39,163 bases of DNA, taken from contig NZ_RAVZ01000044.1 of NCBI RefSeq assembly GCF_003611635.1, positions 1 through 39,163 on the forward strand. Direction: 5' to 3'. Each line of letters opens with the position of its first letter. The first letter of the stretch is position 1. A program made the translations under genes and the position numbers. Below are positions 1 to 39,163 of the stretch, piece by piece. Under the pieces are notes generated by a model. It searched no databases. It saw only the letters and a list, made by a program, of their open reading frames with translations, and was not told the DNA's origin. This DNA comes from Corallococcus terminator. GTDB taxonomy: Bacteria > Myxococcota > Myxococcia > Myxococcales > Myxococcaceae.

Positions 1-12
1 AAGAGACAGGCG

Positions 13-2241
13 GTGGAGGACGTGGCCTATCCCCGGCGGGCGGTGCGCGCCGCGCTGCTGGGCGTGATGCTGTCGGGCTTCACGTCGATGCTGTACCAGG
101 TGACGTGGATCCGCCTGCTGTCCATCGTCCTGGGGGCGTCCACCTATGCCTTCACCCTCATCCTGACGGCGTTCATCCTGGGCATCGGCCTGGGCAGCTT
201 CTGGCTGATGACGCGCAAGGAGGGTGGGGATTCGCTGAAGCTGTATGGCTGGACGCAGGTGGGGCTGGTGCTGAGCCTCTGCGTGGCCCTGCCGCTGTAC
301 GTGCGGCTGCCGCACCTGTTCCGCTGGTCGGAGTGGATGCTCGCGCGCGAGGTGGAGACGTGGCCGCTGTTCCAGGCCATCACCTTCGGGTTCTGCTGTC
401 TGGTGCTCCTCATCCCCACGTTCATCATGGGCGCGGCCTTCCCGGCCGCCGCGCGGGTGGCCACGGCGAAGGTGTCCGAGGTCGGGCGCCAGTTGGGCGG
501 CGTGTACCTGTGGAACACGGTGGGCACCATCTCTGGCGCCGTGCTGGGCGGCCTGGTGCTGATGCCCTTCTGGGGCATGCAGGGCAACTTCGTCGCGGGG
601 GCGGTGGCGAACCTGCTGGCCGCGGGGCTCGCGTTCGAGGCGACCTCCCACGGGAAGCAGGCCGAGGGCGCGAAGCCCGTGCCGGCGTGGCGGGTGTTCG
701 CGCCGGTGGGCGGGGCGGCGGTGCTGGCGCTGGTCGTGCTGGGCGGGATGCACGGCTGGCCGCAGCGGCTGAGCGACATCGCGGCGATCCGCGTGGACCG
801 CAAGCCCCCGGAGAGCTACGCGACGTTGGTGGAGCGGACCAAGCGGCTCATCCGTCCGCTGTTCTACGCGGACGACACCTTCGCCACGGTGATGGTGGGC
901 GAGGTGTCGAAGGAGAACCTCCGCTTCATGAAGATCAACGGCAAGGTGGACGCCTCCAACGGGGGCGACATCGAGACGCAGGTGGTCGCGGGCCACCTGG
1001 GCGCGCTGCTCCAGCCGCGCGAGCCGCGCAACGTGCTCCTGGTGGGCTCAGGGGCGGCCATCACCGCGGGCAGCGTGCTGGCGCACCCGGTGGAGCGCCT
1101 GGACATGGTGGAGATCTCCCCGGCGGTCATCGAAGGGGCGCGCCTGTTCAAGGCGGACAACCGCAACGCGGTGGATGATCCGCGCACGCACATCCACATC
1201 GACGACGCGAAGACGTTCATGGCGCTGGCGCCCATCAAGTACGACCTCATCGTCAGCGTGCCCTCCAACCCGTGGGTGGCGGGCGTGTCCGGCCTCTTCA
1301 CGCGGGACTTCTTCCAGCTCGTGGACAAGCACCTGGCCGAGGACGGCGTGCTGGTGCAGTGGATCCACACGTACGAGAGCAACCGGGAGCTGGTCCGGCT
1401 GGTGATGCGCACGCTGCGCGACACCTTCCCCCACGCCACCACGTGGCTGGGCCCCGAGGACCTGGTCATGGTGGCCAGCCGCAAGCCGCTGGCCTTCGAC
1501 GCCGCGTCGGTCGCCGCGCGCATGGCCCGGCCGGAGGTGAAGGCGGACCTGGAGCGGGTGGACATCAAGGACCTGTTCGCGCTGCTGTCCAAGCAGCTGC
1601 ACAGCGACGCCGGGCAGAAGGAGTTCGCGGGGGAGGGGCCCATCAACACGGATGACCACAACCTGCTGGAGTACGCCTCGCCGGTGGCCTTCTTCCTGTC
1701 GCAGTTGGACGTGCGGGTGAAGGACGAGCGCCGGGCGCCGGACTCGGGCCCCGGGTTGCTGCTGCACGACTACGTGCGCCAGCACCCGCCCACCGCGGAG
1801 CAGGCCGCGGGGCTGTACCGCAACATCGAGCGCTATCACGCGGAGAAGGATCCGCTGGTGCGCGGCGTGGCGACGCTGTGGCACTCGCTGGCGCCGGAGG
1901 ATCCCGCCGCGGTGCTCGCGCTGGGCAAGGCGCTGGTGGCGCAGGGCGAGCTGAGTGTGGCGGCGACGCTGTTGGAGCCGGAGGTGGCCAAGGGAGGCCG
2001 TTCTCCGGAGCTGACGACGGCCTACCTCAAGCTGGTGGCGGCCCGGGCCTGGGCGGCACGGACGGTGTGGACGCCCCGGAACGACGACGTCGCCATCGCG
2101 CTGGCCCGGGAGGTGGTGCCTCGCCACCCGCAGGATGCGAAGCTCCAGAAGGCCTACAAGGAGTTCTGCGAGGCCATGCCCCGGGCCGCGTGTGATCCGA
2201 AGGCTTCCGTGGTGCCGACGGCGGCCCCTGGAGGGCCGTGA
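13..2241 (+). CDS. Membrane-anchored spermidine synthase-like protein (possibly 5' partial)
   Basis: About seven hydrophobic segments fill the first ~250 residues, followed by a Rossmann-type methyltransferase/spermidine synthase fold (~residues 285-560) and an alpha-helical, TPR-like tail. The domain order is that of the fused-transporter/spermidine-synthase family. The nucleotide-binding strand is recognisable (LLVGSGAAITAG, ~341-352), but the family's GGGDGG motif is not conserved. The catalytic-loop Asp expected near YDLIVSVPSNPW (410-421) is also absent, so spermidine synthesis is doubtful. The first usable start is GTG at 13, preceded by a weak GACAGG. The frame stays open to the window edge, so the true start may lie further upstream. 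The fold assignment is good; the substrate is unknown. Confidence 0.8.
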   Translation: MEDVAYPRRAVRAALLGVMLSGFTSMLYQVTWIRLLSIVLGASTYAFTLILTAFILGIGLGSFWLMTRKEGGDSLKLYGWTQVGLVLSLCVALPLYVRLPHLFRWSEWMLAREVETWPLFQAITFGFCCLVLLIPTFIMGAAFPAAARVATAKVSEVGRQLGGVYLWNTVGTISGAVLGGLVLMPFWGMQGNFVAGAVANLLAAGLAFEATSHGKQAEGAKPVPAWRVFAPVGGAAVLALVVLGGMHGWPQRLSDIAAIRVDRKPPESYATLVERTKRLIRPLFYADDTFATVMVGEVSKENLRFMKINGKVDASNGGDIETQVVAGHLGALLQPREPRNVLLVGSGAAITAGSVLAHPVERLDMVEISPAVIEGARLFKADNRNAVDDPRTHIHIDDAKTFMALAPIKYDLIVSVPSNPWVAGVSGLFTRDFFQLVDKHLAEDGVLVQWIHTYESNRELVRLVMRTLRDTFPHATTWLGPEDLVMVASRKPLAFDAASVAARMARPEVKADLERVDIKDLFALLSKQLHSDAGQKEFAGEGPINTDDHNLLEYASPVAFFLSQLDVRVKDERRAPDSGPGLLLHDYVRQHPPTAEQAAGLYRNIERYHAEKDPLVRGVATLWHSLAPEDPAAVLALGKALVAQGELSVAATLLEPEVAKGGRSPELTTAYLKLVAARAWAARTVWTPRNDDVAIALAREVVPRHPQDAKLQKAYKEFCEAMPRAACDPKASVVPTAAPGGP

Positions 2242-2412
2242 AACACCCGTGCGAAGGCCTTGAGTGGGTCCAGGTGGCTGGAATCACTGGATCCACCCCC
2301 CATCCTCCCGATGACGGATGGAGGTTCGTGTGGGATCCTTCTACTGTCCGTTTCGACCCTGACGTTCGCAGGGTGAGTTTTTCACCGCTGCAAGACCCCT
2401 GGAGAGACCCCC

Positions 2413-2676
2413 ATGAACACGATCGCGAAGAAGAAGAACCAGCTCCGTAAGGCCCGTGGCCAGGGCATGACCGAGTACATCATCATCGTCGCCCTGATCG
2501 CGATCGCGGCCATCGGCGTCATCACGCTCTTCGGCGACAACATCCGCAAGCTGTTCGGCGCGTCCGCGGCGGCCCTCGCCGGCAAGGACAACGTCGAGAA
2601 CGACGGCCAGGAAGCGTCGGACCAGTTGAAGAAGAAGACGATGAAGACGTTCGGCCAGAACAACACGTACAACTGA
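2413..2676 (+). CDS. Flp-type (class IVb) pilin-like small protein
   Basis: An 87-residue protein with a basic N-terminus, then G-QGMTEY followed by a single ~20-residue hydrophobic helix and a hydrophilic tail. This is the layout of Flp/Tad prepilins, which are cut after the Gly by a TadV-type peptidase; Glu at +5 of the mature form is the conserved pilin residue. The tail after the helix is longer and more charged than in classical Flp pilins. An SD-like GGAGAG precedes the ATG. The gene is monocistronic, with a strong hairpin terminator 60 bp downstream, and no Tad assembly genes are nearby. It may be assembled by a machine encoded elsewhere or be a pilin-like membrane peptide. Confidence 0.75.
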   Translation: MNTIAKKKNQLRKARGQGMTEYIIIVALIAIAAIGVITLFGDNIRKLFGASAAALAGKDNVENDGQEASDQLKKKTMKTFGQNNTYN

Positions 2677-2737
2677 GCCGCGACCCGGTTCCGCTGGGGG
2701 GCTTCGGCCGCCCTCGCGTCGCCAGGTGCTTCTCGTG

Positions 2738-2775
2738 AATGGCAGGTCCTTCCACTTGGAAGGGCCTGCCATTTT
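2738..2775 (+). terminator. Strong intrinsic terminator after the pilin-like gene
   Basis: A 16-bp stem (2738-2753 with 2758-2773), one G:U pair, ACTT loop, followed by TT-C-ATTTTC. It lies between the pilin-like gene and the convergent membrane-protein gene and could stop transcription from both sides. Confidence 0.85.
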
Positions 2776-2821
2776 CATTTTCGCGGCGGTGGGGCGGGCC
2801 CGGCCCCTTGAGCCTTGCGGC

Positions 2822-4021
2822 CTACCGCGCTCCGGCTGCGGGGCTCGGTGAAGCGTTGGAGAGGCCCAGGCGGCGCAGCATCACCTGCCGGATGGAGGGG
2901 ATGCGGAAGCGGAAGATGAAGGCATCCGCGTAGTAGTGGGCGAGCACCACCGCGAAGCCCAGGGACGTCAGGCCGCGAAGCAGGGGATGTGACAGCGCGC
3001 CGCTGCCGATGCTGAGCGAGCCCTTCACGGGCCCATCCAGCAGGAAGCCGTGCACCACGCCCAGCGCGAGCAGCGGGAGCATGGCCAGGACCATGGCGGG
3101 CCAGATGAACGCGCGGCGCAGGCGGGGCGCGTCGCCTTCGCGCGGCTCCAGCATGCGCGCGCTGAGCATGTAGTACTCCAGCCCGTGCATGCCCGGCAGC
3201 ATCACGTAGCCCCATTCGGGGGCCACGAGCGCCAGGCCCGTCGCCGTGGCCATGCCCAGGAGGTAGAGCACCTTGGGGCCGCTGGCGGTGCCGGAGCGCA
3301 GCACGGAGCGGAACAGCAGCAGGAAGTAGCCCAGCCACAGGGCGATGAGCACGGGCAGCATCTGCCAAGGCAGCACGCGGCCCTGGCCCACATCCAGGTA
3401 GGCGCTGGCGTTGGGCGCGGCGGACTCCGCGACGAAGAAGATGCGCACGAGCAGGATGGACAGGAGCAGCGGGACGTAGAGCTGCTGCAACCTGCGCTCA
3501 AGTGCAGTGGGGGGCGCGAGGCCCGCCTGTCCGCCGCGCAGGCCGTGCAGCGACCACAGGCCCCGGTGCTGCGACAGGGTGTGGTGCATGCCGAAGACGT
3601 TGAAGATGACGGCGACGGCGAAGGTGTGGATGGAGCGGTCGGCGTAGAACGTGAAGAAGAACCCCGCGCCCACCGCGAGCATGGCGAGCGTGCCCGCGAG
3701 GATGTTCCGGGGCTGGCGGGGGGCGGCGGTGAGCACGTCCCGGTGCACGCCGAAGAGCAGGAACGTGAGCACCACGTGGGTGGCGTTGCCGAGGATGTTC
3801 TGGGCGGTCCAGGACATCAGCCGGTGGGCCCCATCCGAGGACGCGGGCGCCAGGAACGCGCTGGCCCCGGCGGCGCAGAGGGTGAGGGCCAGGGGGATGG
3901 CGAGGATGGCCAGGTCGGCCCCGGGAGAGAACAGCCACAGGCGGCGGAAGCGCAGCGAGCCGGGCACGGCCGGCGCGTCCTGCTGCGGGGAGGTGGCGAC
4001 TCCGGGGCTGAGCGGTGTCAT
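2822..4021 (-). CDS. Polytopic membrane protein with conserved-looking His motifs
   Basis: I do not recognise the family with certainty. The 399 residues contain roughly nine to ten hydrophobic segments. His-rich stretches sit at or near membrane boundaries: GNATHVVLTFLLFGVHRD, GMHHTLSQHRGLWSLH, PGMHGLEYYM and a C-terminal HYYADAFIFRFR. This spacing recalls membrane di-metal or haem-binding proteins (for example Brp/Blh-like carotenoid oxygenases), but that is inference only. The ATG at 4021 is only 9 nt from a TATACT -10 element and has no visible SD, so the message may be leaderless. The gene converges on the pilin-like gene. Confidence 0.75.
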   Translation of the reverse strand: MTPLSPGVATSPQQDAPAVPGSLRFRRLWLFSPGADLAILAIPLALTLCAAGASAFLAPASSDGAHRLMSWTAQNILGNATHVVLTFLLFGVHRDVLTAAPRQPRNILAGTLAMLAVGAGFFFTFYADRSIHTFAVAVIFNVFGMHHTLSQHRGLWSLHGLRGGQAGLAPPTALERRLQQLYVPLLLSILLVRIFFVAESAAPNASAYLDVGQGRVLPWQMLPVLIALWLGYFLLLFRSVLRSGTASGPKVLYLLGMATATGLALVAPEWGYVMLPGMHGLEYYMLSARMLEPREGDAPRLRRAFIWPAMVLAMLPLLALGVVHGFLLDGPVKGSLSIGSGALSHPLLRGLTSLGFAVVLAHYYADAFIFRFRIPSIRQVMLRRLGLSNASPSPAAGAR

Positions 4022-4306
4022 GGCGCGGGGAGTATAGCGGGGCCCCGGGGTCCCCAGAACCCCGGTGGTCCCTGCTGCCCTGCCCGCTGGCCGGGCCGGG
4101 GCCGGGTCCCTGGGAACCGGGCACGGGAGAAATCACGTACGCAGGGTCCGGATTGTCACTGCAAGTGCTTGCGGTGTGGAGGTCAAATTTGGCATGCACC
4201 GAAATGAAAGGGCATTCCTTGCGTCAAGTACCTGACAAAAGATAGAGAATGACCATTCCCGCGTTTCGCCACCGGGAGTGGGGTTTCTTGCAAGAGGGAG
4301 GGGCGA
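4022..4306. other. Divergent intergenic region, 285 bp
   Basis: The left part is GC-rich and includes the membrane-protein promoter. The right part (from ~4130) is distinctly richer in A+T than its surroundings and probably holds the promoter of the lipoprotein/RHS cassette. TTGCGT...GATAGA around 4218-4248 is the best weak candidate. No gene or RNA was recognised. Confidence 0.4.
4031..4059 (-). promoter_or_regulatory. Candidate promoter for the polytopic membrane protein
   Basis: On the minus strand, a -10 TATACT (4031-4036) sits 17 nt from a weak -35 TTCTGG (4054-4059). The predicted start of transcription is within about 3 nt of the ATG at 4021. Confidence 0.45.
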
Positions 4307-4687
4307 TTGTTTTTCCGGTCCTGGGTATGGGGTGTGTTGGTGGCAGGGGGCCTGCTGGTGGCCTGCAACGAGGCACCACCTCCCGTGCAAGCCGAGGTCG
4401 CGGCGTCCCCTGAGAAGGTCTTCGGCGAGCACCGGCAATCGCAAGCGGTCGCGGCCACGAAGGAAGTGGGTGAGGACTGCGCTGCGGGGGGCGCGTCCGC
4501 CTGCCGCTCCAATCTCTGCCTTCACACCCAGCCAGCGCCCGGATTGGGGCTGATCTGCTCCAGGCCCTGTCAGGTGGAGGGCAACTGCCCCGCTGGCTGG
4601 CGATGCGCCTCGGTTCATCCGAACGCAGGGGCTTCGTTCTGCGTTCCGCCTCAGGGCTGGTCCGCGCATCCTGCGGCCGAGCGATAG
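4307..4687 (+). CDS. Cys-rich lipoprotein, first gene of the RHS cassette
   Basis: A TTG start at 4307 is chosen because it gives a complete lipoprotein signal peptide (hydrophobic core ending in LLVAC, lipobox) and has a strong GAGGGAGGGG just upstream. After the lipidated Cys comes a low-complexity linker. Then follows a module of eight Cys (ECGxx-like spacing: DC...AC...LC...IC...PC...NC...RC...FC) of the kind common in secreted myxobacterial lipoproteins, probably four disulfides. It ends 6 nt before the TolB-like gene, so the two are likely co-transcribed. The function is unknown; an envelope accessory to the downstream RHS protein is an inference from position. Confidence 0.75.
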   Translation: MFFRSWVWGVLVAGGLLVACNEAPPPVQAEVAASPEKVFGEHRQSQAVAATKEVGEDCAAGGASACRSNLCLHTQPAPGLGLICSRPCQVEGNCPAGWRCASVHPNAGASFCVPPQGWSAHPAAER

Positions 4688-4693
4688 GACTTC

Positions 4694-5551
4694 ATGTTCG
4701 CCCACATCCTGATGCTTCTCCTGGTGGCTGCGCCCCCAGCAGTCCCCGGTGTGTCTTCACCCCGCTATCTGGTCTTTGGCAGGGGAGGGGACTGGGTGGC
4801 CTTGGAGGTCGCCACCGGCAAGCCCGAGCGCATTCGCGTTCCGTCTTCCTCCGGGGCCAGGACCCTCGCGCTTTCCCCGGACGGCCAGCATGTCGTCTTC
4901 ACCACGTACGAGGAAGGGGCGCTAAACGACCTGATGTACCGGTGGGATTGGAGGACGAAGGCCGCCCCGGTACGCATCGGGAATGAGCGGGGGTTCCATG
5001 CCGACCCCGCCATCAGTCCTGATGGGCAGTGGGTCTACTTCGCGCACCACCCGCGCAAAGGTGGGCCGCCGGGACAGCATGAGGAGCGGGCGAATGCGCA
5101 GTTGTACCGGGTGAGGATGGACGGCACCCAGCTCACGGCGCTCACGGATGAGCCTGGCTGTCACCTGCGCCCCTCCTTCCGGCCGGATGGGGAGCTTGTC
5201 TACGTCCACACGACGTGCAGTGCGACCACGAAGACCCTGCACTTGATGCGCGAAGGGCAGCCCGCATCCGGGCCCCTGGTGTCTGGCAACCTGAACGAGC
5301 CGTCCTTCGCCCCTGATGGCCGGCGGTTGGTCTTCGTCGAGCGCGAGGATGCGGACGCGGTCCTGAAGGAATGGATTACCGCAGGGCGTCCTCCCAAGAC
5401 CCTCCACCGGTTTCGCTTGTCGGACAGTTCTAATGCGCGGGTGCAGTACGGAGCCACGGCCCGCGAACTCTATTTCCAGGACGACGATGCCGTCATGCGG
5501 CTCGTGGGTCCGAAAGTCACCCGACTCTTCTTCTTTGCGAGCGTCCCATGA
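4694..5551 (+). CDS. TolB-like/PD40 beta-propeller protein
   Basis: A 285-residue protein with an N-terminal hydrophobic signal segment (MFAHILMLLLVAAPPAVPG). At least four PD40/WD40-like blades follow, each with the x-SPDG- or x-PDG- turn and a following V-(V/F/Y)-F strand: LALSPDGQHVVF, PAISPDGQWVYF, PSFRPDGELVYV and PSFAPDGRRLVF. It is shorter than full TolB and lacks its N-terminal domain. The stop overlaps the RHS start (ATGA at 5548-5551), which points to translational coupling. It is predicted to be a periplasmic or surface scaffold. Its partnership with the RHS protein is inferred only from gene order. Confidence 0.8.
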   Translation: MFAHILMLLLVAAPPAVPGVSSPRYLVFGRGGDWVALEVATGKPERIRVPSSSGARTLALSPDGQHVVFTTYEEGALNDLMYRWDWRTKAAPVRIGNERGFHADPAISPDGQWVYFAHHPRKGGPPGQHEERANAQLYRVRMDGTQLTALTDEPGCHLRPSFRPDGELVYVHTTCSATTKTLHLMREGQPASGPLVSGNLNEPSFAPDGRRLVFVEREDADAVLKEWITAGRPPKTLHRFRLSDSSNARVQYGATARELYFQDDDAVMRLVGPKVTRLFFFASVP

Positions 5552-8500
5552 GAGCTCTGATTCGACTCACGCTGTTGCTGGCGATGGCGGGGGCCACTTC
5601 GGCCCACGCCCAGTTCTGCCCGGCCAACGTCATTCCCCGGTGTGACAGCCCTCAGGGCAATCCCAATGCATCGGGGCCTGCTGTTCCCAAGGCGCCGGGA
5701 GGGCCGGGCTTCTTTGGCGACCCGGTCAGTGTCGCGGATGGTTACAACTACCTTCGCGAAGTGGACTTCGAACTGCCCCTGAGCCAGGGCAGTCTTCCCT
5801 TCATCCGGATGTATACGACGAAGGCTGGCTCGTATCTCTACGGAGGGACGTCGGGCCTTGAGAGCTTCCTCCCTGGCTCCTTTGGCGCGCCGGACGCTGG
5901 CAGACCTCATAACTACATGGGCCGCCCATTCGGTTCGCACCGCACGAATCAATCCAGTCTCAACTGGTGGCATAACTTCTACAGCGCGGTGTTGATGTCC
6001 TCGGCAACTGCTACCGAGGCTGTGATTCGCGACGTCGATGGGCACCTGAATTCGATGACGTTGAGTACGAAGCCCGCGCCTTCGGGTGCGTGGTATGTCA
6101 ATCACAATAATGAGGGCAATCGGGATAGGCTCTGGCGCGATACCGCCCCGGATGGGGGTTGGCCTGAACAGTTTGTCTTCTATCGTGAGGGCAGCGGGCG
6201 GTATGTCTATGACGCTGTCTATGTCCAGCCCAGGACGAATCAGCCGCGTCACTACTTCCTGAGTCGTATCGAGGACTCAGAATATGCCCCTGCGGGAACC
6301 TCCGAGGTTCCTCGCGCGGTATTGGAGTATGCGTTGCCGTCCACGGACGGAGGGACCCTGGCGGATCCGGATTGTTTCACGGGCGCTGCCGGGACAGAGC
6401 CAGGTGTGCCCTACCTCAAGACCATCACGACCCGGGATGGCGCGAAGGTTCACTTCTACTACCGACAGGTCCTGGGGACATTCACGGGGAAATTCGAGTG
6501 CGTCCTGGATCACATCTCCCTGGAGGACTCTTCAGATGGAGGTGTTTCGGAGAAGGTCCTGGTCGAATACTCCTATATTTCGAACAAGAATGAACTCTCC
6601 GAGGTGAAGTATCCCCAGACAGGAGGGGGGCGGAAATACGTTTATACCTATGCCTCGCCCATTGCGACCTACGACGTCTATGAGAATGGCGTCCTGAAGG
6701 CAAAGCACACCTGGGCCAGCAGTGAGCTGGACGCATTGCGTGACGAAGCCGAGGGGCGTGATTATGCCATCTCACTCGTGCCCGATCTCGCCGCGGAGCG
6801 GGACGTGTGCACCGCCTCCATTGGTTCTGGAAATCGGACCCGTGAGTTCGCGGACTCAAAGGTAGGTCTGGGGACGGGCGCGACGGGAACGAGCACCTTC
6901 ACGTCGCGGTTCATCTCAGCGCCCGCCTACTATTCGGCCCAGACGTGGCGGCTCCACACGGTGAAGGAGCGGTGCGATGGTACCTCCTGTCCGGGTGTTG
7001 TTCCTGGCACGGAGCGCTGGGAATACCAATGCGGTCCTTACGACAACACCGCACTGCCGGCCATGCCCAGGGCGCACAAGGACCTTCGTGATAGCTGGAC
7101 GCTCTACAATCACGTCAACCCTGATGCAGGTGTCGCGGAAGCACAGGGCGTGCCTCTGCGGCACGTCAAGGAACTCACCCAGGTCACCGAAGGGGCCAGT
7201 GCGCTGGCGGGGACAGGGGGCATGGCGGAGCTTCGTTACGCCTACACCTACGGTGGACCCGGACGCTCGCTGCGCGCCTTCGAGCAATTGCTCGAACGCG
7301 AAGAAGTGGCCAGCGTGCTGGCACCCTCGGGGACGGCGGATCCCAAGGCGCGCACGCAATTCGTCTATGATTCCGTGACGAACCGGCTGAATGCGACCTT
7401 CAGGACCGGCTGGACGCAGGTGCGAGACTCGTCTGGCGCTTGGCAGGTGGAGAAGCGTCGCGTGGCGCTGTTCAACTTCCGTGCGAATCAGTGCGGCGGC
7501 GTGGGGCCCGAGGACTCCCAGGGCCGCGTGTTGGAAGTGCATGGGCCGTGTCTGGTCGACGCGACCGCTGCGGATGTTTCAACGATTACGGACTGCCCGT
7601 CCACGACGCCGTTCCCGGTGACGAAGTACGAGTACTGGCCCCGGACGGATGTGGAGAACCACCGGAACAGGCTCAAGAAGGAGTCGGTGTTCCCGGGGGG
7701 CTGCGGCGGGAGCACGTCGCTGGACACGCACTACCTGGAGTACGACGTCTTCGGCAACGCCACCCGGATCCAAGACTCCAACGGGGGGATTATCACGCGA
7801 GAGTTCAACCAGGACCTGCTCTCGAAGCAGAGCGTGGTGGATGGCGTGACGACCACCACGACGGAACTGACGTACGACCAGGGGCGGATCAAGGCGATCA
7901 AGCATCCCCAGGGCAACTACGACGTCTTCTGCTACCGGACGGGAACGACCTCGGGATGCTCGGGCGGGACGCTCACGAAGCTGCTTCAGTGGAAGGCGAC
8001 CGCCGCGGATGCCACGGGTTCATCCTGGTCGGAGCGGGTGGATTACGCCTACTGGCCGGATGAGACGGTCAAGTCGGAGACGTTCCTTTCCTGGACGGGA
8101 AGCACTGGCCAGACGCGCAGGGTGAAGACCTATGCAGTGGACGCCCGACGGCATCCCACCTTCGAGGGATTGGGCCCTTCTCCATCGCCTGTCCAGACGG
8201 CCCGGGTGTTCGATGGCAATGGCAACCTGACGGGCCTGGGATTCCCCTCCAATGCGCCGCCGGCCGTCTGCGGCGGGGTGAATCCGGATGGCTCACCGAC
8301 TTCGACCCTCTGCACCGCCATGGGATATGACCGGCTGGATCGGTTGACCAAGGTCGATGAGTTCCCGACGTCCGGGAGCAACCAGCGCACGTGCTTCACG
8401 CACGACGTGCAGAACAACGTCACCTCGGTGCGGTCCGGGTGCGCCGTGGCGACTGGTTCGAATGATTGCTCGACGTGCAGTGCCTCGGTTCCGGCCTCCA

Positions 8501-11241
8501 CGTACGCCTATGACGACTTCGGCAATCTGGTGACGGTGGCCCTGCCGCACACCAGCGATGGTGCCGGGGCTGCGGGTGTCACCCGCTATGCCTATGACGC
8601 CCGGGGGGCGGTGACGCTCAAGGAGACGCCGGAGATGCGGGCGACCTGGGAGTGGATCACCCATGAGTACGACCTGCTGGGCCGGCTCCTTCGCTCCGTG
8701 CGGCACTTCACCACGCCGTACGCGGGGGCGGAGAACCTGTTTGCCCTGTCATATGACGTGAATGATTCCGGCGATGCGACGAGCGTGCCTCCGATGAGCT
8801 GCCCGCAGCCCGCGAAGACGGCGGGACGGCTGCGCTACCGCCACGATTCATTCGGGCGCACCTGGTACCAGTACGACGCCTTCGGCCGGGTGGCGGGGGA
8901 GATCCGGCTGCGCGAGGGAGAGACGAGCTGCTCGGCGGGGAACGTGAACCACCACCCGCACACGTTCTACACGTACACGGCCAACGGCAATGTCCAGACG
9001 GTGACGTACCCGCACGGGCGCGTCGTGACCTATGTCTATGGAACGGGGGCGAAGCTGGACCGGACCCAGGCTATTGACGTGCGGCTCTTCGGCAGTTCCG
9101 GGTACACGGATACGCGCGTCATCGAAGGGATTGTCTGGGAACCGTTTGGCGGCCTGCGTGGCTACCAGATGAACCACCCGAGTACCTCGAACAGCAGCGC
9201 CATGGAGTTCATGCTGGGGGACAACACGTCGGTGGCGCCTTCCGCGTGCCCGACGTCGCCGCCGAACCTCTCGTCGGGAGACATGACGGGACGCCTGCGG
9301 TCGGTGCGGGTGTCATCCGGGTCGTTCACCCCGGGGGCTGGGAACGGGGATATCTACCAGCGTGGGTATACGTGGACGGGGGACCAGGTCGCTCGGCTGG
9401 ACACGTGTCTCCTGGGGGCGACGACGCCCCGGACGGAGACTTACGCGTATGACCGCGCGCTGCGCCTGGTAGGGGCAGGGCGGCCGGCGGGCAACTTCGC
9501 CGCGACCGGCGGCGCGTTCGAGTCGCGGAACTACCAGTATGACGGCCGTGGCAACCGGACCCAATTGGAGGAGGACGGGTTCATCTACGACCTGACCTCC
9601 GGGACGGCCCCTGCGGTGGACCGGTTGACGGGGTGGGGCTCCTCCGTTTCGGGCAGCCTGCTGAAGTACTCCCTGTCACACGACGTGGACGGCCGTGTGA
9701 CGCAGAAGCGTTGGGCCGCGACCATGTCCGGTGGGCCTGTCTATGCGCTGGGCTTCGAGTATGGACAGACGGTGGGCGTGGCCACGGAGACCGTGTTCCG
9801 CGCAGTCAATGTCAATGGCACCTACTACAACTACTTCTACGATGCGTTGGGCCGGCGCCGGCTGAAGTCGAACCCTTATGGGACAACGGATGAGTTCTTC
9901 CACTCGCCGTCGAACCGGTTGCTGACGGACCGGGGCAATGATGGATTGAGCACGCCCATTGGTCACTTCACCTTGGACGACTACGTGTGGCTGGCGGGGC
10001 GTCCGGTGGCGCTCGTTCGTGGGAAGTTCAGCGCGGCCTGGGCGCGGCAGGCGGACAGTACGGGGGACTGCTCCCGTGACGGCGAGTCGGTGGCGTGCGG
10101 TGTGTACTTCCCGGTGACGGACCACATCGGAAAGCCGGTGGTCATGCTGGACGGCTCTCGGCGGGTGACTGGTGCTGCGGACACCGAGCCCTTCGGGCAC
10201 GTCAACCGGGTAAGCTACCACGCGGAGACGGCGCATCCGTACGCGCACAGTACGACCACCACACTGGCGTCTTTCTCGCAACCGAAAGAGACCTCGTCCG
10301 TCCAGATACGTGTGCGTGCCCGCTACCACGTGGTGGATACGGAGCCGGGCGCGGACTTCGTTCGCTTGGTGGATCCGGATACCAGTAGTGTCCTTGACAG
10401 TCAGTCGGGTGAGCGCCGGGGGCGGGTAACCACGCCTTGGGTAGTGCCCTCCAACGGAAACGTATCACCGCTTTTTGTCTCCGATTCCGGTGGCCTGACA
10501 GGGTTCCAGGGCGTCGCCGTCGAAGGTTATGATTACCAGCGATATCAAACTGGAGCCCAGGCATTCTGGATTCCTCTCAGATTCCCGGGGCAGTACCATG
10601 ATGCCGAGACGGATCTGTTTGAGAACTGGAATCGCTACTATGACCCTGGCGTGGGGCGATACCTGCAGCCGGAGCCAATGTTGCAGCACCCACGTACTTC
10701 TCTTGTTGCAGCGCAATGGGGATACTTTTTTTCGACATACTCTTATGCGCTGAATAATCCGGTCGGTTTGACTGATTCGACGGGAAGTATCCCAGATTCA
10801 ATCAGGCTGAAGATGCTTGCCGCGCTTGCGGCGGGCGATATTGATGGCGCCATTGCTGCCTACCTTGCATGGAAGGGTGTTGCAGATGCCCCCAGGTGGT
10901 TGACTGCTTTTCAGGGGGCATTTACAACGGCAAATCAGGCTGCTGGTCGATGCTATGCGGCCGCTGATGCTATTTTTAAAGGATTTCAACGGCTGGGTCA
11001 GAAGCCTGATCTTGCGATTTTGCGACCTGCCGATGGTTCTGGTATTATTGGGATAGAGAAAATTCCTGGCGTGGCGAGTTCGACAGTTCAGATTGCGGAC
11101 AATGGGGAGCATGTTGTGGTTGTTATCGGGCAGCGCGTTTATGACGCCTTTACGGGGCCGCAAGGACAGCTTGTTGCTGATTATCTCAAGCGGATATTTA
11201 CCGGATCTGGGGCGCCGCTGAGTGGATTCGGCGGCCCCTGA
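5548..11241 (+). CDS. Secreted RHS/YD-repeat polymorphic toxin with papain-like C-terminal tip
   Basis: A 1897-residue RHS protein. It has a signal peptide (cleavage likely after AHA) and then a DUF6531-like entry region (GDPVSVADGYNYL, ~55-70). Many YD repeats follow (for example YDxFGN, YDxLGR, YDxRGN, YDALGRRRLKS). The RHS core boundary comes near residue 1683-1750 (HDAETDLFENWNRYYDP, GRYLQPEP, YALNNPVGLTDSTG). The last ~150 residues are a variable tip with C1802, H1855 (NGEHVVVV) and D1866 (RVYDAFTG), the order and spacing expected of papain-like toxin domains (cysteine protease or deamidase). The tip DNA is far poorer in G+C than the rest. No PAAR or VgrG domain is present; the signal peptide argues for Sec export. 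The RHS call is firm; the toxin class is an inference. Confidence 0.9.
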   Translation: MRALIRLTLLLAMAGATSAHAQFCPANVIPRCDSPQGNPNASGPAVPKAPGGPGFFGDPVSVADGYNYLREVDFELPLSQGSLPFIRMYTTKAGSYLYGGTSGLESFLPGSFGAPDAGRPHNYMGRPFGSHRTNQSSLNWWHNFYSAVLMSSATATEAVIRDVDGHLNSMTLSTKPAPSGAWYVNHNNEGNRDRLWRDTAPDGGWPEQFVFYREGSGRYVYDAVYVQPRTNQPRHYFLSRIEDSEYAPAGTSEVPRAVLEYALPSTDGGTLADPDCFTGAAGTEPGVPYLKTITTRDGAKVHFYYRQVLGTFTGKFECVLDHISLEDSSDGGVSEKVLVEYSYISNKNELSEVKYPQTGGGRKYVYTYASPIATYDVYENGVLKAKHTWASSELDALRDEAEGRDYAISLVPDLAAERDVCTASIGSGNRTREFADSKVGLGTGATGTSTFTSRFISAPAYYSAQTWRLHTVKERCDGTSCPGVVPGTERWEYQCGPYDNTALPAMPRAHKDLRDSWTLYNHVNPDAGVAEAQGVPLRHVKELTQVTEGASALAGTGGMAELRYAYTYGGPGRSLRAFEQLLEREEVASVLAPSGTADPKARTQFVYDSVTNRLNATFRTGWTQVRDSSGAWQVEKRRVALFNFRANQCGGVGPEDSQGRVLEVHGPCLVDATAADVSTITDCPSTTPFPVTKYEYWPRTDVENHRNRLKKESVFPGGCGGSTSLDTHYLEYDVFGNATRIQDSNGGIITREFNQDLLSKQSVVDGVTTTTTELTYDQGRIKAIKHPQGNYDVFCYRTGTTSGCSGGTLTKLLQWKATAADATGSSWSERVDYAYWPDETVKSETFLSWTGSTGQTRRVKTYAVDARRHPTFEGLGPSPSPVQTARVFDGNGNLTGLGFPSNAPPAVCGGVNPDGSPTSTLCTAMGYDRLDRLTKVDEFPTSGSNQRTCFTHDVQNNVTSVRSGCAVATGSNDCSTCSASVPASTYAYDDFGNLVTVALPHTSDGAGAAGVTRYAYDARGAVTLKETPEMRATWEWITHEYDLLGRLLRSVRHFTTPYAGAENLFALSYDVNDSGDATSVPPMSCPQPAKTAGRLRYRHDSFGRTWYQYDAFGRVAGEIRLREGETSCSAGNVNHHPHTFYTYTANGNVQTVTYPHGRVVTYVYGTGAKLDRTQAIDVRLFGSSGYTDTRVIEGIVWEPFGGLRGYQMNHPSTSNSSAMEFMLGDNTSVAPSACPTSPPNLSSGDMTGRLRSVRVSSGSFTPGAGNGDIYQRGYTWTGDQVARLDTCLLGATTPRTETYAYDRALRLVGAGRPAGNFAATGGAFESRNYQYDGRGNRTQLEEDGFIYDLTSGTAPAVDRLTGWGSSVSGSLLKYSLSHDVDGRVTQKRWAATMSGGPVYALGFEYGQTVGVATETVFRAVNVNGTYYNYFYDALGRRRLKSNPYGTTDEFFHSPSNRLLTDRGNDGLSTPIGHFTLDDYVWLAGRPVALVRGKFSAAWARQADSTGDCSRDGESVACGVYFPVTDHIGKPVVMLDGSRRVTGAADTEPFGHVNRVSYHAETAHPYAHSTTTTLASFSQPKETSSVQIRVRARYHVVDTEPGADFVRLVDPDTSSVLDSQSGERRGRVTTPWVVPSNGNVSPLFVSDSGGLTGFQGVAVEGYDYQRYQTGAQAFWIPLRFPGQYHDAETDLFENWNRYYDPGVGRYLQPEPMLQHPRTSLVAAQWGYFFSTYSYALNNPVGLTDSTGSIPDSIRLKMLAALAAGDIDGAIAAYLAWKGVADAPRWLTAFQGAFTTANQAAGRCYAAADAIFKGFQRLGQKPDLAILRPADGSGIIGIEKIPGVASSTVQIADNGEHVVVVIGQRVYDAFTGPQGQLVADYLKRIFTGSGAPLSGFGGP

Positions 11242-11243
11242 TT

Positions 11244-11567
11244 ATGGGAAAATCAGGCGAACTTTCTGTGATGGGTGTTTTGGTGCTGATGTGGGAGGGA
11301 CGGAATCGTCCTGGGTTTCTGCCTTTTATCGGTCAGCCCGATGTGATGAAGCTTTGGGGATTTGTTCTGGGCTTGGAGACGGCGGCCTTGCTCATGGGAG
11401 AGCCCGATGCTGGTTATGTGCGGTTTCGGGACTGGTTGCGGGATGTGAAGGGCGAGTTTCCGCCCGAAGGCTGGCATGCGCGATATTTGAACGATGCCGA
11501 GGGCGACCATTCGGCTGCATGCCTTCGGTACCTTGATCGGGTAGCGGAGTTCCTTGGCAGAGCTTGA
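11244..11567 (+). CDS. Putative immunity protein for the RHS tip
   Basis: A 107-residue acidic, probably cytosolic protein whose ATG lies 2 nt after the RHS stop codon, so translation is likely coupled. It has no signal peptide or membrane segment. Its base composition is low in G+C like the adjacent toxin tip, which suggests the two travelled together. Recognisable features are an aromatic- and acid-rich C-terminal half (FRDWLRDVKGEFPPEGWHA, then DHSAACLRYLDRVAEFL). I do not recognise an immunity family. The assignment rests on position, size and composition. Confidence 0.65.
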   Translation: MGKSGELSVMGVLVLMWEGRNRPGFLPFIGQPDVMKLWGFVLGLETAALLMGEPDAGYVRFRDWLRDVKGEFPPEGWHARYLNDAEGDHSAACLRYLDRVAEFLGRA

Positions 11568-11654
11568 ATCTCAGGGGGCCTGCTCTCCAGGGCCGGCTCC
11601 CTCCACAGCTTGACTCCCGGTGTGGAGGCCTTCACCTCTGGAACCAAGTCGAGG

Positions 11655-11668
11655 GGTGTTGCAACACC
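11655..11668. promoter_or_regulatory. Perfect 14-bp palindrome upstream of the amidohydrolase gene
   Basis: GGTGTTGCAACACC is its own reverse complement and lies ~75 bp upstream of the amidohydrolase start. It has the symmetry of a dimeric repressor operator; no regulator is identified. Confidence 0.35.
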
Positions 11669-11743
11669 GTCCCAGCGCCGCCCGGGCCTACTCCCCAGGA
11701 GCGACAGGGTTCTTCCCCGACCCGGCCCCGTGCTAAAACGGGG

Positions 11744-13078
11744 ATGTCCATGGAAGGCCGACTGCTGCTGAAGAACTGTGCCGTGTTCCGTGCGGACGGT
11801 CGCGTCCGCCACGGCATGGCCGTCGTGGTGGAAGAGGGCATCATCCGCCGCGTCGCCCCGGACGCCCAGGTGCCCGTGCTCCCCGGTGACTGGGAGGTCG
11901 CGTGTCGCGGCCGACTCGTCGCCCCCGGCCTCGTGGACTGTCACTCGCACCTGGTCAACGGGCAGCTCCTGCCGCCCAACGGCGATTTCCTCCTGCGCCA
12001 GCCCCGCTCTCGCCTGGAGCGCATGCGCCAGGTGGCCAACCTCCTCATCCCCGAGGACGTTGAAATCCTCACCCGCTTCGCCGCCGCCCGGGCCCTCCTC
12101 GACGGCGTCACCCTCGTCGTCGACCACCTGTCCTGTCCCGCCGACGTCTCCGGCGGCCTGGACGCCCAGGCCCGCGCCGCGGACGCGCTGGGGCTGCGCC
12201 TCGTCGCGTCCCACTCCACCCACAGCCTGGATGGGGCCGCGCAGGCCGATGCACAGGCGGACGCCAACGCCGACTTCGTGCGCCGCCACCGCGACCATCC
12301 CCGGGTGCGCGGGGCGCTGGGCTTCCATGCGTCGTTCACCTGTGAAGACGCGCTCCTGTCCCGCATCTCCCGCCTGCGCGAGGAGCTGAACGCGCCCCTC
12401 GTCTTCCACCTCGCGGAGAGCGAGGACGACCTCTCCGCCACCTACGCCGCGCATGGCCGCCGCGTCGTGCCCCGCCTGGATGCGCTGGGCCTCCTGGGCC
12501 CCTTCGCCATCGCCGGGTACCCGCGTGCCGTGGAGCGCGCCGAAGCTGAACGGCTGGCCGCCTCCGGCACCTTCGTCGCCCTCACGCCTCGCGCCACCCG
12601 GTCCTTCGAGCGCGTGGGCGAGTCCGCGGAGGGCCCTCTGTCCAGCCTGCACCTCGTGGGCCTGGGCACCGGCGGCCATGGCACCCTCCAGGAGGAGCTG
12701 AGCGCGGCGCTCGCCGGGATGCTGCACCTGGCCCGCTCCGGCCGGATGCCCGACCTGGATGACTCGCTGGCGCACCTGTTCGTCAGCGGCCCCGCGGAGC
12801 TGTGCACCCGCATCTATGGCCGGCCCTCCGGCGGCGTGGACGAAGGCAGCCTCGCGGACCTCGTCGTCTACGACGCCATCCCCGCCGCCGACCCGGAGAC
12901 GGGCTACTCGCCCTTCCTCCTGGGCCAGATTGTGCCCTCGCGCGTGGCCTGGACGGTCGTCAACGGCCGGGTCTGCGTGCGCGAAGGCCAACTGCTGGGC
13001 AGCGACTACGTGGACCTGGCCCGGGACGCCGCCGCCGCCATGGCCCGCGTCTGGTCCCGCGCACGGCTGGGCTCGTAG
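11744..13078 (+). CDS. Amidohydrolase-superfamily protein (SsnA/chlorohydrolase-like), atypical active site
   Basis: The metallo-dependent amidohydrolase fold is supported by an N-terminal beta-sandwich start and VAPGLVDCHSHL, whose HxH is H67/H69. Further His occur at the usual strand 5 and 6 positions (GFHASF, H195; VFHLAE, H222), and there is a C-terminal DLVVYD/VNGRVCVREG sandwich. The strand-8 Asp expected in GTDG is missing: the sequence reads GLGTGGHG (G310). The usual strand-7 His/P-SN motif is also degenerate. Starts at 11744 or 11750 are both possible (MSMEG). The longer frame beginning with a TTG at 11564 is rejected for lack of coding character. A TAAAAC -10 element lies 4 nt from 11744. 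The substrate is unknown, and loss of canonical hydrolase activity is possible. Confidence 0.75.
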   Translation: MSMEGRLLLKNCAVFRADGRVRHGMAVVVEEGIIRRVAPDAQVPVLPGDWEVACRGRLVAPGLVDCHSHLVNGQLLPPNGDFLLRQPRSRLERMRQVANLLIPEDVEILTRFAAARALLDGVTLVVDHLSCPADVSGGLDAQARAADALGLRLVASHSTHSLDGAAQADAQADANADFVRRHRDHPRVRGALGFHASFTCEDALLSRISRLREELNAPLVFHLAESEDDLSATYAAHGRRVVPRLDALGLLGPFAIAGYPRAVERAEAERLAASGTFVALTPRATRSFERVGESAEGPLSSLHLVGLGTGGHGTLQEELSAALAGMLHLARSGRMPDLDDSLAHLFVSGPAELCTRIYGRPSGGVDEGSLADLVVYDAIPAADPETGYSPFLLGQIVPSRVAWTVVNGRVCVREGQLLGSDYVDLARDAAAAMARVWSRARLGS

Positions 13079-13092
13079 GGTAGAAGGGGCGC

Positions 13093-14079
13093 GTGAGTGC
13101 CCTGCCTCCCCACCTCGTGGACACCCTGCGCGCCGCTCGCGCACGTCGCGGCGCGCTGCTCTCCGATGCCGCCACCACCGCCTTCCGCCTGCTGAACGGC
13201 GCCGCGGACGGCGTGCCGGAAGTCACCGCGGATGTCTTCGGCGACGTCGTTGTCGTCAGCCTCTACCGCGACCTGTCCGAAGCGGAGGAGACCACGCTGC
13301 TCGACGCCGCCGTCTCCGCCTGGACGCCTCGGAGCGTCTACCTGAAGCGCCGCCCCCGCGAAGCCCGCGTGCTCGCCAACGTGGCGAAGGACTCGCTCGC
13401 TCCGGAGGCCGCCGCCCGGGGTGAGCCGGCGGAGGACTTTGTCGCGAAGGAGAACGGCCTGGGCTTCCACATCCGCCCGGGGCAGGGCCTCTCCGTAGGG
13501 CTCTACCTAGACATGCGCGACACCCGTGCGTGGCTCCAGTCCCAGGCCCGGGGCCTCACCGTGCTCAACCTCTTCGCGTACACCTGCGGCTTCGGAGTCG
13601 CCGCGACCGCGGGTGGCGCCAAACGCGTGCTCAACCTGGACGCCAGCCGCCGCGTCCTGGAATGGGGCGAGGAGAACGCGCGCCTCAACGGCCAGGGCGT
13701 GGACCGCTACGACTACGTGGCCGGTGACGTCTTCGATTGGCTCCAGCGCCTCGCGAAAAAGGGCGAGTCCTTCGACGTCGTGGTCGCCGACCCCCCGTCT
13801 TTCTCAAACACCAAGGCGAACCGCTTCTCCGCCGCGCGCGACTACTCCCGGCTGGCGGACGCCGCCGCCCGGGTGGTGGCCCCCGGCGGACGCCTGGTTG
13901 CCTGCTGCAACCTCGCGGGCCTGCCCGTGCGCCGGTTCGAAGCCATGGTGCTCGAAGGCGTGACGCGGGCAGGCAGGGCAGGGCGGACGGTGGGGTCGCT
14001 TGGTCCCTCGGGGCTCGACTTTCCAACACCTTCCGGCGAGGAGCCGGCGCTCAAGGTGCACGTCGTCCAACTTCGTTAG
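13093..14079 (+). CDS. Class I SAM-dependent rRNA methyltransferase-like protein (RlmI/RlmK-type)
   Basis: The 328-residue protein has an N-terminal region resembling the substrate-binding part of the RlmI/YccW group. A Rossmann methyltransferase domain follows: LNLFAYTCGFGVAATAGGAK is motif I, LNLDASR carries the acidic motif II residue, and FDVVVADPPSF is the DPP(S/Y) catalytic motif IV. Family members methylate C5 of cytosine in 23S rRNA, though the full PUA domain is not obvious here. The GTG start lies 14 nt after the amidohydrolase stop, with GAAGGGG upstream. A TAGGGT that could be a -10 element overlaps the previous stop codon. Confidence 0.85.
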   Translation: MSALPPHLVDTLRAARARRGALLSDAATTAFRLLNGAADGVPEVTADVFGDVVVVSLYRDLSEAEETTLLDAAVSAWTPRSVYLKRRPREARVLANVAKDSLAPEAAARGEPAEDFVAKENGLGFHIRPGQGLSVGLYLDMRDTRAWLQSQARGLTVLNLFAYTCGFGVAATAGGAKRVLNLDASRRVLEWGEENARLNGQGVDRYDYVAGDVFDWLQRLAKKGESFDVVVADPPSFSNTKANRFSAARDYSRLADAAARVVAPGGRLVACCNLAGLPVRRFEAMVLEGVTRAGRAGRTVGSLGPSGLDFPTPSGEEPALKVHVVQLR

Positions 14080-14112
14080 CCCCGCAGGGCGCGGCGCGGC
14101 TACATTGCCGCC

Positions 14113-15333
14113 ATGGCTCCCCCTGCCTCCGCGCCCCCGCGCGACGCCGTCCGCTTTGGCAACTACCGACTCATCGACCGGATCGCCGTGGGGGGCATGG
14201 CCGAGATCTTCCTTGCGCACCAGGTGGACTCGCGCGGTGACGAGACGCCCATCGTCATCAAGCGCATCCGTCCGCACCTGTCCAAGCACGCCGCCTTCGT
14301 GAAGATGTTCCTCAACGAGGCGCGGCTGGCATCCCAGCTCAACCACCCCAACATCGTGCAGATCCACGACCTGGGGAAGATCGTCGACAGCTACTTCATC
14401 GCCATGGAGTACGTGTCCGGCCGCGACATGCGCCGCATCGTGCCCAAGGCGGAGGCCATGGGGATTCCCTTCCCCCTCGTCTACGCGCTCAAGATCGCCT
14501 CCTGCGTCTGCGCGGGCCTGCACTACGCGCACCAGAAGAAGGATCTGCACGGCAACCCGCTCAACATCGTCCACCGCGACGTGACGCCGGAGAACATCGT
14601 CGTCGCCTTCGACGGCACGGTGAAGGTGCTCGACTTCGGCATCGCCAAGGCCGCCAACCAGGTGGAGGAGACGCGCTCCGGCGAAATCAAGGGCAAGCTC
14701 AGCTACATGAGCCCGGAGCAGTGCCTGGGCCGGCCGCTGGACTGCCGCAGCGACATCTTCTCGATGGGCACCGTCCTCTACGAGTGGCTCACCGGCTTCA
14801 AGCTCTTCACCGGCGAGTCCGACGTCGCCGTGATGCGCAGCATCACCGAAGCGAAGATCTACGCCCCGTCCTACTTCCGCGAGGACCTGCCGGAGCGCGT
14901 GGAGGCCATCCTGATGCGCGCGCTCGCCCGCGACCGTGAACGTCGGTACGCGACGGCCGCGGACATGCAACGCGACCTGGACGCCTTCCTGGACGCGTAC
15001 GACTTCACGCCCACGCCGCTGCACCTGGCCAACTTCGTCAAGCAGCTCTTCGAGGACGAGCGTTCGCAGGAGCTGCGCCGCGTCTCCACGCGCCAGTCCT
15101 CCGCGCCCACCTCCGAGGCGGCGCTGGAGTTGTCGGAGGTGGTGGCGTCCGTGGACGGCCCGCCCACGGAGGCGATGCGCCTGGATGACACCTCCAGCAC
15201 GGAGCCGCGCCTGCTCGCGCTCCCCCTGGACCCCGCGCTGTACGAGAAGCTGGAGGCCCAGGCTCGCAAGGCCGGGGTCGGCACGGCGAAGCTGGTGGCG
15301 GACCTGCTGGAGGGCTGGCTGAAAACGCGCTGA
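14113..15333 (+). CDS. Soluble Ser/Thr protein kinase with C-terminal RHH-like tail
   Basis: A Hanks-type kinase domain occupies ~residues 12-280: a Gly-rich loop (AVGGMAEIF), K50 in IVIKR, the catalytic loop H154-R155-D156 in HRDVTPEN, D174 of DFG, and MSPEQ at the APE position. The catalytic-loop Lys is Thr (HRDVT rather than HRDLK), a variant common in myxobacterial kinases. No transmembrane segment follows. After an Ala/Ser-rich linker, the last ~40 residues (PLDPALYEKLEAQARKAG, then AKLVADLLEGWL) look like a ribbon-helix-helix unit. TACATT lies 6 nt before the ATG, so the mRNA may be leaderless. The targets are unknown. Confidence 0.9.
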   Translation: MAPPASAPPRDAVRFGNYRLIDRIAVGGMAEIFLAHQVDSRGDETPIVIKRIRPHLSKHAAFVKMFLNEARLASQLNHPNIVQIHDLGKIVDSYFIAMEYVSGRDMRRIVPKAEAMGIPFPLVYALKIASCVCAGLHYAHQKKDLHGNPLNIVHRDVTPENIVVAFDGTVKVLDFGIAKAANQVEETRSGEIKGKLSYMSPEQCLGRPLDCRSDIFSMGTVLYEWLTGFKLFTGESDVAVMRSITEAKIYAPSYFREDLPERVEAILMRALARDRERRYATAADMQRDLDAFLDAYDFTPTPLHLANFVKQLFEDERSQELRRVSTRQSSAPTSEAALELSEVVASVDGPPTEAMRLDDTSSTEPRLLALPLDPALYEKLEAQARKAGVGTAKLVADLLEGWLKTR

Positions 15334-15358
15334 GTCCGCGCGTCCTGGTCACCACGTC

Positions 15359-16156
15359 ATGCCCCGGCTGAAGTTGACGCTCGAATACGACGGCACCCGG
15401 TACGTGGGCTGGCAGGTGCAGCCCAACGGGCCGTCCATCCAGTCCACGCTCCAGGACGCGCTCCACAAGCTCCTGGATGAGCGCGTGTTCGTGGCCTCCG
15501 CGGGCCGCACCGACTCTGGCGTGCACGCCACGGGGCAGGTGGCCTGTTTCGACGCCGGGCGCGTGCTGCCCCTGAAGGCCTACACCATGGGCCTCAACGG
15601 CATCCTTCCGCCGGACATCGCGGTGGTGGCCGCCGAGGAGGTGTCCCCGGACTTCGACCCGCGCCGCTGGTCGCGCGGCAAGCGTTACCGCTACCGGTTG
15701 AGCAACCGACGCATGCGCTCGCCGCTGTTGCGCACGACGCACTGGGAGCTCTTCGCCCCGCTGGATGTGGAAGCCATGCGCCGCGCGTCGCAGGCCCTGC
15801 TGGGCCGGCACGACTTCTCCGCCTTCCGCGCCGCGGACTGCCAGGCGAAGCACGCGGTGCGCGAGGTGCGGCAGGTGCGCGTGGAGGGCACCTCCGGCGA
15901 CGCGGTGTCCGTCGTCGTGGAGGGCACCGCGTTCCTCAAACACATGGTGCGCAACCTGGTGGGCACGCTGGTGGACGTGGGCAAGGGACGCCGCCCCGAG
16001 GCGTGGGTGGCGGAGGTGCTGGCCTCGCGCAACCGGAAGCTGGCGGGCGCCACCGCGCCGCCCCAGGGGCTGGTGCTGGAGGAGGTCTTCTACGGCGATG
16101 GCCCGCCCCCTCGCTCGGCGGGGGACACGGCCGTCCTGGAAGAGGACGAAGGGTGA
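15359..16156 (+). CDS. truA: tRNA pseudouridine(38-40) synthase TruA
   Basis: A 265-residue TruA of normal length with the catalytic Asp D52 in GRTDSGVH. Other family landmarks are YDGTRYVGWQ at the N-terminus, F-D-PR--W-S-GKRYRY, HDFSAF and FLKHMVRNLVGTL. It isomerises uridines 38-40 in the anticodon arm of many tRNAs. The gene starts 25 nt after the kinase stop without a clear SD and is followed at 22 nt by the small membrane-protein gene. The rightward run of genes here may be read partly as one unit and partly from internal -10 elements. Confidence 0.95.
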   Translation: MPRLKLTLEYDGTRYVGWQVQPNGPSIQSTLQDALHKLLDERVFVASAGRTDSGVHATGQVACFDAGRVLPLKAYTMGLNGILPPDIAVVAAEEVSPDFDPRRWSRGKRYRYRLSNRRMRSPLLRTTHWELFAPLDVEAMRRASQALLGRHDFSAFRAADCQAKHAVREVRQVRVEGTSGDAVSVVVEGTAFLKHMVRNLVGTLVDVGKGRRPEAWVAEVLASRNRKLAGATAPPQGLVLEEVFYGDGPPPRSAGDTAVLEEDEG

Positions 16157-16178
16157 GAGTGCGCTAGGCTTTCGCGCC

Positions 16179-16844
16179 GTGAGCTCCAAACCCGGTGTCC
16201 TCGAGCCGTTACGCGTCCGCATCCGTCGCTTCCAGTTCATCGTCGGACTGGGGTTCCTGTCGCTCGTGCTGGGCGCGATGCTCAGCGTGTCGCTGATGAT
16301 CCGCCTGAAGGAGGTGGTGGGCGCGCTGCCCTTCGACTTCCTCCGGCTCGTCGCGACGGTGCTGCTGCAGGACCTGTGGGTGCTCGCCGTGTTGCCGGCC
16401 CTCTGCTACGTCGGCTCTCGCATCGTGCCGCTGCGGCCGTGGAGCACGGCCCTGGGTGCCGCGGCGACTGGCGGATTCTTCGTCGTCGCGCTCAGTCTGG
16501 TGAGCGATGGCGGCGAAATCCTGACGGAAGGGTGGGGGCTCGCGTCGGCGCTGCGTCTCATGAGCTTCGTGGGCGGCGCCCTGCTCAGCGCCCAGGCCAT
16601 CCGCGTGGGACGGACCGCCGCTGAACGGGGCTCCTCCGTCGCCCAGGTGAAGGCCGAGGCGCGTCAGTCGGAGTACGACGAGTTCCTCAAGGCCGCGGAG
16701 GCCGACGGCGCGCGCATGGAGCAGCGCGACCAGGCCGCCGCTGCTGCTGCCGCACCCGCCGCTGCCGCGCCCTCCACGTCCCCAGTCACGCCCGAGGGGC
16801 AGGACTCCCCGCAGGGCGAAGCGCCGAAGACGCCAGCGGCCTGA
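16179..16844 (+). CDS. Small integral membrane protein with Ala/Pro-rich tail
   Basis: I do not recognise the family. The 221 residues contain four predicted membrane helices: GFLSLVLGAMLSVSLMI, WVLAVLPALCYVGSRIV, GAAATGGFFVVALSLV and LMSFVGGALLSAQAI. A charged segment (~residues 145-180) and a low-complexity Ala/Pro tail that is probably disordered follow. The frame is open well upstream inside truA. I choose the GTG at 16179 because coding upstream belongs to truA and because GCTAGGCT ends 8 nt before it, giving a likely near-leaderless start. Confidence 0.65.
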   Translation: MSSKPGVLEPLRVRIRRFQFIVGLGFLSLVLGAMLSVSLMIRLKEVVGALPFDFLRLVATVLLQDLWVLAVLPALCYVGSRIVPLRPWSTALGAAATGGFFVVALSLVSDGGEILTEGWGLASALRLMSFVGGALLSAQAIRVGRTAAERGSSVAQVKAEARQSEYDEFLKAAEADGARMEQRDQAAAAAAAPAAAAPSTSPVTPEGQDSPQGEAPKTPAA

Positions 16845-16897
16845 GGGCCACGGCGATCCCGAGGACTCCAGAGCGCCCCGAGCGAAGCACCGGGGAC

Positions 16898-16921
16898 GCC
16901 TGCGGCCCGAAGGCCGCGGGC
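16898..16921. terminator. GC-rich hairpin between convergent genes
   Basis: A 10-bp stem (16898-16907 with 16912-16921) with a CGAA tetraloop and one G:U pair. It has no U-tract on either strand. It sits between the convergent small membrane-protein gene and argC, where a bidirectional transcription stop would be expected. Confidence 0.45.
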
Positions 16922-16934
16922 GACACCGCGGGGA

Positions 16935-18005
16935 CTACGGGTAGCAGGCCGCCTGGCGCAGGCCGGTGTCTTCCTCGAAGCCGAGCGCGACGTTGAAGTT
17001 CTGCAACGCCTGCCCGGCCATGCCCTTCACCAGGTTGTCCAGCGCGGCCATCACCGCCACGGAGCGGCCCTTGGTCGCGACGGAGATGTCGCAGAAGTTG
17101 CTGCCGGTGACGGCCGCGACGCGCGGCGTGCCCTCCACGATGCGCACGAACTTCGAGCCCTCGTAATAGCGGCGGTACTTGTCCGTCAGCGACTGCGTCA
17201 CCACCGCGCCGCCGTGCTCCGGCCACTCGAACTGAACGGTGGCGAAGATGCCGCGCACCATGGGCGCCGAGTGCGGCACGAAGGCCAGCCGGTGCCGGGA
17301 TGCCCCGTGCGCCACCAACATCACCTCCACCTCCGCCTCGTGCTGGTGCTCCAGCGGCTTGTACGCGCGGAAGTCGTGCGCGCGCGTCGGGTGGTGCGTG
17401 CCCTCACCCGGCAGCGAACCGGAGCCGGAGGAGCCCGTCACGCCCGACACGGCCAGCAGGCCCAGGCCCGGCGTGGCCGCGATGGGCAGGAGCGCCAACT
17501 GCACCGCCGTGGCGAAGCAGCCCGGGTTGGCGATGCGCTTCGCCTTCTTCACCTGCTCGCGCTTCCACTCGGTGAGCCCGTAGGTGAACGTGCCCAACAG
17601 CTCCGGCGCGGGGTGCGGCCGGCCGTAGGCGCCCGCGTAGCGCCCCGGGTGGTCCAGGCGGAAGTCGGACGACAGGTCCACGAGCAGCATCCGGTCCGTG
17701 AGGCCGGCGTCCGCCCACTGCTTCTCCAGCCCCGCGAACTGCGACGCCAGCTCCCCGTGGCCCAGCGCGCTGAACACCACCGGGCTCGGCGAATCCGCGA
17801 GCCAGCGCCAGTCCGGCTCCGCCTCGAACTTGCCGTCCACCAGTCCGCGCAGGTGCGGATGCACCTTGTGGATGGGCGAACCGGCGTGGTGCCGGGACAC
17901 CACGCGGATGCCGGCCACGCCGGGATGTCCGGACAGGAGTCGCAACAGCTCGCCTCCGCCGAAACCGGAAGCTCCCAGGATGTAGATGTGCGCAGGCGTC
18001 GTCAT
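16935..18005 (-). CDS. argC: N-acetyl-gamma-glutamyl-phosphate reductase
   Basis: It catalyses NADPH-dependent reduction of N-acyl-glutamyl phosphate to the semialdehyde, the third step of arginine synthesis. Evidence is the N-terminal Rossmann motif ILGASGFGGGELLRLL, the catalytic Cys C163 in NPGCFATAV, and VSGVTGSSGSG and VPHSAPM further on. Length (356) is normal. It is the last gene of the minus-strand arg cluster, and its ATG overlaps the stop of the P-loop gene by 4 nt (ATGA), so the two are translationally coupled. If the pathway runs on succinylated intermediates, this enzyme would have to accept them too. Confidence 0.95.
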   Translation of the reverse strand: MTTPAHIYILGASGFGGGELLRLLSGHPGVAGIRVVSRHHAGSPIHKVHPHLRGLVDGKFEAEPDWRWLADSPSPVVFSALGHGELASQFAGLEKQWADAGLTDRMLLVDLSSDFRLDHPGRYAGAYGRPHPAPELLGTFTYGLTEWKREQVKKAKRIANPGCFATAVQLALLPIAATPGLGLLAVSGVTGSSGSGSLPGEGTHHPTRAHDFRAYKPLEHQHEAEVEVMLVAHGASRHRLAFVPHSAPMVRGIFATVQFEWPEHGGAVVTQSLTDKYRRYYEGSKFVRIVEGTPRVAAVTGSNFCDISVATKGRSVAVMAALDNLVKGMAGQALQNFNVALGFEEDTGLRQAACYP

Positions 18006-19063
18006 GACTTCCTCCCCGCGCCCAGCCGGGGCGCGAGCTTTTCCACGATGAGATTTCCCAGGGCGTTCGGATCCGCGCGCGCGTTGCGGGCCGGCAATCC
18101 CACCACCTGCTCCACGAAGCGCACGCCCACCGCGTTGTCCGTCGCGGGCCCGGCGACCATGTCCATCTCGATGCCGTACACCTCGCGCAGGTGCCGCACG
18201 CCACCGGCCGCGCCGACAGGGTCGTTGGCGCAGAGGATGAACGCGCTGCCCAGCGCCTTGAGCTCCGGGTCCGCCAGGATGGCCTGCACGCCGTACTCAC
18301 CCATGATGCCGTCGCCCGTCTCCGCGACGATGACGTCCACGTCCTGGGCCGCCATCTCCGAGAACACGATGCGCGCGACCTTGGAGGCCGTGCGCGCGCC
18401 GGTGCAGACGATGCCCGCGTCCGTGAAGTCCATCACCACGTCCGCGCCGCTGTCCTGCATGGCCAGGGTGTCGCGCATCAGCGACACGCCGGTGAGCTTC
18501 GCGCCGCCCACGCGGTAGCCCGCCTGGGAGAGCTTTCGCACCACGACGCTGGCCGCGTACGTCTTGCCCGCGTTCATGCACGTGCCCACCACGTAGACCA
18601 CGGGGCACGTCACCGCCTTCGACGTGCCCTTGAGCGCGCCCGCGGAGACGTGCGCGTGCACGCCCGCTCGGGACTGGAACTCCGGGAACGTCAGCACCTG
18701 GCCCAGCACTTCCGCTTCGAAGGGCGCGCCCACGCCGGGGTTGTGCGACGTGCACTTCCCGATGACGCCGCCCATGTTGAGGATGTGGAGCCGGTCGCCC
18801 ACCGTGACGGACGTGGGCACCACGCCCTCGTAGCCGTGCAGGGCGTTGCGGTGGCCCAGCGCGCCCACGACGATGTCGCCCGCGTGCAGCGTGACGAGCC
18901 GGCCGTTCACGTCCTCCAACTGGTTGTAGACGGTCTTCTCCCCGTGGATGCGGACCGCTATGACCGCGCCCTCCTCGCACTTCACCTCGTCCGCGAGGTG
19001 GACCGTGCGGCCCACCTGGAGGTTGCGAGTGACACTGCCCACCTTGTCGACCTGGATCTTCAT
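18002..19063 (-). CDS. Uncharacterised P-loop protein embedded in the arginine operon
   Basis: A 353-residue protein. The N-terminal ~125 residues are predicted to be beta-rich (repeated short V/I strands with Gly turns). A P-loop NTPase-type domain follows: Walker A G160-TCMNAGKT, then GGAKLTGVS, a D-x-GAD-VMDFTDAGI segment and DVIVAETGDGIMGEYG. The arrangement recalls MobB/DUF1611-type P-loop domains, but I cannot name the family. The start at 19063 (MKIQVDKVGS) lies 1 nt after the argG stop, and an open frame extends upstream into argG. It is coupled to argC by a 4-nt overlap. Context strongly suggests a job in arginine synthesis or its control; the reaction is unknown. Confidence 0.85.
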   Translation of the reverse strand: MKIQVDKVGSVTRNLQVGRTVHLADEVKCEEGAVIAVRIHGEKTVYNQLEDVNGRLVTLHAGDIVVGALGHRNALHGYEGVVPTSVTVGDRLHILNMGGVIGKCTSHNPGVGAPFEAEVLGQVLTFPEFQSRAGVHAHVSAGALKGTSKAVTCPVVYVVGTCMNAGKTYAASVVVRKLSQAGYRVGGAKLTGVSLMRDTLAMQDSGADVVMDFTDAGIVCTGARTASKVARIVFSEMAAQDVDVIVAETGDGIMGEYGVQAILADPELKALGSAFILCANDPVGAAGGVRHLREVYGIEMDMVAGPATDNAVGVRFVEQVVGLPARNARADPNALGNLIVEKLAPRLGAGRKS

Positions 19064-19064
19064 G

Positions 19065-20252
19065 TCACTTGGCTTTCTGCGAGAGCATCTGCGCCACGCC
19101 GTAGAGTTTGGCGAACCCCGCCGCTTCCGTCCCCGTCCACAACACGTTGGCCTCACCGTACGTCGCCACCTTCGCGTCCATCAGCGAGTGCGGCGAACGC
19201 ACGCCTTCCACGACGTGGATGCGCGGGGTGAGCACCAGTTTCACCTCGCCCGTCACACGCTCCTGCGAGGAGGCGAGGAACGCCTCCAGGTCCTTCACCA
19301 GCGGGTCGAAGAAGTGCCCCTCGTGGAGCAGCGACCCGTACAGGTTGCCCAGCGTCTCCTTCCAGAAGAGCTGCTTGCCCGACAGCACCAGCTTCTCCAG
19401 CTCGCGGTGCGCCGCGATGAGCAGGTGCGCCGCAGGCGCTTCGAAGCCGACGCGGCCCTTGATGCCCAGGATGGTGTCGCCCAGGTGCACGCCCCGGCCG
19501 ATGCCGTACGTGCGCCCCAGCGCGTTGAGCTTCTCCACGATGGCCACCGCGGACATCGCCTGGCCGTCCAGCGCCACCGGCACGCCCTTCGCGTACGACA
19601 CCACCAGCGGCAGGGGCTTCAGGTCGGTGGGGATGACGCCACCGGGGAAGGCCGCCTCGGGCAGGGTGCTCCACGAGTCGAGCGTCTCGCTGCCGCCCAC
19701 GGACGTGCCCCACATGCCCTCGTTGACCGAGTACGCGCCCAGCTTCGCGGGCAGGTGCACGCCGCGCTCGGCGAGGAAGTCCAGCTCCTGCTTGCGCGAC
19801 AGCCCCAGGTCCCGGATGGGGGTGATGAGCTGGAGGTTGGGCGCGAGCGTGCGGAAGGCCACGTCGAAGCGGACCTGATCATTGCCCGCGCCGGTGCTGC
19901 CGTGGGCCACGGCCTGCACGCCCAGCTTCTCCGCCATGCGCACGGCCTCCACGGCCTGGCAGGCGCGTTCGGCGGAGACGCTCAGCGGGTAGACCTGGCC
20001 GCGCAGCACGTTGCCGGCGATGAGGAAGCGCAGGTAGCCCTGGAAGAGGGTGTCGCGCGCGTCCACCGTGTGGTGCGCCACCGCGCCCAGCTTCAGCGCC
20101 AGGGCCTGGATGCGCTCCAACTGCTCGGGCGGAAAGCCGCCCGTGTCCACGGTGACGGTGGTGACGTCCCAACCCTGCTCGCGCAGGTACACCGTGCAGA
20201 AGGCGGTATCGAGGCCACCGGAGAACGCCAGCACCACGGACTTCTTGCTCAT
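19065..20252 (-). CDS. argG: Argininosuccinate synthase
   Basis: It joins citrulline and aspartate with ATP to give argininosuccinate. The PP-loop ATP-pyrophosphatase motif is at the N-terminus (VLAFSGGLDTAFC). HGSTGAGNDQVRFD lies near residue 120, and GRG-H-GDTILGIKGR with Glu/Ser-rich substrate loops further on. Length 395 is typical. A good SD (GAGGAG) precedes the ATG. It lies 38 nt after argH and 1 nt before the P-loop gene. Unlike the carbamoyltransferase step, this one needs free citrulline, so deacylation must precede it. Confidence 0.95.
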   Translation of the reverse strand: MSKKSVVLAFSGGLDTAFCTVYLREQGWDVTTVTVDTGGFPPEQLERIQALALKLGAVAHHTVDARDTLFQGYLRFLIAGNVLRGQVYPLSVSAERACQAVEAVRMAEKLGVQAVAHGSTGAGNDQVRFDVAFRTLAPNLQLITPIRDLGLSRKQELDFLAERGVHLPAKLGAYSVNEGMWGTSVGGSETLDSWSTLPEAAFPGGVIPTDLKPLPLVVSYAKGVPVALDGQAMSAVAIVEKLNALGRTYGIGRGVHLGDTILGIKGRVGFEAPAAHLLIAAHRELEKLVLSGKQLFWKETLGNLYGSLLHEGHFFDPLVKDLEAFLASSQERVTGEVKLVLTPRIHVVEGVRSPHSLMDAKVATYGEANVLWTGTEAAGFAKLYGVAQMLSQKAK

Positions 20253-20290
20253 GCTCAGGACTCCTCTTCTTCAAAAAGGGATGGGGAAAC

Positions 20291-21640
20291 TCAGGCGGCC
20301 CAGACGCGCTCGGCGGCCTGGGTCTGCTGCGCGTGGGTGCGCGTGAGCCACTCGCGCGCGTCCGCCAGTTCCTCGCGCGCGGTGGCGAGGCCCAGGTTGC
20401 CGGCGCCACCCAGGTGGGTGGCCGTCAGCGCGCCGCGGTCCGGCTGGAAGGTGCCGTCGTTCAACTGACGGCCCACCTCCCGGTACGCGTCGCGGAAGGG
20501 CAGGCCCTTGGCCACCAGGGCGTAGGCGTGGTGCGCGGCGTAGAGCGAGTCGTCGCACGCCGCGCGGGCCTTGTCCGCGTTCACCTTCAGCGCGGGCACC
20601 AGCCGCGCCAGCACCTCCAGGAGCGCCTTCGTGCTGGCGAGCGCCTGGAAGGTGGGGCGCTTCAGGAGCTGGAAGTCACGGTGGTAGCTGGACGGCAGAC
20701 CGCCCGCCACCGCCTCCACCTGGTGCGCGAGGCCCCGGAGCTCGCGGCAGCGACCCCGGGCCAGCTCCACGACGTCCGGGTTCTTCTTCTGGGGCATGAT
20801 GGACGAGCCCGTGGTGAAGGCATCCGGCAGGGCCAGGAAGCCGAACTCGTCCATGCTGTAGAGCTGCACGTCCCACAGCCACTTCTCCAGAGTGCCCGCC
20901 ACCGAGCACGCCCAGGTGAGCAGCGCCGCCTCATGCCGCCCCCGACTGTCCTGCGCGTCGATGGGGCTGCGTTGAACCCGACTGAAACCGAGCAACCGCG
21001 CGACATATTCACGGTCGATGGGAAGCGGCACGCCGAAGCCCGCCGCGGCGCCCAGCGGACAGCGATCAATCCGGCCCCACACGCCCTTGAGCGCCTCCAA
21101 CTCCTCCAGCAGCCCTTCCGCGAACGCCATGCCCCACAGCCCGAAGGTGGACGGCATCGCGCGACGCAGGTGCGTGTAGCCGGGCAGGGGCAGGTCCGCG
21201 TGCGTCTGCGCGAAGTCGAGGAACGTCCCGGCCAGCTCCGCCGTGCGCGCGCCCAGGGCGAGCAGCTCCTCGCGCAGGTACAGGCGCAGGGCGAGCAGCA
21301 CCTGGTCGTTGCGAGAGCGCGCCAGGTGGATGCGCTTGCCCGCCTCACCCGTGCGCTCCACGAGCGCGGCCTCCAGCGCGGTGTGGCCGTCCTCCTGCTC
21401 CGGGCGGATGACGAAGCGGCCCGCGCGCGCTTCGGCGTGCAGTTCTTTCAGGGCGGCGACGAGCGCAGTGGCGGCCTCCGGCGCCAGCAGGCCCACGTGC
21501 GCGAGCATGCGCGCGTGCGCGGCGCTGCCCAGCGCGTCGTGCGGCACGAGCGACAGGTCCACCACGGGGTCGTCGCCCACGGTGAAGGCGTGGATGGCCG
21601 AATCCAGCGGCTGGCCCTTGCCCCACAAAGTCTCAGCCAC
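20291..21640 (-). CDS. argH: Argininosuccinate lyase
   Basis: It cleaves argininosuccinate to arginine and fumarate, the last step. The fumarase/aspartase-superfamily signature GSSIMPQKKNPD is present, together with RSRNDQV, PGYTHL and the family N-terminus (LWGKGQPLDSAIHAFTVGDD). The 449-residue length is normal. The start codon is GTG, and its first 8 nt overlap the 3' end of the M20 deacylase gene. It is part of the continuous minus-strand arg cluster. Confidence 0.95.
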   Translation of the reverse strand: MAETLWGKGQPLDSAIHAFTVGDDPVVDLSLVPHDALGSAAHARMLAHVGLLAPEAATALVAALKELHAEARAGRFVIRPEQEDGHTALEAALVERTGEAGKRIHLARSRNDQVLLALRLYLREELLALGARTAELAGTFLDFAQTHADLPLPGYTHLRRAMPSTFGLWGMAFAEGLLEELEALKGVWGRIDRCPLGAAAGFGVPLPIDREYVARLLGFSRVQRSPIDAQDSRGRHEAALLTWACSVAGTLEKWLWDVQLYSMDEFGFLALPDAFTTGSSIMPQKKNPDVVELARGRCRELRGLAHQVEAVAGGLPSSYHRDFQLLKRPTFQALASTKALLEVLARLVPALKVNADKARAACDDSLYAAHHAYALVAKGLPFRDAYREVGRQLNDGTFQPDRGALTATHLGGAGNLGLATAREELADAREWLTRTHAQQTQAAERVWAA

Positions 21641-22694
21641 GCGCCACCTCCTCGGAATAGCCGTGCAGCAGTCGTCGATAGAACGCGAGCCCCGCCTCCA
21701 GCTCCGCGCGCGTGAGGTACTCGTTCGCCTGGTGGCTGCGCAGCGTGTCGCCCGGCCCCACCTTCACCGCCGGCACGTCGCCCAGGAACGCCCAGTCGGA
21801 CGTGGTGCTGGAGCCCACCGTGCCCTGTCCCGCCGCCGCCACCGCCGCGCGCACCAGCGGGTGCCCCGCGTCCGTGCCCTTGGGCAGGTAGCGCGCCGAG
21901 TGCACCACCACTTCGCTCTCCAGCGCCGCGCCCACGTCTTCGGCCACCTTCGCGTGGTCCATGCCCGGCGTGGTGCGCAGGTCCACGAAGAACTCGCACC
22001 GGTCCGGCACCTGGTTGCGCGCCAGGCCCCCCGACACCTGCGTCACCTGCGCCCGCGCCTCACCCAGCAGCGGGTGCGCGGGAAAGCGCAGCGCGGACAC
22101 GGCCTGGATGTCCCGGGCCGCCTTGAGAATCGCGTTGTCCAATCCACCCGTGTGCGCGTGCGCGACATGGCCGGACTTCCCGTGCGCGATGCAGCGCAGC
22201 AGCAGCATGCCCCGCTGCGCGGTGCAGGGCTTGAGCGACGTGGGCTCTCCCACGATGGCTGCGTCCAGCGGCCCCAGCGTGGAGAGCAGGGGCCCCAGGC
22301 CCTTGCCGCCCGTCTCCTCCTCGGCGGTGAGCGCGAAGACGTGCTCGACACCCTGGGGCGCGCCTTCCTTCAGGAGCGCCTTCGCGGTGAGGAGCATGGC
22401 GGTGACGCAGCCCTTGGCGTCGTTGGCGCCCAGGCCGTAGAGGGTGTCGTCCTTCCACACGGCCTCGTGCGGCTCGGTGGTCCACCCGGCGCACGGCTTC
22501 ACCGTGTCCAGGTGCGAGTTGACGAGCAGGCGCTTCGAGCCGCTGCCCACGCTGAACCAGACGTTGTGGCCCTGGCGGTGCACGCGGGCACCCCAGGACT
22601 CGGCCTGGCCGGCGACGAAGTCCGCGATGCGGGCCTCGTCACCGGAGACGCTGGGCGTCGCGACCAGCGCGGTGAGCAGCTCGGTGGGGTTCAA
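21633..22694 (-). CDS. argE: M20 metallopeptidase, N-acyl-citrulline (or N-acylornithine) deacylase
   Basis: An M20-family di-zinc hydrolase of 353 residues: the first metal ligand in NSHLDTV, the bridging Asp in GANDAKG, the catalytic Glu pair in AEEETGG, and a dimerisation-domain insert with GKSGHVAHAHTG. Next to an N-acylornithine carbamoyltransferase the logical substrate is N-acetyl-L-citrulline (as in Xanthomonas) or N-succinyl-L-citrulline, not acetylornithine. The sequence alone cannot decide which acyl group is removed. A TTG start overlaps the argB stop (TTGA), with AAGG upstream inside argB. The 3' end overlaps argH. Confidence 0.85.
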   Translation of the reverse strand: MNPTELLTALVATPSVSGDEARIADFVAGQAESWGARVHRQGHNVWFSVGSGSKRLLVNSHLDTVKPCAGWTTEPHEAVWKDDTLYGLGANDAKGCVTAMLLTAKALLKEGAPQGVEHVFALTAEEETGGKGLGPLLSTLGPLDAAIVGEPTSLKPCTAQRGMLLLRCIAHGKSGHVAHAHTGGLDNAILKAARDIQAVSALRFPAHPLLGEARAQVTQVSGGLARNQVPDRCEFFVDLRTTPGMDHAKVAEDVGAALESEVVVHSARYLPKGTDAGHPLVRAAVAAAGQGTVGSSTTSDWAFLGDVPAVKVGPGDTLRSHQANEYLTRAELEAGLAFYRRLLHGYSEEVARG

Positions 22695-23617
22695 CCCTTG
22701 GCCTCACCGTGCTTCACCGGGTGCTCGCGCACGACCATGGTCCCGCTGCCCTCGTTGGTGAAGACCTCCTCCAGGAGCGCGTCGGACTGCTTGCCGCTGA
22801 CCAGGTGCACGCTGCCCACGCCGCCCACGAGCGCGTGGCGCATGGCGTGCGCCTTGGGACGCATGCCGCCCGTGAGCCGGCCTTCGGCCTCCAGCGACGC
22901 CAGGTCCGCCAGCGTGGCGAGCGAGATGATGGACGACGGGTCGGAGACGTCCTTCAAGAGGCCCGGCACCTCCACCATGAAGAAGAGCTTTTCGGCGTGC
23001 AGCGCCGCCGCGATGGCCGCCGCCACGGTGTCCGCGTTGGTGTTGTAGACGGCGCCGTCCTGGCCTCCCGACAGCGGGGCGATGACGGGCACGTAGTCCG
23101 CGGAGCGCAGGTGCTCCACGACGCGCGTGTCCACCGACTCGATGTCGCCCACGAGGCCGTAGTCCACCATGCGCCCCTGCGTCTCACCGGGCTCGGTGAC
23201 CATGACGGGCGGGCGGCGGCGCGCCTTGATGAGGCCCGCGTCCACGCCGGACAGGCCCACGGCGGGCACGCCCGCAGCCTGGAGGTCCGCCAGCAGGTCC
23301 GTGTGCAGCTTGCCCGCGAGCACCATCTTCGCCGCGTCCAGCACGGGCGCGGAGGTGATGCGGCGGCCGGCCACCTTCTCGATGGGCAGGTGCAGCGCGT
23401 CGCAGAGCGCGTCCAACTCCGGCCCGCCGCCGTGCACCACGACGGGGCGGATGGAGAAGGCCCACAGCAGGGCGATCTGCTCGCACGCCGTCTTGCGGGT
23501 GCGCGGGTCGCTCAGCACGGCGCCGCCCAGCTTCACCACGAAGGTCTTGCTGCGGAACTGCTTCACGTACTTCGCGGCATTGCGAAGTGCGGCGTACGGG
23601 TCGGGAGACAGGGGCAC
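22691..23617 (-). CDS. argB: N-acetylglutamate kinase
   Basis: An amino-acid-kinase fold enzyme phosphorylating N-acylglutamate. Visible are VVKLGGAVL, the VVHGGGPELDAL substrate loop, NTNADTVAA and GGMRPKAHAM. The ~25 residues before VVKLGG (DPYAALRNAAKYVKQF) match in position the extra N-terminal helix of arginine-inhibited hexameric NAGKs, so feedback inhibition by arginine is likely but inferred. The start is GTG with AGAGG upstream. It lies 57 nt after the carbamoyltransferase gene and overlaps the deacylase start by 4 nt. Confidence 0.93.
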   Translation of the reverse strand: MPLSPDPYAALRNAAKYVKQFRSKTFVVKLGGAVLSDPRTRKTACEQIALLWAFSIRPVVVHGGGPELDALCDALHLPIEKVAGRRITSAPVLDAAKMVLAGKLHTDLLADLQAAGVPAVGLSGVDAGLIKARRRPPVMVTEPGETQGRMVDYGLVGDIESVDTRVVEHLRSADYVPVIAPLSGGQDGAVYNTNADTVAAAIAAALHAEKLFFMVEVPGLLKDVSDPSSIISLATLADLASLEAEGRLTGGMRPKAHAMRHALVGGVGSVHLVSGKQSDALLEEVFTNEGSGTMVVREHPVKHGEAKG

Positions 23618-23674
23618 GGGGGACCTCTAGAAAGTCAGAAGGGAGTGGAAGGGAAGGGCGGTCGGCGTGGGACT

Positions 23675-24679
23675 TCAGCCGCCGCGCATCCAGGCCAGGA
23701 GGGCGCGCTGCACGTGGTAGCGGTTGCCCGCCTCGTCCACGACGCGGCTGCTCGCGTGGTCCAGTACCTCGTCAGCGACCTCCACATTGCGCCGAACTGG
23801 CAAACAGTGAAGGAACGCCGCGTCCTTGGTGGCCTTCGCCATGTGCCGCCGCGTGGGCATCCACCCCGAGTACGACGCGAGCAGCGCCGCCACGTCCGCG
23901 GGCGAGTTCACCGTCGCCGCGGTGGGACCCCAGGACTTCGCGTACACCGCGCGGCTGCCGACCAGCGCCTCGTCCTGGTCGTGCGTGTAGGTGATGCTGC
24001 CGCCCGTCGCCTTCGCGTACGCCTCCGCCTCCGCGCGCACCGCGGGGTGCAGATCGAACCCCGGAGGATGCGCCACGCGCACCTCGCAGCCCGCGGCCGC
24101 CGCGGACAGCAGGAACGAGTTGGGCACCGCCTTGGGCAGCGGCTTGATGTGCGGCGCCCAGGTGAGCGTCACCGGGAGCTTCTTCGTGGAACCGAACGTC
24201 TCGCGCAGCGTGAGCGCGTCCGCCAGGCCCTGGCACGGGTGCTCGCGCGCGGACTCCATGCTCACTACCGGGACGGTGGCCCACTTGCGGAACGCGTTGA
24301 TGACGGGGTCGGCCTCGTCCTCTTCGTCACCGCCACCCTGCGAGAAGGTGCGGATGCCCAGCATGTCCACGAAGCGCGACAGCACCGGCGAGGCTTCCTT
24401 GATGTGCTCCGCACGGTCCGTGTTCATCACGGCGCCCGGGCGGTCCTCCAGCTTCCACACGCCGGAGCCCACGTCGAGCACGATGGCGTGCCCACCCGCG
24501 CGCAGCATCACCGCCTCGAAGGAGGTGCGCGTGCGCAGCGACGGATTGAAGAACACCATGCCCAGGATCTTCCCGGGGAACAGCGCCCCGGGGTCCTTCT
24601 GCTTCCACGCGGCCGCCTGCGAGAGGACCGCCTCGACGCCTTCCGGCCCCAGGTCCTGGATGCGGGTGACATGCTTCAT
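23675..24679 (-). CDS. argF': N-acylornithine carbamoyltransferase (AOTCase/SOTCase type)
   Basis: It transfers carbamoyl from carbamoyl phosphate to N-acylated ornithine. Carbamoyl-phosphate loop: FFNPSLRTRTSFE. Also present are HPCQGLADALTLRE, the family-specific TWAPHIKPLPKAVPNS, YAKSWG, and HCLPVRRN (H291-N298) in place of the HCLPA of ordinary OTCases. DEAGNRYHVQRALL closes the protein. By eye this follows the Xanthomonas AOTCase closely and without gaps over residues 40-95. The position equivalent to its Glu92 is Ala90, which bears on acetyl versus succinyl preference. I choose the ATG at 24679 (MKHVTRIQD) because it aligns with the family N-terminus and has GGGGGAG upstream. A GTG at 24721 would start inside the operator palindrome. 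It is first in the arg cluster and divergent from argR. Confidence 0.92.
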   Translation of the reverse strand: MKHVTRIQDLGPEGVEAVLSQAAAWKQKDPGALFPGKILGMVFFNPSLRTRTSFEAVMLRAGGHAIVLDVGSGVWKLEDRPGAVMNTDRAEHIKEASPVLSRFVDMLGIRTFSQGGGDEEDEADPVINAFRKWATVPVVSMESAREHPCQGLADALTLRETFGSTKKLPVTLTWAPHIKPLPKAVPNSFLLSAAAAGCEVRVAHPPGFDLHPAVRAEAEAYAKATGGSITYTHDQDEALVGSRAVYAKSWGPTAATVNSPADVAALLASYSGWMPTRRHMAKATKDAAFLHCLPVRRNVEVADEVLDHASSRVVDEAGNRYHVQRALLAWMRGG

Positions 24680-24720
24680 GGGCTTCGTGCTCCCCCGGCC
24701 GCGCCGGATGGGTGGGATCA

Positions 24721-24752
24721 CTGAATATGCACAAAAATGCGTGCATATTCAG
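24721..24752. promoter_or_regulatory. Perfect palindrome, probable ArgR operator (ARG-box region)
   Basis: CTGAATATGCAC (24721-24732), an 8-nt spacer, then GTGCATATTCAG (24741-24752): 12/12 arms match. The TGAAT/ATTCA ends resemble ARG-box half sites. It lies in the argF'-argR divergent region, upstream of a TATTAT (-10-like, 24767-24772) facing argR and over the likely promoter of the arg cluster. ArgR could thus control both directions. Confidence 0.7.
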
Positions 24753-24785
24753 CAAGGAGGCGCGGATATTATGCAGAACGGCGCA

Positions 24786-24828
24786 GCGCGCAAGAACATT
24801 CTTGGGGATTTTCATGCGTCTTGCGCGC
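24786..24828 (+). promoter_or_regulatory. Nested inverted repeats in the argR leader
   Basis: GCGCGCAAGA (24786-24795) pairs perfectly with TCTTGCGCGC (24819-24828). Inside it, CAAGAACATTCTTG (24791-24804) is a perfect palindrome sharing CAAGA with the first arm, so as RNA the two stems are mutually exclusive. TTCATGCG also occurs twice, 21 bp apart (24811 and 24832). These could be further operators or a leader structure. Confidence 0.4.
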
Positions 24829-24857
24829 GTATTCATGCGCATGCAAGGTGAGGGTGA

Positions 24858-25277
24858 ATGAACCTGGACGAGGCCATCCTTCAGCTCATCTCCCGGCAGG
24901 AGATCACCGATCAGGCCGTGCTGCAGGAGCAGTTGGAGGAGGCGGGTCACGCGCCCAGCCAGTCCACGCTGTCGCGGCGGCTCAAGAAGCTGAGCGTGCA
25001 GAAGGTGAACGGGCGCTATCAGCGCACGGAGACGCCGCCGGTGGTGGCGGCCATCGCGCCGCGCGTGTCCATCATCGAGGCGCCGCCCAACATGCTGGTG
25101 CTGAAGACGGCGCCCGGCTACGCGCAGATCTTCGGGGTGGCGCTGGACCGCGAGGAGGTGGCGGGGCTCGCGGGCACGGTGGCGGGAGACGACACCATCT
25201 TCATCGCGGTGAGGGATCCGTCGCTGCTCCAGGCGGTGCGCACCGCGGTGGAGCAGCTCATCCAGCGCGGTCCGTGA
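24858..25277 (+). CDS. argR: Arginine repressor ArgR
   Basis: 139 residues with the two ArgR domains. The N-terminal winged helix-turn-helix contains SQSTLSRRLKKLSVQKV and NGRYQ. The C-terminal oligomerisation/arginine-binding domain contains GTVAGDDTIFIAVRD, where the conserved GD-D side chains contact arginine. It is expected to repress the divergent arg cluster and itself when arginine is plentiful, binding the palindrome at 24721-24752. SD-like GAGGGTG lies just before the ATG. The last 20 nt overlap the convergent 2H phosphoesterase gene. Confidence 0.93.
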   Translation: MNLDEAILQLISRQEITDQAVLQEQLEEAGHAPSQSTLSRRLKKLSVQKVNGRYQRTETPPVVAAIAPRVSIIEAPPNMLVLKTAPGYAQIFGVALDREEVAGLAGTVAGDDTIFIAVRDPSLLQAVRTAVEQLIQRGP

Positions 25278-25782
25278 AGGGAACGCGGCGCACGAGTTCC
25301 CACGGGCCTGCCAGGTAGCGCCACAGGAGCAGGGCCGGCGCGTGTCCTTCGAAGGAGGCCCAGCCCGCGGAGAGCTCCGCGAAGGCGGCCGTGGCGTCCT
25401 CGGGCGTGGCCTTGTTCATCAGCGTGACGTGGGGCCGGAAGGGCTGCCGGTCCTGCGGCGTGAGCCACTCCGCGAAGGCGCGCGACAGTTCGCGGTGGAT
25501 GGCGCCCAGGCCCGGGGCTTCCACATCCACCGCCATGCCCCGGCCCAGCCTGCGCAGTCTGCCGAAGTAGAGCGTGGGGGCCGAGCGCTCGGCGATGGCT
25601 TCGAGCGCGGCCTCCACGCTCGTGTGTTCGCGGGGCGGCAGGTGGTGGAAGAGCGAGACGTGCGCGGGGATGAGGTTTCGCTCGGATGGGAAGTAACGCC
25701 TTCGCAGGCCATCCAGCCGTGCGAAGGCCTCTGGATCCAGCTCCGCGGTGACGAGCAGTGGGGCTTCGGCGGCCGAGGACAT
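25258..25782 (-). CDS. 2'-5' RNA ligase / 2H phosphoesterase family protein
   Basis: A 174-residue protein with the two H-x-(S/T)-x motifs that define the 2H superfamily: HVSLFH in the first half and HVTLMNK in the second, about 75 residues apart. The size is that of the LigT/ThpR and YjcG-like groups. Members act on 2'-5' or 2',3'-cyclic phosphodiesters in RNA; the substrate here is unknown. The gene is convergent with argR and overlaps its 3' end, so the two may interfere transcriptionally. It is probably followed by nothing co-transcribed. Confidence 0.85.
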   Translation of the reverse strand: MSSAAEAPLLVTAELDPEAFARLDGLRRRYFPSERNLIPAHVSLFHHLPPREHTSVEAALEAIAERSAPTLYFGRLRRLGRGMAVDVEAPGLGAIHRELSRAFAEWLTPQDRQPFRPHVTLMNKATPEDATAAFAELSAGWASFEGHAPALLLWRYLAGPWELVRRVPFTDRAG

Positions 25783-25821
25783 GAAGCGGCTCCTGGGTGT
25801 CCTCGCCGAAGTCCGACGGGA

Positions 25822-26526
25822 TCAGCTCTTGGACTGCGACGCGAAGTACTGCTTCAACCCCTCATTGGCCTTCTCTCGGTAGCTCGGGATTTGAGCGCGG
25901 TCCGCTTCGGCGAGGGCCTTCTTCACGTGCGCCGCATCGAAGTCCTGGGTGTAGACGGGCGTCCCGGGCTGCTGGCGCCAGGAGTCCGCGATGCCACCAG
26001 CGTCGATGGCGTCGAAGCCGAGCGCCTCCACGAGCTGGAGCACCTTGGCCTTCGCCTCGGGAGAGTCCCCCGCGACGGGCAGCGCTATCCGGCCCGGCGT
26101 CCCCTTGGGAACGCCCTTCTCCAGGAGGCTCTTGGAGTAGATGTTGTTGAAGACCTTGATGACCGGCCGGCCGAGCAGCTTCGCGACCCATTCGCTCTCG
26201 ACCATGCCTTTGTCGATCTCCGAAAGGGCGCCATCCCGAATGGGGTAGTAGTTGCCCGTGTCGATGACGATGACCTCCTTCGGCACGTTCGCGAAGAGGT
26301 CCTTGGGCAGGTCGCGGACCGCCTTCTGGGGGATGGTGACGACGACGACCTCCGCGCCCTTCACGGCGTCGGCGGGGGTGACAGCCTTCGCGCCCGTCTC
26401 CGCCGCGACCTCCTTCAGCGTCTCCGGCCCGCGCGAGTTCGCGATCACCACCTCATGCCCCAGCTTGACCCAGTGCCGGGCGAGGGTTCCACCAATGTAG
26501 CCGGCGCCGATGATTCCAATCTTCAT
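25822..26526 (-). CDS. F420H2:NADP-oxidoreductase-like Rossmann protein
   Basis: 234 residues beginning with a textbook dinucleotide-binding motif, MKIGIIGAGYIGGTLARHW. ANSRGP follows after strand 2, typical of NADP(H) binding in the COG2085/NADPH-dependent F420 reductase family. VVVTIPQKAVRDLP and VIDTGNYYP also fit that family. The ATG at 26526 puts the Gly motif at the N-terminus as usual; the longer frame upstream is rejected. The electron acceptor is unknown. The gene starts 40 nt upstream of the 2H gene on the same strand and could share a transcript with it. Confidence 0.85.
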   Translation of the reverse strand: MKIGIIGAGYIGGTLARHWVKLGHEVVIANSRGPETLKEVAAETGAKAVTPADAVKGAEVVVVTIPQKAVRDLPKDLFANVPKEVIVIDTGNYYPIRDGALSEIDKGMVESEWVAKLLGRPVIKVFNNIYSKSLLEKGVPKGTPGRIALPVAGDSPEAKAKVLQLVEALGFDAIDAGGIADSWRQQPGTPVYTQDFDAAHVKKALAEADRAQIPSYREKANEGLKQYFASQSKS

Positions 26527-26803
26527 GTGTCGGTTCCTTCCAGGGGAGCGAAGCAATCTGCGGGTGGGCGCACCGGTGACCTCCACCGGTTTGCGTGCGC
26601 GGGCCCGGGGTGCCACCCCAGATAGTCCTCGCACCGCCCTGCCGCCATGCATTCAGCGGAGGAAGGCGATGTCGGAACGTGGACAGGCCACGCTTCTCGT
26701 CGAGGGGCTTCGCCACAGGGTGCAACGGGCCGCCTCCGTCCTCTTCCGGAGTGAGGATCTTCAATTGGCAGAGGAGGAGCGGCCGTACGCTGGAGTGAAC
26801 GGC
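26527..26803. other. Intergenic region, 277 bp
   Basis: A plus-strand frame from ATG 26669 has a good SD (GGAGGAAGG) but weak third-position GC and runs antisense into the KTSC gene. I see no supported gene here. It should hold the promoter of the Rossmann-protein gene. Confidence 0.4.
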
Positions 26804-27016
26804 TCAGCCCACCTGTTGATAGCGGAAGTGGCCCTTGATGAATGCCGCGAGGTATTCACCGTGGGAGGCCGCCTGCATGAGCGCGCGGTGCTGCGCCGCG
26901 GGCACCCCCAGATACTGGTAGACGTGACGGTTGGTGAACTCGACCTCCAGCGTCTGACTCGCGGGGTCGTAACCGATGGAGAGGATGTTGCCCGAAGCGA
27001 CGGGTGTGCGGTGCAT
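26804..27016 (-). CDS. KTSC domain protein
   Basis: A 70-residue protein that is essentially one KTSC domain, the small module also found at the C-terminus of some lysyl-tRNA synthetases. Landmarks are SIGYDPASQTLEVEF, the aromatic Y-YLGVP turn, and AASHGEYLAAFIKGHFRY at the end. Free-standing KTSC proteins are common but of unknown function; nucleic-acid binding has been guessed. The gene is isolated, with ~270 bp of non-coding DNA on either side. Confidence 0.85.
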   Translation of the reverse strand: MHRTPVASGNILSIGYDPASQTLEVEFTNRHVYQYLGVPAAQHRALMQAASHGEYLAAFIKGHFRYQQVG

Positions 27017-27282
27017 GGTCGGAATCCTCGGGTCCCCCCATCCGACAGCACCATTCCCCGAAAGGGGTAGGGGACACCTGGGGATGACGGGCTTTCATGG
27101 GCCCACGCCCTGACCTACCTGCGAGGTGGGTCACACCCATCATCGTGCGCCGGGGGCTGATGTCGCGGGCGTGACACCGAACAGACAGTGTCCGCAGTGG
27201 GGCAGGGCAGGGGCTTCCGCCGTGACGGACTCCTTCGATAACATTCTCGCGCGGACGGTCTTTGGGGGCCGGCCGCGCCGCC
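27017..27282. other. Divergent intergenic region, 266 bp
   Basis: It lies between the KTSC and sigma-factor genes. It holds a small hairpin-forming stretch (CCCCGAAAGGGG near 27056) and GATAAC about 27237-27242, a possible -10 for the sigma gene. No gene was recognised. Confidence 0.35.
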
Positions 27283-28176
27283 ATGTCGAATCTTTCATCA
27301 GAGCTGGTCGCGGCCTTCCGTGGGGGGGCCACGCAGCGCTTCACTTCCGACGAGGAGGCCGGGCTCGCGCCCATGTTGAGGGACATCGTCGCGCGCTGCG
27401 AGCAGGCGTGGTCCGGCGCGTGGCTCACGCCCGGTGACTTCGCCGCGCACCTGGGCCTGCACACGCCCGTGGGTGAACCCCTGGGGGAAGCCCTGGCCGC
27501 GCTGTGCTGCGAGGACCTGTACCTGGCGCTGGCGGCGGTGGAGGGACACCGGGCCGCACTGGAGGCGTTGGATTCCACCGCGCTGGTGCCCGCCGGACGC
27601 GCGGTGCGCCGGGTGGAGGACTCGAACGCATTCGTGGATGAGGTGCTCCAGCTCACGCGCCTGCGGCTCCTGGTGGAAGAGGGCACCACGCACGCGCCCC
27701 GTCTCAAGGCGTACGCGGGCCGGGGGCCGCTGCGCCGGTGGACGGAAGCCGTGGCGCTGGGCGTGGCGCTGTCGCTCAAGCGCCGGCCGGAGCGAACCAG
27801 TCCCCTGGACGACGCGGTGATCGCCGCGGAGCTGGGGACGCATGATCCGGAGCTGGAGCTCATCCGCCACCGCTCCCGTCCTGCCTTCCGCGCCGCCTTC
27901 GCGGAGGCCCTGGCGGCCCTGTCCCCGCGCGACCGCAACCTGCTGCGCCTGGGGCTCGTGCAGGGCCTGGGCGTGGAGTCGCTGGGCGCGATGCACCAGG
28001 TGCATGCCTCCACCGTGTCGCGGTGGATGGCGAAGGCCCGCGACGCGCTGCTGGAGTCCACCCGCGAGGGCCTGGCCCGGCGGCTCGCGTTGAACACCTC
28101 GCAGCTCGACAGCCTGTTGCGCGTCCTGGACGGCAGCCTGGATGTCAGCCTCGCGTCCCTCCTGAAGGAAGGCTGA
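27283..28176 (+). CDS. Sigma-70-family RNA polymerase sigma factor (myxobacterial type)
   Basis: 297 residues. The C-terminal third holds a region-4-like helix-turn-helix: LAALSPRDRNLLRLGLVQG (from ~residue 210) then HASTVSRWMAKARDALL, the recognition helix. The N-terminal half is divergent, with an arginine-rich segment around RGPLRRWTEAVAL that may stand for region 2. The ATG at 27283 is preferred over an in-frame GTG at 27262. It ends 9 nt before a zinc-finger/kinase gene, a pairing that suggests the downstream protein is its membrane-bound regulator. Confidence 0.75.
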   Translation: MSNLSSELVAAFRGGATQRFTSDEEAGLAPMLRDIVARCEQAWSGAWLTPGDFAAHLGLHTPVGEPLGEALAALCCEDLYLALAAVEGHRAALEALDSTALVPAGRAVRRVEDSNAFVDEVLQLTRLRLLVEEGTTHAPRLKAYAGRGPLRRWTEAVALGVALSLKRRPERTSPLDDAVIAAELGTHDPELELIRHRSRPAFRAAFAEALAALSPRDRNLLRLGLVQGLGVESLGAMHQVHASTVSRWMAKARDALLESTREGLARRLALNTSQLDSLLRVLDGSLDVSLASLLKEG

Positions 28177-28185
28177 AGGTCGTCC

Positions 28186-31100
28186 ATGTCCGATTCCGCG
28201 TCCCACCTGGAGGAGGTCGAACTGCTCGACCTCGCGGACGGCGTCCCGTCGCAGGCCCTGCGCGAGCGCGCCGAAGCGCACCTGGATGCATGCGCGTCCT
28301 GCCGCGAAGCCCTGGCCGACTTCATGCGCATCCGCGCCGCCCCCGCGCCCGACGTGCACAACGCGCGCACGGTGCTGCTCGTGTCGGAGTCTCCGGGCGC
28401 GCGCCTGTCCGGTTCGGGAATGCCGCTCATCGCGCAGGGCACGTTGCTGGGCCGCTACGTGGTGCTGGAGCGGCTGGGCGCGGGGGGGATGGGCGTCGTC
28501 CACGCGGCCTATGATCCGAGCCTCGACCGGCGGATTGGCCTGAAGCTGTTGCGCACGCTGCCCGAAGCGGACGGCACGGGGAGCATGACGGAGCGGCTGC
28601 TGCGCGAGGCCCAGGCCGCCGCGCGCACGCGCCATCCGCACGTCGTCACCGTGCACGACGTGGGCACGTTCGGAAACGTGGTCTTCATCGCGATGGAGCT
28701 GGTGGACGGCGGCACCCTGCGACAGCACCTGCGGGCCTCTCCCCGGCCGTGGCGCGACGTGGTGCGGCTGTACCTCCAGGCGGGCAGGGGGCTCGCGGCG
28801 GCACACGCGGCGGGCGTCGTGCACCGCGACTTCAAGCCGGACAACGTCCTCGTGGACAAGGAAGGCCGCGCCCGCGTGACGGACTTCGGACTGGCGCGTG
28901 TGGAGTCCGCGACGTCCACGCCGGTTGCGTCGGGTGGCATGCCCCGCATCGGCACGGGCACGGGCGACAGCGGTTCCCCGAGCCTCGCGAACGCGGCCAC
29001 CGCCGTCGCGGGCACGCCCGGGTACATCGCGCCAGAGGTGCTCGCGGGCGCTCCCTCCGACGCACGCTCGGATCAATACGCCTTCTGCGTGTCGCTCTAC
29101 GAAGGGCTGCAGGGCCAGAAGCCACCGCCGCCGGAGCAGGGCGGCCCGACGAACCGGGGCTCCGTGCCGCGCGCCGTGCACGCGCTGCTCGTGCGCGGCC
29201 TGTCACCGGAGCCGGGAGCGCGTCATGCGTCGATGCCGGCCCTGCTCGACGCGCTGGAGCGGGCCGCCTTCCCTGTCTTCAGCAAGAAGGTGGCGGTCGC
29301 GGGCGTGGGGGCGGGGCTGCTCGCGGTCGCGGCCACCGTGTTCGTGGTGATGAGCACGCCGCCCTGCGCGGAGGATCCGCTGCGACTCGTGGGCGTCTGG
29401 GACGCGGACCGGAAGGCCGCGCTGCTCAAGGCCTTCCAGGCCACGGGGGCGCCGGGCGCGCTGCCCGCGCACCAGGCCGTGGCGCGCGCGCTGGATGCCT
29501 ACGCTGCTTCCTGGCACGACAGCCGCCGTCAGGCGTGCGAGGCCACCCGGGGACGCGGCAACCAGTCCGAGGCGGTGATGGACCTGCGCATGAACTGCCT
29601 GGAGCGCAGGCGCCGCGAACTGGGCGCGCTCACGGACGTGCTGCTCACCGCGGACCGCGACAGCGTCGCGAGCGCCCCGGAGACGGCGCAGGCCCTGAGC
29701 CCGCTCTCGCGCTGCGCGGATGTGGAGGCGCTGTCACAGCCGGTGCCCCCACCCGAGCGTCCCGAGGTCGCCGCCCGCGTGAAGGCCGCCTACGCGAAGC
29801 TCGACGAAGCGCGCGCCCGGTTGAGCGCGGACCGGTGGCAGGAGGCGGTGGACCGTGTGGGCCCCATCGTCACCGAGGCGGAAGCCATCGGCTACAAGCC
29901 GCTGCTGGGCGAGGCCCTGCTCGTCGAGGGCGAAGCGCGCGCCTTCCTTCGCGAGGAGGCCGCCACCACGACGCTGCGCCGCGCGATGCTGGCATCGCTC
30001 GCGGGCCGCGATGACCTCCACGCCACCGAGGCCGTGGTGCATCAGGTCTACATCGACGGAGAGCTCGCCCAGCGGCCGGAACAGGCGCAGCTCCACGCCG
30101 AGCAGGCCCGGGCCCTCCTGGAGCGCGCCGGAGGCAACCCGGAACTGGAGGCCCAGTTGCTGGTGTTCCAGGGAAGCTCGCTCGTGCAGCAGTCCCGCCC
30201 CGAGGAAGCCCTGCCGCTCATCCAGCAGGCCCTGGCCCTCCAGGAGCGACACCATGGGAAGGACTCCCCCCGGCTCGCGCGGGCGCTCAACCTCCTGTCC
30301 ACGGCCCTGCGCAAGCTGGGGCGGGCAGAGGAGGCCCTTTCCTACAGCCAACGCACGCAGACCCTGCTCGAGGCCGCCTACGGGCCCGACCACCCGAAGG
30401 TCGCGATGCTGATCAACAACCGGGGCAGCACGCTGATGGAGCTGCGCCGCTATCAGGAAGCCCGGGTGTGCTTCCTGGAGAGCCTGGCCCGCTTCGAACG
30501 GATGTACGGCCCCGGCCAGCCGCTGCGCTACGCCCTGGGCCTGCGCGCGAACATTGGCGCGGTGACCTTCAGCATGGGCCTCTACGACGAGTCCGAGCGG
30601 ATCCAACGAGATGCCCTGGCGATGTACCGCGAGCACTTTCCCGCGGGTTCGACCTCCCGCGTCCGCACGGGCAACAACCTGGCGCTGGTGCTCATCAACC
30701 AGGGCCGGCCCCAGGAGGCGCTGACGCTGCTTCACGAGATGGAGGCGGAGCGAGAGGTGGCGACCGCGGACGGCCGCGAGGATCCGGTGTTCGCCATGAC
30801 GCTGATGAACGCGACGGAGGCCCACCTGCGACTGGGCCGGACGGAGCACGCGGTCGCGTCGGCGACGCGTGCGGTGGCGCTCCTGCGGGAGCTGGGGGCG
30901 GAGGGCGAATTGCTCTCCGCACTGACGGCGCTGATGGGAGTGCTCACGCAGGACGGGCAGCACGCGGAGGCACGGCGCACGGGCGAAGAGGCCCTGGCCC
31001 TGCACCGGCGGCTCGCGGGCGCGGACGCCCCACCTCCGCCCGACCTCTCCCAGGTGCTGGGGGAGTGGCTCCTGGCGCGAGGCGACGCCGCGGGGGCCTG

Positions 31101-31323
31101 TCAGCGGCTGGGCGAGTCCCTGGCGGCGTGGGAGAAGACGGATGCCCCTCCGCTGGAGCTGGCCGTGGTGCGCTTCTCCCTGGCGCGCGCCCTGCGCAAG
31201 GCCCACCGCGAGCCGGAGCGGGCCCGGGCCCTGGTGACGGCCGCCCGTGACGCCGTGCTCCCCACCGCCGAGCCCCGGCTGCTGCGGATGACCGAACTGG
31301 AGGCCTTCCTGCGCGAGCGCTGA
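28186..31323 (+). CDS. Zinc-finger / Ser-Thr kinase / TM / TPR protein, probable anti-sigma regulator
   Basis: 1045 residues in four parts. The N-terminus carries a ZAS-like H32-x3-C36-x2-C39 anti-sigma zinc finger (HLDACASC). A Hanks kinase domain (~85-360) follows, with GAGGMGVV, K120, the HRDFKPDN loop (H213-D215) and D233 of DFG. One transmembrane helix (~368-390, VAGVGAGLLAVAATVFVVM) precedes a long extracytoplasmic region with tandem TPRs (~540-1040), best seen in EEALPLIQQALALQE and AEEALSYSQRTQTLLEAAYG. SD GAAGG precedes the ATG. The topology suggests that an external or periplasmic signal read by the TPRs controls the kinase and the adjacent sigma factor. This is inferred from architecture. 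Confidence 0.9.
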   Translation: MSDSASHLEEVELLDLADGVPSQALRERAEAHLDACASCREALADFMRIRAAPAPDVHNARTVLLVSESPGARLSGSGMPLIAQGTLLGRYVVLERLGAGGMGVVHAAYDPSLDRRIGLKLLRTLPEADGTGSMTERLLREAQAAARTRHPHVVTVHDVGTFGNVVFIAMELVDGGTLRQHLRASPRPWRDVVRLYLQAGRGLAAAHAAGVVHRDFKPDNVLVDKEGRARVTDFGLARVESATSTPVASGGMPRIGTGTGDSGSPSLANAATAVAGTPGYIAPEVLAGAPSDARSDQYAFCVSLYEGLQGQKPPPPEQGGPTNRGSVPRAVHALLVRGLSPEPGARHASMPALLDALERAAFPVFSKKVAVAGVGAGLLAVAATVFVVMSTPPCAEDPLRLVGVWDADRKAALLKAFQATGAPGALPAHQAVARALDAYAASWHDSRRQACEATRGRGNQSEAVMDLRMNCLERRRRELGALTDVLLTADRDSVASAPETAQALSPLSRCADVEALSQPVPPPERPEVAARVKAAYAKLDEARARLSADRWQEAVDRVGPIVTEAEAIGYKPLLGEALLVEGEARAFLREEAATTTLRRAMLASLAGRDDLHATEAVVHQVYIDGELAQRPEQAQLHAEQARALLERAGGNPELEAQLLVFQGSSLVQQSRPEEALPLIQQALALQERHHGKDSPRLARALNLLSTALRKLGRAEEALSYSQRTQTLLEAAYGPDHPKVAMLINNRGSTLMELRRYQEARVCFLESLARFERMYGPGQPLRYALGLRANIGAVTFSMGLYDESERIQRDALAMYREHFPAGSTSRVRTGNNLALVLINQGRPQEALTLLHEMEAEREVATADGREDPVFAMTLMNATEAHLRLGRTEHAVASATRAVALLRELGAEGELLSALTALMGVLTQDGQHAEARRTGEEALALHRRLAGADAPPPPDLSQVLGEWLLARGDAAGACQRLGESLAAWEKTDAPPLELAVVRFSLARALRKAHREPERARALVTAARDAVLPTAEPRLLRMTELEAFLRER

Positions 31324-31359
31324 AGCCAGACGCCGAGGACTGCTAGGGTCGCGCCCCCT

Positions 31360-32097
31360 ATGCGAACCCTCGTCGGATTGACCTCTTCGGGGTGGACGGA
31401 GAAGGCCCGGTGGGCCCTGGATCACCACCGCGTCGCCTACCGTTTCCACGACTACGTCCCCCTCATCCAGGAGCGCTGGCTGCGCAAGCAGGTGGCCCCC
31501 GGCGTGAAGGGGTCGGTGCCGCTGCTCATCGATCCGCCCGGCGCCGCGGTCCAGGGGTCGCTCGCCATCGCGAAGCGCGCCGAGGAGCTGGGGCAGGGCA
31601 GTCCGCTCTTCCCCTCGGAGCACCTGGCGGCCATCACCCGCTGGAACGACACCAGTGAGCAGGTGCTGGACGTGGCGCGCACCTACGCGATGCCGCGCAT
31701 GCTCGCCAGCAACCGTGCCCAGGCCGAAGCGCTGCCGAAGTTCGTACCGGGCTGGCTGCGCGGCGTGTTCGCGCCCACCGCCCGCATGGGCATGCGCTTC
31801 GTCATGCGCAAGCACCAGGTCCCCGTCAGCACCGAGGAGGCCATCGAGGCCACCGTCGTCCCCGCCCTTGAAAAGCTGCGCGCGGCGCTGGGTGGACGGC
31901 CGTACCTGGAAGGCACCTTCACCTACGCGGACATCACCGCCTCGGTGATGCTCGTGCTCGCGGGCCCCGTGGCGGATCGTCACCTGCCCCTGGGCCCTGG
32001 CACGCGCGCGGTGTGGACCCACGAGGGGCTCGCCGCCCGCTTCCCCGACCTCATCGCCTGGCGCGACGCGCTCTACGACAAGCACCGCCGCACCTGA
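31360..32097 (+). CDS. Glutathione S-transferase family protein
   Basis: 245 residues. The N-terminal thioredoxin-like half (MRTLVGLTSSGWTEKARWAL, then VKGSVPLLIDP with the cis-Pro, and VQGSLAIAKRAEE) is followed by an all-helical C-terminal half ending in PYLEGTFTYADITASVML, the N-capping/hydrophobic-staple motif of GSTs. A Ser/Thr-rich TSSGW occupies the catalytic position. The substrate is unknown. GCTAGGGT ends 10 nt before the ATG and is followed by CGCGCC, closely matching the element before the gene at 16179. Confidence 0.85.
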   Translation: MRTLVGLTSSGWTEKARWALDHHRVAYRFHDYVPLIQERWLRKQVAPGVKGSVPLLIDPPGAAVQGSLAIAKRAEELGQGSPLFPSEHLAAITRWNDTSEQVLDVARTYAMPRMLASNRAQAEALPKFVPGWLRGVFAPTARMGMRFVMRKHQVPVSTEEAIEATVVPALEKLRAALGGRPYLEGTFTYADITASVMLVLAGPVADRHLPLGPGTRAVWTHEGLAARFPDLIAWRDALYDKHRRT

Positions 32098-32113
32098 ATG
32101 CCGTGAAACGAAA

Positions 32114-32144
32114 ACGGGCCGCCCCCCAGTGGAAGGCGGCCCGT
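32114..32144 (-). terminator. Intrinsic terminator of clpB
   Basis: ACGGGCCGCC (32114-32123) pairs with GGCGGCCCGT (32135-32144) across an 11-nt loop. Read on the minus strand the stem is followed by TTTCGTTTC, so it terminates clpB transcription. It lies between the convergent GST and clpB genes. Confidence 0.8.
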
Positions 32145-32172
32145 CCCGTACTGTCAGCGACGCGTGGGGCGC

Positions 32173-34800
32173 CTATCCGTCCGCGGGCTTCACGCCCTTG
32201 GAGTTGTCCATCAGCACCTTGGCGAAGGTGAGCCCGTCGGGGCCCGCGTCCGCCTGGATGGTCTCACCCGGTGCGTACTCGCCGCTCAGGACCTTGAGCG
32301 CGAGCGGATCCAACAGGTACTTCTGCACGGCCCGCTTCAGCGGCCGGGCGCCGTACGTGGGGTCGTACCCGCGCTCCGCCAGCAGCTCCCGGGCGCCGTC
32401 GGTGAGCTCCAACGCCAGGCGCTTGCCCTGGAGCAGCTTCTGGAGCTTCGCCAACTGGATGTCGACGATGCGGTAGATGTCCTTGCGCCGCAGCGGTTCG
32501 AAGACGACGACCTCGTCCACGCGGTTGAGGAACTCCGGGCGGAAGTGTCCGCGCAGCGCGTCCATCACCTCGCCGCGCGTCTTCTCGTTGAGCACCTCCG
32601 TGCCCGCCATGCCGTCCTGGATGGCCTGCGAGCCGATGTTCGACGTGAGGATGAGCACCGTGTTGCGGAAGTCCACCGTGCGGCCCTGGCTGTCCGTCAC
32701 CCGGCCCTCGTCGAGGATCTGCAGCAGGATGTTGAACACGTCGTGGTGCGCCTTCTCGATTTCATCGAAGAGCACCACCGTGTACGGCCTGCGGCGCACG
32801 GCCTCCGTGAGCTGGCCGCCCTCCTCGTAGCCCACGTAGCCCGGGGGCGCGCCGACGAGCCGCGACACCGCGTGCTTCTCCATGTACTCGGACATGTCGA
32901 TGCGGACCATCGCCGTGTCGTCGTCGAAGAGGAACTCCGCCAGCGCCTTCGCCGTCTCCGTCTTGCCCACGCCCGTGGGGCCCAGGAAGATGAACGAGCC
33001 GATGGGCCGGTTCGGATCCTGCAACCCGCTGCGCGCGCGGCGCACGGCATTGGACACGGCTTCAATCGCGCTGCGCTGGCCAATCACGCGCTGCGCGAGC
33101 CGGTCCTCCATGTGCACCAGCTTCTGCATCTCGCCTTCGAGCAGCTTGGAGACGGGGATGCCCGTCCACTTGGCCACCACGGAGGCGATGTCCTCGGAGT
33201 CCACTTCCTCCTTGAGGAACTTCTGGTGCTTCTGTAGCTCCGCCAGCTTCGCGTTCTGCGCCGCGACGTCCTTCTCCAGGGAGGGGATGACGCCGAACTT
33301 CAGCTCCGCGGCGCGGTTCAGGTCGCCCTGACGTTCCGCGGCGGCCTGGTCGTTGCGCGCCTTCTCCTGCTTCTCCTTGAGCGTGCGCAGCGCGGCGATG
33401 GACTTCTTCTCCTCGTCCCAGTGCGCCTTCAACGTGTTGAACTTCTCGTTGAGGTTCGCCAGCTCCTTCTCGATGTGGGCCAGGCGCTCACGCGAGTGCG
33501 GGTCGGTCTCCTTGCGCAGGCCCTCGCGCTCGATTTCGAGCTGCGTCACCTTGCGGCGGATGTCGTCGATCTCCGTGGGCATGGAGTCGATTTCGATGCG
33601 CAGGCGGCTGGAGGCCTCGTCCACGAGGTCGATGGCCTTGTCCGGCAGGAAGCGGTCCGCGATGTAGCGGTGGCTGAGCGTGGCCGCCGCGACGAGCGCG
33701 GTGTCCTGGATGCGCACGCCGTGGTGCACCTCGTAGCGCTCCTTGAGGCCACGCAGGATGCTGATGGTGTCGTGCACGGACGGCTCGCCCACGAACACCG
33801 GCTGGAAGCGGCGCTCCAGCGCGGCGTCCTTTTCAATGTGCTTGCGGTACTCGTCCAGCGTCGTCGCGCCAATGCAGTGCAGCTCGCCGCGCGCGAGCGC
33901 CGGCTTGAGCATGTTGCCCGCGTCCATGGCGCCTTCGGCCTTCCCGGCGCCCACGAGCGTGTGCATCTCGTCGATGAAGAGGATGATCTCCCCGGCCGCG
34001 TCGGACACTTCCTTGAGGACGGCCTTGAGGCGCTCCTCGAATTCGCCGCGGTACTTCGCGCCGGCCACCATCGCCCCCAGGTCCAGGGTGATGAGGCGCT
34101 TGTTCTTCAGACCCTCCGGCACGTCGCCGTCCACGATGCGGCGCGCAAGACCCTCCGCGATGGCCGTCTTGCCCACGCCGGGCTCACCGATGAGGACGGG
34201 GTTGTTCTTCGTGCGGCGGCTGAGCACCTGGATGCAGCGGCGGATCTCCTCGTCACGGCCGATGACCGGATCCAACTTCCCGGAGCGGGCGGCTTCCGTG
34301 AGGTCGCGGCCGTACTTCTCCAGCGCCTGGTAGGTGGACTCCGCGTCCGCGCTCGTCACGCGGCCCGAACCCCGGACCTCCTTGAGGCCCGCCTGGACGC
34401 GCTCGCGCGTGACGCCCGAGGACTTCATCGCCTCGCCGACGGCGCCCTTGTCCTGGGTGAGCGCCAGGAGCAGGTGTTCGGAGGAGGTGAACTCGTCCTT
34501 CAGCGCCTTGGCCTCGTCCTCGGCCTTGTCGAAGAGCTTCATCAGGCGCTGGCTGAGCATGGCGCTCTCGCCGCCCTGCATGCGCGGCAGCTTCTGGAGC
34601 GCGTCGCCCAGGCGGCCCGCGAACAGCTTCACGTCCACGCCAATCTTGCGCAGAAGGGGTTCGACGAGGCCGTCCTTCTGACCCAGCAGCGCCGTGGCCA
34701 GGTGCTCCGGCTCATAGTGGGGATTGTCGGCCCGGCGGGCGAGGGACTGACCCTCCTGGATCGCCTCCTGTGCCTTCACCGTGTATTTGTCGAGTCGCAT
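32173..34800 (-). CDS. clpB: ATP-dependent disaggregase ClpB
   Basis: 875 residues with the full ClpB/Hsp104 plan. The N-terminal double Clp repeat ([20 protein letters not shown]...) is followed by AAA-1 with Walker [14 protein letters not shown] and [11 protein letters not shown]. The coiled-coil M-domain that distinguishes ClpB from ClpA/C comes next, then AAA-2 with [16 protein letters not shown] and [10 protein letters not shown]. It works with DnaK to rescue aggregated proteins after heat stress. The ATG at 34800 fits the family N-terminus; the frame continues upstream but without homology. A clear heat-shock-sigma promoter was not seen in the ~100 bp upstream. Confidence 0.96.
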
Positions 34801-34915
34801 GCCTTGAACGTAAGAGCCGCATCCCCCTTGGCAAGACGACACTCGCCGTGTGGCTTCCGATTTCCCCGGAATACTTTGAGCCGCTGGAAGCAGCCGGCTT
34901 TTCGTGGTGCCGAAG

Positions 34916-34945
34916 TTGCCAGGGGGTGGGGGGGTCGGTTATAGG
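34916..34945 (+). promoter_or_regulatory. Candidate promoter downstream of the clpB start region
   Basis: -35 TTGCCA (34916-34921), 18-nt spacer rich in G, -10 TATAGG (34940-34945). It faces the hypothetical gene at 35054 and argues against translation from the GTG at 34904. Confidence 0.45.
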
Positions 34946-35053
34946 CGGCGCCCATCACTGGGGGCTTCACTGGACGCGCACGGCGGCTATCTCGTTCGAC
35001 TCGACACCTTCTCCGGGCTGGCGCTGGTGCGTCTGGCCCGGGAGGCCCTGTCG

Positions 35054-35575
35054 ATGGACAGCGCCCCGGGAGCCACGGCGCTGCGCGTCACCATCAACCG
35101 CCGCCGCAAGGTGGTGCGCCTGTCCTTCCTGGGGCCCTTCTCCCAGGGACGCCAGGGCGCCCACTGGTACGCGGCCCACCATGCGCTGGCCCGGCTGCTG
35201 TCCGCCGCCGCCAACGCCACCGTGCACGCCTACGTGTACGACGCGGACGAGGGCGAGGAGGTCATCGCCTACGGAAACGGCCGGCGGGTGGGAGGAGAGC
35301 GGGTGGTGTACGAGGAGGCGGAGCTGCCCTGCCCCCTGGACGAGCTGGACGACGAGGTCTTCACCCGGCTCCAGTCGCGCTGGCCCATGGGCCACCTGGC
35401 GTACGTGTTCGGCCTGACGCGGGATGAGCTGCTGCGCATCCCCAAGGCCCCGCTGGCCCGCGTGCTGCCGCTGGAGGGCACGGACGCCAGCGCCGAGGCG
35501 GAAGCGATGACGGCCCTGGAAGCCCTGCTCCTGGGCCCCGCCCAGCCTCCCCGCGCGGTGACGGACGCCGGCTGA
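35054..35575 (+). CDS. Hypothetical protein, start uncertain
   Basis: I do not recognise this protein. It is soluble, with no signal peptide, and moderately acidic. Basic RRRKVVRLSFLGPF near the N-terminus is followed by a helical region and a C-terminus with a long acidic/Ala helix (ASAEAEAMTALEALLLG). The frame is open from a GTG at 34904. I prefer the ATG at 35054 because GGGAGG sits 8 nt before it and a promoter-like pair ends at 34945. However, codons 34975-35053 also look coding, so the real start may be earlier. It is divergent from clpB. Confidence 0.6.
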   Translation: MDSAPGATALRVTINRRRKVVRLSFLGPFSQGRQGAHWYAAHHALARLLSAAANATVHAYVYDADEGEEVIAYGNGRRVGGERVVYEEAELPCPLDELDDEVFTRLQSRWPMGHLAYVFGLTRDELLRIPKAPLARVLPLEGTDASAEAEAMTALEALLLGPAQPPRAVTDAG

Positions 35576-35659
35576 CCGCTGGCGCGTGGTTTTACGCCGC
35601 GCCGCGTTGGCCTGCCGTGTCAGTCCCCGGAGCTCCTACCGGAACCGCGCGGCGGACCC

Positions 35660-36319
35660 TCAGGGGTCTTCGGTGGGGCCGTCGAGCGTGACGATGACGT
35701 CGCGCACGCCCTCGCTGCGGAAGTACTGGGCGAGCAGGGCGAAGCCGCCGGCCACCAGGAGGGTGGGCAGCACGGAGGTGGCCATCAGCAGGTAGGGCAC
35801 CACGGGGAGCAGGTCCGCGGTCATCGGGTCCTGGAACTCGGGCAGCTTCTTGAAGCCCTCCACCATGACGACGCTGGTGCGCTGGGCCACCACGGTCCAC
35901 TGGGCCCCGTCGATGGTGCGCAGCACGGCGGCGAGGATGCCCGCGGTGCCAATCAATTGCCGGAAGCTTTCGCGGGGCATGCCGTCCGGCGCGCGCAGCA
36001 TGCGGCTGGAGGCGAAGAAGAGCAGGGTGCACACCAGGGTGAGCCCGGTGAGGACCACCACGCGCGGCTCGCGCACGTGCTCCATGGCGGACAGTTGCGC
36101 CTCCACGATGCGCTGGCTGAAGGCGGGGTCCTTGCCCAACAGGCCCAGCGAGGGCACCCGCTCCAACTGGAGCGTGCGGTGCTTCTCGAATTCCATCAGG
36201 ACGGAGGCTTCGTTGCAGGAGAGCATCCCCGTCAGGGCGGAGAGCACCAGGCAGATGGACGCGGCCCACCGCAGGCCCCGAGGAAGCGACCCCGGGCGGC
36301 TGACTTCAGGAGGCTTCAC
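35660..36319 (-). CDS. Hypothetical membrane protein
   Basis: 219 residues with about four hydrophobic segments. One is at the N-terminus (AASICLVLSALTGMLSC), two lie in the middle (VVVLTGLTLVCTLLFFAS; GTAGILAAVLRTI), and one is near the C-terminus (VVPYLLMATSVLPTLLVAGGFALLAQYF). The first may be a lipoprotein-like or membrane anchor. No family is recognised. It is the last gene of a three-gene operon: its start overlaps the DUF1844 gene's stop by 4 nt. Confidence 0.65.
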   Translation of the reverse strand: MKPPEVSRPGSLPRGLRWAASICLVLSALTGMLSCNEASVLMEFEKHRTLQLERVPSLGLLGKDPAFSQRIVEAQLSAMEHVREPRVVVLTGLTLVCTLLFFASSRMLRAPDGMPRESFRQLIGTAGILAAVLRTIDGAQWTVVAQRTSVVMVEGFKKLPEFQDPMTADLLPVVPYLLMATSVLPTLLVAGGFALLAQYFRSEGVRDVIVTLDGPTEDP

Positions 36320-36627
36320 TTCCGGCTTGCCTCCACGTAGCGCAGGCGCAGGTCGGACAGCAGGCCGTCCACCAGCTTCTCCTCGTCGGCGGTGAGGTTG
36401 CCGCGCGTCTTCTCGCGGAGCATCGCCAGCAGGTCCAGGTTCTGCCGGGCCGACGGCAGGTCCTTCTCCACGCGGTTCGTCTCCGGGTTCGGCGCGCCCC
36501 CCAGGTGGATGAGGACGGCGGAACCCAGGCCGACGACGAACGTGCTGAACGACAACGACTCCTCGGAGGCGGGGCTCGCTTCCCCCGTCATCACGAAGGT
36601 CTCACCCCGCTTCTCCGAAGGGCTCAT
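36316..36627 (-). CDS. DUF1844 domain protein
   Basis: 103 residues fitting DUF1844: SFSTFVVGLGSAVLIHLG, then APNPETN, DLPSARQNLDLLAML, EKTRGNLTADEEKLVDGLL and DLRLRYVE. The family is small and widespread in deltaproteobacteria and related groups; its function is not established. Its ATG overlaps the stop of the upstream acidic-protein gene, and its stop overlaps the membrane-protein start, each by 4 nt, so expression of the three should be tightly linked. Confidence 0.85.
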   Translation of the reverse strand: MSPSEKRGETFVMTGEASPASEESLSFSTFVVGLGSAVLIHLGGAPNPETNRVEKDLPSARQNLDLLAMLREKTRGNLTADEEKLVDGLLSDLRLRYVEASRK

Positions 36628-36911
36628 TCGGCGGCCTTGTCCTCTTCGCTGGAGCCTTCCGCGGCGTCGTCGGCGTCGTCCGCCTCGTCGTCCGCGTCAT
36701 CCTCCTCGTCCAGGTCGTCGTCCTCGTCCTCGTCGTCGTCCAGGTCGTCGACTTCGTCACCCATCAGCGTCTCGATGGGGACGCCCTTGTCGGCCACGTC
36801 CGGCAGCTCCTCGAGGTGCTTCTTGTACGCCTCCTCGAGTGCCAGGTCGCCACGCTGGTAGCGCTCCGTGGTGCGCTTGTCGGTGTGCTTCGGGTTGATG
36901 CCATCCGCCAT
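36624..36911 (-). CDS. Small acidic low-complexity protein
   Basis: 95 residues. The first ~50 are structured-looking (INPKHTDKRTTERYQRGDL, then LEEAYKKHLEELPD). The C-terminal ~45 are almost only Asp/Glu/Ala (runs such as DDDEDEDDDLDEEDD), surely disordered and strongly negative. It is the first gene of the operon with the DUF1844 and membrane proteins. Function is unknown; acidic tails of this kind often contact basic partners such as nucleic-acid-binding proteins, but nothing here names one. TTGACA and TAAGGT elements are well placed upstream. Confidence 0.75.
   Translation of the reverse strand: MADGINPKHTDKRTTERYQRGDLALEEAYKKHLEELPDVADKGVPIETLMGDEVDDLDDDEDEDDDLDEEDDADDEADDADDAAEGSSEEDKAAE
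36660..36770. repeat. Low-complexity triplet-rich stretch
   Basis: TCG/TCC triplets (GAC/GAG codons on the minus strand) encode the Asp/Glu tail of the acidic protein. It is a likely spot for length variation between strains. Confidence 0.6.
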
Positions 36912-36949
36912 GATTCAAATCCTCGGAATTGCTTGGAAAACAGCGCGCC

Positions 36950-36977
36950 ACCTTATAGCAGGAAGGGCGCCTGTCAA
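36950..36977 (-). promoter_or_regulatory. Promoter of the acidic protein/DUF1844 operon
   Basis: On the minus strand: -35 TTGACA (36972-36977, perfect), 16-nt spacer, -10 TAAGGT (36950-36955). An alternative TATAAG sits at 14 nt. The start codon is ~40 nt downstream. Confidence 0.6.
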
Positions 36978-37004
36978 CGCCGCTGTCCCTGGCACCTGGA
37001 ACCG

Positions 37005-37511
37005 ATGAACGTCCCGCCCCGTCCCGCGCTTCCCCGTGGCCCGTACCTGCTGTGCGATGACAGCCTCCGCCCGGAGCTGTCCCTGGTGGAGAAGGCCGAG
37101 CGCCTGCTGGCCGGGGGCGCGCGGGTGCTGCAGCTTCGCATGAAGCACACCCCGCCCCGGGAGGCCCTGGCCGCGGCCCGGGCGGTGGTGGCCCGTTGCC
37201 GGCAGGCGGGCGCGCTGTGCCTGCTCAACGACCGGGTGGACCTGGCGCTCCTGGCGGACGCGCACGGGGTGCATGTGGGCGACGAGGACCTGCCCCCGGA
37301 GGCGGCGCGGGAGCTGTTGGGGCCCGGGCGGCTCGTGGGCGTCACGGCGCGGGGCACGGAAGGGGCCCTGGCGGCCCTGGCGGCGACGGGGGCGCACGGC
37401 GCGGCGGTGGTGTCCGACGCCCTGCTTGCCCAGGACATCGCCGAGCGGGTGCGGCTGCTGGCGGAGGCGTTTGACAGGGGCGCCCGGGGGACTAGCCTCG
37501 AAACAGGGTAG
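37005..37511 (+). CDS. thiE: ThiE-like thiamine-phosphate synthase, internally shortened
   Basis: 168 residues against ~210 for ThiE. The N-terminal two thirds match well: VLQLRMKHTPPREAL, CLLNDRVDLALLADAHGVHVGDEDLP and a VGVTARGTEGAL corresponding to the VGvSth strand. The sequence then jumps to the last helix-strand (AATGAHGAAVVSDALLAQD). The section that should carry the DY-gvGp-f-T-TK and pvvAiGGI motifs, which bind the HMP-pyrophosphate side, is absent. ThiE normally joins HMP-PP and thiazole phosphate; this version may be inactive, partnered or altered. The ATG at 37005 gives the family N-terminus. The frame is open upstream but overlaps the divergent promoter. Confidence 0.75.
   Translation: MNVPPRPALPRGPYLLCDDSLRPELSLVEKAERLLAGGARVLQLRMKHTPPREALAAARAVVARCRQAGALCLLNDRVDLALLADAHGVHVGDEDLPPEAARELLGPGRLVGVTARGTEGALAALAATGAHGAAVVSDALLAQDIAERVRLLAEAFDRGARGTSLETG
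37471..37498 (+). promoter_or_regulatory. Internal promoter within the thiE 3' end
   Basis: TTGACA (37471-37476), 16-nt spacer, TAGCCT (37493-37498), 24 nt before the hydrolase start codon. It suggests the hydrolase and ThiD-like genes can be expressed apart from the thiE-like gene. Confidence 0.5.
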
Positions 37512-37522
37512 TACCTCCCATC

Positions 37523-38290
37523 ATGAACCATCCGCCTCCGCGTCACCACGGGCCGACCCCGCGTCGTCCCAACATCGGCCTCAGCCCGGACTGGGCCCAG
37601 CCGGCCGACTCCGCCTTCCCCCGCTACGAGCTGAAGGTGCCCTACGCGGAGGCGGTGCTACGCGCTGGGGGCCTGCCTTTCGTGCTGCCGTACACGGACG
37701 ACGCTTCCTGCGTGGACGCGTACCTGGAGCGCGTGTCGGGCATCGTGGTGACGGGCGGCGCCTTCGACATCCCTCCGTCCGCGTACGGCGAGGAGGTCCG
37801 CGAGGGCATGGGGCCGCTGAAGGAGGGTCGCACGGCCTTCGAGGCCCAGCTCATCCGGGGCGCGCTCAAGCGCAACCTGCCGGTGCTGGGCGTGTGCGGC
37901 GGCATGCAGCTCTTGTGCGTGGTGCTGGGCGGCACGCTGTTTCAGGACATCCTGCGGGAGGTGCCCGGGGCGCGCGACCACGAGCAGAAGCATGACCGGA
38001 CCCAGCCGCAGCACCCGGTGGAGGTGAAGAACGGCACGCTGCTGGCGGAAGCCGTGGGCCACGGGCAGTTGATGGTGAACTCCACGCACCACCAGGCGGT
38101 GAACAAGCCGGGCACGGACGTGGCGGTGAGCGCGCTGTCGCCGGACGGCGTGGTGGAGGCGATTGAGTCCACCGCGCACGCCTTCGCGCTGGGCGTGCAG
38201 TGGCACCCGGAGCTGATGTTGAGCACCATCCCGGTGCACCTGGGCGTCTACAAGTCGCTGGTGCAGAAGGCGCGCGAGCACCGCCGGTGA
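37523..38290 (+). CDS. Class I glutamine amidotransferase-like (peptidase C26) hydrolase
   Basis: 255 residues of the gamma-glutamyl-GABA hydrolase (PuuD-like) group. The nucleophile Cys sits in the elbow VLGVCGGMQLL, and the catalytic His-x-Glu in QWHPELM near the C-terminus. SGIVVTGGAFDIPPSAYG is the conserved oxyanion/Gly segment, and NSTHHQAV another family motif. It would cleave a gamma-glutamyl amide; the actual substrate is unknown. The gene sits between the ThiE-like and ThiD-like genes, 11 nt after the first and overlapping the second by 3 nt (GTGA), so a link to thiamine metabolism is suggested only by position. Confidence 0.88.
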   Translation: MNHPPPRHHGPTPRRPNIGLSPDWAQPADSAFPRYELKVPYAEAVLRAGGLPFVLPYTDDASCVDAYLERVSGIVVTGGAFDIPPSAYGEEVREGMGPLKEGRTAFEAQLIRGALKRNLPVLGVCGGMQLLCVVLGGTLFQDILREVPGARDHEQKHDRTQPQHPVEVKNGTLLAEAVGHGQLMVNSTHHQAVNKPGTDVAVSALSPDGVVEAIESTAHAFALGVQWHPELMLSTIPVHLGVYKSLVQKAREHRR

Positions 38291-39027
38291 GACCGCGCGT
38301 CCTGCTGCTGGCGGGCCTGGAGCCCACGGGCAGGGCGGGGCTGTTGGCGGACGTCGCCGCGGTGCGAGCGCGCGGCGGCGACGCGGTGGCGGTGCCCACG
38401 GCCCAGACGGCGCAGGGGACGCACACCTTCGCCGTGGTGCCGGCGGCGCCCCGCATGCTGACGGCGCAGGTGGCCGCCGCGCGCGAGTGGGGCGTGCTGC
38501 ACGCGGTGAAGTGGGGCGTGGTGCCCGGCCCGTCGCAGCTCGCCACGGCGAGGGCCGCGCTCAAGGGCACCGATGCATGGTGGGTGGTGGATCCGGTGGT
38601 GCGCTCGTCGCGAGGGCAGGTGCTGTCGCGCCTGTCGCCCCGGCACTACCTGGCGCTGGCGGGCCCGCGCGTGGTGGTGACGCCCAACCTGGACGAAGCG
38701 GGGTGGCTCCTGGGCCGGCCCGCGCCCGGCACGGTGGAAGAAGCGCAGGAGGCCGCGGAAGGCCTCTGCCGCCTGGGCTTCGGTGTGGTGCTGGTGAAGG
38801 GCGGGCACCTGCCGCAAGGGCAGGGGCTGGCGGACGTGCTGGCGTTCTCCGGCCGCACGCTGGTGATGCGGGGGCGCCGGCTCAAGCGGCCCCCGGAGCG
38901 CCGGGGCACGGGCTGCCGGCTGGCCTCCGCGCTGGCGGCGGAGTTGGGCCGGGGCACGGGGCCGGAGGCCGCGGTCCGGGCCGCGCGTGAGCACGTCACG
39001 CGCTACCTGCGCACCGGCCGCGACTGA
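38287..39027 (+). CDS. thiD: ThiD-like hydroxymethylpyrimidine (phosphate) kinase
   Basis: 246 residues of the ribokinase-like ThiD family. AGLEPTGRAGLLADVAAV corresponds to the N-terminal AG-DpsGGAGiqAD. Then come VVDPVVRSS, VVVTPNLDEAGWLLG, VVLVKGGHLP, and the anion-hole/catalytic GTGCRLASALAAELG. The N-terminal motif is looser than in E. coli (Arg for one Gly) and the enzyme is slightly short at the C-terminus, so it may be a phosphomethylpyrimidine or other kinase. The start is a GTG overlapping the hydrolase stop; an open frame further upstream lies inside that gene and is rejected. Confidence 0.82.
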   Translation: MRPRVLLLAGLEPTGRAGLLADVAAVRARGGDAVAVPTAQTAQGTHTFAVVPAAPRMLTAQVAAAREWGVLHAVKWGVVPGPSQLATARAALKGTDAWWVVDPVVRSSRGQVLSRLSPRHYLALAGPRVVVTPNLDEAGWLLGRPAPGTVEEAQEAAEGLCRLGFGVVLVKGGHLPQGQGLADVLAFSGRTLVMRGRRLKRPPERRGTGCRLASALAAELGRGTGPEAAVRAAREHVTRYLRTGRD

Positions 39028-39049
39028 CGGCCGGCCCCGGAACCGTCAG
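39024..39049. terminator. Possible bidirectional terminator hairpin between thiD and dnaB
   Basis: CTGACGG (39024-39030) pairs with CCGTCAG (39043-39049), overlapping the thiD stop. There is no U-tract on either strand. The two genes converge here, 26 bp apart. Confidence 0.3.
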
Positions 39050-39053
39050 GGCG

Positions 39054-39163
39054 TCAGTCGCCCCGGGCGCGACTTTCGAAGCGGGTGAACTCCGACAGGA
39101 ACACCATGTCCACGGAGCCAATGGGGCCGTTTCGCTGCTTGGCGACGATGAGCTCCACGGGGA
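39054..39163 (-). CDS. dnaB: Replicative DNA helicase DnaB, C-terminal fragment
   Basis: Only the last 36 or so residues are in the window. Read on the minus strand they end VELIVAKQRNGPIGSVDMVF, then LSEFTRFESRARGD and stop. This is the characteristic DnaB C-terminus (the arginine-finger-bearing KQRNGP-G strand followed by F--EFTRFE). The protein runs off the right edge. It is convergent with the ThiD-like gene. Confidence 0.88.
   Translation of the reverse strand, partial: PVELIVAKQRNGPIGSVDMVFLSEFTRFESRARGD

What the first reader, a model, noticed from the sequence alone, without database searches (positions are those of the whole stretch)
4307..11567. Secreted RHS toxin/immunity cassette led by a lipoprotein and a beta-propeller
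Seen: four genes tightly packed in one direction (gaps of 6, -4 and 2 nt), a signal peptide on the 1897-residue RHS protein, the RHS core boundary, and a ~150-residue tip with C1802, H1855 and D1866. Known: RHS shells enclose C-terminal toxins, and papain-like (Tox-PL type) tips use Cys-His-Asp. Inferred: the lipoprotein and TolB-like propeller are dedicated surface or export partners. A Sec-dependent RHS with its own envelope partners, no PAAR/VgrG, would be a delivery arrangement different from type VI effectors.
Basis: partly seen in the sequence, partly recalled or inferred. Interest (0 to 1): 0.75.

Follow-up and report, generated by a model that had tools for sequence, protein, structure and literature searches.

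The report
Lipoprotein-partnered secreted RHS toxin cassette
A soil bacterium related to Myxococcus carries a swappable secreted toxin, its antidote and a membrane-anchored partner protein that accompanies nearly all the relatives of this toxin that were found and may help put it on the cell surface.

Summary
In detail: four genes with gaps of 6, -4 and 2 nt, a signal peptide, an RHS core ending at residue 1746, and a 151-residue tip with C1802, H1855 and D1866. The tip falls in the papain-like Tox-PL-2 group, but through its relatives: the window tip misses the Pfam model, while 20 of 28 aligned tips match it at E<=1, and Cys and His are invariant in all 28. The downstream ORF looks like its immunity partner: 57 of 65 full-length tip rows have a relative of it just downstream.

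The new part is the lipoprotein. Of 52 RHS rows found in 145 genomes of the order (window included), 51 have it upstream; the other ends at a contig edge. Lipoproteins track their own RHS. The propeller is an optional third gene (12 of 72 RHS). Tips swap, and the site is empty in six same-genus genomes. Sec-type RHS toxins of myxobacteria are in print; my searches showed no account of the lipoprotein partner. Neisseria MafA/MafB is the nearest working analogue, not the same family. An export or display role for the lipoprotein is inferred, untested.

The parts
4307..4687 (+). Lipoprotein, 126 aa, lipobox LVAC (Cys20), Asn at +2, linker with VFGEHR, then an eight-cysteine domain
   Evidence: sequence; relatives in 69 of 145 genomes of the order; the eight Cys are each kept in at least 96% of 49 aligned mature relatives
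4694..5551 (+). Optional partner: 285-aa beta-propeller with PD40 repeats; the TolB model matches only over its C-terminal propeller part
   Evidence: PD40 60.4 bits; TIGR02800 57 of 343 bits, profile positions 223-406; low-confidence AF2 model whose best PDB matches are TolB; beside 12 of 72 RHS
5548..11241 (+). RHS polymorphic toxin with signal peptide, 1897 aa
5548..5610 (+). Signal peptide of the RHS (residues 1-21), read by eye
   Evidence: the regex test is weak (68 of 72 N-termini, but also 29 of 72 internal stretches and 49 of 72 shuffles)
5611..10785 (+). RHS/YD core, residues 22-1746, ending NNPVGLTDSTG
   Evidence: RHS_repeat over cut-off, DUF6531 below cut-off; TIGR03696 at 1675-1746
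10786..11238 (+). Toxin tip, 151 aa, Tox-PL-2 (papain-like) group; C1802, H1855, D1866
   Evidence: GC3 0.46 against 0.77 in the core; 17% identity to the tip of the nearest RHS, whose core is 85-96% identical per 100 residues over 601-1700
11244..11567 (+). Putative immunity protein, 107 aa, no signal peptide by eye, no Pfam match
4022..11743 (.). Variable segment between two conserved flanking genes
   Evidence: flanks 0.1-0.5 kb apart in six of 16 genomes of the genus

Best explanation
This is a myxobacterial polymorphic-toxin cassette. Shown by sequence: an RHS shell with a signal peptide carries an exchangeable C-terminal tip of the papain-like Tox-PL-2 group, the next gene belongs to a family that sits beside this kind of tip, and the RHS is inherited together with its own cysteine-rich lipoprotein and, in a minority of loci, a beta-propeller. 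Inferred: the lipoprotein sits in the outer membrane and is the dedicated partner that stabilises, carries across or displays the RHS at the surface, as MafA does for MafB in Neisseria. On contact the shell releases the tip, which enters the cytoplasm of a non-immune relative and acts there as a cysteine protease (or another papain-fold enzyme). The immunity protein has no signal peptide, so the target is most likely cytoplasmic. The propeller is an optional helper, perhaps for periplasmic handling.
For: RHS and signal peptide. Tip: Cys and His invariant, Asp at least 90% in 28 aligned tips; PF15643 Tox-PL-2 hits 20 of 28 at E<=1, best 1.2e-7; of ten scanned singly eight match, two over the cut-off (26.1 against 25 bits), and seven of the eight matches span the Cys. 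Immunity: 57 of 65 full-length tip rows have a relative within 900 nt downstream (10 fragment rows of 75 left out). Lipoprotein: 51 of 52 RHS rows have it within 4 kb upstream (one of the 51, in G111, is a remnant with stop codons). Conversely, of 98 distinct lipoprotein-like ORFs in the fetched loci, 83 precede an RHS, 9 lie within 3 kb of a contig end, 6 do not. Three RHS loci of other groups in the same genome (C310, C192, C843) show no lipoprotein relative in the stretches fetched. Pairing: distance correlation r=0.78 against 0.54+-0.05 when lipoproteins are permuted within genomes, 0 of 2000 as high. Tip swap and low tip GC3. Site empty in six same-genus genomes. Precedent: MafA needed for MafB to reach the surface (PMC7738311, abstract and passages).
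Against: The window tip itself matches no Tox-PL model and its AF2 model is unusable. Nothing here shows toxicity, protease activity, surface location or contact between lipoprotein and RHS. Adjacent genes can be inherited together as a cassette without touching; concordance between multi-copy genomes is only modest (452 of 756 against 352 expected). The lipoprotein is far smaller than MafA (126 aa; MafA 34 kDa), so it may anchor rather than translocate. The precedent is itself disputed: an earlier paper found MafB secretion unaffected by deleting the only mafA of N. cinerea (PMC4287609). A strict lipobox script passed 49 of 94 relatives, a looser one 89 of 94; neither had a control. One strong lipoprotein relative (L086) has no RHS downstream.
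Confidence: 0.72

Rival explanations
1. The lipoprotein is the ticket for outer membrane exchange: it binds the RHS and both are handed to kin by TraA/TraB, like SitA lipoprotein toxins.
For: Myxobacteria transfer OM lipoproteins and use this for SitA toxins, with SitB as an accessory protein (PMC5562445, passages). The lipoprotein tracks its RHS.
Against: TraA and SitA/SitB were not searched for in these genomes. Other signal-peptide RHS toxins of M. xanthus still antagonise when OME and T6SS are inactivated (PMC10433427).
Confidence: 0.15
2. The lipoprotein is a surface adhesin or receptor-binding protein encoded beside the toxin without acting on the RHS itself.
For: Other small cysteine-rich lipoprotein-like ORFs, with no RHS, lie in the same insertion site in L224 and L226 (by eye). 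MafA was first known as a glycolipid-binding adhesin (PMC4287609, passages).
Against: Adjacency in 51 of 52 rows and pairing that exceeds within-genome permutation.
Confidence: 0.2
3. The tip is papain-like but not a protease: a deamidase or transglutaminase.
For: Papain-fold toxins include transglutaminase-like enzymes (PMC3482391, passages). The substrate is unknown.
Against: Tox-PL-2 is described as a peptidase domain (PMC3482391); a different papain-like interbacterial toxin, Cpe1, is a protease that cuts GyrB and ParE (PMC12136450, passages).
Confidence: 0.2
4. The RHS is a type VI effector and the signal peptide is misread.
For: RHS proteins without signal peptides are often T6SS cargo (PMC10433427, section 12).
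Against: No PAAR match in the RHS, no T6SS family among the ten other window ORFs scanned, and a signal peptide by eye. The rest of the genome was not searched for T6SS genes.
Confidence: 0.04

Closest known systems
Neisseria MafA-MafB-MafI (PMC7738311, PMC4287609; abstract and passages)
   Same: OM lipoprotein gene just upstream of a signal-peptide polymorphic toxin and its immunity gene, on variable islands; MafA brings MafB to the surface and one MafB class needs its cognate MafA
   Different: MafB has no RHS-type repeats; MafA is 34 kDa, the lipoprotein here 126 aa and cysteine-rich; no sequence comparison with MafA was run; a propeller can be added here
Signal-peptide RHS toxins of M. xanthus, Rhs4 and Rhs5 (PMC10433427, section 12)
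   Same: Large RHS with signal sequence, T6SS-independent, used in kin discrimination, on variable DNA
   Different: About 4000 aa; no lipoprotein partner mentioned in the section read
Bacterial teneurin-like proteins (PMC13018210, abstract and passages)
   Same: YD shell, variable C-terminal toxin, immunity gene, frequent in Myxococcota, no obvious delivery machinery
   Different: TLPs have FN-plug and NHL in one chain and, in Myxococcota, SPII signals of their own; here lipoprotein and propeller are separate genes and Pfam finds no NHL in the RHS
Tox-PL-2 / Imm73 toxin domain (PMC3482391, passages)
   Same: Cys, His and Asp residues, NxxH in the window tip, RHS carrier; Imm73 is described as sometimes tandem, as relatives of this immunity ORF often are
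   Different: Window has DA where the paper lists DN; the Asn of NxxH is not kept in 90% of the 28 tips; whether the immunity ORF is Imm73 was not established
SitBAI (PMC5562445, passages)
   Same: Myxobacterial kin-discrimination cassette with an accessory exported protein, a toxin and an immunity protein
   Different: There the lipoprotein is itself the toxin; here the lipoprotein has no toxin domain by Pfam

Membership tests
Polymorphic RHS toxin | RHS repeats and Rhs_assc_core boundary | tested here: met
   53.5 and 53.8 bits, over cut-offs
Polymorphic RHS toxin | Conserved core followed by unrelated C-terminal tips among relatives | tested here: met
   boundary motif found in 51 of 72 relatives, followed by visibly diverse tips; 17% tip identity to the nearest relative
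Polymorphic RHS toxin | Adjacent cognate immunity gene | tested here: met
   gene pairing only: 57 of 65 tip rows; neutralisation not testable here
Tox-PL-2 (PF15643) | The window tip itself matches over the curated cut-off | tested here: not met
   no Tox-PL-2 match at E<=10
Tox-PL-2 (PF15643) | Relatives of the tip match the model over the catalytic span | tested here: met
   20 of 28 at E<=1; L195 and L200 at 26.1 against 25 bits
Tox-PL-2 (PF15643) | C, NxxH and DN residues listed by the defining paper | tested here: inconclusive
   C and H invariant, D at least 90% of 28; the Asn is below 90% and DN is DA
Tox-PL-2 (PF15643) | Papain fold in structure | tested here: inconclusive
   AF2 with 2 rows, pLDDT 50
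TolB | TIGR02800 match over cut-off | tested here: not met
   57.4 against 343 bits, propeller part only
Type VI RHS effector | PAAR/VgrG association | tested here: not met
   none in P0003 or in ten other window ORFs; rest of genome not searched
Teneurin-like protein | NHL and FN-plug in the same chain | tested here: not met
   no such Pfam match in P0003 at E<=1
Maf system | DUF1020 in the toxin, 34-kDa MafA | tested here: not met
   only RHS-type Pfam families in P0003; lipoprotein 126 aa
Maf-like function | Lipoprotein required for surface exposure of the toxin | not testable with these tools
   needs a deletion strain
SitA/OME toxins | Lipoprotein that carries the toxin domain | tested here: not met
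   no toxin family in the lipoprotein over any cut-off
SitA/OME toxins | TraA-dependent transfer | not testable with these tools
   needs a traA mutant

The most novel reading that the evidence does not exclude
The small eight-cysteine lipoprotein is the first seen member of a new dedicated outer-membrane export and display partner for RHS toxins: a two-partner route, with the propeller as an optional periplasmic adaptor, that would explain how signal-peptide RHS toxins of myxobacteria reach the surface.
Probability: 0.3. Interest if true: 0.8.

Novelty: new variant of a known kind. Interest (0 to 1): 0.58.

Why it matters
How large signal-peptide-bearing YD/RHS toxins leave a Gram-negative cell and reach a target is open; [quoted passage not shown] A lipoprotein that accompanies nearly every member found of one RHS group gives a concrete, deletable candidate. 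If it works like MafA, lipoprotein-partnered toxin secretion would extend from Neisseria to a second, unrelated toxin scaffold. The tip also links RHS toxins to small proteins, several with signal peptides, that carry the same catalytic domain and are followed by the same immunity family.

Tried and rejected
AlphaFold of the propeller was also weak (pLDDT 57, pTM 0.64); its Foldseek list is headed by TolB structures, taken only as agreement with a propeller. PDB sequence searches with the tip gave no match or, as a 28-row profile, nothing better than E 0.24. The single genome-contig scan with a tip alignment found one locus, L155, a Myxococcaceae MAG with the contig length of G128:C174.

The idea that the small tip proteins are SitA-like lipoproteins was dropped: by eye, six examples (L195, L200, L201, L202, L203, L206) begin with ordinary signal peptides and L207 shows a lipobox; the others were not classified. 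The signal-peptide regex was too loose to be a test. Concordance between the 19 multi-copy genomes was only modest, so I added a within-genome permutation. A single origin of the propeller was not supported: the tree needs 5 changes for 12 rows, 4 forced by well-supported branches (quick method, several long branches).

Limits of the counts. One search listed 114 lipoprotein rows (recounted); one search used 98 of them, leaving out 16 weak rows, of which 13 were never fetched. One search counted 99 ORFs in the fetched loci, one of them twice (L080/L087), hence 98. One search used 65 of 75 tip rows, dropping 10 fragments, and a pasted part of the immunity rows, which can only lower the count. 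The boundary regex missed 21 of 72 RHS. The eight tips without an immunity relative are listed.

Papers: PMC13018210, PMC7738311 (outline with abstract, passages); PMC5562445, PMC4287609, PMC3482391, PMC12136450 (passages, and abstract starts in listings); PMC10433427 (passages and section 12). The 2020 paper on M. xanthus toxin loci that I recalled was not held. 'Not seen in print' rests on the listings of searches in an open-licence library only.

Full report
What is there. Four co-directional genes lie at 4307-11567 with gaps of 6, -4 and 2 nt. The genome has 10.35 Mb in 863 contigs. The one named relative found is a Myxococcaceae MAG contig (L155) that has the length of G128:C174, and G128 is in the window's family. 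The first gene encodes a lipoprotein (LVAC, Cys20), the second a PD40 propeller, the third a 1897-aa RHS protein with a signal peptide, the fourth a 107-aa protein. dN/dS is 0.08-0.15 in the six gene pairs computed (dS is saturated for the tip and high for the fourth gene).

The tip. The RHS core ends at residue 1746 (TIGR03696). The tip has GC3 0.46 against 0.77 in the core. The nearest RHS (L055, same genus) is 57-76% identical per 100 residues over 1-600, 85-96% over 601-1700, and 17% over the tip. In 51 of 72 relatives a boundary motif is found, followed by visibly different tips, 48 of them 100-192 residues long. This is what defines a polymorphic toxin. Relatives of this tip occur in 22 of 195 genomes of the phylum. 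In 28 aligned tips Cys1802 and His1855 are invariant and Asp1866 is at least 90% conserved. Pfam Tox-PL-2 matches 20 of 28 at E<=1, best 1.2e-7. Of ten scanned singly eight match, two over the cut-off; seven of the eight matches span the Cys. The window tip itself does not match. The paper that defined Tox-PL-2 lists C, NxxH and DN, an RHS carrier and an Imm73 partner; the window has NGEH and DA, and the Asn is not kept in 90% of the 28. The AlphaFold model is inconclusive.

Immunity. Relatives of the 107-aa ORF occur in 30 of 195 genomes, often as neighbouring or double-domain copies. Of 65 full-length tip rows, 57 have one within 900 nt downstream on the same strand and eight do not. In the RHS loci L061 and L116 the partner is adjacent too. 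It has no signal peptide by eye, which points to a cytoplasmic target. In L087 a relative stands as an orphan beside RHS fragments.

Most relatives of the tip are not RHS proteins. Of the 28 aligned, four are RHS tips (window, L187, L188, L199); of the other 24, 22 lie in open frames of 187-307 codons, and L197 and L214 in longer ones. Six examples begin with a signal peptide by eye. The same catalytic domain thus travels on RHS shells and as a small, at least partly secreted, protein.

The lipoprotein. It has relatives in 69 of 145 genomes of the order. Starting from the RHS: 52 rows match a 501-residue N-terminal stretch (residues 51-551) in 39 genomes, and 51 have a lipoprotein row within 4 kb upstream on the same strand; one of these, in G111, is a remnant with stop codons. 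The exception (G106:C28) runs to its contig end. Starting from the lipoprotein: of 98 distinct ORFs in the fetched loci, 83 precede an RHS, 9 lie within 3 kb of a contig end, and 6 have none, namely L086 (strong) and L148, L149, L150, L152 and L154 (weak). Three RHS loci of other groups in the window's genome (C310, C192, C843) show no relative of the lipoprotein in the stretches fetched. Eight cysteines are conserved. Lipoprotein and RHS distances correlate at r=0.78 over 69 pairs (0 of 1000 free permutations); permuting lipoproteins only among paralogues of one genome lowers this to 0.54+-0.05, with 0 of 2000 reaching it. Each lipoprotein therefore belongs with its own RHS, beyond shared species history. 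A nearest-match count between genomes agrees less strongly (452 of 756, 352 expected). None of this proves physical contact.

The propeller. It is beside 12 of 72 RHS, including a six-member clade with the window (support 100) and scattered others. Of the 11 propeller rows, ten are beside an RHS and one follows a lipoprotein at a contig end. It is a real but optional member. It is TolB-like in fold only.

Mobility. The two flanking genes are found in all 16 genomes of the genus searched. They lie 0.1-0.5 kb apart in G062, G063, G065, G066, G067 and G068; 7.7 kb in the window; 9.8 kb in G069, which has the cassette; 1.7-16.8 kb with other DNA in G057, G058, G059, G060, G061, G070 and G071; in G064 they are on different contigs. 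G071 keeps a 79-residue scar of the RHS there, 81% identical. G070 holds a long RHS-like frame and, by eye, transposase-like ORFs.

How it probably works. Export across the inner membrane by its signal peptide, an outer-membrane lipoprotein that receives or displays the RHS, release of the tip on contact, action in the cytoplasm of a non-immune relative, protection of kin by the immunity protein. Only gene content, homology, pairing and swapping are shown; every step of delivery is inferred. The best precedent is MafA, an OM lipoprotein without which MafB secretion was abrogated, and which one MafB class needs in its cognate form; an earlier study in N. cinerea saw no such need. Signal-peptide RHS toxins in M. 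xanthus kin discrimination are known and T6SS-independent, and teneurin-like toxins lack a known delivery machinery. The listings of searches showed no account of this lipoprotein/RHS pairing; the library holds open-licence papers only.

Noticed in passing
L189-L215 (e.g. L195, L200, L202): Small proteins, several with signal peptides by eye, carry the same Tox-PL-2-like domain and are followed by immunity relatives; some genomes have rows of them (three tips in G072:C9 at 226-229 kb).
   Followed up: partly
L226:3978-4391 (G071): A 79-residue remnant of this RHS (residues 1517-1595, 81% identical) at the same chromosomal site, apparently a scar of a lost cassette.
   Followed up: yes
L223 (G070): The same site holds 16.8 kb with, by eye, transposase-like ORFs and a long RHS-like frame; the site looks like a hotspot.
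   Followed up: partly
L087:8974-12026 (G074): Orphan immunity relative followed by displaced RHS C-terminal fragments, one of them with some 150 residues beyond the core.
   Followed up: partly
L116:4521-10951 (G079): RHS split over two frames, tip out of frame just after the His, with two different immunity copies kept downstream.
   Followed up: partly
L060 (G111): Two RHS genes in tandem with nearly identical cores: one follows a lipoprotein, the other a propeller and a lipoprotein remnant with stop codons.
   Followed up: no
L086 (G072): A strong relative of the lipoprotein with no RHS detected in 11 kb downstream.
   Followed up: no
window 4307: The lipoprotein start is a TTG codon; the true start could not be checked.
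   Followed up: no
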